From assembly GCF_001625365.1 (NCBI RefSeq), contig NZ_LJJF01000001.1:2984501-3048500 (forward strand): a stretch of DNA of 64,000 bases. The letters run 5' to 3'. Source of the stretch: Streptomyces sp. MJM8645. Its GTDB lineage: Bacteria > Actinomycetota > Actinomycetes > Streptomycetales > Streptomycetaceae. This document shows positions 1 to 64,000 of this stretch, piece by piece. Below the pieces are notes generated by a model. That model made no database searches, had not been told where the DNA came from, and saw only the letters and a program-made list of their open reading frames with translations. Position 1 is the stretch's first letter; each line of letters starts with the position of its first letter. The position numbers and the translations under genes are program-made.

Positions 1-17
1 TCGCTAGGGTTTCGGAC

Positions 18-815
18 ATGGCCGATTACCACGACGATCTCCGACTCGCCCACGTCCTCGCCGACTCGGCCGACTCGGTCACCCTGGAGCGCTTCCGCGC
101 CCTCGACCTGAAGGTCGAGACCAAGCCCGACCTCACCCCCGTGAGCGACGCCGACAAGGCCGCCGAGGAGCTCGTCCGCAGCGTGCTGCAGCGCGCCCGC
201 CCGCGCGACGCGGTGCTCGGCGAGGAGTTCGGCCTCCAGGGCTCCGGCCCGCGCCGCTGGGTGATCGACCCGATCGACGGCACCAAGAACTACATCCGCG
301 GCGTCCCGGTCTGGGCCACCCTGATCGCCCTGCTGGAGGACGGCCCGGACGGCGTCGAGCGCCCGGTGGTCGGCATCGTCTCCGCCCCTGCGCTGCAGCG
401 CCGCTGGTGGGCGGCCAAGGACCTCGGCGCCTACGCCGGACGCAGCCTCACCAAGGCCTCCCGGATCCACGTCTCCGGCGTCTCCCGGATCGAGGACGCC
501 TCCTTCTCCTACTCCTCGCTCTCCGGCTGGGAGGAGCGCGGCCGCCTCGACCCCTTCCTGGACCTCACCCGCGCCTGCTGGCGCACCCGCGCCTACGGCG
601 ACTTCTGGTCCTACATGATGGTGGCCGAGGGCGCGGTCGACATCGCCGCCGAACCCGAGCTGTCGCTCTGGGACATGGCCGCCAACTGCGTCATCGTCGA
701 GGAGGCCGGCGGCCGCTTCACCGGCCTGGACGGCGTGCCCGGCCCCGGCGGCGCCGACGCCGTCGCCAGCAACGGCATCCTCCACGAGGAGACCCTGCGC
801 CGCCTGAGCGTCTAA
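18..815 (+). CDS. hisN: Histidinol-phosphatase, inositol-monophosphatase family
   Basis: Cytosolic Mg2+-dependent phosphatase expected to turn L-histidinol phosphate into histidinol, the penultimate step of histidine synthesis. The 265-residue length is normal. The inositol-monophosphatase metal-site motifs are intact: GEE at 68-70, DPIDGT at 84-89 and WDMAA from 218 (D219). An AGGG lies 8 nt before the ATG. The few bases before it include a TAG, possibly the end of an upstream gene. The gene converges on katA across a perfect hairpin terminator. In actinobacteria this IMPase-type enzyme is the usual HisN, but some paralogues act on inositol phosphate, so substrate is by family inference. Confidence 0.9.
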
Positions 816-842
816 GGGCTCTCCTGCGCGGCCGAACGTGGT

Positions 843-882
843 GCGGGCCCGGTCGACCAGTCCTCTGGTCGACCGGGCCCGC
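843..882. terminator. Bidirectional intrinsic terminator between hisN and katA
   Basis: A perfect 18-bp inverted repeat (843-860 with 865-882) has a TCCT loop. It sits in the short gap between the convergent hisN and katA stops, so it can serve both. There is no long T-tract, as is common in streptomycetes. Confidence 0.85.
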
Positions 883-904
883 CGCTCATCGGGGCGCGTC
901 CCGG

Positions 905-2380
905 CTACTGCTTGCGCAGCTCCCGGACGGCCGCCTCCAGCCGCTGCCCGTAGTCGGCGTCGGCCTTGCGGAAGTTGTCGACCGCCCGCTCGACGATGTC
1001 CTCGCGGTCGGCGGAGACCTTAGCGATGAAGCCGGCCAGGTTGGCGATCAGTCGCTGCTTCTCGTCCTCCGAGAACAGCCGGTACAGGTTGCCGGCCTGC
1101 ACGAAGTCATCGTCCTCTGCGTGCGAGGGCGCCTCGTGGTTGCCGGTGGCGCCGGTGACCGCGGTGGCGGCCCACAGCGGGCGGCCGGTCTGCACCGGGC
1201 CGCCGAAGCTGTTCGGCTCGTAGTTCTTCTGGCGGCCGTGGCGGCCGTCGTACAGGTGGCCGTCGCGGCTGTTGGTGCGCGCCTCGGTGGCGTGCGGGCG
1301 GTTCACCGGCAGGTGGTCGGCGTTGATGCCGACGCGGTAGCGGTGGGCGTCCGCGTACGCGAACAGGCGGCCCTGCAGCATCTTGTCGGGGGACGGGCCG
1401 ATGCCGGGCACGAAGTGCGACGGGGAGAAGATCGACTGCTCGACCTCGGCGAAGACGTTGTCGGGGTTGCGGTTGAGCTCCAGCCGCCCGATCTCGACCG
1501 GCGGGTAGTCGGCGTGCGGCCAGACCTTGGTGAGGTCGAAGGGGTTGAAGCGGTACTGCGCCGCGTCGGCCGCCGGCATGATCTGGACCTGCACGGTCCA
1601 GCTGGGGAACTCACCGCGCTCGATCGACTCGCGCAGGTCGCGCTGGTGGCTGTCCGGGTCCTCGCCGGCCAGCCGGTTGGCCTCGTCCTGGGTGAGGTTC
1701 CTGATGCCCTGGTCGGTCTTGAAGTGGTACTTGACCCAGAAGTGCTCGCCGGCCTCGTTCTGCCACTGGAAGGTGTGCGAGCCGTAGCCGTTGAGGTGGC
1801 GGTAGCTGGCCGGGATGCCGCGGTCGCCGAACAGCCAGGTCACCTGGTGGGTGGCCTCGGGCGACAGGCCCCAGAAGTCCCAGACGTTGTCCGCCTCCTG
1901 GGAGCCGGTGTACGGGTCGCGCTTCTGGGTGTGGATGAAGTCGGGGAACTTCACGGCGTCCTTGATGAAGAACACCGGGGTGTTGTTGCCGACGAGGTCG
2001 TAGTTGCCCTCCTCGGTGTAGAACTTCAGCGCGAAGCCGCGTGGGTCGCGCACCGCGTCGGCCGAGCCGAGGTTGCCGGCCACGGTGGAGAACCGCAGGA
2101 AGACCTCGGTCTGCTTGCCGACCTCGGACAGGAACGAGGCCCGGGTGTAGGGCGCCAGGTCGGCGGTCACCGTGAAGGTGCCGTAGGCCGCCGCGCCGCG
2201 GGCGTGCACCACGCGCTCCGGGATCCGCTCGCGGTTGAAGTGCGCGAGCTTCTCGAAGAGCTGCTGGTCCTGGATGAGCGCCGGGCCGCCGGGGCCCGCG
2301 GTCTCGGTGTTCTGGTTGTCGGCGACGGGGGCACCCGCCTCCGTGGTGAGGGTGGGGCGCAGCTCGTCCTGGGTCGTCAT
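905..2380 (-). CDS. katA: Monofunctional haem catalase (clade 3, small subunit)
   Basis: Cytosolic haem catalase that converts H2O2 to water and oxygen. The 491 residues fit the small-subunit catalases. Catalytic His59 lies in [11 protein letters not shown], the distal-pocket Asn132 in GNNTPVFF, and the proximal haem-ligand Tyr342 in [14 protein letters not shown]. The gene is divergent from a Fur-family regulator (catR) with a perfect 8-3-8 palindrome between them, so peroxide-responsive repression by CatR is the likely control. Downstream it shares a strong hairpin terminator with hisN. I am confident of the function; the symbol follows the usual streptomycete name. Confidence 0.97.
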
Positions 2381-2422
2381 AAGAGGGCCTCCGCGTTATC
2401 CGGTCGTGACGACTCGATCCTA

Positions 2423-2441
2423 ACTTGGACTTTGTCCAAGT
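2423..2441. promoter_or_regulatory. Candidate CatR/PerR-type operator between katA and catR
   Basis: Perfect inverted repeat ACTTGGAC-TTT-GTCCAAGT, centred between the divergent katA start (2380) and catR start (2484) and about 42 nt from each. This A/T-containing palindrome stands out from the GC-rich surroundings. It is the natural binding site for the adjacent Fur-family repressor, which would then control both genes. Confidence 0.75.
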
Positions 2442-2483
2442 CAACACTGGAACCAATCTAAGAGCGTGACTTACCCTGTTCCC

Positions 2484-2903
2484 ATGAGCGACCTGCTGGA
2501 ACGACTTCGCGGACGCGGCTGGCGGCTGACCTCACAGCGCCGGGTCGTGGCCGAGGTCCTCGACGGCGACCACGTCCACCTCACCGCGGACGAGGTGCAC
2601 GCCCGCGCCGTCGCCCGCCTGCCCGAGATCAGCCGCGCGACCGTCTACAACACCCTCGGCGAACTGGTCGGCCTCGGCGAGGTCCTGGAGGTCGCCACCA
2701 ACGGGCGCGCCAAGCGCTACGACCCCAACGCCCACCGCGCCCACCAGCACCTGGTCTGCTCCGGCTGCGGCGCCATCCGCGACGTCCACCCGCACGGCGA
2801 CCCGCTCGCCGCCCTCCCGGCCGGCGAACGCTTCGGCTTCACCGTCACCACCGCCGAGGTCACCTACCGCGGCCTGTGCCCGGACTGCACGGGCACGCCG
2901 TAA
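2484..2903 (+). CDS. catR: Fur-family (PerR/CatR-like) peroxide-sensing repressor
   Basis: DNA-binding repressor of the Fur family, likely controlling katA and itself. Winged-helix DNA-binding domain at about 1-80. The structural zinc site is visible as C92-x2-C95 (VCSGCG) and C132-x2-C135 (LCPDC). The segment HRAHQHLVC (84-92) and H32 are candidate regulatory-metal ligands, as in PerR. I chose the ATG at 2484, giving 139 aa. A GTG at 2466 in the same frame would add six residues. Neither has a strong ribosome binding site, so a short-leader or leaderless transcript is possible. The position next to katA across the palindrome supports CatR rather than an iron- or zinc-sensing Fur. Confidence 0.9.
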   Translation: MSDLLERLRGRGWRLTSQRRVVAEVLDGDHVHLTADEVHARAVARLPEISRATVYNTLGELVGLGEVLEVATNGRAKRYDPNAHRAHQHLVCSGCGAIRDVHPHGDPLAALPAGERFGFTVTTAEVTYRGLCPDCTGTP

Positions 2904-2942
2904 CGCGGCCCCGCCCGCCCGGCGGGAACCGCCGCACCCGCC

Positions 2943-4919
2943 CTACGCGCTCAGCTCCGCGTGCAGCGCGCCCAGCAGGCGCCCGGCCCGCTCCGCCACC
3001 TCGGCCGGCCCGTAGTCGGCCGCCCGGCGGCACCAGTTCTCCGCCTGCACCGGCTCCCCCCGGCGCAGCGCCAGCAGCGCCAGGCGCAGCGCCGCCCGCC
3101 CGTGCCCGGCGTCGGCCGCCCTGGTGTACCAGAGCATCGCCTGCGCCTCGCGGTCCTGCCGGGCCAGCAGCAGCCCCAGGTTGAAGGCGGCGCTGCGGCT
3201 GCCGGCCTCGGCCGCCCGCCGGTACCAGCTCTCGGCGATCTCCAGCGCGCCGCGCTCGGCCGCCCGCACCCCCATCCGCACCTGTGCCCGCCGGTGCCCG
3301 GCATCGGCCGCCAGCGCGTACCAGTGCTCGGCCTCGGTGTCCGCGTCACCGCGCCGGTCCAGCACCGAGGCCAGCCGGAACGCGCCCTCCGCCGACCCGC
3401 CGGACGCCGCCTGCCGGTAGCGCTCCAGCGCGCCGGCCAGGTTGCCCCGCTGCTCCTGGGCGACGGCCAGTTGCAGCGCGGCCTCGCCGTGGCCCTCGGC
3501 GGCGGCCCGCGCGTACCACTCCTGGGCCTGCCGCTGCTCGCCGCGCCCGGCGTGCAGCACGCCCAGGTTGAACGCGCCGTCCACGCTGCCGGCCTCGGCC
3601 GCCTTGGAGAACCACGGCTCGGCGCCGGTCTCCTCGCCGCGTTGCAACAGCACCACGGCCAGCGCGTTGCAGGCCTCTCGGTGCCCGGCGTACGCGGCCC
3701 GGCGGTACCACTGCTCGGCCTGCTGGTCGCGGCCGGTGGCGACGCAGAGCAGGCCGAGGTTGAAGGCGCCGTTCTGGTCGCCCGCGTCCAGGGCGGTGCG
3801 GTACCAGCGCTCGGCCTCCTTGGCCTCGCCGCGGCCGGCGTGCAGGGCGCCCAGCGCGTTGGCGGCGTTGCCGTCGCCGGCCTCGGCGGCCTCCCGCCAC
3901 CACTCGGCGGCGGCGGCCAGGTCCCCGGAGTCGCGCAGCAGGAAGCCCAGCGCGCAGGCGGCGCGCGGCTCGCCGTTCTGCGCGGACTGCCGGTACCAGC
4001 GGGCGGCCTCCTCCAGCAGCGACTGGTCGGTGGCGGCGCGCTCCTCCAGCAGCACGCCCAGGCGCAGCGCGGCGCGGGCGTGGCCGCGGGCGGCGGCGGT
4101 GCGGTACCAGGCCTCGGCGGTCTCCTTGTCCCCGGCGGCCTCGCGCATCCGGGCCAGCCGGTAGGCGGCCTCCCGGTGCCCGGCGTCGGCGGAGACCTTG
4201 AACCAGCGCTCGGCGCGCACGTCGCGCCGGTGCTCCATCAGGTCGCCCAGCGCGTAGGCGCCGAGCGGGTGGCCGTGGTCGGCGGCGAAGTGCAGCCAGT
4301 ACTCGGCGGCCTCCTCCTCGCCCTGGTCGCGCAGTTGGAGCCCGAGCGCGTGCGCGGCGGGGGCGCTGCCGGCCACCGCGGCATGGCGCCACCACTGGGC
4401 GGCCTCGGCCCGGTGGCCCTGCTGGTGCAGCAGCACGCCGAGGTTGTTGGCGGCGGCGCGCGTCCCGGCGGCCGCGGCGGCGCGCAGGTAGGGCTCGGCG
4501 TCCTCCAGGTCGCCGCGGCGCAGCAGCAGGGTACCGAGCCGGCTGGCGGCGTCCGGGTCGCCGTCGTCGGCGGCCTGCCGGTGGCGGGCCTCCAGCGCGG
4601 CGCTCTCGCGGGCGGCCAGCGCGGTCTCGAAGCTGGTGGTGTCCAGGCCGGCCGGGTCGAGCGCGGCGGCGTTCGGGCCGTCGGCGGCGGCGCCGTCGGG
4701 CCCGTACGGGCGGACGGCGTCGACGAACTGACGGGTGGACACGTGGACCAGGCTGTCGGGGCCGTAGCCGGCGACCGGGGGGCGCTCGGACAGGCCGCTG
4801 GTGCGCTGGGCGGGCAGGGCTCCGGGGCGGCTCTCGGGGCTCTCCGCCCAGGCGTCGGTATCCGCCTCGGTGGCCGCCGCGGACTTGGTGCCTGACCCGT
4901 TCTTGCCGATCAGCCTCAT
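2943..4919 (-). CDS. Sel1-like (TPR-like) repeat protein
   Basis: A 658-residue protein made almost entirely of about 36-residue Sel1-type repeats (pattern A-x-LG-x-L with AExWYRxAAxAGxxxA). There are roughly 14-15 of them from about residue 110 to the C-terminus, after a low-complexity N-terminal segment. Such alpha-solenoids are protein-interaction scaffolds; no enzyme motif is seen. I use the ATG at 4919, preceded by GGGAG at 7 nt. The open frame continues to 5159, but that stretch has no coding character. There is no signal peptide, so it is likely cytosolic. The partner and process are unknown. Confidence 0.85.
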   Translation of the reverse strand: MRLIGKNGSGTKSAAATEADTDAWAESPESRPGALPAQRTSGLSERPPVAGYGPDSLVHVSTRQFVDAVRPYGPDGAAADGPNAAALDPAGLDTTSFETALAARESAALEARHRQAADDGDPDAASRLGTLLLRRGDLEDAEPYLRAAAAAGTRAAANNLGVLLHQQGHRAEAAQWWRHAAVAGSAPAAHALGLQLRDQGEEEAAEYWLHFAADHGHPLGAYALGDLMEHRRDVRAERWFKVSADAGHREAAYRLARMREAAGDKETAEAWYRTAAARGHARAALRLGVLLEERAATDQSLLEEAARWYRQSAQNGEPRAACALGFLLRDSGDLAAAAEWWREAAEAGDGNAANALGALHAGRGEAKEAERWYRTALDAGDQNGAFNLGLLCVATGRDQQAEQWYRRAAYAGHREACNALAVVLLQRGEETGAEPWFSKAAEAGSVDGAFNLGVLHAGRGEQRQAQEWYARAAAEGHGEAALQLAVAQEQRGNLAGALERYRQAASGGSAEGAFRLASVLDRRGDADTEAEHWYALAADAGHRRAQVRMGVRAAERGALEIAESWYRRAAEAGSRSAAFNLGLLLARQDREAQAMLWYTRAADAGHGRAALRLALLALRRGEPVQAENWCRRAADYGPAEVAERAGRLLGALHAELSA

Positions 4920-5232
4920 GCCGACTCCCGCTCCCCCAGAGTGTCGCGGCATCGTGCCCCGGCCCGCGGCCGGGGGGACCCCCAGGGGAGGCGCCGGAAC
5001 CGACGGCCGGTCAGCAGCCGCGCACCGTCCCCCATGTGTCCCATCGTCGCACCACCCGCAACCCGCGTACACCTGCCCCGGCCGAATTCGGGCGGGGCCG
5101 ACCCGAAGCCGACGAAATTGCTTCGGCGCTTTGTCGATTTCCCGACACTCGGACCCCACAAACCCCTTGCCGTCGTCGTTGGCGACGGTTGATGGTACCG
5201 GAGCGGTTCCCGCCGCTTCGGGGGGAAAACGC
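4920..5232. other. Intergenic region upstream of the Sel1-repeat gene
   Basis: About 310 nt between the Sel1-protein start and the tRNA terminator. It presumably holds the Sel1 gene promoter on the minus strand. I see no convincing gene, repeat or strong hairpin beyond a short GGCCGAATTCGG-like palindrome near 5080. Confidence 0.4.
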
Positions 5233-5266
5233 CAGAGGCCCGGAGGAAGAATCCTCCGGGCCTCTG
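5233..5266 (-). terminator. Terminator downstream of the initiator tRNA gene
   Basis: Perfect 15-bp inverted repeat (5233-5247 with 5252-5266) and a 4-nt loop, starting 10 nt after the 3' end of the minus-strand tRNA gene. Confidence 0.85.
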
Positions 5267-5275
5267 TCCACTGAG

Positions 5276-5349
5276 TAGCGGGGACAGGATTTGAACCTGC
5301 GACCTCTGGGTTATGAGCCCAGCGAGCTACCGAGCTGCTCCACCCCGCG
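5276..5349 (-). tRNA. Initiator tRNA-fMet (anticodon CAT)
   Basis: 74-nt tRNA on the minus strand with all four arms. The anticodon loop reads CTCATAA. Two initiator hallmarks are visible: an unpaired first acceptor position (C1 opposite U72) and three G-C pairs at the base of the anticodon stem (GGG before, CCC after the loop). The T-loop is GGTTCAAATCC. The CCA end is not encoded; the gene continues CTC. Confidence 0.97.
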
Positions 5350-5425
5350 TCGGTAGTTGAACCATAGCACGGGTGCGGGGTGGAACAGGAATCGGTTGCC
5401 GCAGCTCAGCGGGCCGCGACTACGG

Positions 5426-8389
5426 CTACGGCTGTCCGGACGGCGATCCGGACGGCGTCGCGCCCGGGGTCGCACCCGGCGTCGGGGCCTGCACCGGGCT
5501 CCCGCCGCGGGCCGCCTCGGCCGCCTTCAGTGCGTCGCCCAGCGCCTTCTGGGCGTTGCCGTAGGCCACCCAGTCGCCGTTCTTGAACGCGGTCTGGCTG
5601 TCGTTGTACGCCTTCTCCGCGTCCCCGAGCGCCTTCTGCAGCTCCGGCGAGATCATCCCGCCCGGCGCCGCCGTCCCCGGGTTGGTGGGCGTCCCCGGGT
5701 TGTTCGGCGTGGACGGCGCGGTCGGCGTGGTCCCCGGGGCCGCCCCGGCGAACACCTTCTTCAGCGCGTCCTCCAGGGTGTTCTCGAACGCCACGTTGTC
5801 GTTCCCGTACACCGCCAGCACCTTCTGCAGCGTCGGGTACTTGGCGCCGCGTCCGCGCACGTACACCGGCTCGACGTTGAGCAGCCCGCCGCCGACCGGC
5901 AGGGTCAGCAGGTTGCCGTACTCCAGCTCGGTGTCACCGCCGCTCTTCAGCGCGAAGATCTGCGAGGCCACCTCCTGCCGGGAGTTGAACGTCGACTGCA
6001 CCAGGCCCGGGCCGGGGGCGCTGTTGTCCCCCGAGATCTTCAGGATGCGGATCTTCCCGTAGTCCGGCCCCGGATCGGCGTTGACGGCCATGAACGCGGC
6101 CAGGTTCGGGCGGCCGTTGGGCACGAAGGTCGTGGTCAGCGAGAAGCTCGCCGAGGTGACCTGCGGGTCCGGCATCCGCACCGTCACGTAGTACGGCGGC
6201 TGGACCTGCTTGGTGTCGCTGGTCGGGTCGACCGGGATCTGCCAGATGTCGCTGCCGTTGAAGAAGGAGTTGGCGTCGGTCACGTGGTACTGGCCGAGCA
6301 GGTCGCGCTGCACCTTGAACATGTCCTGCGGGTAGCGCAGGTGCGGCAGCAGCGTGCCCGGGATGTCCGCCTTCGGCTCGACGGTGCCGGGGAACGCCTT
6401 CATCCAGGTCTTCAGCACCGGGTCCTGCTCGTCCCACTGGTAGAGCTTCACCTCGCCGGTGTAGGCGTCCACCGTGGCCTTGACCGAGTTGCGGATGTAG
6501 TTGACCTGGTTGGCGACGGTCAGCAGCTCACCGCGCTGGTTGGTCAGCGAGTCCTTGGTCGCGGTGCCCAGCGTCGTCTTCGACGAGAACGGGTAGCCGT
6601 CCGAGGTGGTGTAGCCGTCCAGCACCCAGACCACCCGGCCGTCCTGCACCACCGGGTACGCGTCGGCGTCGATCGACAGCCACGGGGCGACCTTCTCCAC
6701 CCGCTCCTTCGGCGTCCGGTTGTAGATCACCTTCGCGCCGTCGGTGATCGCCCCCGCGTACAGGATCTGCGGCTCGGCGAAGCGCACCGCGTACGCGGCC
6801 CGGGTGATCGGGTTGTCCAGCGAGACACCGCTGTTGCCGGTGTAGGTGTACTCCTTGTTCTCGCCGGTCTTGGTGGTGTAGTCGATCTCCTTGTTCGAGC
6901 CGCCGACGATCGAGTACGACGTCGTCTTCTCGCCGTAGTAGATCCGCTGCTGGTAGTCGCCCAGCGCACCGGTGGCCGGCAAGCCGGACTCGGTGAACAC
7001 CGGCTCGCCCTTGTCGCTGACCTGGTTGCCCTTGGCGACGACCGCGCCGTAGCCGTGGGTGTACTTGAAGTGGTCGTTGATCCAGTTGCGCTGCACGCCG
7101 TTGAGGTCCAGCTCGCGCAGACCGATCACGGTGTCCTGCTTGTCCGTGCCGGAGCCGTAGCGGTCCACGTCCAGGGTGTTCGGGAAGGCGTAGTAGTTGC
7201 GCTGCTGCTCGATCGACTGGAAGGTCGGCGAGACGACGTTCGGGTCCAGCAGCCGGATGTCGGAGATGGTCTGCGCGTCCGGCTTGAGCGCCTCGGCCGT
7301 CGTCGACCCCTGCGGGCTGTACTGGGTGGTCTGCGCGTCCGCGATCCCGTACGCCTGCCGCGTCGCGTCGATGTTCTTCTGGATGTACGGCGTTTCCTTA
7401 GCCTGCTCGTTCGGCTTGACCTGGAACTGCTGCACGATCGCCGGGTACAGCCCGCCGATCAGCACCGCCGACAGCACCATCAGCCCCAGCCCGATCAGGG
7501 CCGGCGCCCAGGTGCGGCGCACCGGGGTCAGGAAGAACAGCAGCGCGCAGATGATCGCCACGAAGAACAGGATCGTCTTGGCCGGCAGGAACGCGTTGGC
7601 GTCCACGTAGCGCAGGCCCGTCCAGCCGGAGACCCCCTTGTAGGAGCCGGTCTTCACCGCCAGCGCGTACCGGTCCAGCCAGTACGCCACCGCCTTCAGC
7701 AGCACGAACACGCCCAGCAGCACCGCCAGGTGCCCCTGCGCGCCCGCGCTCGCCCGACGGCCCGGGCCCTGCAGCCGCAGCCCCCCGTACAGGTAGTGCA
7801 CCAGCGCCGAGGTCAGCAGCGAGACGATCACCGCGCTGAACGCGAAGCCCAGCACGAACTCGTAGAACGGCAGGTCGAAGGCGTAGAACGAGACGTCCAT
7901 GCCGAACTGGGCGTCCTTCTCGCCGAAGGGCGTCGCGTTCGTCCACATCAGCCAGGTCCGCCACTGGCCGGACGCCGCGGCGCCCGCCACCAGGCCGATC
8001 ACCAGCGAGACGCCGATCAGCGCCCAGCGCTTGAACGGCGCCAGGCCCGAGCGGTAGCGGTCCAGGCTCTGCTGCTCGACCGACATCGCCGACAGCGGCG
8101 GCCGCAGCCGGTGCGCCAGCCAGACGTTGAAGCCGACGATCACCGCCATCAGCAGGCCGAACACCGCGAACAAGCCGATCTTCGTCCACAGCTGCGTGGT
8201 GAACACCGAGGAGTAACGGACGGATCTGAACCACAGCCAGTCCGTCCAGAACCCGGCGAACATGACGAACAGCAGGAACAGCACCGCGAGCACGCCCAGG
8301 GTCAGCAGGGCCACCCGCGCCCGCCGGGAGGGCGGCCCTACCCTGCGCCGGAAACCCGGCCCTGAGCGTTCCGGCATCTGGAATACCAC
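5426..8389 (-). CDS. UPF0182 family large membrane protein
   Basis: Conserved actinobacterial integral membrane protein of unknown function, 987 aa. About seven transmembrane segments lie in the first 340 residues (the first at about 26-50). A large extracytoplasmic domain follows, with many motifs typical of the family (for example SPPTFQ-like and NNDVAFENT-type segments). A Pro/Thr/Gly-rich linker and a short helical tail occupy about 870-987. The GTG start at 8389 is preceded by GAGGTG at a good distance; an in-frame ATG four codons later is the alternative. The gene stands alone, between the tRNA and a divergent PPA1309 gene. No catalytic motif is recognised. Confidence 0.92.
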
Positions 8390-8576
8390 GGTGGCACCTC
8401 AGCTGTGTCGTCTGGAGTCACTGGAGTCAGTCGGTCTTCAGGGAAACTTAACCAGGCTTTGGCCGAGTTCCCACCGTTAGCAGACGGTTACGACGACGTT
8501 CCCCGTCCCGGCCGTTCCCCGGCCCACTCGCGGCGCCCGGCGCCCGGGCCCCCGCCCGGCGTGTGAGGATTGAGGC

Positions 8577-9158
8577 ATGTCCGACGCGTCCAATGCACTC
8601 AACTCCCCCGGCTCCCCCGACGACGTCTCCAAGCTCCCCGCCGCCACCCCGCTCACCCGGGCCGCGCTGGAGATCGACGAGTACGCCGCCACGCTCGGCT
8701 GGGACCTCCCGGCCCGGCTGTTCGCCCTGGTGGACAGCACCGCCCTGCGCAAGGCCGACCCGAAGATCGCCGCCCAGCTCGGCCTCGGCGACGACGACAC
8801 GGCCGGCCTCACCCCGGTCGAGCAGGACGAGCTGCCGGCCGGCATGGAGCTGGACAAGTTCCTCGGCACCATCGCCTGGCCCGACGCGGTGGTCGGCTGC
8901 GCCCTGGTCGTCGAGCGCCTGATGCTGCCGCCGGGCTCCGAGCAGACCCGCCCGCGCAACGCCAGCGACGCCCAGCTCGCCGAGTGGGTGGCCAACCACC
9001 CCAAGCGCGAGGAGGTGCGGATCACCGCCGCCGTGCTGCGCAACGGCAAGAAGGAGATCGCGCTGCGGCTGCGCTCCAAGGACGTCGCCCGCGAGGTGCT
9101 GACCGGCCCGGACCTGGTGCCCGGCCTGACCGCGGCGCTGCTGGCGACCTTCTCGTAG
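8577..9158 (+). CDS. PPA1309 family conserved protein
   Basis: Soluble 193-residue protein of a family found throughout actinobacteria, with no assigned biochemical role. Features include a LEIDEYAATLGWDLP segment near residues 30-45, a central WPDAVVGCALVVERL hydrophobic stretch and a C-terminal LRSKDVAREVLTGPDLVPG segment. It lies divergent from UPF0182 and converges on the PDZ protease. Family assignment rests on sequence resemblance I recognise, not on a known function. Confidence 0.85.
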   Translation: MSDASNALNSPGSPDDVSKLPAATPLTRAALEIDEYAATLGWDLPARLFALVDSTALRKADPKIAAQLGLGDDDTAGLTPVEQDELPAGMELDKFLGTIAWPDAVVGCALVVERLMLPPGSEQTRPRNASDAQLAEWVANHPKREEVRITAAVLRNGKKEIALRLRSKDVAREVLTGPDLVPGLTAALLATFS

Positions 9159-9191
9159 CCCCCGGCCGCCCCGGCCGCACCACTCCACGTT

Positions 9192-9243
9192 CACGGCACT
9201 ACGCCACGGCACTACGCCGCGGCATTAGTTCACGGCACTACTT
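9192..9243. repeat. 13-bp tandem repeat, four copies, at the PDZ-protease 3' end
   Basis: Unit CACGGCACTACGC repeated at 9192, 9205, 9218 (degenerate) and 9231. The last copy contains the stop codon of the minus-strand PDZ protease gene, and a partial fifth copy runs into its last codons. Confidence 0.85.
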
Positions 9244-10353
9244 CACGGCGCAGGACGGCAGCGCGGAGGTCTGCCCGGAGCGGATCTGCTCCAGCGACTT
9301 CAGCGCGCCGTCCAGCGTGTCCGTCTTGATCAGGTTCAGTCCGGACGGGACGTTCTTGGTCGCCTCGGCGCAGTTCGAGGACGGGGTGAAGAAGTACTCG
9401 GCGCCGGCGTCCCTGGCGGCGATCAGCTTCATCGATATCCCGCCGATCGGGCCGACCTTGCCGTCGTCGTCGATGGTGCCGGTGCCCGCCACGAACCGGC
9501 CGCCGGTGAGGTCGCCGCCGGGGGTGAGCTTGTCGATGATGCCGAGCGAGAACATCAGCCCGGCGCTCGGCCCGCCGACGTCCTGGAGGCCGATGTCGAT
9601 CTGGAACGGGTAGGTGTGCCGGATCGTGGTGCCGATGCCGACCACCGCGAGTTCCGCCCGCTCGGCCGGGGCCTTCGGGTCGAGGTCCTTGGCCCGCACG
9701 GTGGGGACGGTGACGTCGGTCCGGTCCCCCGGGTTGGCGCCGCCGTTGCCGGTCGCGTCCTTGACCCGCGGGACGACGGTGAAGACCGCCGACTCGCCCG
9801 GCTTGTGCTTGGTGACCGCGGCCACCACCTGCTCGACCGTGCTGACCGGCGTGCCGTCGACGGCCACGATCTGGTCGCCCGCGTGCAGCCGGCCCTCCGC
9901 CGGGGCCCCCGCCGTGACCGATTTGATGATCAGCTCGGTGCCGACCGGGATGCCCAGCTGGTTGAGCGCGGCGGTGCGGGCACTGTCCTCGGAGGAGGCG
10001 AACTCCTCGGCGTTCTGCTTCTTGGCGTCGGCGTCCGTCTGCCCCTTCGGGTAGACGTTGTCGTGCGGCACGACCATCACGTCGTCGCGCAGCCACCCGA
10101 CCACCGCGTTGACCAGGCTGGGCTCGTACTTGGCCCCGGTGACCTGGACGGTGGTCATGTTGAGGTGCCCGGTGGTCGGGTACGAGTCGCGCCCGGTGAT
10201 GGTGATCACCGACTTGCCCCCCTGGTTGCCGAGCGTGTTGTACGTCGGCCCCGGGCTCATCTCCGTGTACGGCACCTTCATCAGCACCGAGACGCAGAGC
10301 AGCGCTATGAGCAGCAGGGTGGCAGCGAGCATCGTCGCGGAGCGGCGTGGCAT
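9238..10353 (-). CDS. PDZ-domain Lon-type (S16) membrane-anchored protease, YlbL-like
   Basis: Secreted or membrane-anchored serine protease of 371 aa. An N-terminal membrane helix (about 8-28) is followed by an extracytoplasmic domain, a PDZ domain at about 130-215 and a C-terminal Lon-type proteolytic domain. The Ser-Lys dyad is intact: Ser263 in DVGGPSAGLMF and Lys309 in GGISMKL. This family of actinobacterial PDZ/Lon hybrids trims membrane or cell-wall proteins, but specific substrates are not known here. A small membrane protein gene (10396-10587) lies just upstream on the same strand. Confidence 0.92.
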   Translation of the reverse strand: MPRRSATMLAATLLLIALLCVSVLMKVPYTEMSPGPTYNTLGNQGGKSVITITGRDSYPTTGHLNMTTVQVTGAKYEPSLVNAVVGWLRDDVMVVPHDNVYPKGQTDADAKKQNAEEFASSEDSARTAALNQLGIPVGTELIIKSVTAGAPAEGRLHAGDQIVAVDGTPVSTVEQVVAAVTKHKPGESAVFTVVPRVKDATGNGGANPGDRTDVTVPTVRAKDLDPKAPAERAELAVVGIGTTIRHTYPFQIDIGLQDVGGPSAGLMFSLGIIDKLTPGGDLTGGRFVAGTGTIDDDGKVGPIGGISMKLIAARDAGAEYFFTPSSNCAEATKNVPSGLNLIKTDTLDGALKSLEQIRSGQTSALPSCAVK

Positions 10354-10395
10354 GCCTCGACAGTACGGGACGCGGATGAGCGGACGCCCCCCGGG

Positions 10396-10587
10396 CTACC
10401 GGCCGGAACCGTCCTCGGAGGCGGTGCTCCCGGCGGTGGTGCGTTCCATCGCGGCCATGAAGCGCCGGTGCTCGGCGAGCGAGGCCGGGTCCCCCGTGGC
10501 CCTCGGGGCGCGTTGGGCCCAGCCCGCCCACAAGGCGGCGAGCAGGACGGCGATGACCGGAATGATCAACCAGGCGAGCGCACCCAT
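10396..10587 (-). CDS. Small single-pass membrane protein
   Basis: 63-residue protein with one N-terminal membrane helix (about 4-24, LAWLIIPVIAVLLAALWAGW) and a short polar tail rich in Ser, Arg and Glu. GGAG lies 8 nt before the ATG. It is 42 nt upstream of the PDZ protease on the same strand, so the two may be co-transcribed. Function unknown. Confidence 0.75.
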   Translation of the reverse strand: MGALAWLIIPVIAVLLAALWAGWAQRAPRATGDPASLAEHRRFMAAMERTTAGSTASEDGSGR

Positions 10588-10796
10588 ATCAGTACTCCCA
10601 GCTCGTCGTGTCTATGAGCAGATTAACCACTCCGGCGGACAACGCGGGCGGCGCCGTCCGGGTTACGGGACGGCCGATCGGCTCACTGCCAGGGAGTATT
10701 CGGCCCACTGACCCGGACCCGTTCGAGTGAGAGCCCGGCCCGTCCGGCATGCCCGTCGCATTCCGTGCACATGCGGCGACTCTCCGCAGCCAATCG

Positions 10797-10835
10797 ACCC
10801 CGTCCGGTCCCGTCCGGTCCGATCCGGTCCGGCCC
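10797..10835. repeat. Short CCGTCCGGTC direct repeats
   Basis: Three to four imperfect copies of a 10-bp CCGTCCGGTC-type unit in the gap after moaE. The rest of 10588-10851 holds no gene I can see. Confidence 0.5.
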
Positions 10836-10851
10836 ACAGGGGGCGCCCGGG

Positions 10852-11310
10852 TCAGCAGTTGCCGGCGCCGACCCACTCCTCCTCGCCGTCGGCGAAGACC
10901 TGGTGCTTCCAGATCGGCACCTCGTGCTTGAGGTCGTCGATCAGCCGCCGGGCGGCCGCGAAGGCCTCGCCCCGGTGGGCGCAGGACACGGCGACGATCA
11001 CCGCCTTGTCGGTGATCTCCAGCCGGCCGACCCGGTGCACCGCGGCCAGCGCCCGCACCGGGAAGTCGGCGACCACCTTCTCCGCGATCCGGCGCATCTC
11101 CTGCTCGGCGGTGGGGTGGCAGCTGTATTCCAGCGCGGTGACCGACTTGCCGCCGTCGTGGTCGCGGACCGTCCCGACGAAGACGGTCGTCCCGCCGGCC
11201 GCGTCGTCGCCGACCGCCTCGTACACCTCGTCCAACGAGAGCGGGGTGTCGCGGACGGCGAGCAGGCGGATGGGGTCCTGGTTCTCGGGCATGCCCCCAT
11301 GATTCCCCAT
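10852..11310 (-). CDS. moaE: Molybdopterin synthase catalytic subunit MoaE
   Basis: Large subunit of molybdopterin synthase, which transfers sulfur from MoaD-thiocarboxylate to precursor Z. Family motifs are present: VFVGTVRDHDGG (44-55), VHRVGRLEI (91-99), AHRGEAF (110-116) and the LKHEVPIWKHQ active-site stretch (126-136) with conserved Lys. The length of 152 aa is normal. A second ATG at 11292 (shortening by six residues) is equally possible; neither has a clear Shine-Dalgarno sequence. No moaD or other cofactor gene is adjacent, so the partner is elsewhere. MoeZ at 46.7 kb could supply its sulfur-carrier chemistry. Confidence 0.93.
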   Translation of the reverse strand: MGNHGGMPENQDPIRLLAVRDTPLSLDEVYEAVGDDAAGGTTVFVGTVRDHDGGKSVTALEYSCHPTAEQEMRRIAEKVVADFPVRALAAVHRVGRLEITDKAVIVAVSCAHRGEAFAAARRLIDDLKHEVPIWKHQVFADGEEEWVGAGNC

Positions 11311-11341
11311 CCCGGGTGGTTTGAGGCAAGCGGGTTCCGCA

Positions 11342-11368
11342 TCACGATGGCGGGATTCCGCATCGTGA
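11342..11368. terminator. Hairpin between the SDR gene and moaE
   Basis: Inverted repeat TCACGATG/CATCGTGA with an 11-nt loop, 34 nt after the SDR stop codon on the minus strand. It may terminate the SDR transcript or act as an operator; the loop belongs to a direct repeat of GCGGRTTCCGCATC. Confidence 0.45.
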
Positions 11369-11401
11369 GAAAACCTGCTCCAGCCCTCGGGGCCACCGGC
11401 C

Positions 11402-12550
11402 TCAGAAGCGGCGCCGCTTGCGGGCCCGGCGCACCAGCGCGGCCGTACCGACCAGCGCCACCGTCGCCCCGGCCGCCCCCAGGCTGGTCGCGGCCTCCTT
11501 GCCGCCCAGCCGGCGCCCGGCCACCGCGTGCTTCCCCGCGACCTGGCCCAGCAGCTCGGCCAGCACCTGCTCGTTGCTGTGCTCCGGACGCCAGCCCGCC
11601 TCGTGCAGCCGGCTGCCGGACACCACCCACGGGTACATCGTGTAGGCCAGGTCCCCCGCCGGGGCCGGGGTCAGGCCCAGCCGGTGCAGCCGGGCCGCGG
11701 TGCCCAGCGCCAGCGAGGCCGGCAGCTCCATCCGCCGGATCCCCGACAGCCGCTCCACGTCCTCCTGCTCCAGCCAGCCGTCGCAGCCGACCGTCACCTC
11801 GCCCTCCACCAGGCCCAGCGCCGCGTACTCCAGCGCCGCCGCCAGGTCGTCCACGTGGCAGAACTGCCAGCACGGGCGGGAACCGGCCACCACCAGCAGC
11901 CGCGGCGCCTCGAAGTGCCGGGTCAGCACGGTGTCCACGCCGGGGCCGACCACCACCGCCGGACGCAGCACCGTCACCTGCAGCCCCGGGTGGGCGCGCG
12001 GCGCCCGGCGGGCCAGGCGCTCGATCTCCAGCAGGTCCCCGACCAGCGAGGCCTCCTCGGTCGCCCGCAGCTCGGAGTCCTCGGCCAGCGGCACCTCGTT
12101 GTCGGCCAGCGCGCCGTAGACCATCGCGGAGGTGCAGAGCACCACCCGGTGCACCCCGGCGGCCGCGGCCGCCGTCAGCACGGTCTGCGCGCCGCGCACG
12201 TTGTAGGCGCTGCGGGCGCGCGGATCCGACTCCATGCCGAAGTCCATCGCCAGGTGCACCACCACGTCCACCCCGGACAACCGCTCGGCCACCGCGGGGT
12301 CCCGCACGTCCAGCACCCGCCACTGCACACCCGGCACCTCACCGCGCCGGTCGTCCACCGCCAGCACCCTGCGCACGTGCGGCGAGGCGACCAGACGGGC
12401 CGCGACCCGCTCGCCGATCACGCCGGCGGCACCGGTGACGGCCACGGTCAGCGGCCGTCCGCCGTAGGCTGGAGGCGGCGACGCCGTGATGTCCGGGGCG
12501 TCCTCGTCTCCGGTCAGCCCAGAGCGAACGTCCGAAGGCGGGGAACTCAC
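11402..12550 (-). CDS. Extended-SDR (NAD-dependent epimerase-like) protein with C-terminal membrane tail
   Basis: Rossmann-fold SDR protein of 382 aa. The nucleotide-binding motif TGAAGVIG spans 39-46, and DVVVHLA (95-101) and the Ser of CTSAMVYG (139-146) follow. The usual YxxxK catalytic pair is absent: the aligned stretch reads SLVGDLLEIER, so Val170 and Leu174 replace Tyr and Lys. The C-terminus ends in a hydrophobic segment (about 353-373) followed by RRARKRRRF, suggesting a membrane anchor. It may therefore bind NAD(H) without normal dehydrogenase chemistry. It is divergent from the protease/Nudix pair and upstream of moaE. Confidence 0.88.
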   Translation of the reverse strand: MSSPPSDVRSGLTGDEDAPDITASPPPAYGGRPLTVAVTGAAGVIGERVAARLVASPHVRRVLAVDDRRGEVPGVQWRVLDVRDPAVAERLSGVDVVVHLAMDFGMESDPRARSAYNVRGAQTVLTAAAAAGVHRVVLCTSAMVYGALADNEVPLAEDSELRATEEASLVGDLLEIERLARRAPRAHPGLQVTVLRPAVVVGPGVDTVLTRHFEAPRLLVVAGSRPCWQFCHVDDLAAALEYAALGLVEGEVTVGCDGWLEQEDVERLSGIRRMELPASLALGTAARLHRLGLTPAPAGDLAYTMYPWVVSGSRLHEAGWRPEHSNEQVLAELLGQVAGKHAVAGRRLGGKEAATSLGAAGATVALVGTAALVRRARKRRRF

Positions 12551-12750
12551 CGACCATCCTCCACGGTTAGCTTATGTGCGTACGGACGTGTGTCACGTAC
12601 GTCCATCCTGCCCGAGGCGAAGGCCCGGCGGTGCACCCGGCGCGGGCCTGCCGCACTGGAGCCGCCCACGAGTCCCCCACTCCGCTGGTGCCCCGGGCGG
12701 GCAGCACTTCCCGCCACACCCGTATGACGGCCGACCGGATCGAGGACCCC

Positions 12751-14316
12751 GTGAGCGACCTTCCCTTCGGATTCGGCGTTCCGCCCGAGGAGCCCGAGGA
12801 CGGCAAGGCCAAGCCCGACAACGAGCAGCAGAAGAAGGACCAGGGCCCCGCAGGCTCCGACCAGAGCGGCGCGCAGCCGTTCGGCTTCGGCGCCGGCAAC
12901 CCGTTCGGCGCCCTGTTCGGCATGCCCGGCATGCCCGGCGGCGGAGCCCCGGGCGGCCCCGGCGGGGCCGAAAACCCGTTCGCCGCGATGTTCGGCGGCC
13001 TCAACCCCAACGACCTCGGCAGCGCGTTCCAGCAGCTCGGGCAGATGCTCTCGTTCGAGGGCGGCCCGGTGAACTGGGACCTCGCCAAGAACATCGCCCG
13101 CCAGAGCGTCGTCGCCGAACCCGCCGAGGGCAAGAGCAAGGACCGCTCGGTCAGCGCCGCCGAGCACTCCGCCGTCGCCGAGGCCGTCCGGCTCGCCGAC
13201 CTGTGGCTCGACGGCGTCACCGAGTTCCCCTCCGGCGCCGCCTCCGCCGTCGCCTGGAGCCGCGCCGAGTGGATCGAGGCCACCCTCCCGGTCTGGAAGG
13301 ACCTCGTCGACCCGGTCGCCGAGCGGGTCGGCAACGCCATGGGCGGCGTCCTGCCCGAGGAGATGCAGGCCATGGCCGGCCCGCTGATGGGCATGATGCG
13401 CTCCATGGGCGGTGCCATGTTCGGCACCCAGATCGGCCAGGCGCTCGGCGCCCTCGCCGGCGAGGTGGTCGGCTCCGCCGACGTCGGCCTGCCGCTCGCC
13501 CCGGCCGGCAAGGCCGCACTGCTGCCGCAGAACGTCGCCGAGTTCGGCGAGGGCCTGAACGTGCCCGCCGACGAAGTCCGGCTCTACCTCGCCCTGCGCG
13601 AGGCCGCCCACCAGCGGCTCTTCGCCCACGTGCCGTGGCTGCGGGCCCACCTGCTCGGCGCCGTCGAGGCCTACGCCCGCGGCATCAAGGTCGACACCTC
13701 CCGGATGGAGGAGCTCGTCGGCCAGCTCGACCCGAACAACCCGGAGGCGCTCCAGGAGGCGCTGGCCGGCGGGCTGCTCCAGCCCGAGGACACCCCCGAG
13801 CAGAAGGCCGCGCTCGCCCGCCTGGAGACCGCGCTCGCCCTGCTCGAAGGCTGGGTCGACGCGGTCGTGCACGCCGCCGCCGAACCGCACCTGCCGCAGG
13901 CCGGCGCGCTGCGCGAGACCGTCCGCCGCCGCCGCGCCGCCGGCGGGCCCGCCGAGCAGACCTTCGCCACCCTGGTCGGCCTGGAGCTGCGCCCGCGCCG
14001 GCTGCGCGACGCCGCCCGGCTGTGGGCGCTGCTCGCCGACGCGCGCGGCATCGAGGGCCGCGACGCGCTCTGGCAGCACCCGGACATGCTGCCCACCGCC
14101 GCCGACCTGGACGACCCGGACGCCTTCGTGCACCGGGGCACCGGCGACCTGGAGGGCGGCCTCGACTTCGACGCGATCGACAAGCTGCTCGGCGAGGCCG
14201 CCGCGGGCGGCACCGCCGCCAAGCCGGACCTCACCAAGAACGACGGGCCGGCGAAGAGCGACGAGCCGAAGCAGGACGGCGACGGCACCGACGGAAAGGG
14301 CGAGCCCACCGCATGA
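12751..14316 (+). CDS. Zincin-like metalloprotease family protein (DUF2342)
   Basis: 521-residue actinobacterial protein of the putative zinc-dependent metalloprotease family. The N-terminus is Gly/Pro/Phe-rich and disordered (1-100). The helical core carries the family segment LREAAHQRLFAHVPWLRAHL, where Glu284, His287, His293 and His300 are candidate metal or catalytic residues; this is not a canonical HExxH. I chose the GTG at 12751, with GAGG just upstream and the family-typical start SDLPFGFG. An ATG at 12724 is the alternative. The stop overlaps the next gene's start (ATGA), so it is translationally coupled to the Nudix hydrolase. Confidence 0.85.
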   Translation: MSDLPFGFGVPPEEPEDGKAKPDNEQQKKDQGPAGSDQSGAQPFGFGAGNPFGALFGMPGMPGGGAPGGPGGAENPFAAMFGGLNPNDLGSAFQQLGQMLSFEGGPVNWDLAKNIARQSVVAEPAEGKSKDRSVSAAEHSAVAEAVRLADLWLDGVTEFPSGAASAVAWSRAEWIEATLPVWKDLVDPVAERVGNAMGGVLPEEMQAMAGPLMGMMRSMGGAMFGTQIGQALGALAGEVVGSADVGLPLAPAGKAALLPQNVAEFGEGLNVPADEVRLYLALREAAHQRLFAHVPWLRAHLLGAVEAYARGIKVDTSRMEELVGQLDPNNPEALQEALAGGLLQPEDTPEQKAALARLETALALLEGWVDAVVHAAAEPHLPQAGALRETVRRRRAAGGPAEQTFATLVGLELRPRRLRDAARLWALLADARGIEGRDALWQHPDMLPTAADLDDPDAFVHRGTGDLEGGLDFDAIDKLLGEAAAGGTAAKPDLTKNDGPAKSDEPKQDGDGTDGKGEPTA

Positions 14317-14900
14317 CGGCCACCGACACCGGGGCGACGTCCCTGCACGCGGACGCCGTGCGCACCCTGACCGGGTGGCGCCCCGCCCACGAGGAGCAGG
14401 ACCGGCTGCGGCTCGACTACCTGGCGCACCTGGCCGAGCAGCCCGAGGGCCTGTACCGGTCCTGCCTGCCCGCGCACATCACCGCGAGCGCGGCGGTCGT
14501 CGACCCGGCGGCCGGGCGGGTGCTGCTGACCCTGCACCCCAAGGTCGGCATCTGGCTGCAGATGGGCGGGCACTGCGAGCCCGACGACCGGGACCTCGCG
14601 TCGGCGGCGCTGCGGGAGGCCGTCGAGGAGTCCGGCATCCCCGACCTGTCCCTGCTGGAGGTGGACGGCGTCCCGGTGCCGGCCAAGCTGGACCGGCACC
14701 TGGTCCGCTGCACCGGCAAGGACCGGCCGGAGAACACCCACCTGGACGTCCAGTACATCGCGGTGGCCCCGGCCGGTGCGCAGGCGCTGATCAGCGAGGA
14801 GTCGCTGGACCTGCGCTGGTTCGACTACGACCGGATGCCGGAGCTGACCGACCACTCGGTGCGGGACCTGGTGGCACGGGCACGCCGGCTGACCAGCTGA
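14313..14900 (+). CDS. Nudix hydrolase
   Basis: 195-residue Nudix-fold pyrophosphatase. The Nudix box appears as GGHCEPDDRDLASAAL then REAVEESGI (about 84-107), with one extra residue compared with the strict consensus, as in the GGHxEPxD subclass. The substrate cannot be told; such proteins clean up or regulate nucleoside diphosphate derivatives. The ATG overlaps the stop of the upstream protease gene by 4 nt, so they form an operon. A perfect 17-bp terminator follows. Confidence 0.88.
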   Translation: MTATDTGATSLHADAVRTLTGWRPAHEEQDRLRLDYLAHLAEQPEGLYRSCLPAHITASAAVVDPAAGRVLLTLHPKVGIWLQMGGHCEPDDRDLASAALREAVEESGIPDLSLLEVDGVPVPAKLDRHLVRCTGKDRPENTHLDVQYIAVAPAGAQALISEESLDLRWFDYDRMPELTDHSVRDLVARARRLTS

Positions 14901-14911
14901 GGTGAAACCCG

Positions 14912-14952
14912 AAGAGGGGGCGCGGGCCGATACGGCCCGCGCCCCCTCTTTT
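14912..14952. terminator. Intrinsic terminator after the protease-Nudix operon
   Basis: Perfect 17-bp inverted repeat (14912-14928 with 14934-14950), 5-nt loop, followed by four T residues. It can also serve the convergent metalloprotease gene. Confidence 0.9.
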
Positions 14953-15028
14953 CGTTCCCCGCGTCGTTCTCCGCGTCTTTCTCCTCGCCGCCCTCTTCAC
15001 CGCCACCTCCCGGCCGGGCGTCAAGCCG

Positions 15029-15754
15029 TCAGCCGCAGGAACAGGCCGGATCGGCATCCCGGTCGGCGTGCCGGGCGCCGGGGATGTGCGGCAGCCGGGC
15101 CGCCGAGACCACGCCCTCCAGGTAGCCGCGGGCCCGCTCGGTCCGGGGGTAGGCCTCCAGCAGGGCCCAGAACGCCGGGCCGTGGTCCGGCACCAGCAGG
15201 TGGGCGAGCTCGTGCAGCAGCACGTAGTCGAGGACGTACTCCGGCATGCCCTGCAGACGGTGGGAGAGGCGGATCGTCCCCTCGCTGGGGGTACACGAGC
15301 CCCAGCGCGAGTTCTGGTTGGTGACCCAGCGGACCTGGGCGGGCCGGGCACGATCGCCCAGGTAGGCGGCCGACAGCCCACGGGCCCGGTCCATCAGCGC
15401 GTCGTCGCCGAGGATCCGGCGGCTCTCCTGGGCGGCGAGCTTCTCCAGCATCTGCGCGACCCAGCGCTGCTCCTCGGCGTGCGACATCCGGGCCGGGATC
15501 AGCACGATCGTGCGGTCGCCCTCGCGGTAGGCCGAGACGGTGCGGCTGCGGCGGGCGCTGCGGCGCACTTCCACCCGGCCGCGGTCGTGCGGCTCCGGTG
15601 GCGCGGCGGCGGGTGGGTGCTGCGGCGACGCGGGCCTCGCCTGCTGATCCTGGTCCCGACGCCCACGCGTGCCGGGCGCCGCCACTTGCGACCCGGACGC
15701 TGCACGGGCACGCCGACGCGACGCCGGTGGATGGGAGTCCCGCTCGGCTGCCAT
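15029..15754 (-). CDS. DUF45/YgjP-like (WLM-type) zinc metalloprotease
   Basis: 241-residue predicted metallopeptidase. The C-terminal gluzincin core has HELAH at 181-185, a third ligand His191 in PDHGPAFW, and the family segment NQNSRWGSC (146-154). The first 70 residues are Arg/Pro/Ala-rich and look disordered. The YgjP/WLM families resemble eukaryotic proteases that act on ubiquitin-like or DNA-bound proteins; the bacterial role is unresolved. It is divergent from the E1-like gene at 16010, and the shared promoter region holds a notable DnaA-box inverted repeat. No strong ribosome binding site precedes the ATG. Confidence 0.88.
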   Translation of the reverse strand: MAAERDSHPPASRRRARAASGSQVAAPGTRGRRDQDQQARPASPQHPPAAAPPEPHDRGRVEVRRSARRSRTVSAYREGDRTIVLIPARMSHAEEQRWVAQMLEKLAAQESRRILGDDALMDRARGLSAAYLGDRARPAQVRWVTNQNSRWGSCTPSEGTIRLSHRLQGMPEYVLDYVLLHELAHLLVPDHGPAFWALLEAYPRTERARGYLEGVVSAARLPHIPGARHADRDADPACSCG

Positions 15755-15879
15755 GGCACACGACGTTACCCGGTACCACGGACAGAAGTCCGGTGCCGTG
15801 GCCGAAATCTTTCGTGGAGTGATCGGGAACGAAAAGTCGACGGCGGGTGTCCGGAAACTGGCGCCGGAGCGGATGGGCA

Positions 15880-15937
15880 GTTATCCACAGGGTCTGCGAA
15901 CAGATGATGTGATCATGAGCCCGAGCCTGTGGATAAC
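15880..15937. promoter_or_regulatory. Inverted pair of perfect DnaA boxes in a divergent promoter region
   Basis: GTTATCCACAGG (15880-15891) and its exact reverse complement CCTGTGGATAAC (15926-15937), 34 nt apart. Each contains TTATCCACA, the classical high-affinity DnaA box. They lie between the metalloprotease start (15754) and the E1-like gene start (16010), about 72 nt before the latter. They could be a DnaA-regulated promoter or an operator for another regulator. Confidence 0.6.
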
Positions 15938-16009
15938 TTTGCGCACGGCGTCGGCGCGATGGGGCATGCTGCGGTCAGCCGTCCGGAAACGATCGGAAGG
16001 GAGATCGCC

Positions 16010-17098
16010 GTGCGCCTCGTACTGAAGCCCGCCCTGTCCCGCAGCTGGCGGGACTCCGACACCCTGCAGTTCGGGACCATCACCCGCTACGCCGGGGTGC
16101 TCGGCCAGGCCGACAAGACCCTCTGCGACTTCCTCGGCCTGGTCGACGGGACCAGGGAGCGCCCCGAACTGCTGGAGGCCGGCGAGCAGCTCGGCCTGGG
16201 CCGGGAGCCCGCCGACGCACTGCTGACCGACCTGGAGGAGACCGGGTTACTGGACGACGCGGAGGCGACCGGCACCGCGCTGGCCCGCTTCCCCCAGCCC
16301 CACCGGGACCTGCTCGGGCCGGACCTCGCCTCACTGTCCCTGGTCCACTCCGGCCCCGGCGCCGCACCGGCGGTCCTGGCCCGGCGGGCCGGCGCCCGGA
16401 TCGAGGTCCGCGGCGCGGGCCGGGTGGGCGCCGCCGTGGCGGCCGTGCTCTCGGCCGGCGGGGCGGGCACGGTCACCGTGGTGGACGGCGGCCGGGTGCG
16501 CCCCGGGGACTGCTCTCCGGCAGGACTGCCGCCGGGGGACGTCGGGCGGCTGCGGTTGACGGCCGCCCGGGAGGCCGTGCAACGGGCGTCGGGCCGACCA
16601 ATGGTGCCCGTGCCCCGGCGAAAGCCCGACGGGCCGCCGCCCGACCTCGTGGTGCTCGCGCCCCGGGACGGGAGCGGGGCGTTCGCCGGCGGGACGTACG
16701 AGGCCCGGCTGCTGCTCCGGGCCGGGGTGCCGCACCTGTACGTCGGAGTGGTCGAGGAGTTCGGGGTGGTCGGGCCCCTGGTGCTGCCAGGGGTGTCGGC
16801 CTGCGGACACTGCCTGGTCCTGCGCCGGGAGGACGAGGACGCCGCTTGGCCCCGGATCCTGGCCCAGCTGGCGGACGGCGGGCCCGGCCGGGCGCGCACC
16901 CCGGCCTGCGACACGGCCCTGGCCACGATGGTGGCCGGCCTGGCGGCACTGCACGTCCAGATCCACCTGGACGGCGGGCGGCCGCCGAGCGTGGACGGGT
17001 GGTGCGAGGTATCGGCCGGCGAAGGGATGCCACGACGTCTGCGACTGCGCGGACATCCGGACTGCGGGTGCCTCTGGCAGCCGCAGCCACCGAGGTAA
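16010..17098 (+). CDS. Degenerate E1/ThiF-like protein with N-terminal winged-helix-like domain
   Basis: 362-residue protein. The first 90 residues look like the peptide-clamp winged helix of RiPP E1-like proteins. A Rossmann core follows with GAGRVGAAVAAVL and VTVVDGGRVRPGDCS. The Arg and Lys normally needed for adenylation are not in place (SNLQRQ-type and DNFxxR-type motifs are missing). The zinc-tetracysteine is kept: CGHC and a terminal CGC. It may thus bind a peptide rather than activate one. The GTG at 16010 has GGAAGGGAG upstream; the longer frame from 15929 lacks support. No YcaO, precursor peptide or sulfur carrier gene is nearby, so it is an orphan. Confidence 0.75.
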   Translation: MRLVLKPALSRSWRDSDTLQFGTITRYAGVLGQADKTLCDFLGLVDGTRERPELLEAGEQLGLGREPADALLTDLEETGLLDDAEATGTALARFPQPHRDLLGPDLASLSLVHSGPGAAPAVLARRAGARIEVRGAGRVGAAVAAVLSAGGAGTVTVVDGGRVRPGDCSPAGLPPGDVGRLRLTAAREAVQRASGRPMVPVPRRKPDGPPPDLVVLAPRDGSGAFAGGTYEARLLLRAGVPHLYVGVVEEFGVVGPLVLPGVSACGHCLVLRREDEDAAWPRILAQLADGGPGRARTPACDTALATMVAGLAALHVQIHLDGGRPPSVDGWCEVSAGEGMPRRLRLRGHPDCGCLWQPQPPR

Positions 17099-17099
17099 G

Positions 17100-17165
17100 G
17101 AGGAGAGGAACCCGCCGGGCACGGGCCCGGCCGAGGAGAGGAACCTGCCGGGCGCAGGCCCGGCG
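17100..17165. repeat. 33-bp tandem direct repeat, two copies
   Basis: Two adjacent 33-bp units beginning GAGGAGAGGAACC (17100-17132 and 17133-17165) that differ at four positions, starting just after the stop codon of the E1-like gene. Confidence 0.85.
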
Positions 17166-17223
17166 GCTGCGAGGCTCGGCAGCCGCCCGACCCCACGCCA
17201 CGGCGGCCCGGGCCGGCGCCCGG

Positions 17224-17287
17224 CCAGGTGAGCCCATGGCCAGGTGAGCCCATGGCCAGGTGAGCCCATGGCCAGGTGAGCCCATGG
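17224..17287. repeat. 16-bp tandem repeat, four perfect copies
   Basis: Unit CCAGGTGAGCCCATGG repeated four times without change (17224, 17240, 17256, 17272). Each unit ends in CCATGG. No spacers, so it is not a CRISPR array. Confidence 0.95.
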
Positions 17288-17321
17288 CCCGCGCCCTGCC
17301 TGGGGCAGGGCGCGGGCCATG
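17283..17321. terminator. Large perfect hairpin after the 16-bp repeat array
   Basis: Perfect 18-bp inverted repeat (17283-17300 with 17304-17321) with a TGG loop, overlapping the end of the tandem array. Likely terminator for the E1-like gene, though there is no T-tract. Confidence 0.7.
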
Positions 17322-17347
17322 CAAGGCGGGGATCCGCCGTTGCCAGC

Positions 17348-17396
17348 GGGAGGTGGTGGGCGGGAGGAGGGGAGGGTGGGGGGCGGGGGGGAGGGG
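17348..17396 (+). other. G-rich tract, candidate G-quadruplex
   Basis: About 49 nt consisting almost only of G, with at least six runs of three or more Gs separated by 1-6 nt on the plus strand. This matches the usual G-quadruplex pattern and lies between two hairpins in a non-coding gap. Confidence 0.75.
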
Positions 17397-17420
17397 CCCC
17401 AGAGATCAGACGAAGAACCA

Positions 17421-17510
17421 TGCGCAGGAAGTCGGCCCGCCCGACTTCCTGCGCACCACCGCCCCACCCCACCGCACCGAAGGCCGGTGCCCCCAGGGGC
17501 ACCGGCCTTC
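17421..17510. terminator. Two further perfect hairpins before the MFS gene end
   Basis: Hairpin one: 15 bp, 17421-17435 with 17441-17455, 5-nt loop. Hairpin two: 15 bp, 17479-17493 with 17496-17510. They lie downstream of the minus-strand MFS stop (17543) and probably terminate it; they would also block read-through from the E1-like gene. Confidence 0.75.
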
Positions 17511-17542
17511 GCAGCGAGGTGGACCAGCCAGGTCCAACGGAG

Positions 17543-19078
17543 TCAGGCGGCGATCCCGGTGTCCTCCACCGACGCCCCGGCCACCGGCTCCCCCGCCGCC
17601 GTCCCGGCCTTCCGGTCGCGCATCACCAGCGTGGCCACCACCGCCGCCGCCAGCACCCCGATCGCGCTGATCGTGAAGGTCGTCGACATCGCCGAGGTGA
17701 AGGCCTCCCGGACGGTCCGGACGAGCCCGGCGTCCCCGTTGGCCAGTGCCAGCGCCCCGCCGACGGAGTGCTTCGCCTCCTCCGGCATCCCGGCGGGCAT
17801 CTCGGCGGCGAAACCGCTCGACAGCAGCGAGCCCAGGATGGCGATGCCGAGCGCGGTACCGGCCTGCTGGATGGTGTCGTTCAGTGCCGAGCCGACGCCC
17901 GCCTGCTCCGGCGGGATGGTGCCCATCAGCGCGCCCACCGCCGCCGGCATCGCCAGGCCCGCGCCGAGGCCGAGCAGCCCGAGGGCGACCGCCGGGACGG
18001 TGAAGCCGGTGCCGGCGGTGACGGTGGTCAGCAGGGCGAAGGAGGCGGCCATGACGAGCATCCCGGTGAGGATGAGCAGGCGGTTGCCGATCGTGGCGGC
18101 GAACTTGGCGCCGACCCCGTTGCCGATCAGGGCGGCGATGGCCAGCGGCACGAACGCGAGGCCCGCCTTGACCGGCGAGTAGCCGAGCACGAACTGCAGG
18201 TACTGGGTGAGCACGAGCAGCAGGCCGCCGTTGCCGATCTGCACCAGGGTCAGCGACAGCGAGCCCCCGCTGAAGTTGCGGTGTTTGAAGAGCGCCAGCG
18301 GAACCATGGGCGCGGAGGTGATGTTCTCCCACGCCACGAACCCGCCGAGCGCGAGCACCGCGATGGCCAGGGTGACCAGGGACTGGCCGCCGAAGGCGCC
18401 GTACTGAGGGATCTCGATGATCCACCAGACCAGGGCGGTCATGCCGGCCGCGGAGAGCACCGCGCCGAGCGGGTCGGGCTTCTGCCACGGGCCCTTGGAC
18501 TCCGGCATCAGCAGCAGGCCGGCCAGGATCGCCAGGGCGACGACCGGGACGTTGATGAAGAAGATCGAGTGCCAGGAGAAGTGGTTGATCAGCACGCCGC
18601 CGAGGACCGGGCTGCCGACCAGCCCCAGCATCGCCACCGAGCTCCAGGCGGCCATCGCCTTGTTGCGCTCGTCCTCGTCGAAGACGGTGATGAGGATCGA
18701 CAGCGTCGAGGGCATGATCAGCGATCCGCCGACGCCCATGGCGACCCGGGCCGCGATCACCTCGCCGGGGTTGGTGCAGAAGGTGGCCGCCAGGGAGGCC
18801 GCCCCGAAGAGCAGCAGCCCGATGATCATGATCTTCCGGCGGCCGAAGCGGTCCCCGAGGCTGCCGGCGGTGAGCAGCAGCCCGGCGAAGACCAGGACGT
18901 AGGAGTCGAGGATCCACTGGGTGTCCTGGGCGCTGGCGCCGAGGTCCGCCGTCATCGAGGGCACGGCGACCGTGAGCGCCATGCTGTCGACCACCAGGAC
19001 GAGCGAGCTCAGGCACAGCACGATCAGGATCCACCAGCGGTGCGGATTGCGGCCCTCGGTCGCGTTGAGCGCTGTCAT
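17543..19078 (-). CDS. MFS multidrug exporter, DHA2 (EmrB/QacA) family
   Basis: Proton-driven exporter of 511 aa with 14 predicted membrane segments, typical of DHA2 pumps. MFS motif A is GSLGDRFGRRKIMI (about 70-84), and the drug-exporter motif C region appears as GLVGSPVLGG. The ATG at 19078 has GGAGGGG upstream; the longer open frame to 20149 is an artefact overlapping the divergent regulator. It is divergent from a TetR gene with many operator-like repeats between them, so it is probably repressed by that TetR and induced by a substrate. Substrate unknown. Confidence 0.93.
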   Translation of the reverse strand: MTALNATEGRNPHRWWILIVLCLSSLVLVVDSMALTVAVPSMTADLGASAQDTQWILDSYVLVFAGLLLTAGSLGDRFGRRKIMIIGLLLFGAASLAATFCTNPGEVIAARVAMGVGGSLIMPSTLSILITVFDEDERNKAMAAWSSVAMLGLVGSPVLGGVLINHFSWHSIFFINVPVVALAILAGLLLMPESKGPWQKPDPLGAVLSAAGMTALVWWIIEIPQYGAFGGQSLVTLAIAVLALGGFVAWENITSAPMVPLALFKHRNFSGGSLSLTLVQIGNGGLLLVLTQYLQFVLGYSPVKAGLAFVPLAIAALIGNGVGAKFAATIGNRLLILTGMLVMAASFALLTTVTAGTGFTVPAVALGLLGLGAGLAMPAAVGALMGTIPPEQAGVGSALNDTIQQAGTALGIAILGSLLSSGFAAEMPAGMPEEAKHSVGGALALANGDAGLVRTVREAFTSAMSTTFTISAIGVLAAAVVATLVMRDRKAGTAAGEPVAGASVEDTGIAA

Positions 19079-19095
19079 CAGCCACCCCTCCATTC

Positions 19096-19210
19096 TGCGC
19101 ACACCGTTCCCCCGGTGCGCACCCCGTTCCTTCGTTGCGCACACTGTACGCATGGCGGAACAGCGTGCGCAATATCCGAATCCTGTACGCTCAATGCGAA
19201 CGGTGTACGC
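19096..19210. promoter_or_regulatory. Operator-like repeats between MFS exporter and TetR
   Basis: Divergent promoter region with several related half-sites: TGCGCACACCGTT (19096) and its near inverse AACGGTGTACGCA (from 19199), a pseudo-palindrome TGCGCACACTGTACGCA at 19136-19152, and three TGTACGC copies. These are the likely binding sites of the adjacent TetR protein. Confidence 0.6.
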
Positions 19211-19243
19211 AGCGAAGCAGGAGCAGAGGGAAGGGGAGCCGCC

Positions 19244-19966
19244 ATGGCCGCCGAAACGAACCCGATCCCGTCCGTATGGGCCCGTCGGCAGCGCGAGCCC
19301 GACCAGCCCGCACTCAGCCGGGCCGCGATCGTCCGCGAGGCGATCACCATGCTGGACGCCGAGGGCATCGAGGCCCTGAGCATGCGCAAGCTCGCCACCC
19401 GGCTGAACGCGGGCGCCACCTCCCTGTACCGGCACGTGGCGACCAAGGACGAGCTGATGGAGCTCGCGGTGGACGAGGTCTTCGGCGAGATCACCCTCCC
19501 GCCCGCCGACAGCCCCGACTGGCGCGCCGCCGCCACCGAGGCCGCCGGCGCCTTCCGGGCGACGGCCCTGCGCCACCCCTGGCTGTCGTCCGTCCTCGGC
19601 CAGGCCGGCCTCGCCCACCTCGGCCCCAACCTGCTGTCCTACGGCGAGCGGCTGACCGCCTTCTTCACCTCGGCCGGCTTCCCCGAGCCGGTCCGGGCGA
19701 TCGACACGGTCATCTCCTACGTCGTCGGCATGAGCACCACGGAGGCGGCCTGGCTCACCACCGTCGCCCGGGCCGGTGAGAGCGAGGCCGCGTTCGTCGC
19801 CCGGCTGATGCCCGCCGCCCGGGAGGCCACCGCGGGCTTTGCCCACCTCGCCGCCGCCTACTCGGCCGCTTCCGCGGACCCGGACCCGGCCGCCACGCGC
19901 GACGCCAAGTTCGCCTACGGCCTCGCCGTGGTCCTGGACGGCCTGGCCCTCCGTCTGCCCCGCTGA
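19244..19966 (+). CDS. TetR-family repressor of the divergent MFS exporter
   Basis: 240-residue regulator. A TetR helix-turn-helix occupies about 25-72 (LSRAAIVREAITMLDAEG, then LSMRKLATRLNAGATSLYRH). The C-terminal ligand domain matches the TetA/ActII-like group with an AFRATALRHPWLSSVL segment. The ATG at 19244 has AAGGGGAG upstream. Divergent placement next to a DHA2 exporter and the repeat-rich spacer point to local repression of the pump and itself. Confidence 0.9.
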   Translation: MAAETNPIPSVWARRQREPDQPALSRAAIVREAITMLDAEGIEALSMRKLATRLNAGATSLYRHVATKDELMELAVDEVFGEITLPPADSPDWRAAATEAAGAFRATALRHPWLSSVLGQAGLAHLGPNLLSYGERLTAFFTSAGFPEPVRAIDTVISYVVGMSTTEAAWLTTVARAGESEAAFVARLMPAAREATAGFAHLAAAYSAASADPDPAATRDAKFAYGLAVVLDGLALRLPR

Positions 19967-20206
19967 CCCGCCGGCCGGACAACCCGCGGGCACTCCACTC
20001 GGCGCGCAGCCACCGCCCGCCCACCACGCCGGGCCGACCGGACCAAGCCGTCCAACTCCCCCGCAAAGGGACAGCGGTCGCGGCCCACGTACGGGCGCCC
20101 CCTCCCCGCCTGGCGAAATACCGGCGGTCGCGGGGCGGGGAGCGGGCACAATGGCCTAGTGATGGTGGGCCGTCCGGTGTCGGGGGGCCAGGGAATGGAG
20201 GCCCGG

Positions 20207-21658
20207 GTGAGCGATCTTCCGCGCAAGGCAGTGACCCGCACGGCACGGCTCGCCGCCCTGCCGCTGGGGATAGCCGGACGCGCCACACTCGGTCTGGGCA
20301 AGCGCATCGGCGGGCGCTCCGCCGAGGTGGTGACGGCCGAGCTCCAGCAGGCCACCGCCGACCAGCTGTTCAAAGTCCTGGGTGAACTCAAGGGCGGGGC
20401 CATGAAGTTCGGGCAGGTGCTGTCCGTCTTCGAGGCCGCGCTGCCCGAGGAGGTCGCCGGGCCGTACCGGGCCGCGCTCACCAAGCTGCAGGACGCCGCT
20501 CCCCCGATGCCCGCCGCCAAGGTGCACACCGCGCTCGCCCAGCGGCTCGGGGACGGCTGGCGCGAGCTGTTCCGGGAGTTCGACGACCGGCCGGCGGCGG
20601 CCGCCTCGATCGGGCAGGTGCACCGGGCCGTCTGGCACGACGGGCGCCGGGTCGCGGTCAAGGTGCAGTACCCGGGCGCGGGCGACGCGCTGCTCGCCGA
20701 CCTGACGCAACTGAGCCGGGTGGCCTGGCTGTTGGGCCCGCTGATCCCGGGGCTGGACATCAAGCCGCTGATCGCCGAGCTGCGCGAACGGGTGTCGGAG
20801 GAACTGGACTACGAGCTGGAGGCGCAGGCTCAGCGCCGCCACGCCGAGGAGTTCGCCGGCGACCCGGACATCGTGGTGCCCGGCGTGGTGGCGCAGGCCG
20901 ACCAGGTGCTGGTCACCGAGTGGATGGACGGCACCCCGCTGGCCGAGGTGATCACGGGCGGCACCCAGGAGGAGCGCGACCGTGCCGGGCAGTTGCTGGC
21001 CCGGTTCCTGTTCGCGGGCCCCTCCCGGACCGGCCTGCTGCACGCGGACCCGCACCCGGGCAACTTCCGGCTGCTGAAGGACGACGGCCCGGCGTCGGGC
21101 TGGCGGCTGGGGGTGCTGGACTTCGGCACGGTGGACCGGCTGCCGGGCGGGCTGCCCGCGCCGATCGGGGCGTCGCTGCGGATGGCCCTGGACGGCGACG
21201 CGGCGGGCGTGCTGAAGATGCTGCGCGAGGAGGGCTTCGTCAAGCCCTCGATCGAGCTGGACCCGGACGCGGTGCTGGACTACCTGCGGCCGATCATCGA
21301 GCCGGCCGCCGTGGACAGCTTCCACTTCACCCGGGCCTGGATGCGCGCGCAGGCGGCCCGGATCGCCGATCCGCGCTCGCCCGCCTACAACCTGGGCAAG
21401 CAACTGAACCTGCCGCCCGCGTACCTGCTGATCCATCGGGTGACGCTGAGCACCATCGGGGTGCTCTGCCAGTTGGGCGCCCAGGCGCCGTTCCGGGCGG
21501 AGATGCTGGCGTGGCTGCCCCAGTTCGCCGGTCGGGAACCGGCGGCGACGGCGAAGCCGGCCAACCCGGTGGGGACGGCGAGATCGGCGGGGACGGCGAA
21601 GCCGGCCGGTCGCAAGCCGGCAGGCGGCGAGCCCGCCAACCGCACCCGCAAGAGCTGA
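20207..21658 (+). CDS. ABC1/UbiB-type atypical kinase (AarF family)
   Basis: 483-residue ABC1-family kinase-like ATPase. All hallmark motifs are visible: KFGQ in AMKFGQVLS (extended K-x-GQ N-lobe motif), the Ala-rich nucleotide loop AAAASIGQVHRA, the VAVKVQYPG lysine, HADPHPGNF catalytic loop and LDFGT in place of DFG. UbiB homologues support isoprenoid quinone synthesis, but streptomycetes use menaquinone, so its target is uncertain. The GTG at 20207 has GGAGG 5 nt upstream; an earlier ATG at 20159 is less likely. The Ala/Lys/Gly-rich tail (about 445-483) is low complexity. A terminator follows. Confidence 0.92.
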   Translation: MSDLPRKAVTRTARLAALPLGIAGRATLGLGKRIGGRSAEVVTAELQQATADQLFKVLGELKGGAMKFGQVLSVFEAALPEEVAGPYRAALTKLQDAAPPMPAAKVHTALAQRLGDGWRELFREFDDRPAAAASIGQVHRAVWHDGRRVAVKVQYPGAGDALLADLTQLSRVAWLLGPLIPGLDIKPLIAELRERVSEELDYELEAQAQRRHAEEFAGDPDIVVPGVVAQADQVLVTEWMDGTPLAEVITGGTQEERDRAGQLLARFLFAGPSRTGLLHADPHPGNFRLLKDDGPASGWRLGVLDFGTVDRLPGGLPAPIGASLRMALDGDAAGVLKMLREEGFVKPSIELDPDAVLDYLRPIIEPAAVDSFHFTRAWMRAQAARIADPRSPAYNLGKQLNLPPAYLLIHRVTLSTIGVLCQLGAQAPFRAEMLAWLPQFAGREPAATAKPANPVGTARSAGTAKPAGRKPAGGEPANRTRKS

Positions 21659-21677
21659 CCACAACGCCCCCGACGAC

Positions 21678-21712
21678 CGCAGGCCGCTCCCCGTGACGGG
21701 GGGCGGCCTGCG
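21678..21712. terminator. Terminator after the ABC1 kinase gene
   Basis: 15-bp inverted repeat (21678-21692 with 21698-21712) with one G-U pair and a GTGAC loop. Confidence 0.85.
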
Positions 21713-21776
21713 GCACGACGGGGGTGGAACGCGGGGAGGCCTCGCGCCGCGACGAAAGCCGCGACGACAGCCGTGG

Positions 21777-22022
21777 CTACATCAGGGCGACGGCGATCGC
21801 CTTGCGGGCCCGCAGCGAGGCGCGCTCGGCCCGCTGCTTGAGCCGGCGGGCCCGGGCGACCCGGGTGACGAGGCGTTGGTGCTCGGCCTCGTGCAGGCGC
21901 TCTTGCATATGGGCCCGGGCCAGGGATTCGTGGAGGAGTTGCATTTCGAGGGTCCTGTTCTGGATCTGAAGTTCGGTGGTCTGCTCAGCGCGGACGGTCG
22001 GATCGATGGCGGCGGCGGTCAT
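21777..22022 (-). CDS. Small charged helical protein downstream of wblC
   Basis: 81-residue protein, mostly one long amphipathic helix rich in Glu, Arg, Gln and Leu (LQIQNRTLEMQLLHESLARA then HMQERLHEAEHQRLVTRV), suggesting a coiled coil, ending in a basic hydrophobic segment. The ATG at 22022 has only a weak AGGA upstream. It follows wblC on the same strand, 150 nt downstream, so it may share its transcript. I do not recognise a named family. Confidence 0.7.
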   Translation of the reverse strand: MTAAAIDPTVRAEQTTELQIQNRTLEMQLLHESLARAHMQERLHEAEHQRLVTRVARARRLKQRAERASLRARKAIAVALM

Positions 22023-22171
22023 GTGGTGGTCCTGCTCGTGGTGCGTGCTCGGGAAGGGGGCTGGCCGGGCTGCGTCGGCCTTGGCGGCGGCGATCCGGAC
22101 GGAACGGCGGAGGGAGCTGTCCAGCAGGGGCTGCTCTCCCCGGCGGACGGCCCTGGCGCCGTGGGCGGGGT

Positions 22172-22540
22172 TCACGCCATGACCTCGGTCTTGCGCGGAC
22201 GGCCACGCGGCCGCTTGCGGGCCACGACGACACCCTGGACGAAGAGCTCGCCACCCCAGACGCCCCACGGCTCGCGCCGCTCCAGCGCACCGGTCAGACA
22301 GGCGTCCTTGACCGGGCAGGTGCCGCAGAGGGACTTCGCGTACTCGACGTCGGCGGGCGTCTCGGCGAAGAAGACCTCGGGGTCGAAGGCGCGGCAGGGG
22401 ATGGGGAGCCCGAGCGCCTCGGCCTGCTCGATGGAGCTGATCTGCATGGAAAGAACCTCCGGGGGGTCGGCCTGGTCGGCCTTGGTGATCTGGCTTGTCG
22501 GCGGTACGGACGGGATGGGCGGCGTGATGACCGTGGACAC
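22172..22540 (-). CDS. wblC: WhiB7/WblC iron-sulfur transcription factor
   Basis: Redox- and antibiotic-responsive regulator that binds the primary sigma factor and activates intrinsic resistance genes. WhiB features are complete: cluster cysteines 49, 72, 75 and 81 (C...CGTC...C), the EPWGVWGGE sigma-contact turn (90-98), and the C-terminal AT-hook RGRPRK (112-117) diagnostic of WhiB7. Two starts are possible. The GTG at 22540 gives 122 aa with GAGGAAG upstream. The ATG at 22447 gives 91 aa with an excellent GGAGG 8 nt upstream. Upstream lie an attenuator-like leader and an A/T-patch promoter consistent with autoregulation. Confidence 0.95.
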   Translation of the reverse strand: MSTVITPPIPSVPPTSQITKADQADPPEVLSMQISSIEQAEALGLPIPCRAFDPEVFFAETPADVEYAKSLCGTCPVKDACLTGALERREPWGVWGGELFVQGVVVARKRPRGRPRKTEVMA

Positions 22541-22646
22541 TGTGGCGTCTTCCTCGTCTTTTCAGTGGTTCCGGCCCAGATGGCTGGTGGGTCTGGGCCG
22601 GAGGCCCCGGGGGGCCTGGGTGGTCTTGCGTACCGGACAAAACAGA

Positions 22647-22743
22647 AGGGCCGCGGATCCCGGTGTGACGGGTTCCGCGGCCCTGGAGGTGCCGACCTGA
22701 GGCTTACTCAGGTTCGTTCTCTCCAGGGTTCAGGCCCGCGGAA
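22647..22743 (-). promoter_or_regulatory. Candidate transcription attenuator in the wblC leader
   Basis: On the minus strand, 22684-22669 pairs with 22662-22647 (15 of 16 bp) and is followed by TCTGTTTTG, an intrinsic terminator before wblC. The same left arm can instead pair upstream. TTCCGCGG (22743-22736) and CCTGGAG (22727-22721) match CTCCAGG and CCGCGGAA at 22688-22673. This antiterminator would take up most of the terminator arm. A 7-bp hairpin (22713-22695) lies inside it and holds the TGA of an upstream reading frame. The design fits ribosome-dependent attenuation. Confidence 0.7.
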
Positions 22744-23172
22744 GGCCCGCATCCGGATGGCCGTGGCGCCCGCAAAGGCGGCCATGGCCTGGTTAATCTG
22801 CTGCTCGTTCTGCTTCTGGGCGTTTCCGGCACCGACGACCTGCGCATAGTCGCCATGCATGGCGGCTGCTACGACTGCCTTCGGTGCCTGGGTCGGTCGC
22901 TCATCACGCAGGGAGCGCGACGTGCCGAACGACGCCCAGTCGCCGGACAGACCGGCCTCGACGGAGGTGCCTTCGACGTTCCTGCCGCCCGCGGCGCAGA
23001 CATCAGTGTGTCCAAGGCCACTGACAGCGGGGACGACGGAGACACCGGTGGTGTCGAGACCCAGACCGGTTCCACCGAGCTCGGCGAGCGCCCGCAGACG
23101 GGCGGCACGCAGGGAGGCAGCAACAACGGTCTGGCCAGTCATTTTGGTGATCATGATGTTTCCCACTGTCAT
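22708..23172 (-). CDS. Uncertain ORF within the wblC leader region
   Basis: A 154-codon frame opening with MTVGNIMITKMTGQTVVAA, preceded by GAGAGG. Its stop lies between the antiterminator strands of the wblC attenuator. Codon third positions are, by eye, less G/C-rich than in neighbouring genes, and I recognise no family. It may be a real small protein or simply leader RNA. In-frame internal ATGs would allow much shorter regulatory peptides with the same C-terminus (for example a 14-codon frame ending PEPWRERT). Treat as tentative. Confidence 0.35.
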   Translation of the reverse strand: MTVGNIMITKMTGQTVVAASLRAARLRALAELGGTGLGLDTTGVSVVPAVSGLGHTDVCAAGGRNVEGTSVEAGLSGDWASFGTSRSLRDERPTQAPKAVVAAAMHGDYAQVVGAGNAQKQNEQQINQAMAAFAGATAIRMRAFRGPEPWRERT

Positions 23173-23310
23173 CGCCTCCTCTCGGCGTCTCGCGGAGCCA
23201 GGTCGCCCCGGCTCCGAATGTTCGGATGTCTGTCTCGGTGAAGCTGTTGGGTGCAGGGGATTCGGCACAGGTGTCACCCCGTGCGATCTCGTCCCCTTGA
23301 CCGCTCCGGC

Positions 23311-23349
23311 AGGCTATTGCGCTCCCGGTATGCCGCGCAAACTATTTTT
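23311..23349 (-). promoter_or_regulatory. WhiB7-type promoter upstream of the wblC leader
   Basis: On the minus strand an A/T patch (GAAAAATAG, ending at 23341) directly precedes a -35 TTGCGC (23340-23335), an 18-nt spacer and a -10 TAGCCT (23316-23311). WhiB7-activated promoters have exactly this layout, an A/T-rich triplet next to the -35 that is read by the AT-hook. It would start a leader of about 0.8 kb reaching wblC. Confidence 0.5.
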
Positions 23350-23415
23350 CACGGCGGGTTCGAATGTCCCCCGAGCGGCCCCCGGGAGACTCCCCTGGAC
23401 CGCGCCCGGACCGGC

Positions 23416-25674
23416 TCACGCCGGATCGACCGGCTCGCCGTCCTCGACGCCGTCCGGATCCTCCTCGGGCTCCTCCCCCGCACACAACGAGAGCACGGCC
23501 GCCCCGTACTTGTCCAGCTTCATCGCGCCGACCCCGGAGATCACGGCCAGCTCCTGGCGGCTGGCCGGCACGTCCTCGGCGATGGCCATGAGCGTGGCGT
23601 CGGTGAACACCACGTAGGCCGGCGCCCCCTGCTTCTTGGCCTGCCGGGCCCGCCACTCGCGCAGCCGCTCGTACAGCGCCTCGTCCATGGTGGACGGGCA
23701 GCTCTCGCAGCGGCGCAGCTTGCGCTCGACCGCCTCGGTGAGCACCTTCTCGCAGACCCGGCACTTGACCGGGCCGCGGACCCGCCGTCCGGCGGAGCGC
23801 TCGCCGGGCTCCACGCCCCCGCGCCCGCCCCGCCCGCCGGTGCGTGCGCCGGGGGCGCTGGAGCCGGGACGCAGCCCGTCCAGGAAGCGGCTGGGCTTGC
23901 GGCTGGCCCGGCCGCCCGGGGAGCGGCTGAGCGCCCAGGAGAGGGAGAGGTGCCTGCGGGCGCGGGTGACGCCGACGTAGAGGAGTCGGCGCTCCTCCTC
24001 GATCTGCTCGTCGGTCTTGGCGTAGATGATCGGCAGGGTGCCCTCGGTGAGGCCGACGAGGAAGACGGCGTCCCATTCGAGGCCCTTGGCGGCGTGCAGC
24101 GAGGCGAGGGTGACGCCTTCGACGGCGGGGGCGTGCTGGGCGGCGGCGCGGGCGTCGAGTTCGGCGACGTAGGCGGCGAGGTCGGCGCTGTGGCCGGCGG
24201 CGGTGCGGGTGCGCTCGAACTCCTCGGCGAGCCGGACGAGGGCGGCGAGGGACTCCCAGCGGTCGCGGACGGCGCCGGAGCCGGCGGGCGGTTCGGCGGT
24301 GAAGCCGCGGGCGGCGAGGACGGCGCGGACCTGGCCGGCGAGGTCGGGGGCGTCGGCGGTGAGCGGGTCGGCGCCGGCCCGGGCAGCGCCGCGCAGCAGG
24401 ACGCCGGCGTCGCGGACCTCGGGGCGTTCGAAGAACCGCTCGGCGCCCTTGAGCTGGTAGGGGACGCCGAGGTCGGCGAGGGCCTGCTCGTAGACCTCGG
24501 ACTGGCCGTTGGTGCGGAACAGGACGGCGACCTCGCTGGCGCGCACGCCGGTGGCGAGCAGGTCCTTGATCCGGCGGGCGGTGGTCTCGGCCTCGGTGGG
24601 CTCGTCCTCGTACTCGGTGTAGACGGGTTCGGGGCCGGCCTCGCGCTGGGAGACGAGTTCGAGGCGGTGGCGGGCGGCCTCGCCGCGGGCCTGGCTGAGC
24701 AGTCCGTTGGCGAGGTGGACGACCTGCGGGGTGGAGCGGTAGTCGCGGACCAGCTTGACGACCGTGGCCTCGGGGTGGTGGGTGCGGAAGTTGAGCAGGT
24801 AGTCGGGGGTGGCGCCGGTGAAGGAGTAGATGGTCTGGCTGGCGTCGCCGACGACGCAGAGGCTGGCGCCGCCGCCGGGGCCGGTCCACTGGTCGAGCAG
24901 CCGCTGCTGGAGCGGCGAGACGTCCTGGTACTCGTCGACGGTGAAGTGCCGGTACTGGGAGCGGACCTGGTCCGCGATGTCGGGGCGGTCCTCCAGGATG
25001 GCGGCGGTGAGCAGCAGGACGTCCTCGAAGTCGATGACGCCGCGGCGGCTCTTGGTCTCCTCGTAGACGCGGTAGACCTGGGCGGTCTCGGCCGGGTCGC
25101 GGGGGGCTTCGCGGCCGGACTTCTGGACGGCGGCGGGGTAGTCGTCGGGGCCGAGCTGGGTGACCTTGGCCCATTCGATCTCGGCGGTGAGGTCGCGCAG
25201 TTCGGTGCGCTGGACGCGCAGGCCGCAGCGGCCGGCGGATTCGGCGACGAGCTGGACCTTGCGTTCGAGCAGCTGGGGCACGGGGCCGCCGACGGCGCGC
25301 GGCCAGAAGTACTGGAGCTGGCGCAGGGCGGCGGCGTGGAAGGTGCGGGCCTGGACGCCGTCGGCGCCGAGTTGGCGCAGTCGGCCGCGCATCTCGCCGG
25401 CGGCGCGGGCGGTGAAGGTGACGGCGAGGACCTGCTGGGGCTGGTACACGCCGCTGCGCACGCCGTAGGCGATCCGGTGGGTGATGGCGCGGGTCTTGCC
25501 GGTGCCGGCGCCGGCGAGGACGCAGACGGGCCCGTGCAGGGCGGTGGCGACGGCGCGCTGTTCGGGGTCGAGCCCGGCGAGCACGGCGTCGGGGCCCGTG
25601 GCGGCGGTGGGGTCGGCCCAGAGGGAGCCGTGGGGGCCGTCGGACGGGCTGCCGCTCAAGAGGTCTTCCTGCAT
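23416..25674 (-). CDS. uvrD2: UvrD2-type superfamily 1 DNA helicase with HRDC domain
   Basis: ATP-dependent 3'-5' DNA helicase of 752 aa. The UvrD/PcrA motor has Walker A GAGTGKT (55-61), FTVDEYQDVSP (motif II), the GDASQTIYSF motif III and VGVTRARRHL (motif VI). The C-terminus has a tetracysteine linker (CRVCEK then CESC) and an HRDC domain (about 650-740), the domain order of mycobacterial UvrD2. I chose the ATG at 25674, with GAGAGG/GGAAAG upstream; an ATG at 25683 is an alternative. It is divergent from mycoredoxin, with a DnaA box in the shared promoter region. Confidence 0.93.
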   Translation of the reverse strand: MQEDLLSGSPSDGPHGSLWADPTAATGPDAVLAGLDPEQRAVATALHGPVCVLAGAGTGKTRAITHRIAYGVRSGVYQPQQVLAVTFTARAAGEMRGRLRQLGADGVQARTFHAAALRQLQYFWPRAVGGPVPQLLERKVQLVAESAGRCGLRVQRTELRDLTAEIEWAKVTQLGPDDYPAAVQKSGREAPRDPAETAQVYRVYEETKSRRGVIDFEDVLLLTAAILEDRPDIADQVRSQYRHFTVDEYQDVSPLQQRLLDQWTGPGGGASLCVVGDASQTIYSFTGATPDYLLNFRTHHPEATVVKLVRDYRSTPQVVHLANGLLSQARGEAARHRLELVSQREAGPEPVYTEYEDEPTEAETTARRIKDLLATGVRASEVAVLFRTNGQSEVYEQALADLGVPYQLKGAERFFERPEVRDAGVLLRGAARAGADPLTADAPDLAGQVRAVLAARGFTAEPPAGSGAVRDRWESLAALVRLAEEFERTRTAAGHSADLAAYVAELDARAAAQHAPAVEGVTLASLHAAKGLEWDAVFLVGLTEGTLPIIYAKTDEQIEEERRLLYVGVTRARRHLSLSWALSRSPGGRASRKPSRFLDGLRPGSSAPGARTGGRGGRGGVEPGERSAGRRVRGPVKCRVCEKVLTEAVERKLRRCESCPSTMDEALYERLREWRARQAKKQGAPAYVVFTDATLMAIAEDVPASRQELAVISGVGAMKLDKYGAAVLSLCAGEEPEEDPDGVEDGEPVDPA

Positions 25675-25715
25675 GCTTTCCATCCTCTCAGCCCGCTGGG
25701 ACAACGGGGGCGGGG

Positions 25716-25724
25716 TTGTCCACA
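25716..25724. promoter_or_regulatory. Single DnaA box upstream of uvrD2
   Basis: TTGTCCACA, the preferred streptomycete DnaA box, 42 nt upstream of the uvrD2 start. A single 9-mer may occur by chance. Confidence 0.4.
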
Positions 25725-25813
25725 GGCACGGTGTGATCGCAGGATGATCGCTGCGCACCGGGGCGCGCGGGGCCGTTCGGGCGCCGTCGTGGTGCGACGG
25801 AGCGTGGCCGCGC

Positions 25814-25839
25814 GGAATGACCGTCGCGCGGTGGGCGTT
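25814..25839 (+). promoter_or_regulatory. SigR-type (thiol-oxidative stress) promoter of mycoredoxin
   Basis: GGAAT (25814-25818), an 18-nt spacer and GTT (25837-25839) match the SigR consensus. The -10 ends 44 nt before the mycoredoxin ATG. Confidence 0.7.
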
Positions 25840-25883
25840 CCTGCCCTGAGACCGTACGCCCTCTTCCTGAAGGAGCCTCCTCG

Positions 25884-26141
25884 ATGTCCGGCAGCGTGAC
25901 GATGTACAGCACGACCTGGTGCGGGTACTGCAACCGACTCAAGAGCCAGATGGACCGGGAGGGGATCGGCTACACGGAGGTCAACATCGAGGAGGACCCG
26001 GCGTCGGCGTCGTTCGTCGAGTCGGTCAACGGCGGCAACCAGACCGTGCCGACGGTGCTGGTGACGCCGAACGCCGGCGGCGAGCGGGTCGTGATGACCA
26101 ACCCGAGCCTGCTGCAGGTGAAGAAGGCCCTCGGGGTCTGA
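25884..26141 (+). CDS. mrx1: Mycoredoxin (glutaredoxin-like, mycothiol-dependent)
   Basis: 85-residue thioredoxin-fold oxidoreductase that reduces mycothiol-mixed disulfides in the cytosol. Active-site WCGYC has Cys13 and Cys16; the cis-Pro is in TVPTVLV (about 56), all typical for mycoredoxin-1. GGAG precedes the ATG. A SigR-type promoter upstream fits control by thiol-oxidative stress. It is divergent from uvrD2 and converges on a GntR gene with a terminator between. Confidence 0.95.
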   Translation: MSGSVTMYSTTWCGYCNRLKSQMDREGIGYTEVNIEEDPASASFVESVNGGNQTVPTVLVTPNAGGERVVMTNPSLLQVKKALGV

Positions 26142-26159
26142 GTGGTCCGAGCGGCCTGA

Positions 26160-26182
26160 GCCGGCCCGGGGTCCGGGCCGGC
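26160..26182. terminator. Bidirectional terminator between mycoredoxin and GntR genes
   Basis: Perfect 10-bp GC-only inverted repeat GCCGGCCCGG/CCGGGCCGGC with a GGT loop. Confidence 0.75.
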
Positions 26183-26187
26183 GCGCG

Positions 26188-27027
26188 TCACTGCGCGTCG
26201 GCCCTGGCGGGGTCGACGGGTGCGGCGGGCGCGGGCAGGGTGGCGCGCGCGCCGAGGTCGCCGATGCCGTAGACGAGCCGGCTGCGGTCGGCCGAGTAGC
26301 GGGTCTCGATGACGCGGACGGGCCCGCGCCGGTCGTAGGTGACGCGGGTCTGGACCATCAGCGGCACGCCGGGGCCGCCCTGGAACCACTGGGCCTCCTC
26401 GGGGCCGGGCATCCGGGCGATCAGGTGGTCGACGGCGCCGATCTCGGTGCGGCCGAGTTCGTTGAGGACGGCCTCGTCGCCGCCCTCGACCGGGTCGGGT
26501 TCCATCAGCGGGGTGCCGGCGGCGAGTCCGGCCCGGTAGTGGCTCTCCTCGATGGAGTACGGCTCGCGGTCGAGCAGGCGCAGTTGGCGGCGGACCACGA
26601 TGGCCTCGCCGGGGCGCAGTCCGAGCCGTTCGGCGATGTCGACCCGGGCCCGGACGATCATCATCTCGAAGTCGGTGGTGAGTTCGCGGCCGGCCTCGGC
26701 GGCCTCGCCGAGGTAGACGGCGGAGGGCACGGCCAGGCAGTCCCGGGGGGCGGGGGCCAGGGTGGGGCCGTAGGCGCGGTGGTCCAGGACGGGGTGTTCC
26801 CGCAGGTAAGTGCCCTTGCCCTGGAGGCGGACCAGGCGGCCTTCGTTGACCAGGACGTCGACGGCGAGCCGGACGGTGTTGCGGGCGACTCCGTACTGGC
26901 GTTCCAGTTCGCTCTCGACCGGGAGTGCGGCGTCGGCGGTGAACTCGCCCTCGGCGATCCGGCGGCGCAGGTCGGCGGCGAGACGCTGGTATTTGGGGGA
27001 TTGGGCGGTGCCCCGGGGGATTGTCAC
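26188..27027 (-). CDS. GntR-family regulator, HutC/UTRA subfamily
   Basis: 279-residue transcription factor. The N-terminal GntR winged helix (about 12-75) includes YQRLAADLRRRIAEGEF and YGVARNTVRLAVDVL. A UTRA effector domain (about 95-250) follows, with YSIEESHY and the VIETRYSADRSRLVYG signature. The GTG start at 27027 has no strong ribosome binding site. A near-palindrome TCACCCGAGTGA overlaps it, a plausible autoregulatory site. No metabolic operon is adjacent, so effector and targets are unknown. Confidence 0.9.
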   Translation of the reverse strand: MTIPRGTAQSPKYQRLAADLRRRIAEGEFTADAALPVESELERQYGVARNTVRLAVDVLVNEGRLVRLQGKGTYLREHPVLDHRAYGPTLAPAPRDCLAVPSAVYLGEAAEAGRELTTDFEMMIVRARVDIAERLGLRPGEAIVVRRQLRLLDREPYSIEESHYRAGLAAGTPLMEPDPVEGGDEAVLNELGRTEIGAVDHLIARMPGPEEAQWFQGGPGVPLMVQTRVTYDRRGPVRVIETRYSADRSRLVYGIGDLGARATLPAPAAPVDPARADAQ

Positions 27028-27035
27028 CCGAGTGA
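27024..27035. promoter_or_regulatory. Near-palindrome over the GntR start codon
   Basis: TCACCCGAGTGA (one mismatched pair) covers the GTG start of the minus-strand GntR gene. Possible self-operator. Confidence 0.35.
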
Positions 27036-27191
27036 ATGTAGCGAGCGCGATGGCGGGGTTTCAGCCGTTTCCGGCAATGTCGTCCGCGCGGGTTGACGAC
27101 GGCTGCGGGGTGGCGGGCGGCGGTAGCAGAACTGGCCCGTCCGGCCACGAACATCTGATCGTGGCGGATTAGGGAAGGAAGGGAAAAGAAA

Positions 27192-27228
27192 AACGGGGGC
27201 GCGCGGGATAACCCGCACGCCCCCCGTT
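27192..27228 (-). terminator. Terminator after nudC
   Basis: GC-rich stem of about 14 bp with one mismatch, one bulge and an ATAA-containing loop. On the minus strand it is followed by TTTCTTTTCC, a good U-rich tract, 10 nt after the nudC stop. Confidence 0.8.
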
Positions 27229-27237
27229 CGTCGGGGA

Positions 27238-28179
27238 TTACCAGCGCGCCGCCGACGGCAGCGGTCCGCCGTACCAGAGCTCGACCAGGTGGCGTGCGAT
27301 CGAGATCCCGGAGGGCGGCAGGATCTCCCCCGCCTCCATCCCGGCCCGCAGCTCGTCACGGGAGAACCAGCGCGCCTCGGCCAGCTCCTCGCCGTCCACG
27401 GTGATCGCCGTGCCGCCCGGCAGCGCCCGGCCCGTGAAGCCGAGCATCAGGCTCGACGGGAAGGGCCAGGGCTGGCTGGCGACGTAGCGCACCTCGCCGA
27501 CCCGCACGCCGGCCTCCTCGTGCACCTCGCGCACCACCGCCTGCTCGATCGACTCCCCCGGCTCGACGAAGCCGGCCAGGGTGGACCAGCGGCCCTCCGG
27601 CCACAGCGCCTGGCGGCCGAGCAGGCAGCGGTCCTGCTCGTCGGTGATCACCATGATCACCGCCGGGTCGGTGCGCGGGTAGTGCTCGGCCGCGCAGGAG
27701 GTGCAGCGCCGCACGTGCCCGGCACCGGCCTTCTCGGTCGGGTGCCCGCAGCGCGAGCAGAAGCTGTGCAGCCGGTGCCAGTGCTCCAGCGCGACGGCGT
27801 GCACCAGCAGTCCGGCGTCCCGGTCCGACAGCAGCGCGCCGACCTCGCGCAACCCGGCCGGGCGGGCGTCGCCGTCCAGCCGCCCGGGCAGGCTCTCACC
27901 GGCCAGCGCGAAGTACGAGACGCCGTCCTCGTCGGTGCCGAGGAAGTACCGGTCCCCGGTCTGCGGCGCCTCGAAGGAGGGCATCAGCACGAGTTCGGTG
28001 CCCTGCGCGGTGTCGACGACGAACGCCTCGCCGCCGGCGATCGGCAGCACCCGGGTGGCCGGGTGGCTCCAGGCCGCGGCCAGCCAGGGCTCGTCGAGCC
28101 GGTGCTCGGCCGCCCGGTCCACCCCGGCCCGGGCCAGTGCCAGGTTCAGTGGGCGTTCGGTCTCAGGCACGGTGCTCAC
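27238..28179 (-). CDS. nudC: NAD+ diphosphatase / NAD-cap hydrolase NudC
   Basis: 313-residue Nudix enzyme that cleaves NAD(H) to NMN and AMP and can remove NAD caps from RNA. Zinc ribbon: Cys141, Cys144, Cys159, Cys162. Nudix box: GFVEPGESIEQAVV then REVHEEAGV (203-225). The NADH-specific SQPWPFPSS motif is at 235-243. The GTG start at 28179 has a modest GGAACGAA upstream. It lies downstream of the M20 dipeptidase on the same strand with a 70-nt gap. Confidence 0.95.
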   Translation of the reverse strand: MSTVPETERPLNLALARAGVDRAAEHRLDEPWLAAAWSHPATRVLPIAGGEAFVVDTAQGTELVLMPSFEAPQTGDRYFLGTDEDGVSYFALAGESLPGRLDGDARPAGLREVGALLSDRDAGLLVHAVALEHWHRLHSFCSRCGHPTEKAGAGHVRRCTSCAAEHYPRTDPAVIMVITDEQDRCLLGRQALWPEGRWSTLAGFVEPGESIEQAVVREVHEEAGVRVGEVRYVASQPWPFPSSLMLGFTGRALPGGTAITVDGEELAEARWFSRDELRAGMEAGEILPPSGISIARHLVELWYGGPLPSAARW

Positions 28180-28248
28180 TTCGTTCCATCCCCACGTGAT
28201 GAATCATCCGGATGAGTGATCTGACTGCCATGGTGTGCCCGCGCGGGA

Positions 28249-29652
28249 TCACGCGCCGGGCCGGAAGTTCTCGGCCAGGTCCCCCCACAGGTACGCGGCC
28301 GTCTCCACGCCCTTGGCCAGCAGGTCCAGTTCGACCTTCTCGTTGACCGAGTGCCAGCCGTCCGAGGGCACCGAGATGCCGAGGAACAGCACCGGCGCGC
28401 CGAGCACGTCCTGGAGGTCGGCGGCCGGGCCGGAGCCGCCCTCGCGGGTGAAGAGGATCTTCTGCCCGAAGGCCCGGCCCATGGCGCGGACGGTGGACTG
28501 CAGCGCCGGGTGGTCCAGCGGGGTCAGGCAGGGCCGGGTCGCGCCCGGGAAGGTCAGCTCGTGGCGGACGCCCTCGGGCACCCGCGCGGCCACCCACTCC
28601 CGGACGGCCTCGCGCACCTTCTCCACCTCCTGCCCGGCGACCAGCCGGAAGGACAGCTTGAGGTGCGCCGAGGACGGCACGATGGTCTTGCCGCCGGGGC
28701 CGGTGTAGCCGCCCCAGACGCCGTTGACCTCGGCGGTCGGGCGGGCCCAGACCCGCTCCAGGGTGGAATAGCCGGCCTCGCCCCGGGTGCCGTACGACTT
28801 GGCGACCCTGAGCCACTGCGCCTCGTCGAAGGGCAGTTCGGCGAACAGCTCGCGCTCGCGGTCGGTCAGCTCGATCACGCCGTCGTAGAAGCCCGGGATG
28901 TCCACCCGGCGGTCGGCGTCGTGCAGGCCGGCCGCCAGCTCGGCGGCGACCTGCGCCGGGTTGGGGACGGCGCCGCCGAAGGAGCCGGAGTGGATGTCGG
29001 TGTCCGGGCCGTACAGGTCGATCTGGGCGTCGGCCAGGCCCCGCATGCCGGTGCACACGGTCGGCGTGGTCTCGGACCACATGCCGGTGTCCGAGATGAC
29101 CACCACGTCGGCGGCCAGCCGCCCGGCCTCGCGCCGGACCAGGTCGGCGAAGTGCGGCGATCCGGACTCCTCCTCGCCCTCGATCAGCAGCTTGAGGTTG
29201 ACGGCCGGCGCGGTGCGGCCGGTCGCGGCCAGGTGGGCGCGCACGCCCAGGGTGTGGAAGAACACCTGGCCCTTGTCGTCGGCCGCGCCGCGGGCGAACA
29301 GCCGCCCGCCGACCACGGTCGGGGTGAACGGCTCCGTCTCCCAGCCGTCCTCCTTCGCGGCGGGCTGCACGTCGTGGTGCCCGTAGACCAGGACGGTCGG
29401 CGCGGACGAGTCCCCGGAGGGCCACTCGGCGAACACCGCCGGCAGGCCGTCGGTCTCCCACACCTCGGCCACCGGGAAGCCGGTGTCGCGCAGCTTGGCG
29501 GCCAGCCACTCGGCGGAGCGCCGCACGTCGCCGGCGCGGGCCGGGTCGGCGGAGACCGAGGGAATGGCCAGCCACTCGGAGAGGTCGGCGAGGAAGCCGG
29601 CCTGGTGCTGGTCGATGAAGGAGCGGACGACGCTGTCCGGAGTTCTCGTCAT
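28249..29652 (-). CDS. M20-family metallodipeptidase
   Basis: 467-residue cytosolic zinc dipeptidase of the CNDP/PepV type. Metal and catalytic motifs: GHHDVQP (91-97, His92 and Asp94), ARGAADDKGQ (120-129, bridging Asp) and EGEEESGS (158-165, catalytic Glu). The lid domain has VPNPAQ and SGSFGG segments as in carnosinase-like enzymes. Only a weak ribosome binding site precedes the ATG. It is likely involved in peptide turnover; exact substrate not inferable. Confidence 0.94.
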   Translation of the reverse strand: MTRTPDSVVRSFIDQHQAGFLADLSEWLAIPSVSADPARAGDVRRSAEWLAAKLRDTGFPVAEVWETDGLPAVFAEWPSGDSSAPTVLVYGHHDVQPAAKEDGWETEPFTPTVVGGRLFARGAADDKGQVFFHTLGVRAHLAATGRTAPAVNLKLLIEGEEESGSPHFADLVRREAGRLAADVVVISDTGMWSETTPTVCTGMRGLADAQIDLYGPDTDIHSGSFGGAVPNPAQVAAELAAGLHDADRRVDIPGFYDGVIELTDRERELFAELPFDEAQWLRVAKSYGTRGEAGYSTLERVWARPTAEVNGVWGGYTGPGGKTIVPSSAHLKLSFRLVAGQEVEKVREAVREWVAARVPEGVRHELTFPGATRPCLTPLDHPALQSTVRAMGRAFGQKILFTREGGSGPAADLQDVLGAPVLFLGISVPSDGWHSVNEKVELDLLAKGVETAAYLWGDLAENFRPGA

Positions 29653-29730
29653 ACCGACGACTTTAGTTCGCCCGTGCGGGTGCCCGCCCCGGCCGTCCGG
29701 CTGCCGGGCGCCGTTGGGGCTGTAACCTCC

Positions 29731-29780
29731 GTCACCCCCGCCCGCGCCCCCGGATTGGAGGGGGCGCGGACGGGGGTGAC
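29731..29780. terminator. Long hairpin terminator after the ABC permease
   Basis: 21-bp inverted repeat (29731-29751 with 29760-29780) with one mismatch and an 8-nt loop, 18 nt past the minus-strand ABC permease stop. Confidence 0.85.
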
Positions 29781-29797
29781 GGGAGGGTGCACGGACC

Positions 29798-32677
29798 TCA
29801 GCCGGAGCGGCGCAGCAGGGAGATCCGCGAGCGGGTGAGCAGCGCGGCCAGGCCCGCCGCCAGCAGCGGCAGCGCCACCACGGTGAACCCGATGGTGAGC
29901 CACGGGAGGACCACGACCGACTTGTTGGCGATCATCTCGGCGGGCATCCCGGGGACGGTGGCCGCCGCGCCCTGGACCTTGCGCAGGGCCACCGCCGGCA
30001 CGATCCCGCAGACGGTGCCGAGCAGGGTGCCCATGGCGGCGATCACCCCGCACTGGAAGCCGGACAGCGTGCGCCGGATCCGGGGCTCGGCGCCGACCGC
30101 CGCGAGGGTGGTCAGGTCGCGCTGGGAGTCGGCGGCGGCGAGTCCGGTGGCGATTCCGGCCGCGCCGAGGGCGACGATGCCGGCGAAGATCGACAGCCCG
30201 AGGCCGATCAGGTCGGCCCTGGACTGGTAGCCGCGCTCGATCGAGAGGACCTCCTGGTCGGTGAGCTTGGCCAGCGCCCCGTTGGCCTTCTGCTGGGAGC
30301 CGTCGGAGGGGGAGCTGTCGGGCAGCCAGACCGACCCGGTCGGGGCGGTGGTGAGGCCGAGCCGGGTGGCGGTGTCGGGGCTGATCACGGCCTGGCCGCT
30401 GGCCGGCACCGCCGCGGACGCGAGGACGGCGTCGACGGAGATCTCGGTGTGGCCGCGCTTCCGGGGGGACGGCCCGTGGGACGACCCGACGGTCTCCTCC
30501 ATCGGATCGTTCAGCTCGACCGCGATCTTGCCGTCCTTGAGGTAGCGCGCGTCGAAGACCACGGCCTTGCCGGCGGCGAGGGCCTGCCCGGCGGCCGGGT
30601 CGGTGACGCCGTAGAGGTTGTGCAGCAGGGTGGCGTCGCCCGCGGAGAGGTTGCTGAACTGGTTGCCGCGGTGGCCCGAGACCTGGCAGCGCGGGTCGGT
30701 GCCGAGGATGCGCTCCGTCTCGCTGGTGCTGCGCTCGGTGTCGTCGAGGACGGGGCAGCGCAGTTCCTCGGGCAGCGCGACCTGGATGTAGCCGCAGCGG
30801 CTGCCGCCGTCGGCGCAGTCGCCCTTGTAGTTGACGCGCTGGACGTCGGCGCGCGGCCCGAGGGCGGGGATGTTGCGTTCCACCGCGTCGCGCATCTGCG
30901 GCAGCAGATTGCCCTCGGAGGCGGGCAGCCAGCCGCTGCCGAGCAGGACGGCGCCGGAGGGGGCGGCGGCGGTGTACTCGCGGCGGTTCCCCTCGTCGTA
31001 GCTGGCGAGGTAGACGCTGACCGCGACGGTGCCGGCGACGGCGGCCATCACGGCGGCGACGGCGGGCGCGGTGCGGCCGCGGTGGCGCACCGAGTCGCGC
31101 AGGGCGAGCCGGGGGCCGAGCGAGAGCCAGCGGCCGAGCCGGCCGAACAGGCCGACCAGGTAGGGCGTCAGGGCGACCATGCCGAGTTCGGCGACGGCCG
31201 AGCCGCCGAGGACGGACAGGCTGCGGTTGGCGAAGCCGCTGGTGGCGCCGAGCAGGGCGAGCGCGGAGCCGCCGCCGAGCATCAGCAGGCCGACCACGGC
31301 GAGCCTGCGGCTCGGGGGCTTGAGCGAGTCGCGGCCGGTGAGCGCGGCGACGACGTCCTGGCGGGAGGCCTGGACGGCGGGCACGACGGCGGCGAGCAGG
31401 CCGGTGACCAGGCCGACCAGGAGCACGCCGAGCAGGTCGAGCGGCTGGAGGTTGAAGTGGCCGAAGCGCTGGCCGGCGTACTCCTCGGCCCGGGTGCGCA
31501 GCAGGGCGACCAGGCCGATGCCGAGTCCGAGGCCGACGACGGCGCCGGTGACGCCGAGGACGATGCCGCCGCCGAGGACGACGGCGCGGATGTTGGCGCG
31601 CTCACCGCCGCCGGCGGCGAGCAGGCCGAGCTGCCGCCGGGAGCGCCTGGCCCCGACGGCGAAGGCGGGGCCCGCGAGGAGGACGATCTCCAGCAGGGCC
31701 ATGCCGACGACGGTGGCGAGGATGACGACGGAGGTGCGGTCGAGGTAGCCGGGGGTGGGGCCGCCGCGCTTGTCGGCCTCGACGTAGTAGGGGACGTCGG
31801 CGCGGGCCGGCGGGTCGAGCAGGACGGCGCGGGAGGCGAGGGCGAAGCCGTAGCCGCCCAGTTCGGTGACCTTGGGCCAGTCGAGGGTGGCGCCGGCGGG
31901 GAGCTTGACGAGCCAGCGGGTGGGCGCGTCGGTGCCGGCGTTGCGGCTGCGGTCGGCGCCGGGGAGCTTGGCGAGCTTGCTGATCAGGGTGCCGGGCCGG
32001 GCGATGATCTCGGTGGCCGTCAGTTCACCGGGGTACTCGACGACGCCGGTGATGGTGAAGGGGCTGTCCTCCAGGCCGCGGACGGCGGTCCGGTCGCCGA
32101 TCTTGAGGCCGGAGCGGGTGAGGAAGTCCCGGGTGACGGCGGCTTCGCCGTCGGTGGCGGGGGCGCGGCCCTTGACCAGGTTGACGCGGCCGTTCCAGAC
32201 CGGGTCGGTGAGGTCCAGTTCGGTGGTCCCGGTGCTGAGCAGGCCCTGGGAGCTGCCGGCGGCGATGTAGGGGCCCTGCCGCTCGGGTACGAGGGTGGCG
32301 CCGGGCGGGAGCAACTGCTTCGCCAGTTCGGCGGGCTCGGTGTCGAGGCTGCGCTGCTGGGCGGGGGTGTACTGGGGGGCGGCGCCGTTCTTCGCCTCGT
32401 CCTTGGCGCTCTTGGTGGTCATTCCCTTGTCGGGGTCGGGCGCCTGGAGGACGGTGGAGCCGCGTTCGACCATCTGCAGTTCGCCGGCGGCCTGGCCCAT
32501 GACGCGCACGACGTGTTCGGCGGGTTCGAGGTCGGCGCTGCGGAAGACCACGTCGGCGCCGGTGACGCCGAGGACGGGCAGCGCGACCATGGCGATGACC
32601 AGGGCGCTGCGGCCCTTGGCCCGCAGGGCGTCGCGGCGGGCGATGCGCAGGGCGACCCGCCAGGCGCTGAGCTTCAC
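29798..32677 (-). CDS. FtsX-type ABC transporter permease (MacB/LolC-like)
   Basis: 959-residue membrane subunit of a type VII-like ABC transporter. One N-terminal helix (about 22-45) precedes a large extracytoplasmic domain. A cluster of membrane helices at about 305-480 is followed by a second extracytoplasmic domain (about 540-800) and three or four final helices with the FtsX signature (about 820-950). The GTG start overlaps the ATPase stop (GTGA), so the two are coupled. With the PadR gene upstream this is the classic PadR-ABC stress or antibiotic-response module. Substrate unknown. Confidence 0.92.
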
Positions 32678-33438
32678 TCGTCCACCTTCATGCTGTTGGT
32701 GGCGGCGCTGACGAGCAGGCTGGCGGCGTCCTGGCTGACGCTCTCGTCGACCATGCGGCCGTCGCGCAGGAAGACCACGCGGTCGGCCCAGGCGGCGTGC
32801 CGGGCCTCGTGGGTGACCATCATGGCGGCGGCGCCGGCGTCGCAGCGGGCGCGCAGGACGGCGAGGACGGCCTCGCCGGTGGTGGAGTCGAGGGCGCCGG
32901 TGGGCTCGTCGGCGAGGACGAGGCGGCGCTCGCCGATGAGGGCGCGGGCGATGGCGACGCGCTGCTGCTGGCCGCCGGACATGTCGTCGGGGAAGCGGTC
33001 GGCGAGCTCGGGGATGCCGAGCTCCTCCAGGGCGGCGAGCGCCTCGCGGCGGGCGGCGCGGGCGGAGAGGCCGTCGAGTTCGCGCGGCAGCGAGATGTTC
33101 TCGCCGGCGGTGAGGGCCGGTATCAGGTTGTAGTCCTGGAAGACGTAGCCGATGGAGCGGCGGCGGACCTGGGCGAGCCGCTTGCGGTTGAGCCCGCCGA
33201 GGGCGACGCCCTCGACGAGGACCTGGCCGGTGGTCGGGGTGTCCAGTCCACCGGCGAGGGTGAGGAGCGTCGACTTGCCGGAGCCGGACGGGCCCATGAC
33301 GGCGACGAACTCGCCGGGGTGGACCTTGAGGTCGATGCCGCGCAGGGCTTGGACCTCCGCGGCGCCTTGGCCGTGGACTCGGGTGACGTTCTCCAGGTGC
33401 AGTACCGGCGTCTGCCGGGCCGGGTCGGTGTGGGACAT
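32674..33438 (-). CDS. ABC transporter ATP-binding protein (MacB/LolD type)
   Basis: 254-residue ATPase partner of the FtsX permease. Walker A GPSGSGKS (49-56), Q-loop VFQDYN (99-104), signature MSGGQQQR (153-160), Walker B LVLADE (173-178) and the D-loop ALDS are intact. AAGGGGGG precedes the ATG. It couples ATP hydrolysis to mechanotransmission by the permease, as in the MacB superfamily. The stop overlaps the permease start by 4 nt. Confidence 0.96.
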
Positions 33439-33504
33439 GGTTCCCCCCTTGTGCTGGTGGTGGGCTCGGCGTCGGGTCCGGGCCGATGGTTCGGGTGGCC
33501 GCCG

Positions 33505-33600
33505 GGGTCAGGTGCGTCAGCGGCGGGCGGGGTCGGGTGCGTGGGCTACGGCGGGCGAGGTCAGGTGCGCGCGGTCAGGCGGGCGCGGTCAGGTGCGCGA
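33505..33600. repeat. GGTCAGGTGCG direct repeats
   Basis: Four to five imperfect copies of GGGGTCAGGTGCG-like units (at about 33508, 33529, 33559, 33587) between the ATPase and PadR genes. The last runs into the PadR stop region. Confidence 0.6.
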
Positions 33601-34221
33601 GCGTCGGCGGGCGGGCCTGGCGGCCGTGGCGCCGCCGTCGCGGGCGGCTTCGGCGGCGCGGGCCTGTTCGGTCTCCGCGTGCTGGTGGAGCCGGGTCTCG
33701 CAGTGGTCGAGCCAGCGGATCTCGGCCTCGGTCTGGAAGATCAGCTGGTCGAGGACGAGCAGCCAGGCCAGGTCGTTGCTCGCGGAGGGCGCGATGCCGG
33801 GCCGTGACTCCCCGGCCAGCGCGCGGCCCTTGAGCCGGGTGTAGTCCTGGAGTGCCTTGATGCTGTGGCGGCGCTGGCCCTGGACGACGGCGGAGACGTC
33901 CACCCCGGGGACGGTGACGGCCATGGCGAGCTTGATGGCCAGTTCGTCGCGCGGGGGGTTGGTCCGGGGCACCGGGGTGTCGAACCAGGCCCGCAACTCG
34001 GTGCGCCCCTCCTCGGTGACGGCGTAGAACTGGTGGCCCTCGTCGTCCTCTCCGGCGGGCTCGACCAGGCCGTCCCGCTCCAGTCGGGACAGCGTGGTGT
34101 AGACCTGCCCGACGTTGAGCGGCCAGGTGGCGCCGGTGCGCGCCTCGAACTCGGTGCGCAGTTGGTAGCCGTAGCGCGGGCCCTGGTCGAGCAGGGCGAG
34201 CAGACCGTGTCGGATGGACAT
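33589..34221 (-). CDS. PadR-family regulator of the ABC transporter
   Basis: 210-residue PadR-family transcription factor. The winged helix (about 1-85) has the family pattern LLALLDQGPRYGYQLRTEF and LNVGQVYTTLSRLERDGL. The C-terminal helical dimerisation domain and a basic tail follow. A perfect palindrome covers its own start codon, indicating autorepression; there is no Shine-Dalgarno, so the message may be leaderless. It is transcribed toward the ABC genes 150 nt downstream, the usual arrangement for PadR-controlled efflux. Confidence 0.93.
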   Translation of the reverse strand: MSIRHGLLALLDQGPRYGYQLRTEFEARTGATWPLNVGQVYTTLSRLERDGLVEPAGEDDEGHQFYAVTEEGRTELRAWFDTPVPRTNPPRDELAIKLAMAVTVPGVDVSAVVQGQRRHSIKALQDYTRLKGRALAGESRPGIAPSASNDLAWLLVLDQLIFQTEAEIRWLDHCETRLHQHAETEQARAAEAARDGGATAARPARRRSRT

Positions 34222-34243
34222 ACTCAGTATGTATACCCGGTAT
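34218..34243. promoter_or_regulatory. PadR operator: two adjacent palindromes
   Basis: ACATACT-C-AGTATGT (34218-34232, perfect) overlaps the PadR ATG; ATACC-C-GGTAT (34233-34243, perfect) abuts it. Both are A/T-containing in a GC-rich genome and match the dyad style of PadR sites. Confidence 0.75.
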
Positions 34244-34299
34244 GCCCTACAGGCTCAAGCCGCGCCCCCTCCCCCGGCGAGCGGGTACCGTCGTGCGGT

Positions 34300-35277
34300 G
34301 TGAGCCAGTTGCGCATCGCCACCTTCAACCTGCTGCACGGTCAGCCGCTCGCCCCGGACGGCGCCCCGCGGCCCTACCCCGCCGACGCCGGCGGGCCGCT
34401 GGCGGAGGCGGTGGCCGCGCTGGACGCCGACGTACTGGCCCTGCAGGAGGTGGACCGCCACCAGTCCCGCTCCGGCGGCACCGACCAGGCCGCGGTGGCC
34501 GCCAAAGCCATGGGGGCCGCCGACTGGCGGTTCGCCGCCGCCCTGCACGGGCGCCCGGCGCCGGTCGCGGGCTGGGTGCCGGAGCCCTCCGTGCCCGGCG
34601 GCCTGCGGGTGTACGGGCCCGGCGACGTCGGCGACGGCGCCCCGCCCTCGTACGGCACCGCGCTGCTGACCCGGCTGCCGGTGCGGCACTGGCGGGCCCG
34701 CCGGTTCGCCCCGGCTCCGTTCGGACTGCCGCTGCGGGTGGCCGGCCGGCGCGGGCTCACCCCGGTGCCGGACGAGCCGCGGGCGGCGCTGGCGGCCGTG
34801 CTGGAGGGCGACCACGGCCCGTTCACCGTGGTGGCGGCGCACCTGTCCTTCGTCCCCGGGTGGAACATGGCGCAGCTGGCCGGCATCCGGCGGTGGATCG
34901 CGGACCTGCCACAGCCGTACCTGGTGCTGGGCGACTTCAACCTGGTCGGCGCGGTGCCGCGCACCGTCCTCGGCGGGGCGACCGCGCTGGAGCGCACCGC
35001 GCCCCGGGCGCGGGTCCGGGTCCGGGAGCTGCGGGCGGCCCGGCGGGCCCGGCCGGCCCTGGCCGAGCCGCGCCGGCGCCGGGTGCGCGAGCCCCGCCCC
35101 CGGCTGCAGGGCTGGTACGACCTGGCCCGCACCCCGACGTACCCCTCGCACCGCCCGGCGGTGCAGTTCGACCACGTGCTGGCGGTCGGTGTGCCGCGCG
35201 CCGCGGTCGGCCCGGCGGCGGCGCCGCGCGCGGCGGTGTCGGACCACCGGCCGCTGCTGGTGGAGGTCTCGCTCTAG
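34300..35277 (+). CDS. Endonuclease/exonuclease/phosphatase (EEP) family protein
   Basis: 325-residue DNase I-like hydrolase. Conserved residues: Asn10 in ATFNLLHG, Glu50 in LALQEVD, the AAHLSF His, GDFNL Asp-Asn, and the terminal SDHRP (Asp315-His316). No signal peptide is evident, so it is probably cytosolic. Substrate could be a nucleic acid, lipid or phosphodiester. The GTG at 34300 is the first codon consistent with the fold. It is divergent from padR and its stop lies one base from the next gene's stop. Confidence 0.9.
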   Translation: MSQLRIATFNLLHGQPLAPDGAPRPYPADAGGPLAEAVAALDADVLALQEVDRHQSRSGGTDQAAVAAKAMGAADWRFAAALHGRPAPVAGWVPEPSVPGGLRVYGPGDVGDGAPPSYGTALLTRLPVRHWRARRFAPAPFGLPLRVAGRRGLTPVPDEPRAALAAVLEGDHGPFTVVAAHLSFVPGWNMAQLAGIRRWIADLPQPYLVLGDFNLVGAVPRTVLGGATALERTAPRARVRVRELRAARRARPALAEPRRRRVREPRPRLQGWYDLARTPTYPSHRPAVQFDHVLAVGVPRAAVGPAAAPRAAVSDHRPLLVEVSL

Positions 35278-35278
35278 A

Positions 35279-36466
35279 TCAGCGCTGGCGGGACAGGATG
35301 CCGTGCTGGTGCGGTAGTTGGGGGCCGGCGGCGGGGGCCGGCGCGTACTGGAGGAGCAGCATGGCCGCGTCGTCGCCGAGTTGGCGGCCGACGTGGCGCA
35401 CCACGTCCTCGTGCAGGCGCTGCAGGACGTCCGCCGGGCGGCCGTCGGCGCAGCGCGGGAGGCGTTCGGCGAGCGGGTAGAAGGCGCCGGAGCGGTCGCG
35501 GGCCTCGATCACCCCGTCGGTGAACAGTAGGACCCGGTCGCCGGGCCGCAGTGCCACCCGGTGCACCGGCGGCCGGACGTCGGCCGGGTCGAGGACGCCC
35601 AGCGGCGGGACGGTCTCGGCGAGTTCGAGCGGCCGGACGTCCCCGCCGCGCAGCAGCAGCGGCGAGGGGTGGCCGCAGTTGACCAGTTCCGCGGTGCCGT
35701 CCGCGCCGACGCCGATCAGCACCAGGGTGACGAACTCCTCCTCCACGCCCGGGTGGTCGTTCTCGTGCAGGGCCCGGTCGAGGCTGACGGCCAGCCAGCC
35801 GGCGACCCGGTCCAGTGCGGGCTCCTGGTGCGCGGCCTCGCGGAAGGCGCCGAGGACGGCGGCGGCGGTCTCGACCGCGCCGAGGCCCTTGCCGCGGACG
35901 TCGCCGACCACGGCCCGCACCCCGTGCCGGGTGTTGACCACCTCGTACAGGTCGCCGCCGATCCTGGCGTGCGCGGCGGCGGCCTCGTAGTGGACGGCCG
36001 CCTGGACGGTGCCGACCCGCTCGGGGACGGGCCGCAGCAGCACCCGGCGGGCGATCGAGGCGACGAGCTGGGCGTCGGCCAGCGCCCGCTCCTGGCGCAG
36101 CCGAAGGGTGGCGCTGACCCAGCCGATCAGGGCGACCAGCAGGATCGCGAAGACGCTGGCGGCGTGCACGGACTGGTCGAGGGCGTCGCTGCGGAAGGCC
36201 ATCAGGAAGGCCACCGCCTCGGTGAAGAGGCCGATGGCGAGCGGGTACCAGGTTCGGTGGCTGACCACGGCGGCCAGCGCGGGGACGGCGGTGAGGGCCG
36301 GTTCGACCGTCACCTCGGTGTTGCTGACGAAGTCGAGGGCGACGATCAGCGCCATGCCGATGAAGGGCAGCGCGAGCGCCGTCCTCGGCCAGGTGCCGGT
36401 CGTGCCCGGAGCGGGTCCCGGGGTCGGCCCGGTGAACCGCTCTCTGATCCATCCGGTCGCGCTCAA
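35279..36466 (-). CDS. Membrane-anchored SpoIIE/PP2C-type phosphatase
   Basis: 395-residue protein with three or four N-terminal membrane helices (about 30-125) and a cytosolic PPM/SpoIIE domain (about 150-370). Metal-binding motifs are GGDLYE, GDVRGKG and the terminal GDDAAML. Such phosphatases usually dephosphorylate STAS anti-anti-sigma factors in stress sigma-factor switches. The start appears to be TTG at 36466 with GGAG 9 nt upstream. No partner anti-sigma gene is adjacent. It is convergent with the EEP gene with essentially no gap. Confidence 0.92.
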   Translation of the reverse strand: MSATGWIRERFTGPTPGPAPGTTGTWPRTALALPFIGMALIVALDFVSNTEVTVEPALTAVPALAAVVSHRTWYPLAIGLFTEAVAFLMAFRSDALDQSVHAASVFAILLVALIGWVSATLRLRQERALADAQLVASIARRVLLRPVPERVGTVQAAVHYEAAAAHARIGGDLYEVVNTRHGVRAVVGDVRGKGLGAVETAAAVLGAFREAAHQEPALDRVAGWLAVSLDRALHENDHPGVEEEFVTLVLIGVGADGTAELVNCGHPSPLLLRGGDVRPLELAETVPPLGVLDPADVRPPVHRVALRPGDRVLLFTDGVIEARDRSGAFYPLAERLPRCADGRPADVLQRLHEDVVRHVGRQLGDDAAMLLLQYAPAPAAGPQLPHQHGILSRQR

Positions 36467-36657
36467 CGTCGGTTACTCCAGCAGAAGACGCCGATGCCCG
36501 GGGGCACCTGCGGTGATGACTGAGGGTTAGGGAATGCGGGCCTCGCTGGCGGCCGGAGCACGGGGGTTGACCGGTTACCGACCCCACAATAGGCACGAAA
36601 CGTGCATGGCGCACAGGTTTCGGGCGCTGCCGTGATGACTTGAATGCTCTGCGTGAC

Positions 36658-39600
36658 TCATTCTTCACTGTTCCCGATCAGGAGCCGTTCCAACTCTTTT
36701 CGGTCGGGAAGTCCTGTCGGACGGACGATCCGCCCGCTGCGGACGTACAGGAAGGAAGCCGTGACCTGCTCCGGCGGAACGCCCGCCTGCTCGGCCCAGG
36801 CGATCCGGTAGACCGCGAGCTGCAACGGGTCGGCGGTCTCCTCGCGGTGGGTCTTCCAGTCCACCACTTCGTAGCGTGACGCGCCACCGGTTACTGACGT
36901 CACGTCACCGTCCCGGTATACCGCGTCGATCCGGCCGCGCACCACCCGCCCCCCGAGCACCAGCTGGAACGGCGCCTCCACCCGGTGCGGCCGGCGCTGG
37001 GCGTACGGGGTGCGCAGGAACGCCTCCTTGAGCCGCTCCAGGTCCTGCTCGTCCTCGATGCCGTCGTCGTCGGCGCCGGGCAGCGCGCCCGGCTCGATCA
37101 GCAGCAGCGGTTCGATCCGGGACTGCACCCAGGCGTGGAAGCGGGTGCCCCGCCGGGCGGCCGGCTGCGGCGGGCGCGGCATCGGCCGGGCCAGGTCGCG
37201 CGCGAAGCCGTCCGGGTCGGCGGCCAGGCGCAGCAGTTGGGTGGCGGACAGCGCGGCGGGCAGCGGCACGTCGCGGGCGGTGCGCCGGGAGCGCTCCAAC
37301 TCGCCCAGCAGCGCGGTGAGGTCGCGGTCCCAGGAGGCCGCCTGGCGCTGGTCCTCGGCGGCCATCGGCTCGGGTTCGGGGGCGGGCGCGCCGGCCAGCC
37401 GGGCGTGCACCACCTCGGCGACCCGGCGGCGGGCCAGCTGGGCGGCCGGGTCCAGCGGAAGCGGCCAGGGGCGCTCGACGGGATCGGCCAGCGCCGGGTT
37501 CTCGGCGCCCTTCTCCGGCTGCTCGGCCCAGTGCTCGACCTCCCCGGCGCCGGGCCGCTCACAGTGCTCGCGCAGCTGCTCCAGGAAGGCGGACGGGCCG
37601 CGGACGGTCTTCTGGCTGGGCCCCCACCAGTGCCCGGAGGCCAGCAGCAGCGTGCGCGGGCGGGTGAACGCGACGTAGCCCAGGCGCAGTTCCTCGGTGC
37701 CGGAGTGCTCGGCCAGCTGCCGCTTGAACGCGGTCATGGCCTTGCCGTCCCACCCGCCGCGCACGTCGGGCAGGGTGTCCGCGTCGCCGCGCAGGGCGTG
37801 CGGGAGCACCCGTTTGCTGCTGGTCCAGCGCTCGCGCGAGGTGGTGGACGGAAACGAGCCCTTGACCAGGCCGGGGACGGCGACGACGTCCCACTCCAGG
37901 CCCTTGGACTTGTGCGCGGTGAGCACCTTCACGGTGTCCTCGCCGCCGGGCAGGCTGCTGTCCAGGCCGCGCTCGTACTCCTGGGCGGCGCGCAGGAAGC
38001 CGAGGAAGGCGGCCAGGCCGGGATCGCCGTCGAGGTCGGCGAAGGAGGCGGCGACGTCCAGGAAGGCGTGCAGGGTCTCGCGCCGCCGGGCGGCCAGCGC
38101 CTGCGGGGAGGCGGCGAGTTCGACCTCCAGGCCGGTGACGGCCAGCACCCGGTGCAGCACGTCCATCAGCGGGTCGGCGAGCGAGCGGCGCAGGTCGCGC
38201 AGCTCCTGGCCGAGGCGGGCCAGGCGGACCCTGGCCTCGGCGGAGAAGGGCAGTTCGTCGGGCTGCTCCGCGTCGAGGAAGGTCTCCACCGCGTCGGCGA
38301 GCGAGACCACCTCGGTGGGGTCGGCCTCGGCGACGGCCGCCGTCAGCGCCTCCACGCCCTCGGGCCGGTCGGTGCGCACCAGGTCGGCGGCCCGGCGCCC
38401 GAGCAGGGCGAGGTCGCGCGGGCCGATCCGCCAGCGCGGGCCGATCAGCAGGCGCACCAGCGCGGCGTTGGCGGTCGGGTCCTGGAGCACCTCGCAGACC
38501 GCCACCAGGTCGGCCACCTCGGGCAGTTGCAGCAGCCCGCCCAGGCCCACCACCTCGACCGGCACCTCGCGGGCGACCAGGGCGGCGTGGATGTCCGGGA
38601 AGGCCGCGCCGCCGCGGCACAGCACGGCGATCCGGCCGGGCGCGGTGCCGGTGCGCACCAGGTGGGCGATCGAGTCGGCGAGCCAGTCGACCTCCTCGGC
38701 GTGGGTGGGCAGCAGCGCCGCCCGCACGTAGCCGTCCTGCTCGGCGCCGGGGGCCGGGCGCAGCGCCTCGACGCCCTCGTGCATGGCCCGCAGCGGCGCG
38801 GCGAGTTCGTTGGCGAAGGCGAGCAGCCGGCCGCCGCTGCGGCGGTTCTCGCTGAGCGCGTAGCGGGCGGCGGGACTGCCGTCGGCCTTCGGGAAGTGCC
38901 GGGGGAACTCGTCGAGGTTGGCGACGGAGGCGCCGCGCCAGCCGTAGATCGCCTGGCAGGGGTCGCCGACGGCGGTGACGGGGTGGCCGGCAAAAGGATG
39001 ACCGGGACCGGGGCCGGCGCCGAACAGGCCGGCCAGCATCAGCCGCTGGGCGACCGAGGTGTCCTGGTACTCGTCGAGCAGCACGACCCGGAACTGGCCG
39101 CGGAGCAGCGCGCCGACCTCGGGCCGCTGCTGGGCGAGCCGGGCGGCGGCGGCTATCTGGTCGCCGAAGTCCATCAGCCCGGCGGTGTGCTTGCGGCGCC
39201 GGTAGTCCTCGACCAGGCGCAGCAGCTCCAGCCGGGCCCGGGCGGTGGCGGGGACGGCCCGCAGGTCGTCGTTGGTGAGCTTGACGGTGGCGAGGGTGTC
39301 CAGCAGGTCCTCGTCGTGGGCGCGCAGGGTGTCCGGCTCGACCAGGTGCTCGGCGAGTTCGCCGTCCAGGGCGATCAGGTCGGCGACGAGGTTGGCGAAG
39401 GTGCCGGTGAGCGCGGGGAACGGGCCGCGGGCGGTGCGCAGCACCTTGGCGGCGAGCTGGAAGCGGGTGGCGTCGGCGAGCAGCCGCACGTCGGGTTCGA
39501 TGCCGATCCGCAGGCCGTGCTCCTTGAGCAGCCGGCCGGCGAAGGCGTGGTAGGTGGAGATCTCCGGTTCGCCGAGCGGCTCCGCGCCGTCCTGCCCGGT

Positions 39601-39876
39601 GACGCCGGCCCGCAGCAGGGCGGTGCGCACGCGTTCGGCGAGTTCGCCGGCGGCCTTGTTGGTGAAGGTGAGGCCGAGCACCTCCTCGGGCCGGACGGCG
39701 CCGGAGCCGACCAGCCAGACCACCCGGGCGGCCATCACCGTGGTCTTGCCGGAACCGGCGCCGGCCACGATCACGGCCGGTTCCAGGGGGGCGCCGATGG
39801 CCGCCATCTGCTCCCGGTTGAACGGGATGCCCAGCAGCTCCTTGAGCTGGTCGGGATGGCTGAGCACGGCGGTCAC
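36658..39876 (-). CDS. adnB: AdnB-like helicase-nuclease subunit
   Basis: 1072-residue UvrD-type motor fused to a C-terminal RecB-like nuclease; one half of the actinobacterial AdnAB end-resection machine. Walker A GAGSGKTT (39-46), motif II DEYQDTS, and a PD-(D/E)xK nuclease at the C-terminus with GRIDAVY, VVDWKT and QLAVYRIAW motifs. There are no clustered cysteines. The GTG start follows the adnA stop by 32 nt, so they are co-transcribed. A/B naming follows gene order and the AGAGSGKT-MAARVVWLV stretch, which resembles mycobacterial AdnB. Confidence 0.88.
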   Translation of the reverse strand: MTAVLSHPDQLKELLGIPFNREQMAAIGAPLEPAVIVAGAGSGKTTVMAARVVWLVGSGAVRPEEVLGLTFTNKAAGELAERVRTALLRAGVTGQDGAEPLGEPEISTYHAFAGRLLKEHGLRIGIEPDVRLLADATRFQLAAKVLRTARGPFPALTGTFANLVADLIALDGELAEHLVEPDTLRAHDEDLLDTLATVKLTNDDLRAVPATARARLELLRLVEDYRRRKHTAGLMDFGDQIAAAARLAQQRPEVGALLRGQFRVVLLDEYQDTSVAQRLMLAGLFGAGPGPGHPFAGHPVTAVGDPCQAIYGWRGASVANLDEFPRHFPKADGSPAARYALSENRRSGGRLLAFANELAAPLRAMHEGVEALRPAPGAEQDGYVRAALLPTHAEEVDWLADSIAHLVRTGTAPGRIAVLCRGGAAFPDIHAALVAREVPVEVVGLGGLLQLPEVADLVAVCEVLQDPTANAALVRLLIGPRWRIGPRDLALLGRRAADLVRTDRPEGVEALTAAVAEADPTEVVSLADAVETFLDAEQPDELPFSAEARVRLARLGQELRDLRRSLADPLMDVLHRVLAVTGLEVELAASPQALAARRRETLHAFLDVAASFADLDGDPGLAAFLGFLRAAQEYERGLDSSLPGGEDTVKVLTAHKSKGLEWDVVAVPGLVKGSFPSTTSRERWTSSKRVLPHALRGDADTLPDVRGGWDGKAMTAFKRQLAEHSGTEELRLGYVAFTRPRTLLLASGHWWGPSQKTVRGPSAFLEQLREHCERPGAGEVEHWAEQPEKGAENPALADPVERPWPLPLDPAAQLARRRVAEVVHARLAGAPAPEPEPMAAEDQRQAASWDRDLTALLGELERSRRTARDVPLPAALSATQLLRLAADPDGFARDLARPMPRPPQPAARRGTRFHAWVQSRIEPLLLIEPGALPGADDDGIEDEQDLERLKEAFLRTPYAQRRPHRVEAPFQLVLGGRVVRGRIDAVYRDGDVTSVTGGASRYEVVDWKTHREETADPLQLAVYRIAWAEQAGVPPEQVTASFLYVRSGRIVRPTGLPDRKELERLLIGNSEE

Positions 39877-39908
39877 CCCGCAACGTTAACCGGAGCGGCG
39901 GACAACCT

Positions 39909-42900
39909 TCACTCGACGAGTTGCGCCCCGTCCCGCTGGGCGGAGCAGCTGCGGCGGAAGGTGCAGCGGTCGCAGCCGCCGCCGGTCTGCGGGACGAAGC
40001 GCTCGGCGAGGACCCGGCCGGCCGCGTCGGCGAGCAGGTTCTCGATCCACGGCTCGCCCTCCGGCGGGTCCTGCCGCTGCACCTTGGGGGCGTCCTGGGC
40101 GGCCTTGGCGGCGGGCTCGCGCAGGTGGACGAGTTCGGCGCCGCCGGTGGCCGGGGGGCGGTCGGCGAAGCCGGGCAGTTCGTTGAGGGCCCCGGCGCGG
40201 ACGGCGAGCTGGTAGACGGCGAGCTGCTTGTGCTCGGGCAGCGACTTGTCGGTGGGGATCTGCTTGCCGGTCTTGAAGTCGACGACGTAGGCGCGCCCGG
40301 CCGCGTCCTTCTCGACCCGGTCCATCGAGCCGCGGATGCGCACCGAGACGCCGCCGGCGTCGAGGGTGACGTCGAAGCCGTGCTCGGTGGCGACGAGGTC
40401 GCGGCCGCGTTCCAGCACGTGCCAGTTGAGGAAGCGCTCCAGGGCGGCGCGGGCCTGGGTCTTCTCCTGGTGGGACTTCCAGGGCGCGTCGAAGGCCAGC
40501 GCGTCCCAGACGGTGTCCAGGCGTTCCATCAGGACGGCGAGGTCGGCGGGGGTGCGCCCGGAGCCGACCTCGTCGGCGAGCGCGTGCACGACGTTGCCGA
40601 AGCCCTGGGCGGCGGAGCCGGCCGCGCGGGCCTTGACCTCCTTGTCCAGGAACCACTGCAGCGAGCAGTTCTCCAGTTGTTCCAGGCCGCTGCCGGACAG
40701 CCGCACCGGCAGGTCGGCGCTGCGCAGCGGGTCGGGGGCGGCGGTGGCGTCGGCCAGGCCCCACCAGCGGTCGGGGCGGGCGGCGGGCACCAGCGGCTGG
40801 CCCTCGTCGTCGGTGGCGGTGGCGAGCAGGGCGAGCCGTTCGGCGGCGGCCCGGCGCAGTTCGGGCGAGCGGGCCGGGTCGACGGTGACGGCCCGCAGTT
40901 CGGCGACCAGTGCGGCGACGGACAGCGGGCGGCGCGGGCGGTGGGTGACGTCCTCGACGACGACGGGCGGGGTGCGGCGCACGACCCTGCCGGTCCGCGG
41001 GTCGACGTCCTCGCGGTAGAGCTCGCGCAGGAAGCGGGAGGGCTCGTCGCCGTCGTCGGCGGGGGCCTTGACGGCGGTGACGATCAGCCGTTCCCGGGCG
41101 CGGGTCGCGGCGACGTAGAAGAGCCGGCGCTCCTCGCCGAGCAGGGCGCCCGGGGAGAGCGGTTCGGCGAGGCCGTCGCGGCCGATCCGGTCGGCCTCCA
41201 GCAGGGAGCCGCGGCGGCGCAGGTCGGGCCAGAGGCCGTCCTGGACGCCGGCGACGACGACCAGGCGCCATTCCAGGCCCTTGGAGCGGTGGGCGGTCAT
41301 CAGCCGGACGGCCTCGGGGCGCACGGCCCGGACGGTGAGGGTGTCGGCGGCGATGTCCTGGGCGTCGAGCTCGGCGAGCAGGTCGAGGGCGCCGCGGTGG
41401 CCGGTGACCTGCTCCTCGGCGCGGGCTGCGGTCTCGAACAGGGCGCACAGCGCGTCGAGGTCGCGGTCGGCGTTGCGGCCGGCGGCGCCGCCGCGCAGGG
41501 CGGCCCGTTCCAGGCGTTCGCGCCAGCGGCGGCTGCCGTCCCACAGCTCCCAGAGCGCCTCCTCGGCGGTGCAGCCGCCGGCGAGGCGTTCGCGGACCTT
41601 GCGCAGCAGGGTGCCGAGGTCGCGGGCCCGGCGGGCGTGGGCGGGGTCGAGGGCGATCAGCCGCTCGGGTTCGGCGAGGGCCTCGCGCAGCAGGTCGCCG
41701 GCCGGGCGGGGGGCGGCCGGGTCCCCGTCGGCGCGCAGGGCGGCGCGTTCCTCCTCGCGCAGGGCGCGGCCGAGGCGGCGCAGGTCGGAGCCGTCGAGGC
41801 CGCCGAGCGGGCCGGTGAGCAGGGCGTGGGCCAGGTCGGTGGTGAGCGGGTCGGGTGTGTCGGGGTCGCCGTGCCGGTCGCGGGCGGCCTGCTCGGCGCA
41901 GACCCGCAGGGCGAGCAGCAGGTGGGCGACGGCCGGCTCCTCGCGCAGCGGCAGGTCGTCGCCGTCGATCTCCAGCGGGACGCCGGCCGCGCTGAGCGCC
42001 CGCCGCACGCCGGGGATGGAGCGGGCGCCGGCCCGGACCAGGACGGCCATCTCGCCCCAGGGCACGCCGTCCTCCAGGTGGGCGCGGCGCAGCAGGTCGG
42101 CGATCGAGTCGAGTTCGGCGCCGGGGGTGGGGTAGGTGTAGACCTCGGCCCGGCCGCCCTCGCGGGAGGGCAGCAGCGCGCGGTGCTGGGCGAGCTTGTC
42201 GGCGGGCAGCCGGCCCATCGGCATCCGCCGGGCGAGCTCCCGGGAGGCGGCGAGCAGGACGGCGCCGGAGCGGCGGGAGACGCGCAGCACCTTGACGTCG
42301 GCGGGTTCGCCGTCGGCCCGGCGGAAGGTCTGCGGGAAGTCGAGGATGCCGTTGATGTCGGCGCCGCGGAAGGCGTAGATCGACTGGTCGGGGTCGCCGA
42401 CCGCGACGAGTTCGCGGCCGCCGCCGGCCAGCTGGCGCAGCAGCCGGACCTGGGAGGGGTCGGTGTCCTGGTACTCGTCGACGAACACCACCTCGTAGCG
42501 CCGCCGCAGTTGTTCGGCGACCTCGGGGCGTTCGGCGAGCAGGACGGCCCGGTGGACGAGTTCGGCGTAGTCGAGGACGCCGCGCAGGTCGAGCACGTCG
42601 AGGTAGTCGGCGAGGAAGTGCGCGGCGGCGGCCCAGTCGGGGCGCTGGACGCCCTGGGCGAAGCGCTCCAGTTCGGCTTCGCCCAGGCCCAGCTCGCGGC
42701 TGCGGGCGAGGACGGCGCGGACCTCGTCGGCGAAGCCGCGGGTGGTCAGGCAGGCCCGCAGGTCGAGCGGCCAGTGGATCCGGGAGCTGCCGAGCTTCGC
42801 GTCCTCGGCGCCGCCGGCCAGCAGTTCGCGGACCATGACGTCCTGCTCGGGGCCGGAGAGCAGCCGCAGCGGTTCGGCGTAGTCCTGCGGGTCCTGGTGG

Positions 42901-43226
42901 GCGCGCAGCAGGGCGTAGCTGAAGGAGTGGAAGGTGGTGGCCTGGGGGGCGGCCGAGGAGGAGCCGAGCCGGGCGGACATCCGGTCGCGCAGTTCCGTCG
43001 CGGCCTTGCGGCTGAAGGTGAGGACGAGGATGCGCTCGGGGTCGGTGCCGTGCTCGATCCGCCGGGCGACGGCCTCGACCAGGGTGGTGGTCTTGCCCGT
43101 CCCGGGGCCGGCGAGCACCAGCAGCGGCCCGCCGCCGTGCTCGACCACGGCGCGCTGGTACTCGTCCAGCACGGGTGGGGCGGGCTGGACGAGCGGGCTG
43201 CGCACGAGCCGGTACGGGGAACTCAC
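39909..43226 (-). CDS. adnA: AdnA-like helicase-nuclease subunit with Fe-S-type cysteines
   Basis: 1105-residue partner of AdnB. The N-terminal UvrD motor has Walker A AGPGTGKT (about 39-46) and VDEYQDTDPSQ. The C-terminal RecB-family nuclease shows VVDFKTGK and QLAVYQLAV. Cysteines C1085, C1088 and C1094 (CDRC-x5-C) with an earlier LENC Cys form the layout of the 4Fe-4S nuclease cluster seen in AddB/Cas4-type enzymes. The complex resects DNA double-strand breaks. The GTG start has no strong ribosome binding site. Confidence 0.88.
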   Translation of the reverse strand: MSSPYRLVRSPLVQPAPPVLDEYQRAVVEHGGGPLLVLAGPGTGKTTTLVEAVARRIEHGTDPERILVLTFSRKAATELRDRMSARLGSSSAAPQATTFHSFSYALLRAHQDPQDYAEPLRLLSGPEQDVMVRELLAGGAEDAKLGSSRIHWPLDLRACLTTRGFADEVRAVLARSRELGLGEAELERFAQGVQRPDWAAAAHFLADYLDVLDLRGVLDYAELVHRAVLLAERPEVAEQLRRRYEVVFVDEYQDTDPSQVRLLRQLAGGGRELVAVGDPDQSIYAFRGADINGILDFPQTFRRADGEPADVKVLRVSRRSGAVLLAASRELARRMPMGRLPADKLAQHRALLPSREGGRAEVYTYPTPGAELDSIADLLRRAHLEDGVPWGEMAVLVRAGARSIPGVRRALSAAGVPLEIDGDDLPLREEPAVAHLLLALRVCAEQAARDRHGDPDTPDPLTTDLAHALLTGPLGGLDGSDLRRLGRALREEERAALRADGDPAAPRPAGDLLREALAEPERLIALDPAHARRARDLGTLLRKVRERLAGGCTAEEALWELWDGSRRWRERLERAALRGGAAGRNADRDLDALCALFETAARAEEQVTGHRGALDLLAELDAQDIAADTLTVRAVRPEAVRLMTAHRSKGLEWRLVVVAGVQDGLWPDLRRRGSLLEADRIGRDGLAEPLSPGALLGEERRLFYVAATRARERLIVTAVKAPADDGDEPSRFLRELYREDVDPRTGRVVRRTPPVVVEDVTHRPRRPLSVAALVAELRAVTVDPARSPELRRAAAERLALLATATDDEGQPLVPAARPDRWWGLADATAAPDPLRSADLPVRLSGSGLEQLENCSLQWFLDKEVKARAAGSAAQGFGNVVHALADEVGSGRTPADLAVLMERLDTVWDALAFDAPWKSHQEKTQARAALERFLNWHVLERGRDLVATEHGFDVTLDAGGVSVRIRGSMDRVEKDAAGRAYVVDFKTGKQIPTDKSLPEHKQLAVYQLAVRAGALNELPGFADRPPATGGAELVHLREPAAKAAQDAPKVQRQDPPEGEPWIENLLADAAGRVLAERFVPQTGGGCDRCTFRRSCSAQRDGAQLVE

Positions 43227-43261
43227 GGAGGCGGATCCTGGGGTTGTGCTGGAGGCGTGGC

Positions 43262-43287
43262 CGGGCGGGCCCGCCGGGGCCCGCCCG
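43262..43287. terminator. Hairpin between the alkyltransferase-like gene and adnA
   Basis: Perfect 10-bp inverted repeat CGGGCGGGCC/GGCCCGCCCG with a 6-nt loop, upstream of adnA. Confidence 0.65.
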
Positions 43288-43384
43288 TATCGAGCCTACG
43301 ATCCTGCCCCGTCATTCCCGTCCGCGCGGCGGTTTCGCGGCATCCCCGGTCCGCGGCGACCTCACTCCGCGTTCCGCGGCGGCC

Positions 43385-43747
43385 TCATGGCGTGGCGCCC
43401 GGCTCCCGCCCGTCCCAGCGGGCCCGCCGCAGGTCGACCCGGGGCGGGTCGGCGAGTTCGCGCAGCGGGGTGCCCTCCTCGCCGTAGTGGGCGAGGGCGC
43501 GGTGCTCGTGTCCGGGCAGGAAGCGGCCGTCGGCGCGGATGACCCGCCACCAGGGGACCGAGCCGCCGTACAGGGCCATCACCCGGCCGACCTGCCGGGG
43601 GCCGCCCTGGCCGAGGTACTCGGCAACGTCCCCGTAGGTCATCACCCTGCCGGGTGGAATCCGCTCGGTCAGGTCGAGCACCAGTTCGGCGAAGGGTGGC
43701 AGGGTGTCCGGGAGGCCGTCGTCTGTTACGTCCGTCACCTGCGGCAT
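43385..43747 (-). CDS. Alkyltransferase-like (ATL) DNA-damage recognition protein
   Basis: 120-residue protein with the DNA-binding fold of O6-alkylguanine methyltransferase: RIPPGRVMTYGDVA helix-turn-helix, the Arg-finger region GGPRQVGRVM, and an active-site loop VPWWRVI. In true methyltransferases the loop reads PCHRV; here Cys is replaced by Trp, so it cannot accept alkyl groups. ATL proteins instead flag alkylated guanine for nucleotide-excision repair. It lies upstream of adnAB on the same strand with a terminator between. Confidence 0.9.
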   Translation of the reverse strand: MPQVTDVTDDGLPDTLPPFAELVLDLTERIPPGRVMTYGDVAEYLGQGGPRQVGRVMALYGGSVPWWRVIRADGRFLPGHEHRALAHYGEEGTPLRELADPPRVDLRRARWDGREPGATP

Positions 43748-43881
43748 TCTTCCTCACGGGGGCGCACCCGCGGCCCCGTACGAACGATCCGCCGCGCCCG
43801 ATCCGGCCCCTGTCCAGCACGGGGCGCCGAGGCATGCCACCATCTTCGGGGCGGTGAGTGGTGATACGAGGACAAGACCAG

Positions 43882-46638
43882 ATGACCGGGACGGCTGACG
43901 TGGGTGTGGACGAGGACTCCGACGAGTCCGCCGCCGCCGTGCCCTCGGCTCCCGGTGATGGGCCCGCGACCGGGCCGACACCGGAAGTCTCCCTGATCAA
44001 GGACCTGACGATCAAGACCCCCGCGCCCGCCGAGGCCTCCGAAGAACCCGCCGAACCCGCCGAAGCCCCCGGGGAACCGGCCGCCGAAGCCCCCGGGGAT
44101 CCGGCCGCCGCCGCGCCGCCGGCCCGGCGCCCGCTGCCCGACTACCACGACCCGCTGGGCGACACCCCGCACCTGGACGTCGACGAGCCCCTGCTCGCCG
44201 CCCGGGCGCACCGCCCGTCCGACCTGATCCGCTTCCTGGCCGGCGTCCTCGGCATAGTCGCCGTCTTCGTGCTGGCGGGCATCGCCACCTCGACCACCAC
44301 CGGCATCGAACAGGACATCGCCACCAACGCGCCGCACTTCTCCGCGGTGCTCTCCACGATCACCGGCCTGCTCTCCAGCGTCGCGGTGCTCGCCGTACCG
44401 CTGGCCTTCGCGGTCGAGCGGCTGATCAAACGCGACGGCCTGCGGGTCGCCGACGGCGTGCTCGCCTCGGTGCTCGCCTACGGCGTCTCGCTGGGCATCG
44501 ACTGGTGGGTGGCCGAAGGCGCCTCCGACCACATCCGGGACGCGCTGACCAGGCTGCCGATGGACAGCAACGGCACCCTCACCGACCCGGTGCACGGCTA
44601 CCTCGCCCCGGTGATCGCCTACATGACCGCGGTCGGCATGTCGAGCCGCCCCCGGTGGCGGGTCGCCCTGTGGGTGGTGGTGGTCTTCAGCGGGATCACC
44701 GAACTGCTCGGCGGCTACACCACCCCGCTGTCGCTGCTGCTCACCGTCCTGATCGGCTGGTCCGTCGCGTACGGCACGCTGTACGCGATCGGCTCCCCGA
44801 ACATCCGGCCCACCGGCCAGCACCTGATGATCGGCCTGCGCAAGGTCGGCTTCACCCCGGAGAGCGCCCACCGCGCCCCGGACGCACCCGGCGGCACCCG
44901 CCGCTACTACGTCACCCAGCAGAGCGGCCCGCCGCTGGACGTCCACATCATCGACCGCGAGCAGCAGGCCTCCGGCTTCTTCTACCGGGCCTGGCGGCGG
45001 CTGCGGCTGCGCTCGGTGGCGGTGCGCCGCAGCCCGCAGTCGCTGCGCCAGGCGCTGGAGCAGGAGGCCCTGATCGCCTACGCGGCGGCCGCCTCGGGCG
45101 CCCGCGCGCCGCAGCTGGTCGCCACCTCCGAGCTGGGTCCGGACGCCGCGATCCTGGTCTACGGCAAGGTCGAGGGCCGCATCCTGGACGAGCTCTCCGA
45201 CGAGGAGGTCACCGACCAGGTGATGGCCTCGCTCTGGGAGTCGGTGGCGGCCCTGCACGAGCGCCGGATCGCCCACCGCCGGCTGACCGGCGAGTCGCTG
45301 CTGGTGGTGGACGAGAGGACGGCCTGCCTGGTCAACCTCTCCGGCGGCGACATCGCCGCCACCGACCTGACGCTGCGCATCGACGTCGCCCAGCTGGTCA
45401 CCACCTTCGCGCTGCGGATCGGCCCGGAGCGGGCCGTCGCCACCGCCAACGCGGTGCTCGGCGCCGACCGGGTCGCCCAGGCGCTGCCGCTGCTCCAGCC
45501 GGTCGGGATGAGCCGCTCCACCAGGGTCGACCTCTCGCGGCTCACCAAGGAGCGCAAGACCGTCGCCCGGGCCAGGGCGCTGGAGCAGGTCGCGGCCGGC
45601 GAGCGCACCCAGCAGCAGGCCGAGGAGGACATCGCGGTGGCCGGCGAGGACCTGCTGAGCCGCATCCGCGGCCAGATCCTCCAGATCGCCCCCGAGGCAC
45701 CGATGGAGCCGGCCAAGCTGGAGCGGCTGAAGCCGAAGAGCCTGATCATGGTGATCGCGCTCACCTTCGCCGCCTACCTGGCGCTGACCACCATCAAGCC
45801 GGCCCAGCTCAAGCTCTCCCAAATGGACTGGGTCTGGGCGGCGGCGGCCCTGCTGGCGGCCGCGTTCAGCTACGTCGCCGCCGCGATGAGCCTGACCGGC
45901 TTCGTCCCGGAGAAGCTGCCGTTCCGGCGCACCGTCGCGGCCCAGCTGGCCGGCTCCTTCGTCAAGCTGGTCGCGCCCGCCGCGATCGGCGGCATCGCGC
46001 TCAACACCCGCTACCTGCAGAAGGCCGGGATCCGCTCCGGCCAGGCGGTGGCCTCGGTCGGCGCCTCCCAGCTGGCCGGCCTGGCCGGGCACCTGCTGCT
46101 GCTGTTCAGCTTCGGCCTGATCACCGGCAGCCAGACCAACGGCGACCTGTCCGCCTCCCGCGCGGTGATCATCGGCGTGCTGACCGCCGCCGTGCTCGCC
46201 CTGGTGGTGGCGGCGGTCGCGCCGCTGCGCCGGTTCGTGCTGGGCCGGCTGCGCTCGCTGTTCTTCGGCGTGGTGCCGCGGATGCTCGACCTGATGCAGA
46301 CGCCCAGCAAGCTGGTCACCGGCTTCGGCGGCATCCTGCTGCTGACCCTGTCCTTCACCGCCTGCCTGGACGCCTCGGTGCAGGCCTTCGGCGGCGACGT
46401 CAGCTTCTCGGCGGTGGCGGTGGTCTTCCTGACCGCCAACGCGGCCGGCTCGGCGATCCCCACCCCGGGCGGCATCGGCCCGGTCGAGGTCGCCCTGATC
46501 GGCGCCCTGACGGTCGCGGACGTGTCGCCGGCGGTCGCCACCCCGGCGGTCTTCCTCTACCGGGCGCTCACCTTCTGGCTGCCGGTGCTGCCGGGCTGGA
46601 TCTCCTACAACATGCTGCAGCGCCGCGGCGCGCTCTGA
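43882..46638 (+). CDS. Flippase-like (LPG synthase TM-type) membrane protein fused to a pseudokinase
   Basis: 918-residue multi-domain protein. A Glu/Pro/Ala-rich disordered N-terminus (1-110) is followed by a membrane block of five or six helices (about 112-310). A cytosolic kinase-like domain (about 360-620) comes next, whose catalytic loop reads HRRLTGESLLV and whose DFG position reads NLSGG, so it looks inactive. The C-terminal block of seven or eight helices (about 640-918) is the lysylphosphatidylglycerol-synthase/flippase family, with the IPTPGGIGPVE signature. It is probably a lipid or polyprenyl-sugar translocase regulated by the kinase-like part. ATG 43882 with GAGG upstream is preferred over GTG 43858. 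Confidence 0.85.
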   Translation: MTGTADVGVDEDSDESAAAVPSAPGDGPATGPTPEVSLIKDLTIKTPAPAEASEEPAEPAEAPGEPAAEAPGDPAAAAPPARRPLPDYHDPLGDTPHLDVDEPLLAARAHRPSDLIRFLAGVLGIVAVFVLAGIATSTTTGIEQDIATNAPHFSAVLSTITGLLSSVAVLAVPLAFAVERLIKRDGLRVADGVLASVLAYGVSLGIDWWVAEGASDHIRDALTRLPMDSNGTLTDPVHGYLAPVIAYMTAVGMSSRPRWRVALWVVVVFSGITELLGGYTTPLSLLLTVLIGWSVAYGTLYAIGSPNIRPTGQHLMIGLRKVGFTPESAHRAPDAPGGTRRYYVTQQSGPPLDVHIIDREQQASGFFYRAWRRLRLRSVAVRRSPQSLRQALEQEALIAYAAAASGARAPQLVATSELGPDAAILVYGKVEGRILDELSDEEVTDQVMASLWESVAALHERRIAHRRLTGESLLVVDERTACLVNLSGGDIAATDLTLRIDVAQLVTTFALRIGPERAVATANAVLGADRVAQALPLLQPVGMSRSTRVDLSRLTKERKTVARARALEQVAAGERTQQQAEEDIAVAGEDLLSRIRGQILQIAPEAPMEPAKLERLKPKSLIMVIALTFAAYLALTTIKPAQLKLSQMDWVWAAAALLAAAFSYVAAAMSLTGFVPEKLPFRRTVAAQLAGSFVKLVAPAAIGGIALNTRYLQKAGIRSGQAVASVGASQLAGLAGHLLLLFSFGLITGSQTNGDLSASRAVIIGVLTAAVLALVVAAVAPLRRFVLGRLRSLFFGVVPRMLDLMQTPSKLVTGFGGILLLTLSFTACLDASVQAFGGDVSFSAVAVVFLTANAAGSAIPTPGGIGPVEVALIGALTVADVSPAVATPAVFLYRALTFWLPVLPGWISYNMLQRRGAL

Positions 46639-46654
46639 CGTCCACCGGATACGC

Positions 46655-46682
46655 GGAAGGGCCCGCCGAGGCGGGCCCTTCC
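46655..46682. terminator. Bidirectional terminator between flippase-like gene and moeZ
   Basis: Perfect 12-bp inverted repeat (46655-46666 with 46671-46682) with a CGAG loop, between convergent stops. A 14-bp TACGTTCCGGCGTC direct repeat follows it. Confidence 0.85.
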
Positions 46683-46712
46683 GGTACGTTCCGGCGTCTA
46701 CGTTCCGGCGTC

Positions 46713-47891
46713 CTAGTAGACGGGCTTGTGCGGCTCGATCTGGTTGACCCAGCCGAGCACGCCGCCGCCCAGGTGGACGGCGTTGGCGAAGCCGGCCGCC
46801 TTGACCACGGCCAGCACCTCCGCCGAGCGCACGCCCGACTTGCAGTGCAGCACGATCTTGCGGTCCTGCGGCAGCTTCTCCAGGGCGTCGCCCATGAGGA
46901 ACTCGTTCTTCGGGATCAGCACCGCGCCGGGGATGTTGACGATCTCGTACTCGCCGGGCTCGCGGACGTCGATCAGGAAGATGTCCTCCTCGTCGTCCTG
47001 CCACTGCTTGAGCTGCGCCGAGGTGACGGTCGAGCCCGCGGCGGCGGCCTGCGCCTCCTCCGACACGACGCCGCAGAAGGCCTCGTAGTCGATCAGCTCG
47101 GTGACCGTCGGGTGCTCGGAGCAGACGGCGCAGTCCGGGTCCTTGCGGACCTTCACCTGGCGGTAGTTCATCTCCAGGGCGTCGTAGATCATCAGCCGGC
47201 CGACCAGCGGGTCGCCCACGCCGGCCAGCAGCTTGATCGCCTCGGTGACCTGGATCGAGCCGATGGACGCGCACAGCACGCCCAGCACGCCGCCCTCGGC
47301 GCAGGAGGGGACCATGCCCGCCGGCGGGGCCTCCGGGTAGAGGCAGCGGTAGCAGGGGCCGTGCTCGGCCCAGAACACGCTGGCCTGGCCGTCGAAGCGG
47401 TAGATCGAGCCCCACACGTACGGCTTGCCGAGCAGCACCGCGGCGTCGTTCACCAGGTAGCGGGTGGCGAAGTTGTCGGTGCCGTCCACGATCAGGTCGT
47501 AGCCGGCGAAGATCTCCATGACGTTGGAGTTGTCGAGGCGCTCCTCGTGGAGGATCACGTCGACGTAGGGGTTGATCTCCTTGACCGAGTCCCGCGCCGA
47601 CTCCGCCTTGGAGCGGCCCACGTCCGACTGGCCGTGGATGATCTGGCGCTGCAGGTTCGACTCGTCGACCACGTCGAACTCGACGATGCCCAGCGTGCCG
47701 ACACCGGCCGCGGCCAGGTACATCAGCGCGGGCGAGCCCAGGCCGCCGGCGCCGACGCACAGCACCTTGGCGTTCTTCAGCCGCTTCTGCCCGGCCATGC
47801 CCACGTCGGGGATGATCAGGTGGCGGGAGTACCTGCGGACCTCGTCAACGGTGAGCTCGTCAGCCGGCTCGACCAGGGGTGGCAACGACAC
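46713..47891 (-). CDS. moeZ: Adenylyltransferase/sulfurtransferase MoeZ
   Basis: 392-residue E1-like enzyme fused to a rhodanese domain. It activates sulfur-carrier proteins (MoaD, CysO, ThiS-like) by adenylation and thiocarboxylation in molybdopterin, cysteine and thio-metabolite synthesis. GAGGLGS (47-53), the Arg finger in SNLQRQI, DGTDNFATR, zinc cysteines 180/183 and 254/257, and rhodanese Cys350 in CKSGVRS are all present. The GTG start has GGAG upstream. A SigR-type promoter lies about 90-110 nt upstream, consistent with induction by thiol stress. Confidence 0.96.
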   Translation of the reverse strand: MSLPPLVEPADELTVDEVRRYSRHLIIPDVGMAGQKRLKNAKVLCVGAGGLGSPALMYLAAAGVGTLGIVEFDVVDESNLQRQIIHGQSDVGRSKAESARDSVKEINPYVDVILHEERLDNSNVMEIFAGYDLIVDGTDNFATRYLVNDAAVLLGKPYVWGSIYRFDGQASVFWAEHGPCYRCLYPEAPPAGMVPSCAEGGVLGVLCASIGSIQVTEAIKLLAGVGDPLVGRLMIYDALEMNYRQVKVRKDPDCAVCSEHPTVTELIDYEAFCGVVSEEAQAAAAGSTVTSAQLKQWQDDEEDIFLIDVREPGEYEIVNIPGAVLIPKNEFLMGDALEKLPQDRKIVLHCKSGVRSAEVLAVVKAAGFANAVHLGGGVLGWVNQIEPHKPVY

Positions 47892-47976
47892 GGGGACTCC
47901 GATGGGTGTCTGGTTCAGGTGGCCTGGGCCAGCCTCATGGTGGTTGCTGCGCCGCCACGCGGGTGGCTCCTAGGCC

Positions 47977-48003
47977 AACAGTGTCACGCCCCTCCGGTAT
48001 TCC
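47977..48003 (-). promoter_or_regulatory. SigR-type promoter of moeZ
   Basis: On the minus strand GGAAT (48003-47999), a 19-nt spacer and GTT (47979-47977) match the SigR consensus, giving a leader of about 80 nt before the moeZ GTG. Confidence 0.65.
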
Positions 48004-48072
48004 GAGACAGCTCGTCCGATGGGCGAGACAGCCGGCGTCGGATCGTGGGACCGCCCGCCGGAGCCCGGAAAA

Positions 48073-48106
48073 GCGCCCCAGGCCTGTGCCGACAGGCCCG
48101 GGGCGC
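48073..48106 (-). terminator. Terminator after the epimerase gene
   Basis: 15-bp stem (48073-48087 with 48092-48106) with one G-U pair and a GCCG-type loop. On the minus strand it is followed by TTTTCC. Confidence 0.85.
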
Positions 48107-48119
48107 CCCCGGTGACCGC

Positions 48120-49109
48120 TCAGACCCGGCAGGCCGTCTCCAGCCAGACGTCCCCGAGCGACTCCTCCAGCGGCACCTGTGTCCGCCAGCCGAGACGGTC
48201 CCGGGCGGTGCGCACGTCCGCCTGCCGCCACGGCACCGGCTCCCCCGTCGCGACCCGGCCCTCCGGCCGGTGGCCCTCCACCCGGTGGCCCGGCAGGTGG
48301 TGGCCGGGCAGGTGGTCGCCGACCGGGCCGCCGGCCTGCGCGGGCAGCAGGACCTGCCGGTTCTCCTCGACGATCGCCCCCTCGAAGCCGGACGCCCGGA
48401 CCAGCAGCTGGGCCGCGTCCCGGGCCCGGACGGCGTGCCCACTGCCGATGTTGACCACCCCGGTGGCGGCCGACACCGCCGCCGCCTGGATCGCCCGCGC
48501 GACGTCCCGCACGTCCACGAAATCCCGGTATCCGGACAGGTCCGGCATCCGCACCTGGGCCTCGTCCCGCTCCAGGGCCCGCCGCAGCCCCTCCGCGAGC
48601 CGCCCGAACAGCGAGGCGGTCGGCGCCCCCGGGCCCACCACGTCGAACACCCGCAGCACCGCCGCGTCCAGGCCCGACGCCAGCACCAGCTCCGTCCCGG
48701 CCAGCTTGGACACCCCGTACGGGCCGACCGGCCGCGGCTCGGCCTGCTCCGACACCGGCACCCCGCCCGGCACCGGGCCGTACTCGGCGGCCGAGCCGAC
48801 GTGCACCAGCCGGGCCGGCTCCCGGCTGCGCCGGATCGCCTCGCAGACGGTGGCGACGGCCAGCGTGTTCGACCGGATCAGGGTGCGCGAGCTGCCGTAG
48901 GTGGCGCCCGCGCAGTTGATCACCACCTGCGGCGCGACCGCGTCCAGGAACCGGGCCAGCGCGCCCGGGCTTCCGGTGGTCAGGTCGAAGCGGATGTCGG
49001 CCGAGTCGCGCCGGCCGAGCACCGTCACCTGCAACTCCTGGTCCATGAGCAGACGATCGGTGACCCGGCGGCCGATGAAACCGTCGGCGCCCAGCAGCAG
49101 CACCCTCAT
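48120..49109 (-). CDS. NAD-dependent sugar epimerase/dehydratase (extended SDR)
   Basis: 329-residue nucleotide-sugar enzyme. GADGFIG (7-13) binds NAD; Tyr131 and Lys135 (YGVSK) and the VGSAAEYG serine are the catalytic set; YRDFVDVRDVARA is the typical substrate-domain motif. A His/Pro/Gly-rich repeat insertion (261-288, DHLPGHHLPGH) interrupts the C-terminal domain. It is the third gene of a minus-strand set with a glycosyltransferase and a membrane protein, pointing to a glycan or glycolipid. The nucleotide-sugar substrate is unknown. Confidence 0.9.
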   Translation of the reverse strand: MRVLLLGADGFIGRRVTDRLLMDQELQVTVLGRRDSADIRFDLTTGSPGALARFLDAVAPQVVINCAGATYGSSRTLIRSNTLAVATVCEAIRRSREPARLVHVGSAAEYGPVPGGVPVSEQAEPRPVGPYGVSKLAGTELVLASGLDAAVLRVFDVVGPGAPTASLFGRLAEGLRRALERDEAQVRMPDLSGYRDFVDVRDVARAIQAAAVSAATGVVNIGSGHAVRARDAAQLLVRASGFEGAIVEENRQVLLPAQAGGPVGDHLPGHHLPGHRVEGHRPEGRVATGEPVPWRQADVRTARDRLGWRTQVPLEESLGDVWLETACRV

Positions 49110-49227
49110 CGGGGGCGTCCTTCCACGAAGCGAGGTCGGGGACGACCTGGCGGACTGAAATCAAGAGCGGACTGAGTGAGAGCAACGAGAAGGGGGCGGC
49201 ACCCGGGGCCGCACCGGCGGGCGGGGC

Positions 49228-50328
49228 TCAGCGGTGCGAACCGGCCCGGCCGAGCACGGCCCAGGCGTACGCCAGCAGCACCGCGGCGACCGCGCCGCCG
49301 CCGAGCAGCCCGGCCGTCGGCCCGGAGCGGCCCAGGGCGAGCAGCCCGAGCACCACGGCGGGCCCGGCCAGCGCCCCCGCCGCCGCGGCCGTCGTCCGGC
49401 CGCAGCGGGCCAGCAGCGCGGGCAGCACCAGCAGCAGGCCCAGCACGCCCTGCGCCGCCCACTGCGCGGCGCCGGCCCGTTCGGCCGCCAGGTGCAGCAG
49501 GCCCCCGCCGTGGCCCGGCCCGGGGCGCGGCGCGAGGACGGTCAGCACCGCCAACGCGGCGAAGGTCAGCACCGCGAGCACCGCCAGGTGCAGGGCGACC
49601 GCCACCGGGAGCACCGGCCGCATCCGGGACCGGAACTCGGCCAGCGTGGCCGCCGCGCCGAGATGGCCGCGGCCGACCTGCCGGTACCAGCGGGCCGCCC
49701 GCTCGGCCGACCCGGCCGACACCGCCCCGGCCAGCACCAGCGCGGCGGTCAGCCGCCGGTCCCCGTCCGCCGCGGTCAGCGGGAGCAGCAGCAGCGCGGC
49801 CAGGCCCAGCCCGTACCCCAGCGCCGCCGGGCGCCACCGGGAGCCGGCCCGCCGCGGCGCCCGCGCCGGGCCCAGCCCGTCCACCGCGCGGCAGGGGCCG
49901 GTGCACGGCGGCCCGGGCTCGGCGGCGGGGTCCGCGGCCAGGGCGGGCACCAGCACCAGCGGGACGGCGGCCGGCAGCAGCACCGGCCAGCGGGCGCCGA
50001 GCGCGACCACGGCCGCGCAGGGCAGCGCGGCCAGCGCGGCGGCGGTCAGCGTCGCCCGGGTCGCGGCGGCGCACTCCCGGCCCGGCGGCGGCTCCGGCGG
50101 GGGCGGGCGGCGGGGCACCCGCGCGTACAGCTCCTCGGCGAGCGAGAACAGGTCGGCGTGCCGGCAGCGTGCGGCGGCCTGCGGGCCGAGCCCGGCCTCC
50201 TCCAGTCCGGCGGCGATCTCCAGCGGGTCGACGGCCCGCTCGCACAGCGCCCGGTGCTCGGCCATCACCTCGCGCACCGGATCCCCCACCGGGCTCCCGG
50301 GGCCGCCCGGCGCCGCGCCGCCCGCCAT
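49228..50328 (-). CDS. Polytopic membrane protein of the glycosyltransferase operon
   Basis: 366-residue Ala/Leu-rich protein. A soluble N-terminal helical part (about 1-80) contains VREVMAEHRALCERAVDP and EELYARVPRR. About eight membrane helices follow in four pairs (about 90-130, 165-205, 245-275, 285-360). Its ATG overlaps the glycosyltransferase stop (TGATG), so it is translationally coupled to it. I recognise no named family; a role in polymer or lipid-linked sugar handling is inferred only from context. Confidence 0.8.
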   Translation of the reverse strand: MAGGAAPGGPGSPVGDPVREVMAEHRALCERAVDPLEIAAGLEEAGLGPQAAARCRHADLFSLAEELYARVPRRPPPPEPPPGRECAAATRATLTAAALAALPCAAVVALGARWPVLLPAAVPLVLVPALAADPAAEPGPPCTGPCRAVDGLGPARAPRRAGSRWRPAALGYGLGLAALLLLPLTAADGDRRLTAALVLAGAVSAGSAERAARWYRQVGRGHLGAAATLAEFRSRMRPVLPVAVALHLAVLAVLTFAALAVLTVLAPRPGPGHGGGLLHLAAERAGAAQWAAQGVLGLLLVLPALLARCGRTTAAAAGALAGPAVVLGLLALGRSGPTAGLLGGGAVAAVLLAYAWAVLGRAGSHR

Positions 50329-52007
50329 CAGACGGCCTCCGCGAGGGCGCCGGGGCGCTCTTGCGCGCCGGCGTCGCCGCCCTCGTCCTCCGACCGCTCG
50401 GACCCGGCCGGCCCGGCGCCGTGGCGGCCGTCGGGGCCGTCCGCCGCGTCCGGGGCGCCCTGGCCGTCCGGGCCGTCCGGCGCGCGGCGGCCGTCGGCGA
50501 GCCAGTACTCGGCGGGCCGGGCGAACGGGCGCGGCGGCTCCCCCGCCGCGCCGCCGGCCCCACCGCCGGGGAAGGCCGGGTACTGCGAGACCAGTTCCAG
50601 GTAGATCTCCCGGAAGGCGCCGATCACCGGCTCCACGGCGAAGCGTTCCTGCGCCCGCAGCCGCCCGGCCAGCCCGAGCCGGGCGCGCCGCTCCTCGTCG
50701 CGCAGCAGCGCCAGGCAGGCGCCGGCCAGCGCGCGCGGGTCCCGGGCGGGCACCAGCAGCCCGGTCGGCCCGACCACCTCGCGGGCCACCCCGACGTCGG
50801 TGGACACCACCGCCCGGCCGCTGAGCATCGCGTCCGCGAGCAGCCGGGGGCTGCGCTGGGACAGCGCGGAGAAGACGGCCAGCGTGCCGCCCTCCCAGAC
50901 CTCGGCGAGCGAGCCGGGCCGCCCGGCGAAGTCCACCGCCGCGGCCAGTCCGAGCCGCTCGGCCAGCGCCGCGCAGTGCGCCCGGTAGCCGGGCGCGGCC
51001 TCCTCGCCGTGGATCACCAGCCGGGCCCGCGGCAGGTCGGCGTGCACCTGCGCGAAGGCGTGCAGCATCAGTTCGGTGTCCCGCCCCGGCTCCAGCGCGC
51101 CCGCCCACACCAGGGTCGGCGCGGCGGGCTCGGGCCCGGCCGCCGGGCGGACCACTGCGGGCGTCCCCTCGTACACCACCCGGGTGCGCGCCGGGTCGGC
51201 CCCGCAGCGGCGCTGCCACTGCTGGTCGTGGGCGCTGCCGGGGGTCAGGACGGCCGCCTGCCGGTAGGTCTCCTCGGTGAGCGCCCGGAAGTACGCCAGC
51301 AGCAGCGCCCGGACCGGCCACCGGTACGGCGCCTCGCGGTAGCCCAGGTACTGCTCGCGCAGGTGCAGGCCGTGCTCGGTGACCACGAACGGCACCCCGT
51401 GCAGGTACCGGGCGACGAGTGCGGGCAGCGCCGCGGGGCCGCCGCCGACCACGTGGCACAGGTCGGCGCCGCCGAGGCCGTCGGGCCCGGTGCCGTACCA
51501 GGGCGCGGACAGCGGCCGCAGGCACTGCTCCAGCAGGTCCGCCGCGACCAGCACGTCGCGGACCAGCGGCTGCCCGGCCGAGGTCTCCGCGCCCGGCAGC
51601 CGCCAGACCCGCTCCAGGGTGCGCCGGGCGTGCGCGGAGGCGAGGAAGGCGGGCAGCGTGCCGTCCTCCCGGGCGAGGACGGCCAGCCGGTACAGCCCGG
51701 CCCCGAAGCCGGCCCGCTTCCCCGGCAGCACCAGGGCTCTGACCAGGTCCTCGTACGCCCGGGCGTACTGGCGTCTGCGCAGCGCGCCGGGCACCCGGCC
51801 GCCCGGCCGGCGCCCCCACAGCGCCAGCTCGCGTGCCCCGCGCCAGGCGGGGGACGGCCGCTCGGCGGCGCCCTGGCCGGCCTGGCCGGTCAGCAGGTAC
51901 AGCCCGAACTCGTGCTCCGGCAGGCCCGCGGCCAGCCGGTCGCACCAGCCTCCGGCGCCGCGCCGGGAATGTGGGCGGGCACCCTCGGTGAGCAGGGCGA
52001 TGCGCAC
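50328..52007 (-). CDS. Family 4-type glycosyltransferase with PelF-like (DUF3492) N-terminus
   Basis: 559-residue GT-B glycosyltransferase. The N-terminal DUF3492-type domain starts RIALLTEGARPH and includes FVVTEHGLHLREQYL (about 205-220). The C-terminal nucleotide-sugar domain has LVWAGALEP and the retaining-GT pattern SQRSPRLLADAMLSGRAVVS. A disordered Asp/Gly/Glu-rich tail occupies about 480-559. GTG at 52007 with GGAGG 7 nt upstream. First gene of the operon with the membrane protein and, after 118 nt, the epimerase. PelF-like enzymes build exopolysaccharide; the product here is unknown. Confidence 0.88.
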   Translation of the reverse strand: MRIALLTEGARPHSRRGAGGWCDRLAAGLPEHEFGLYLLTGQAGQGAAERPSPAWRGARELALWGRRPGGRVPGALRRRQYARAYEDLVRALVLPGKRAGFGAGLYRLAVLAREDGTLPAFLASAHARRTLERVWRLPGAETSAGQPLVRDVLVAADLLEQCLRPLSAPWYGTGPDGLGGADLCHVVGGGPAALPALVARYLHGVPFVVTEHGLHLREQYLGYREAPYRWPVRALLLAYFRALTEETYRQAAVLTPGSAHDQQWQRRCGADPARTRVVYEGTPAVVRPAAGPEPAAPTLVWAGALEPGRDTELMLHAFAQVHADLPRARLVIHGEEAAPGYRAHCAALAERLGLAAAVDFAGRPGSLAEVWEGGTLAVFSALSQRSPRLLADAMLSGRAVVSTDVGVAREVVGPTGLLVPARDPRALAGACLALLRDEERRARLGLAGRLRAQERFAVEPVIGAFREIYLELVSQYPAFPGGGAGGAAGEPPRPFARPAEYWLADGRRAPDGPDGQGAPDAADGPDGRHGAGPAGSERSEDEGGDAGAQERPGALAEAV

Positions 52008-52816
52008 GGGAGACCTCCAGGGCAGAGCGGATCACGGGCGGGCGGATCACGGGCGGGCGGGATCGGCGGATGGCTTGAGCGGCTTGAGTGGTCACCGGGG
52101 CGGCCCCGCACGGCGGCGGGGACGGTCCGGGGGCGAGGAGTGCGGTCGGCCGGGTACGACACCGCGACGCTCCCCCGGGGCGGGGCACCACCGAGCGGTG
52201 GTGCGGCCGTCCGGCCCGACGGTCCGGCCGCGCCCCTCCCGCGATCCGTTCCCCCGGGCGCACGCCCGTTCCGGCGGGCCGGGCCCGACCCGCCGGGCCC
52301 CCTGGGTGCGGCCGCCCCCGGATTTCCCCGGCGTCCGCGGCCTCCCCCACACCTGTTCGGTCCGACAGCAGAAAGGTAGGACCGGGCCCGGGCAATCCAT
52401 CGGTCACATGCCTGGTTGCCACCTGAACGAGTGAACGAGCGTGACCTCCCCCGAACCGGGCCGTTACCGCGCGGTCCGCGCGATCGGGCGCCGGTCGCCG
52501 ACCTCCCCGCTCATGACGGACGATGGGAGTGACCTTGTTCGCCGCCGCGAGGGGTCCCCGGGTCCGCGATGCCCGGCCCGTGCTCCGCGCTCGGTGACAC
52601 CGCCGGTGCGGTGCGTCACGAGGTTCGGATTCCGGCGGCCGGAACGGCCGTTCCGGCCCCTGTCACACCCCTGCCGACGCCGAGGTCAGCGCCGTATTGT
52701 GGGCTCCTGACAAGGAGGCCGAGGTCCTTTTCTCACTCCCGCCGAACGCGGAAGCGGTTACCGAAAAGTAGAATCGGCCCTCTTGCCAGCCCCGAACAAC
52801 CGAAGTGAGGAGCGCC
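52008..52816. other. Long intergenic region between the glycan operon and TetR gene
   Basis: About 810 nt between divergent genes. It contains a 15-bp tandem repeat (GATCACGGGCGGGCG at 52030 and 52045), GGCTTGAG repeats near 52073, and a small hairpin GGCTCCT/AAGGAGGCC near 52699 followed by GGTCCTTTTC. The short ORFs here (such as 52441-52710) lack coding character. Promoters for both neighbours must lie within it. Confidence 0.5.
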
Positions 52817-53467
52817 GTGACGGCCATCCAGGAGGCGCAGGAGCGCCCGCGCGGTGCCCGCCTGCCGCGAAGCGCCCGCCGTGAACAACTGCTCGGTGCC
52901 GCCCAGGAGGTGTTCGTCGCGCAGGGTTACCACGCGGCCGCCATGGACGACATCGCCGACCGCGCCGGGGTCAGCAAGCCGGTGCTGTACCAGCACTTCC
53001 CCGGGAAGCTGGAGCTGTACCTGGCACTGCTGGACAAGCACTGCGACGCCCTGGTCGAGTCGACCCGCGACGCACTGTCGACGACCACCGACAACAAGCT
53101 CCGGGTGGCCGCGACGATGGAGGCGTACTTCAACTACGTCTCCAGCGAGTCCGGCGCGTTCCGCCTGGTCTTCGAGTCGGACCTGACCAACGAGCCGGCC
53201 GTGCGCGAGCGGGTCGAGCGGGCCTCCGAGGCGAGCGCGACGCTGGTCAGCAAGGTGATCCAGGAGGACACCGACCTGCCCGAGGCGGAGTCCAAGCTGC
53301 TCGCCGCCGGGGTCTGCGGCCTGGCCCAGATCACCGCCCGGTACTGGCTGTCGCAGGGCCTGGACATCCCCCGCGACGAGGCGGTGCGGCTGGTCGCCAG
53401 CCTGGCCTGGCGCGGGCTGAAGGGCTTCCCGATGCACCCCGTCTCAGAGGGCGGGGAGGCCCTCTAG
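52817..53467 (+). CDS. TetR-family regulator
   Basis: 216-residue TetR protein. Helix-turn-helix at about 18-65 (RREQLLGAAQEVFVAQGY and IADRAGVSKPVLYQHF). A C-terminal ligand domain follows with FRLVFESDLTNEPAVRERV. The GTG at 52817 has GAGGAG 5 nt upstream; the open frame from 52805 is less likely. It precedes the DUF3107 gene on the same strand by 141 nt. Target genes and ligand unknown. Confidence 0.92.
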   Translation: MTAIQEAQERPRGARLPRSARREQLLGAAQEVFVAQGYHAAAMDDIADRAGVSKPVLYQHFPGKLELYLALLDKHCDALVESTRDALSTTTDNKLRVAATMEAYFNYVSSESGAFRLVFESDLTNEPAVRERVERASEASATLVSKVIQEDTDLPEAESKLLAAGVCGLAQITARYWLSQGLDIPRDEAVRLVASLAWRGLKGFPMHPVSEGGEAL

Positions 53468-53608
53468 CAGGGGTGATCCACCGATCTTCGCCGTCGCGGT
53501 GATCCCGTGCTCTATGGTGAAGCCGTACGGCGCGGTCGTCGCGAACGCTTGTCCCAGGCGGTCGGGGTGTCCGCGCGTGGAGGCTGCAACCCCGGAGGGA
53601 CGGAAGCC

Positions 53609-53836
53609 GTGGAGGTCAAGATCGGCGTGCAGAACACGCCGCGCGAGATCGTGATCGAGAGCACGCAGAGTGCCGATGAGATCCAGAGCGCGATCGCCAA
53701 GGCGCTGGAGGGTTCGGAGAAGCTCTTCGCGCTGACCGACGAGCACGGCCGCCGCGTCATCGTCCCGGCCGAGCGCCTGGCGTACGTGGAGATCGGCGAG
53801 CAGGCCGCCCGCAAGGTCGGCTTCGGCACCGCCTGA
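53609..53836 (+). CDS. DUF3107 family small protein
   Basis: 75-residue soluble protein conserved across actinobacteria, beginning VEVKIGVQNTPREIVIEST and ending YVEIGEQAARKVGFGTA, the family's fixed length. The GTG has GGAGGGACGGAAG upstream. No motif indicates activity. It follows a TetR gene and is closed by a strong terminator. Confidence 0.92.
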   Translation: MEVKIGVQNTPREIVIESTQSADEIQSAIAKALEGSEKLFALTDEHGRRVIVPAERLAYVEIGEQAARKVGFGTA

Positions 53837-53858
53837 GGCGTCGTCCGAGCTGCTCACC

Positions 53859-53891
53859 CGGTGCCCCGCTCCCCCAGGGAGCGGGGCACCG
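53859..53891 (+). terminator. Terminator after the DUF3107 gene
   Basis: Perfect 15-bp inverted repeat (53859-53873 with 53877-53891) with a CCA loop. Confidence 0.88.
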
Positions 53892-53971
53892 TTGCGTGTA
53901 CGGCCGGGTCGGCCGGGGTACGGCGACAGTGCGGCCGCCGGCGCCGCGCGCCCGTCCCCGGGGAGGCAGTT

Positions 53972-54295
53972 TTGCTGGTCGAGTCGATCGCCTTCGCCCT
54001 CGTCGGCCTGGCCGCGGGCCTGGCCGCACTGCTGGCGCGGCCCGCGTACTTCCGGGCGGCCCGCACCCTGACCCTGGGCACCGCCCTGGCGGCGGCACTG
54101 CTCGGCGGGACGGTGGCGCACTTCTGCCTGGACGGGCGCTACCCGGCGGCGTCGATCGCGGCCGCCGCGCTGACCTCGGCGGTGCTGACCACGACGCTGG
54201 CCCGGCCGGACCTCGCCGCCGGGCGGGCCCCGGCGCACCGGCACCACCCGCACCGGGCCGGTGTCCACCGCACGCGGCGCCACCGGCCGGCCTGA
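53972..54295 (+). CDS. Small three-helix membrane protein with His/Arg-rich tail
   Basis: 107-residue protein with three predicted membrane helices (about 3-21, 30-49, 57-77) and a C-terminal tail containing HRHHPHRAGVHRTRRHRP. The start appears to be TTG at 53972 with GGGGAGG upstream. The histidine cluster might bind metal or simply be basic. No family recognised. Its stop is 3 nt from that of the convergent ferritin-like gene. Confidence 0.7.
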   Translation: MLVESIAFALVGLAAGLAALLARPAYFRAARTLTLGTALAAALLGGTVAHFCLDGRYPAASIAAAALTSAVLTTTLARPDLAAGRAPAHRHHPHRAGVHRTRRHRPA

Positions 54296-54298
54296 CCT

Positions 54299-55027
54299 CT
54301 AGCTGGCCAGGCCCAGAGCGGCCATCCGCCGGGTGTGCGCCTCGGTGATCCGGTTGAACATCTTGCCGACCTCGACCAGGTCGAAGCCCTGCACCTGGAC
54401 GCCGCCGACCAGCAGGTTGGACAGCGCGTCCCGCTCGGCGACCACCCGCTGGGCCTGGCTGAGCGCCTCACCCATCAGCCGCCGGCCCCACAGCGCGAGC
54501 CGGCCGCCGGAACGCGGGTCGGCCTCGATGGCCTGACGCACCTTGTCCACCGCGAACTGGGCGTGCCCGGTGTCGGACATGACGCCGAGCACCAGGTCGC
54601 GGGTGTCGTCGTCGAGCCGGACGGCGACCTCGCGGTAGAAGTCGGTCGCGATGGCGTCGCCGACGTAGGCCTTGACCAGGCCCTCCAGCCAGTCCGAGGG
54701 CGCGGTCATCCGGTGGAACAGCTCCAGCGGCTCGACGAACGGGCGCATCGCCTCCTGCGGGTCGGCACCGATCTCGGCGAGCCGGTCGTGCAGGCGCTGG
54801 TAGTGCTGGAACTCGGCGGAGGCCATCCGGGCCAGGGCCGCCTTGTCGGCGAGGTCCGGCGCCAGCTTGGCGTCCTCGGCGAGCCGCTCGAAGGCACTCA
54901 GCTCGCCGTAGGCGAGCGCGCCGAGCAGATCCAGCACCGCCGCCCGGTAGCCGGGGTCGGCCGAGCACGCGGCCCAGTCCCCGATCGAGCCGGCCGCGGC
55001 GTCCTGCGTCTCACCATGGGTCTCCAT
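54299..55027 (-). CDS. Ferritin-like fold protein
   Basis: 242-residue all-helical protein of the ferritin-like superfamily found in actinobacteria. Candidate di-iron ligands include Glu in AYGELSAFERL (about 40-50), E-x2-H in SAEFQHYQRL (about 70-80), and the DFYREVAV and TGHAQFAVDKV helices. The ATG at 55027 has AAGGTGG upstream; the longer frame is unsupported. The biochemical role is unknown. It is divergent from the DEAD-box helicase. Confidence 0.85.
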   Translation of the reverse strand: METHGETQDAAAGSIGDWAACSADPGYRAAVLDLLGALAYGELSAFERLAEDAKLAPDLADKAALARMASAEFQHYQRLHDRLAEIGADPQEAMRPFVEPLELFHRMTAPSDWLEGLVKAYVGDAIATDFYREVAVRLDDDTRDLVLGVMSDTGHAQFAVDKVRQAIEADPRSGGRLALWGRRLMGEALSQAQRVVAERDALSNLLVGGVQVQGFDLVEVGKMFNRITEAHTRRMAALGLAS

Positions 55028-55619
55028 GACCCGCCACCTTAGTCCCGCCGGCCCGGGGGACCCACCCTGGCCGACCGTCGGCCGGTCGCCCGGGTGACCG
55101 GCCGGAACACCGCTTCCGGCCCGGGTCGGAAGGGGCAATGTCAGACGCGTCACGTGTTCGAGTCGTCGCCTGACTGTATGGTGGTACGGAGCCCCGTCGT
55201 GTTCGCACGGTGTCACCGCCGTCTCGGTGTCCCGCGCAAGCCCGCTCCGAAGCGGCACCGTCCATCCGGACGTGTCCGCACCGGAGCCACGGGTACTCAC
55301 GTACGCGGATGCCCGGTCGGAGAGCCGATCGGCTCCGACCATGGCTTGGACTTCAAGCCTTGGCACCGCATCAGTGGCCGAGCGAGGGCCGCCGAGACCG
55401 CGCCCCCTGGCGAAGGTCCCGCGCAGGTCCCTCATGGGAATCCTCCCCGACGCCGCCGGCGACGCGCCCCGCACAGGGCAGCGCGCACCGGCCGGCCGCA
55501 GGGACCGGCGCGGTTGTGCGTCCGCTCAGCTGCATCAGGGCCGCCAGGCCCGTACGCAGCCGTGCGGCTGCCCGCCCGCCGCTCGCTCTCGGCCCCTTTC
55601 ACACGGAAGAGGCAGCACC
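55028..55619. other. Long divergent promoter/leader region before the DEAD-box helicase
   Basis: About 590 nt between the ferritin-like start and the helicase start. A possible -10 TATGGT near 55178 would give a leader of over 400 nt for the helicase mRNA. A 6-bp hairpin GCAGCC/GGCTGC (about 55555-55570) lies close to the start. No gene is convincing here, although the helicase frame stays open through it. Confidence 0.45.
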
Positions 55620-57710
55620 CTGTCCACCACCGCTGAACCCATCAAGACGACGTTCCGGGATCTGGGAATCCTCCCGGAGACCGCCGAGGCGCTCGAGTCC
55701 GTCGGCATCGTCCACCCCTTCCCCATCCAGGAGATGACCCTCCCGGTCGCGCTGACCGGCCACGACGTCATCGGCCAGGCCAAGACCGGCACCGGCAAGA
55801 CCCTCGGCTTCGGCCTCCCGCTGATCGAGCGGTGCGTCGTGCGCGCCGACGTGGACGCCGGCCGGGCGACCGAGGAGCAGCTCTCCGACGGCCCGCAGGC
55901 GCTCATCGTCGTCCCGACCCGCGAGCTCTGCACCCAGGTCACCAACGACCTGCAGACCGCCGGCAAGGTCCGCGACGTGCGCGTCCTGGCCGTCTACGGC
56001 GGCCGCGCGTACGAGCCGCAGGTCGAGGCGCTCGCCAAGGGCGTCGACATCGTGGTCGGCACCCCGGGCCGTCTGCTGGACCTGGCCGGGCAGAAGAAGC
56101 TGAACCTGTCCAAGGTCCGCTCGCTGGTCCTGGACGAGGCCGACGAGATGCTCGACCTCGGCTTCCTGCCGGACGTCGAGAAGATCATCACCATGCTGCC
56201 GGCCAAGCGGCAGACCCTGCTGTTCTCGGCCACCATGCCGGGTCAGGTCATCAGCCTCGCCCGCCGGTACATGAGCCAGCCCACCCACATCCGGGCCGCC
56301 GCCCCGGACGACACCGGCACCACCGTCGCCAACATCGAGCAGCACATCTTCCGCGCGCACTCGCTGGACAAGGTCGAGCTCGTCTCGCGCATCCTCCAGG
56401 CCGACGGCCGCGGGCTGGCGATGATCTTCTGCCGGACCAAGCGCACCGCCGCCGACGTCGCCGACCAGCTGACCCAGCGCGGCTTCGCGGCCGGCGCCGT
56501 CCACGGCGACCTCGGCCAGGGCGCCCGCGAGCAGGCGCTGCGCGCGTTCCGCAACGGCAAGGTCGACGTGCTGGTCTGCACCGACGTCGCCGCCCGCGGC
56601 ATCGACGTCGAGGGCGTCACGCACGTGGTCAACTACCAGTGCCCCGAGGACGAGAAGACCTACCTGCACCGGATCGGCCGCACCGGCCGGGCCGGCGCCT
56701 CGGGCACCGCCGTCACCCTGGTCGACTGGGACGACATCCCGCGCTGGCAGCTGATCAACAAGGCGCTGGAGCTCACCTTCAACGACCCGGAGGAGACCTA
56801 CTCCACCTCGCCGCACCTGTACGAGCTGCTGAAGATCGCGCCGGGCACCAAGGGTGTGCTGCCGCGTTCGGAGCGGACCCGGGCCGGGCTCGGCGCGGAG
56901 GAGGTCGAGGACCTCGGCGAGACCGGCGGGCGCGGTGCGCGCACCGCCCGGGCCAAGGGCCCGCGCAGCGGCGCCGGCCGCACCGGCGCCCCTGAGGCCG
57001 CCGTGGCGACCGAGGAGAAGCCGCGCCGCACCCGTGAGCGCCGCCGCACCCGCGGGGGCTCCACGGTCGCCGAGGGCGAGGCCGGGAGCGTCGTCGAGGC
57101 CGCCGCGGCCCCGGCCGTCGAGGGCACCGAGGGCGAGGCGGCCCCGCGCCGCCGTCGCCGCCGTTCGCGCGGCGCCGCCGCCGGCGAGGCCGCTGTGGTG
57201 GCCGAGGCCGTCGCGGTGACCGAGGCGGCCGTGGCGGCTCCGGTCGCCGAGGCCCCGGCCGAGGTTCCGGCCGCGGTGGCCGTCGTGGCCGCCGCCGAGG
57301 CCGTCGTCGAGGCCGTCGTCGAGGAGAAGCCGGCCGCCCGCACCCGGACGCGCACCCGCAAGCCGAAGGCGGAGGCCGTCGAGGCCGTCGTCGAGGCGCC
57401 GGCCGAGGCACCCGCCGCCGAGGTCGTCGTCGAGACCGCCGTCGCGAAGAAGCCGGCCACCCGGACGCGCACCCGCAAGCCCAAGGCAGAGGCCGTCGAG
57501 GCCGTCGCCGAGGCACCGGCCGCCGAGGCCGCCGTCGCGGAGAAGCCGGCCACCCGGACGCGCACCCGCAAGCCCAAGGCCGAGGCCGCGACCGCCCCGG
57601 CGGCTCCGGAGGCTGCGGCCGCCGACGCCGCGACCGAGGTCCCGGCCCCGCGCAAGCGCACCCGGGCCCGCAAGGCCGCCGCCGCGCCGGAGACCACCCC
57701 GGAGAGCTGA
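55620..57710 (+). CDS. DEAD-box RNA helicase with repetitive basic tail
   Basis: 696-residue ATP-dependent RNA helicase. Motifs: Q-motif FPIQ, Walker A AKTGTGKT (54-61), PTREL (99-103), TPGRL (148-152), DEAD (172-175), SAT, ARGID and HRIGRTGR. After about residue 440 comes a low-complexity Ala/Glu/Arg/Lys tail. It includes three to four copies of a module TRTRTRKPKAEA with Ala/Val/Glu linkers, probably an RNA-binding extension. The best start is a rare CTG at 55620 with GGAAGAGG 7 nt upstream. Likely roles are ribosome assembly or RNA decay. Confidence 0.92.
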   Translation: MSTTAEPIKTTFRDLGILPETAEALESVGIVHPFPIQEMTLPVALTGHDVIGQAKTGTGKTLGFGLPLIERCVVRADVDAGRATEEQLSDGPQALIVVPTRELCTQVTNDLQTAGKVRDVRVLAVYGGRAYEPQVEALAKGVDIVVGTPGRLLDLAGQKKLNLSKVRSLVLDEADEMLDLGFLPDVEKIITMLPAKRQTLLFSATMPGQVISLARRYMSQPTHIRAAAPDDTGTTVANIEQHIFRAHSLDKVELVSRILQADGRGLAMIFCRTKRTAADVADQLTQRGFAAGAVHGDLGQGAREQALRAFRNGKVDVLVCTDVAARGIDVEGVTHVVNYQCPEDEKTYLHRIGRTGRAGASGTAVTLVDWDDIPRWQLINKALELTFNDPEETYSTSPHLYELLKIAPGTKGVLPRSERTRAGLGAEEVEDLGETGGRGARTARAKGPRSGAGRTGAPEAAVATEEKPRRTRERRRTRGGSTVAEGEAGSVVEAAAAPAVEGTEGEAAPRRRRRRSRGAAAGEAAVVAEAVAVTEAAVAAPVAEAPAEVPAAVAVVAAAEAVVEAVVEEKPAARTRTRTRKPKAEAVEAVVEAPAEAPAAEVVVETAVAKKPATRTRTRKPKAEAVEAVAEAPAAEAAVAEKPATRTRTRKPKAEAATAPAAPEAAAADAATEVPAPRKRTRARKAAAAPETTPES

Positions 57711-57723
57711 CGCACCCCGCCCC

Positions 57724-57767
57724 GGAGGGGGCGGGCCGGGCCCCTGGTGGCCTGGCCCGCCCCCTCC
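57724..57767 (+). terminator. Terminator after the DEAD-box helicase
   Basis: Perfect 14-bp inverted repeat GGAGGGGGCGGGCC with its complement (57724-57737, 57754-57767) and a 16-nt loop. Confidence 0.8.
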
Positions 57768-57769
57768 GG

Positions 57770-57809
57770 CGTTCCGGCGTTCCGGCGTTCCGGCGTTCCG
57801 GCGTTCCGG
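57770..57809. repeat. 8-bp tandem repeat CGTTCCGG, five copies
   Basis: Five perfect CGTTCCGG units in a row, directly after the helicase terminator and 54 nt before the next ATG. Confidence 0.95.
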
Positions 57810-57863
57810 CGCAGGCTGGATAGGGTCGGGGTTACCGGCCAGTCGCCCGCAGGAGAGCAGCCC

Positions 57864-58742
57864 ATGAGCACGCCGCCGTTCCTCACCCTTCCCCGCTGCG
57901 CCCGCGCGCTGCGGCTGTCGACCAGCCGCGGCGGGTTCGCCGCGCTGCGGGCCGAGCCGGACGGGCCGGTGCGCGGCTCGGCACTGCTGGTGCCGGGCTT
58001 CACCGGCAGCAAGGAGGACTTCATCGCCCTGCTGGAGCCGCTGGCGGCGGCGGGCTACCGGGTGACCGCCGTCGACCAGCGCGGCCAGTACGAGACCGGC
58101 GGCCCGGACGACCCGGCCGCGTACGCCGTCGAGGCGCTCGGCGCGGACGTCCGGGCGCTCACCGAGGCCGTGGCCGCCGACGGCGGCGGGCCGCCGCACC
58201 TGCTGGGGCACTCCTTCGGCGGCCAGGTGGTCCGGGAGGCGGTGCTGGCCGCGGCCGCGGACGGCCCGTCGCCGTGGCGCTCGCTGACCCTGATGTCCAC
58301 CGGCCCGGGCGCGATCGATCCGGCCGAGGCGGCCCGCACCAAGCTGCTGCTGGACGTGCTGCCGGTCATGAGCCTGGAGGAGATCTGGCAGGTCATGCGG
58401 CAGATGGAGGAGGGCAGCGGGGACCAGAAGCAGCGCCCGGAGCCGGCCGTCGCGGAGTTCCTGTACCGCCGCTGGCTGGCCAACGTGCCGCTGTCGCTGA
58501 GTGTCACCGGTGGTCATCTGGTCGCCGCGCCGGACCGGGTGGCCGAGCTGGCCGCCGCCACCGCCGGCCTGCCGGTGCTGGTGCTGTCCGGGGTGCGGGA
58601 CTACGCCTGGCCGGTGCCGGAGCAGACCCGGATGGCGGAGCGCCTGGGGGCCCGCCGGGTGGTCGTCGAGGACGCCGGCCACTCCCCCAACGCCGAACGC
58701 CCGGCCGCCACGGCCGGGGCGCTGGCCGCGTTCTGGGCCTGA
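57864..58742 (+). CDS. Alpha/beta-hydrolase
   Basis: 292-residue alpha/beta-hydrolase fold enzyme. Nucleophile Ser117 in LLGHSFGG, oxyanion region VPGFTGSKEDF (about 43-53), acid in SGVRDYAWP and catalytic His273 in DAGHSPNAE. No signal peptide. GGAGAG precedes the ATG. Substrate is unknown; esterase or lipase-like activity is typical. Confidence 0.9.
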   Translation: MSTPPFLTLPRCARALRLSTSRGGFAALRAEPDGPVRGSALLVPGFTGSKEDFIALLEPLAAAGYRVTAVDQRGQYETGGPDDPAAYAVEALGADVRALTEAVAADGGGPPHLLGHSFGGQVVREAVLAAAADGPSPWRSLTLMSTGPGAIDPAEAARTKLLLDVLPVMSLEEIWQVMRQMEEGSGDQKQRPEPAVAEFLYRRWLANVPLSLSVTGGHLVAAPDRVAELAAATAGLPVLVLSGVRDYAWPVPEQTRMAERLGARRVVVEDAGHSPNAERPAATAGALAAFWA

Positions 58743-59110
58743 ACCGGGCCGATCCGGAGAGTGGTCTGAACCACTTCTCGAAGTTCGACCGTCTTCAACA
58801 CAGGACAAAAGTCGTTAGTTACGGTAATCTTTGATTCTGTCCGGGAATCATCGCCGGCCTCCGCGTCGGCGCGAATCAGCCGAAACCTGGACTTCACGGG
58901 CGGGCAACGACCCGGAAGCACCACCACGTCACCGTGGTTCACGAGGCACCAGACGCACCGGGCAAGCAGGGGGAGCCCTTGCCGCAGCAGACCGCCGCAC
59001 GTACGAACCGAGCGATCCGGCCGCACCGCCGGACCCGTAGGACCCCTCAAGGGCTGGTATCCACCCAGCCGCAATCGCCCCGACCGACGGGGCAGGAACA
59101 GGAGACGCCC
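58743..59110. other. Intergenic region with an A/T-rich promoter-like stretch
   Basis: About 370 nt. A small hairpin AGTGGT/ACCACT (58760-58775) follows the hydrolase. The stretch 58800-58850, including TTAGTTACGGTAATCTTTG, is unusually A/T-rich for this genome and is probably the promoter of the 52-aa gene. No other gene seen. Confidence 0.5.
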
Positions 59111-59269
59111 ATGACGAAGACCATGCGCTTCGAGATCGTTCGACTGGACGACGCCAACGGCTCCGCCGCCGACCGCCTGATAGCCGACGCCGAGACCGTC
59201 CGCGAGTTCGTCCAGGCCGCCGCCCGCACCGGTGAGCGCCTGCTCATCCGCCCGTGCCCGACCGTCTGA
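59111..59269 (+). CDS. Small hypothetical protein
   Basis: 52-residue soluble protein (MTKTMRFEIVRLDDANG start, TGERLLIRPCPTV end). GGAG lies 7 nt before the ATG and third codon positions are strongly G/C, both supporting a real gene. A long A/T-rich upstream region and a downstream terminator make it a single-gene transcript. I do not recognise a family. Confidence 0.7.
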   Translation: MTKTMRFEIVRLDDANGSAADRLIADAETVREFVQAAARTGERLLIRPCPTV

Positions 59270-59350
59270 CCACGCGCGGCGCCTCCGACCGGGAGCCCTC
59301 ACCCGCCGCCGACGAGCCGGGAGCGTCCGATCCGGACGTTCCGATACCCG

Positions 59351-59393
59351 ACTGACGCCCTGTCACCGCAATCGCCGATGACGGGGCGTCAGT
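59351..59393 (+). terminator. Terminator downstream of the 52-aa gene
   Basis: 15-bp stem (59351-59365 with 59379-59393) with one G-U pair and a 13-nt loop. Confidence 0.75.
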
Positions 59394-59571
59394 GTGTCCG
59401 GGCCCTGCGCCCGTCGACGTTTGCCGCCGCCCGCCACGGGACATCCCCCAACGGGAACCGCCCGTGCCGCGCCGCCCCACCCCGCGCCGAACGGGCCCCG
59501 CCACCGACAGGTGCCGCCGAGCCCTCCGTACGGGTGATCGTCCTTGACGCGGCGGTCCGGAGGGAGGAGCG

Positions 59572-60219
59572 TTGTCGCCTATGAGGGGCGAGCCAAGCTG
59601 CCCGAGGTGCGCCGGTCGGGTCCGCGCCCCCGGTCTGTTCTCAGACACCTGGCAGTGCGACCGGCACGGAGCCGTGCACCCGATGCAGCCCGTACTGCCA
59701 CCGAGCGTCGAAGCCCTGGGCGTCGCCGTCGCCCGCTCGCAGGTCCCCGTCTGGCTGCCCTGGCCGCTCCCGGTCGGCTGGCTCTACACCGGCATCGCCC
59801 ACGTCGGCGACGACGTCTCCGGCGCCCGGGCCACCGCCGTCGCCTGCTCCGGACCGGCCCCGCTCGGCGGCTTCGGCGAGCTGGTGCTCGTCGCCGAGGA
59901 GCTGGGGGTCGGCCTCGGCGCCCGCTACGCCGGGATGCCCGGACCCGATCCGGGCGACTCCGTCGGCCTCTACAAGCCCGCCGACGCCAAGCTGCTGGCC
60001 GCCGGCCGGCCCACCCCGATGTTCCACATCCCGGACGCCCCGGCCGACCGCGCGGTGTTCGTCGGCGAGGCCCGCGGCCTCTGGCTCTGGGCGGTCGCCT
60101 GGCCCGAGCAGTCCGCCCTGGTGATGTACGACGAACTCGTCCTCACCGACCTGCGCGAGGCCGGCGCCGAACTGGACCTGCTCCCCTGCGGGGCCCTCTC
60201 CCCCCGCCTGCTGGGATAA
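59572..60219 (+). CDS. DUF6758 family protein with zinc-ribbon-like N-terminus
   Basis: 215-residue conserved streptomycete protein. An N-terminal CPRC (10-13) and CDRH (about 29-32) look like a small zinc site. The body contains VPVWLPWPLPVGWLYTGIAHV and GLWLWAVAWPEQSALV. The start is probably TTG at 59572, with GGAGG 4 nt upstream; an ATG at 59581 is too far from it. It precedes the PHP gene by 71 nt on the same strand. Function unknown. Confidence 0.85.
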   Translation: MSPMRGEPSCPRCAGRVRAPGLFSDTWQCDRHGAVHPMQPVLPPSVEALGVAVARSQVPVWLPWPLPVGWLYTGIAHVGDDVSGARATAVACSGPAPLGGFGELVLVAEELGVGLGARYAGMPGPDPGDSVGLYKPADAKLLAAGRPTPMFHIPDAPADRAVFVGEARGLWLWAVAWPEQSALVMYDELVLTDLREAGAELDLLPCGALSPRLLG

Positions 60220-60290
60220 GTCCCGTCCGGCCGGGGCCTGGCGCCCTGTCCTATCCTGGGCGGCACCCCGAGCCCCCAGGAGTCCGCCCC

Positions 60291-61151
60291 GTGCGCATCG
60301 ACCTGCACGCCCACAGCAACGCCTCCGACGGCACCGACAGCCCGGCCGAACTGGTCGCGGCGGCCGTGGCCGCGGGCCTCGACGTCGTGGCACTCACCGA
60401 CCACGACACCGTCGCGGGCCACGCCGAGGCCGCCGGGGCGGTGCGCGCGCTGCCGGCCGGCAGCCGACTGACCGTCGTCCCGGGCGCCGAACTGTCCTGC
60501 GTGGTGGGCGGCGTCAGCATGCACCTGCTGGCGTACCTGTTCGACCCGGACGAGCCGGAGTTCGCGCGCGAGCGGGAGCTGGTGCGCACCGACCGGTTCC
60601 GGCGCGGGCGGGCGGTCGTCGAGCGCTGCCGCGAACTCGGCGCGGACATCAGCTGGGAGCAGGTGCAGCGGATCGCCGGGGCCGGCTCGGTCGGGCGCCC
60701 GCACATCGCCAGCGCGCTGGTCGAGGCGGGCGTGGTGGCCACCGTCTCGGACGCCTTCACCGCCGAGTGGCTGGCCAACGGCGCCCGGGCGGACGTCCGC
60801 AAGCACGAGACCGACCCGATCGAGGCGGTCCGGCTGGTCCGGGCCGCCGGCGGGGTGCCGGTGTTCGCCCACCCCGGCGCGGTCAAGCGCGGGCGGACCG
60901 TCCCGGACCAGGTGATCGCCGACCTCGCGGCGGCCGGGCTGGCGGCGCTGGAGGTCGACCACACCGACCACGACGAGGAGACCCGGGTGCGGCTGCGCGG
61001 CCTGGCCGGCGAACTGGGGCTGCTGGTCACCGGCTCCAGCGACTACCACGGCAGCCGCAAGACCGTCCGGCTCGGCGAGCACACCACCGATCCCGCGGTG
61101 TACGAGGCCCTGCTGGCGCAGGCCACCGGCGCGAAGCCGATCGGCGGCTGA
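60291..61151 (+). CDS. PHP-domain phosphoesterase (RNase AM / TrpH-like)
   Basis: 286-residue metal-dependent phosphoesterase. PHP metal ligands: HAHSNASDG (His6, His8, Asp13), TDHDT (36-40), the GAELSC Glu, FAHPG and SDYHG. Members of this group hydrolyse 3',5'-nucleotide bisphosphates or 5' ends of short RNAs. GTG start with AGGAG 8 nt upstream. Probably co-transcribed with the DUF6758 gene. Confidence 0.92.
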   Translation: MRIDLHAHSNASDGTDSPAELVAAAVAAGLDVVALTDHDTVAGHAEAAGAVRALPAGSRLTVVPGAELSCVVGGVSMHLLAYLFDPDEPEFARERELVRTDRFRRGRAVVERCRELGADISWEQVQRIAGAGSVGRPHIASALVEAGVVATVSDAFTAEWLANGARADVRKHETDPIEAVRLVRAAGGVPVFAHPGAVKRGRTVPDQVIADLAAAGLAALEVDHTDHDEETRVRLRGLAGELGLLVTGSSDYHGSRKTVRLGEHTTDPAVYEALLAQATGAKPIGG

Positions 61152-61225
61152 GGGCCGCACGCCGGGGTGCGGGGGCGCGGCGGGAGCGCGGGGCCAGGAC
61201 GGGAGACCCGCGGCCTGAGCCCCGG

Positions 61226-61867
61226 TCAGTCCAGCCGGACGCCGCGGCGGTCCGGGTCGCGCAGGTCGGCACCCTGGTCCAGCCAGCGCTCCTGGAGCGC
61301 GGCCGCGCCGTGCACCCGCTTCCAGCCGGCCTCGTTGGGCGTCATCGGCAGCAGCGGCAGGAAGCGGACCGGGTCGGCCGGCTCGTCCAGCTCCAGGTCC
61401 GGCACCAGGCCGCCCGGCTCGGCGGCCAGCACCGAGGTGAACGGCGCGCCGTCCCACAGCGGGGCGCCGAGGTCCAGCGAGCCGCCGGGGGCCACCACCA
61501 GTCCCTCGACCTGCGGGGTCGCGGCCAGGGTGGCCAGGCTGCGCAGCACGCTGTCGCGCCCGCCGCGGACGGTCAGCACCAGTTCGGCGCGCGGGCCGCG
61601 CAGTTGGTCGGCCACCGGTGCGGTCGGGTCGGCCATCGGCGCGGCGGCCATGCCGAGCGTCGCGTACCGGACCAGGCCGTCCGCATCCGGGCCGAAACGC
61701 AGCACCTCGATCCGGTCGGTGCCGAGGAAGGTGACCGCGGCGCGGCCGCTCGGCTCGCCGAAGGTGGTGATCAGCCGGGCCTCGACGGCGGCCAGCACCG
61801 CTTCCCGGGAGAGCGCCGGGGAGCTGCCGCCGTGGGGTTCGCCGAAGAGCGGGAAGTCGTGCGCCAT
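61226..61867 (-). CDS. Suppressor-of-fused (SUFU) domain protein
   Basis: 213-residue soluble protein with a bacterial SUFU-like fold, seen in the FLGTDRIEVLRFGP, MAAAPM and terminal LLPMTPNEAGWKRVHGA segments. Bacterial SUFU proteins are often immunity-type or uncharacterised; no toxin gene is adjacent. The ATG at 61867 has a weak ribosome binding site. It converges on the PHP gene. Confidence 0.8.
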   Translation of the reverse strand: MAHDFPLFGEPHGGSSPALSREAVLAAVEARLITTFGEPSGRAAVTFLGTDRIEVLRFGPDADGLVRYATLGMAAAPMADPTAPVADQLRGPRAELVLTVRGGRDSVLRSLATLAATPQVEGLVVAPGGSLDLGAPLWDGAPFTSVLAAEPGGLVPDLELDEPADPVRFLPLLPMTPNEAGWKRVHGAAALQERWLDQGADLRDPDRRGVRLD

Positions 61868-61982
61868 GCCGGTGAGCGTAACCCCCGGGGGCGGGCCGGC
61901 CGTGTGCGGGCGGCCCGGGCAAAGCCTCGGGAAAGCCCGGGGCGCCGATGGTCGGTCAGATGTTAGGGTGAGCGACTGGCCA

Positions 61983-62004
61983 CCGGGAATCCTCAGGTTC
62001 CCGG
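61983..62004 (+). other. Hairpin in the corA leader
   Basis: Inverted repeat CCGGGAA/TTCCCGG with an 8-nt loop, 15 nt before a strong Shine-Dalgarno (GGAGGT at 62019-62024). It lies between a possible -10 TAGGGT near 61963 and the leader ORFs. Confidence 0.5.
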
Positions 62005-62048
62005 GGCGGCGGCACGAAGGAGGTGGTTGCGGTGGATACCGGCCGACC

Positions 62049-62132
62049 ATGCAGTACCGGCAGCTCTACCCGGCCCCGACTTCCCCGTACCCCTCGCCAC
62101 GCAGGCTGAACCGGCTGATCCAGCCGAGGTAG
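62049..62132 (+). CDS. Candidate proline-rich leader peptide upstream of corA
   Basis: 27-codon ORF beginning MQYRQLYPAPTSPYPSP, with six prolines and an Arg-rich end. A consensus GGAGGT lies 24 nt upstream of this ATG. That signal is better spaced for an overlapping GTG ORF of 25 codons at 62032-62109 (DTGRPCSTGSS...). One of the two is probably translated. Proline-rich leader peptides control Mg2+ transporter genes in enterobacteria, so the position before corA is suggestive. Neither has been verified. Confidence 0.35.
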   Translation: MQYRQLYPAPTSPYPSPRRLNRLIQPR

Positions 62133-62270
62133 CCCGGGCAGGCCGGACGCGGACGAACCGGCCGGGAGAGCACCCTCACCCCCCTTCACCGGTGTTCTTC
62201 GCCGTCGCACCACGGCCGCCCGCTCCTCCCCCGCCTTCCGACCGGGGGGACCCCTACGCCGCTGTGCGGC

Positions 62271-62290
62271 GGCTCCTGTTCCAGGGAGCC
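62271..62290 (+). promoter_or_regulatory. Hairpin sequestering the corA ribosome binding site
   Basis: GGCTCC (62271-62276) pairs with GGAGCC (62285-62290). The second arm contains the corA Shine-Dalgarno GGGAG, 6 nt before the ATG. A second small hairpin GCCGC/GCGGC lies immediately upstream (62258-62270). Confidence 0.5.
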
Positions 62291-62294
62291 TGCC

Positions 62295-63416
<1,122 letters not shown>

Positions 63417-63439
63417 CCGCCCGTGGCGCCCGCCGACCG

Positions 63440-64000
63440 CTACCGCCGGCCGCCGCGGGCGACCAGGACCAGGCCCACCAGGATCAGCACCACCGCCGGA
63501 TACGCCGCCACCGGGGGCCACTGGCCGAGCCACAGGGCGGCGATCAGGGCCGCGCCCGGCGTCTCCAGCAGGATCGCGGTGGAGGTGATCGACGGGCCGA
63601 GGCTGCGCACCACGCGGTTGCTCAGCGAGTGGCCGAGCAGTTGGGCGGCGACCATCAGCAGCACGATCTGCCACCACACCCCGGCCGGCCAGCCGGCCAG
63701 CGGCGTCCCGGCGACCAGGCAGATCGCCAGCAGGCCCACCGCCGTGGTGGCGTAGCAGACCAGCGTGTACGCGGTGGTGCTGACGGTCTTGCGGACCTCC
63801 GCGCCCAGCAGCATGTACCCGGCGGCGGCCAGGCCCGCGCCGAGGGCGAGCGCGTCGCCGAGCAGCGCGCGCGGGGAGAGCGAGAGGTCGACGCCGGTCA
63901 GCACCAGCACGCCGGCGAAGGCCACGCCCGTACCGAGCCAGACCATCCGGGGGGCGCGGACGCCGAGCAGTCGCATCAGCAGGATGGTCCACAGCGGGGT
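63440..64000 (-). CDS. EamA/DMT-family transporter, truncated by the window end
   Basis: C-terminal 186 residues of a drug/metabolite transporter; the frame remains open through base 64000 (beginning TPLWTILLMRLLG), so the N-terminal half lies outside the window. Five or six membrane helices are visible, with the repeat-two EamA pattern ETPGAALIAALWLGQWPP near the end. Only 23 nt separate its stop from the convergent corA stop, with no terminator evident. Substrate unknown. Confidence 0.9.
   Translation of the reverse strand, partial: TPLWTILLMRLLGVRAPRMVWLGTGVAFAGVLVLTGVDLSLSPRALLGDALALGAGLAAAGYMLLGAEVRKTVSTTAYTLVCYATTAVGLLAICLVAGTPLAGWPAGVWWQIVLLMVAAQLLGHSLSNRVVRSLGPSITSTAILLETPGAALIAALWLGQWPPVAAYPAVVLILVGLVLVARGGRR

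Follow-up and report, generated by a model that had tools for sequence, protein, structure and literature searches.

On the minus strand of the window, the whole 64,000-nucleotide stretch of DNA analysed here, the protein encoded at 22172-22540 contains a Whib domain (Pfam PF02467, E 1e-15) and represents the sole close wblC (whiB7) match in its own 9.2-Mb genome (E 1.8e-79, the next of the seven matches being at 2.1e-9). The leader described below adjoins this orthologue directly upstream. Among the matches listed, the closest wblC proteins are those of Streptomyces sp. NRRL S-350 (98%) and Kitasatospora xanthocidica (97%), and, judged by sequence, the host genome is Kitasatospora-like. Matches to whiB7/wblC at E ≤ 1e-10 occur in 212 of 246 genomes of the class. 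The gene order between 20159 and 26141 (ABC1-type kinase, wblC, UvrD/HRDC helicase, glutaredoxin) is also the one around mycobacterial whiB7. An MFS transporter gene, possibly encoding a drug exporter, lies nearby (17546-19192), and a small open frame downstream of wblC (21777-22022, ATG at 22022, MTAAAIDPTVRAEQTTELQIQNRTLEM...) looks coiled-coil-like by eye; the longer frame containing it gave no Pfam match at E ≤ 0.001. The features of the leader are collected in Table 1.

Table 1. The wblC gene of the window and the mapped or predicted elements of its leader
Feature	Position	Strand	Basis
Putative autoregulated promoter: WblC box AAAAAT (23349-23344), 3 nt, -35 TTGCGC (23340-23335), 18-nt spacer, -10 TAGCCT (23316-23311)	23311-23349	-	sequence pattern
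uORF (leader ORF): SD AGGAGG (23180-23175), GTG 23166-23164, 152 codons, stop TGA 22710-22708	22708-23166	-	SD and start conservation
Hairpin inside uORF: GGCACCGA (22888-22881) / TCGGTGCC (22835-22828), variable inner stem	22828-22888	-	paired changes
Antiterminator left arm, outer part TTCCGCGG (uORF codons Phe-Arg-Gly)	22736-22743	-	sequence, A1 pairs, swap test
Antiterminator left arm, inner part CCCTGGAG (uORF codons Pro-Trp-Arg)	22721-22728	-	sequence, A1 pairs, swap test
7-bp hairpin with uORF stop codon, antiterminator apex	22695-22713	-	sequence and covariation
Switch strand CTCCAGGGCCGCGGAA: antiterminator right arm; from 22684 also terminator left arm	22673-22688	-	conservation
Intrinsic terminator hairpin, 15/16 pairs	22647-22684	-	sequence, fold, conservation
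U-rich tail TCTGTTTTG	22638-22646	-	sequence and alignment A1
wblC (whiB7) coding sequence, GTG start, 122 aa	22172-22540	-	Pfam Whib and genome matches

Comparisons within Streptomycetaceae rest on 81 leaders, namely the window and the best 80 of at least 562 wblC candidates; their alignment, A1, holds 81 sequences, 77 of them distinct. The promoter pattern NAAAWY-N3-TTGCGN-N16-19-TANNNT is present in 74 of these 81 leaders (window plus best 80 of at least 562) and in none of 81 single shuffles. The WblC box is given as GAAAWY, 3 nt upstream of the -35 element, in the available part of PMC7157823, and that of the window fits save for its first base, which is A, not G. By sequence pattern alone, then, an autoregulated promoter with a WblC box would precede the leader.

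A Shine-Dalgarno (SD) sequence with an in-frame start was found in 80 of the 81 loci (window plus best 80 of at least 562; GTG in 70/80, ATG in 10/80), L073 being dropped from the uORF set because it has no SD-start by the rule applied. Across these 80 loci the uORF spans 90-163 codons (median 108). Internal uORF segments (alignment A3) range from 74 to 92 nt, yet their lengths are equal modulo 3 in 80/80 loci, which argues that the reading frame is kept. Conservation at codon positions 1, 2 and 3 of the uORF is 0.83, 0.82 and 0.82, compared with 0.94, 0.96 and 0.85 for wblC in the same genomes; third positions in the uORF are no freer than the first two. In the window, GC3 is 0.74 for the uORF versus 0.92 for wblC and 0.96 for the upstream helicase gene (0.92-0.96 for wblC and two neighbours). 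Several uORF codons are near-fixed in the same 80 loci (from the window plus best 80 of at least 562): CGA in 79/80, AAA in 78/80 and TAT in 76/80. In genomes so rich in GC, these codons would be expected to be unusual. The uORF may, besides being putatively translated, also act at the RNA level. In the window its end reads IRMRAFRGPEPWRERT.

Between the uORF and wblC, sequence and predicted fold indicate a Rho-independent terminator. An earlier note on this DNA, made from sequence alone, had placed a minus-strand hairpin of 15/16 bp about 100 nt before wblC, and this holds: the arms AGGGCCGCGGA (22684-22674) and TCCGCGGCCCT (22657-22647) pair, followed inward by an A·A mismatch and CCCG/CGGG, and 97 nt separate the tail from the wblC GTG at 22540. 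The predicted energy of 22637-22700 (64 nt) is -35.0 kcal/mol, with z -4.17, and none of 200 shuffles is equally stable. The left arm CAGGGCCGCGGAA is identical in 80/80 Streptomycetaceae wblC loci (best 80 of at least 562 candidates), and 99.5% of terminator cells in A1 are paired, with 0 cells showing two-sided change. A generic scan for terminators across 22000-23700 reported one other site and not the hairpin at 22684-22647, presumably because the A·A mismatch splits the stem under the rules of the scan; an Rfam scan of 20000-26000 gave 0 matches at E ≤ 1. A second hairpin, TCCGGCCCAGA...TCTGGGCCGGA (22570-22602), lies between the terminator and the wblC ribosome-binding site; its arms can form a stem by a loose pattern in 56/81 loci, with variants such as GGTCC/GGACC in L011 and L014.

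The terminator left side can pair instead with sequence further upstream, as the earlier note had also proposed. The partner of CTCCAGGGCCGCGGAA is TTCCGCGG(N7)CCCTGGAG at 22743-22721: TTCCGCGG (22743-22736) and CCCTGGAG (22728-22721) face CTCCAGGG (22688-22681) and CCGCGGAA (22680-22673), giving 8 + 8 pairs with a 7-nt bulge. This antiterminator overlaps both the end of the uORF and the terminator left arm. If one C/T wobble is permitted, the left side TTCCG[CT]GG-N7-CCCTGGAG is exact in 78 of the 81 leaders (window plus best 80 of at least 562; the deviants are L015, L067 and L084), and in A1 99.7% of antiterminator cells are paired, with 0 cells of two-sided change. Such near-invariance of terminator and antiterminator says little about pairing by itself, and covariation support for both therefore rests on more distant families.

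The two arms of the antiterminator are separated by the 7-bp hairpin that the earlier note had drawn around the stop of the upstream ORF, and it was recovered as such: ACCTGAG (22713-22707) pairs with CTCAGGT (22701-22695), with the TGA inside. In A1, 98.5% of its cells are paired and 25 show two-sided change, a count reached by 0/500 shuffles; by a cruder measure, 3 pairs have two-sided change, which 182/500 shuffles reach. On the alignment evidence, then, the stop hairpin does covary in Streptomycetaceae. Covariation across streptomycete leaders, proposed in the earlier note as a check, is borne out for this hairpin but not for the terminator and antiterminator; folding, proposed alongside it, gives z -5.10 for 22637-22750, with 0/200 shuffles as stable. 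A long-range pairing of uORF GGTGCC with GGCACC after the stop hairpin, picked out by eye, was set aside: leaders with GGCGCC, L030 among them, would lose it yet keep the local pair.

Outside the family, we used 60 whiB7 leaders of the class, chosen among the better-scoring of the 212 matching genomes, weaker whiB7 homologues being left outside this set. By raw count, 59 of the 60 have a terminator-like hairpin ahead of the gene, with paired variants of the arms such as GGCCACGG/CCGTGGCC in L156 and L161. The distant alignment, A2, misaligns the variable middle of the leader, so pairs were not counted there and a swap test was used instead, in which the own antiterminator arms of 59 leaders from 20 families, window included, were compared with arms swapped between families. 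Two of 61 leaders had been dropped for lacking the arm pattern, L165 with and L176 without a terminator hairpin. Own arms pair at -22.6 kcal/mol versus -19.9 kcal/mol for swapped arms. By sequence, Wilcoxon p values are 4e-8 and 7e-6, and 40/59 leaders beat both swap means; by family, which is the safer level because related sequences are not independent, 15/20 families beat swapped arms (p 0.005) and 5/20 fail to do so. A composition-shuffle test of the antiterminator in the distant leaders was weak, with many z values between 0 and -1 and some positive. The swap test is preferred because it keeps real arms, and the weak shuffle result stands beside it.

The position of the uORF stop is also kept. 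An open frame of at least 60 codons ends in the region in 58/59 leaders, the distance from stop to terminator arm has a median of 26 nt (interquartile range 23-28, 59 leaders), and the stop falls within a local stem in 42/59. When the same stop rule was applied to five shifted regions, 7-29 of 59 leaders had such frames, and the interquartile ranges were 23-50 nt wide. A covariance model, R1, finds one strong full-length match in the host genome, at wblC (the other six have E 0.002-6), and at least one match at E ≤ 0.01, counted anywhere in the genome, in 119/119 genomes of the order. One genome (G341) has a second full-length match, which spans the 3′ end of another reading frame, presumably that of an inorganic pyrophosphatase, and was judged unrelated.

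A further hairpin lies inside the uORF. In A3, which covers 80 of the 81 loci (L060 was left out by a motif rule), its outer helix is paired in 96.2% of cells, with 14 cells of two-sided change, a count matched by 0/500 shuffles; slid controls are 15-49% paired. One of these, at -3, reaches 49% pairing with 21 two-sided cells, and the two-sided count alone is therefore indecisive. Against composition shuffles, the A3 segments have a mean z of -2.6 (71/80 below -1). Own arms also outperform swapped ones when sequences are taken as independent despite their relatedness. RNAalifold keeps part of the helix at a weak energy of -6 kcal/mol. The cutting point of the A3 segments was a GGTGCCGG-like motif that includes part of the right arm, so this choice favours the right arm but not the left. 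These data make it likely that the hairpin is an RNA element of the leader. Pausing of RNA polymerase or pacing of the ribosome as its role are guesses. It is possible, though doubtful, that this conserved hairpin, which lies some 85 nt before the antiterminator, and the retained CGA, AAA and TAT codons together pace ribosome against polymerase at the RNA level. If so, the switch would respond to slight slowing of translation from any cause and could cover a broad range of drugs without an arrest peptide; such a pacing hairpin would be relevant to how a single leader can respond to many unrelated drugs. The portions of the whiB7/wblC leader literature surveyed, in which the hairpin was not itself a query, contain no mention of it that we found, and no novelty is claimed.

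Folding of successive transcript prefixes provides an order of events. The antiterminator is the minimum-energy fold for 3′ ends from about 22673 to 22655, that is, before the terminator right arm is complete; the terminator starts to replace it at 22652, and replacement is complete at 22646. At full length without a ribosome, the terminator (-64.8 kcal/mol) has an advantage of 5.6 kcal/mol over the forced antiterminator (-59.2 kcal/mol). Antitermination must therefore be kinetic and co-transcriptional, with the antiterminator forming first. Ribosome footprints were accordingly modelled on prefixes ending at 22667, 22658 and 22655 instead of at full length, where they did not discriminate: even without a ribosome the terminator is the best fold there, and it forms with or without a footprint at the stop. 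In the prefixes, all 16 antiterminator pairs form when the footprint is absent or at least 20 codons upstream. With the footprint on the Phe codon, one inner pair is lost along with the 8 outer pairs; with it on the Trp codon, none of the 16 is left. A stall that induces should hence precede the last codons. At the stop (22728-22696), the footprint costs the 8 inner pairs and keeps the 8 outer ones, so that in this simple model a terminating ribosome alone blocks partially: it would weaken the antiterminator but not abolish it.

These observations are best explained by a transcription attenuator of wblC/whiB7, to which we assign a probability of about 0.94. RNA polymerase would start at the WblC-type promoter near 23311 and transcribe a leader of about 765 nt containing the 152-codon uORF. 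Ribosomes reaching the stop at 22710 would sit over CCCTGGAG and disrupt the stop hairpin; formation of the antiterminator would be incomplete, the terminator would fold and transcription would end near 22640. Were translation blocked or slow upstream, the antiterminator would fold first and hold the terminator left arm, allowing readthrough into wblC, the product of which would feed back on its own promoter. The ribosome-controlled attenuation suggested in the earlier note is supported: it fits the structure, the place of the uORF stop and the observed conservation and covariation. Sequence, folds, conservation, covariation and geometry come directly from this analysis; translation of the uORF, termination, antibiotic-dependent readthrough and autoregulation we infer from published work on relatives. 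In that work, as far as the available texts go, uORF translation of whiB7/wblC leads to the terminator, and disturbed translation (antibiotics, amino-acid depletion) to the antiterminator (PMC11550727, PMC10727445 and PMC13393426, citing Lee, Lee & Roe 2022, Mol Microbiol 117:179-192). The part of PMC12121999 that we could consult describes the whiB7 uORF as sensing multiple antibiotic classes and antibiotic-induced ribosome stalling within it as untested.

Three other accounts of the leader deserve weighing. The hairpin could be a plain terminator that insulates wblC from readthrough of the UvrD-like helicase gene, the antiterminator match being a by-product of the CCGCGG palindrome. The self-complementary CCGCGG core does make partial pairing easy, and the terminator is thermodynamically favoured over the antiterminator at full length; however, the inner helix CCCTGGAG/CTCCAGGG lies outside the palindrome and tracks across families (CCTCGAG/CTCGAGG in L155 and L174), the uORF stop is kept at a narrow distance, and a WblC-type promoter sits downstream of the helicase gene, all of which leave this account very improbable. 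A specific uORF peptide, for example the end MWAFRGxEPWSDPA, could alternatively stall the drug-bound ribosome as in erm leaders, in keeping with the high conservation of the last uORF codons in Streptomycetaceae. Yet this conserved end lies on the antiterminator left arm, a footprint there removes 8-16 of the 16 pairs, and the sequence of the uORF end varies between families. Such drug-dependent arrest is also hard to square with the multiple antibiotic classes that the uORF is said to sense in the consulted part of PMC12121999, and we regard it as quite improbable.

The leader might instead sense one amino acid and not translation in general. For mycobacterial whiB7, the title of Poulton et al. 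2024 reportedly points to alanine as the candidate. The uORFs average 17% Ala in 80 loci (from the window plus best 80 of at least 562), with conserved Ala positions near the internal hairpin, and amino-acid starvation alters whiB7/wblC expression via the uORF, according to the part of PMC11550727 available. On the other hand, the window has no run of a single codon just before the antiterminator, Ala ranges from 7% to 30% in distant leaders with a start found, and GC-rich hairpin codons would yield Ala anyway. We consider sensing of a single amino acid unlikely; amino-acid sensing and general attenuation by translation are also not mutually exclusive.

The switch is very probably real here, but its mechanism has already been published for the whiB7/wblC attenuator, of which it is an orthologue. 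The gene it would turn on encodes the master regulator by which actinomycetes are intrinsically resistant to many ribosome-targeting drugs; the present analysis adds an exact map from a Kitasatospora-like genome and tests the pairing by comparison.

Lee, Lee and Roe are said to have worked, in their 2022 study, in S. coelicolor. As far as that system is described in the sources available, the downstream gene, uORF, Rho-independent terminator and autoregulated promoter are alike, as is the formation of the antiterminator from overlapping uORF and terminator sequences (Lee, Lee & Roe 2022); here, by comparison, we describe a uORF of 152 codons with a likely internal hairpin. The mycobacterial whiB7 leader, as presented in the accessible part of Dinan et al. 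2014 (PMC4128351), likewise combines a uORF with SD, a stem-loop with T-rich tail after the uORF and attenuated transcription, but starts about 350 nt upstream of whiB7, whereas about 765 nt separate the predicted promoter from wblC here. The M. tuberculosis ilvB1 leader and trp-type attenuators share the logic proposed here, by which a ribosome at the stop would mask the antiterminator and a stall upstream would free it; in ilvB1, however, the uORF is short, with regulatory LVVI codons, in contrast to the long uORF without such a run found here (PMC13236596, in part). Finally, the S. coelicolor ABCF leaders are5sc and tiaA, which belong to Streptomyces resistance genes, likewise have a uORF and predicted terminator/antiterminator folds, yet their uORFs are very short and stalled at the start codon, and their ribosome-binding sites lie within the antiterminator, unlike the arrangement here (PMC12421871, likewise in part).
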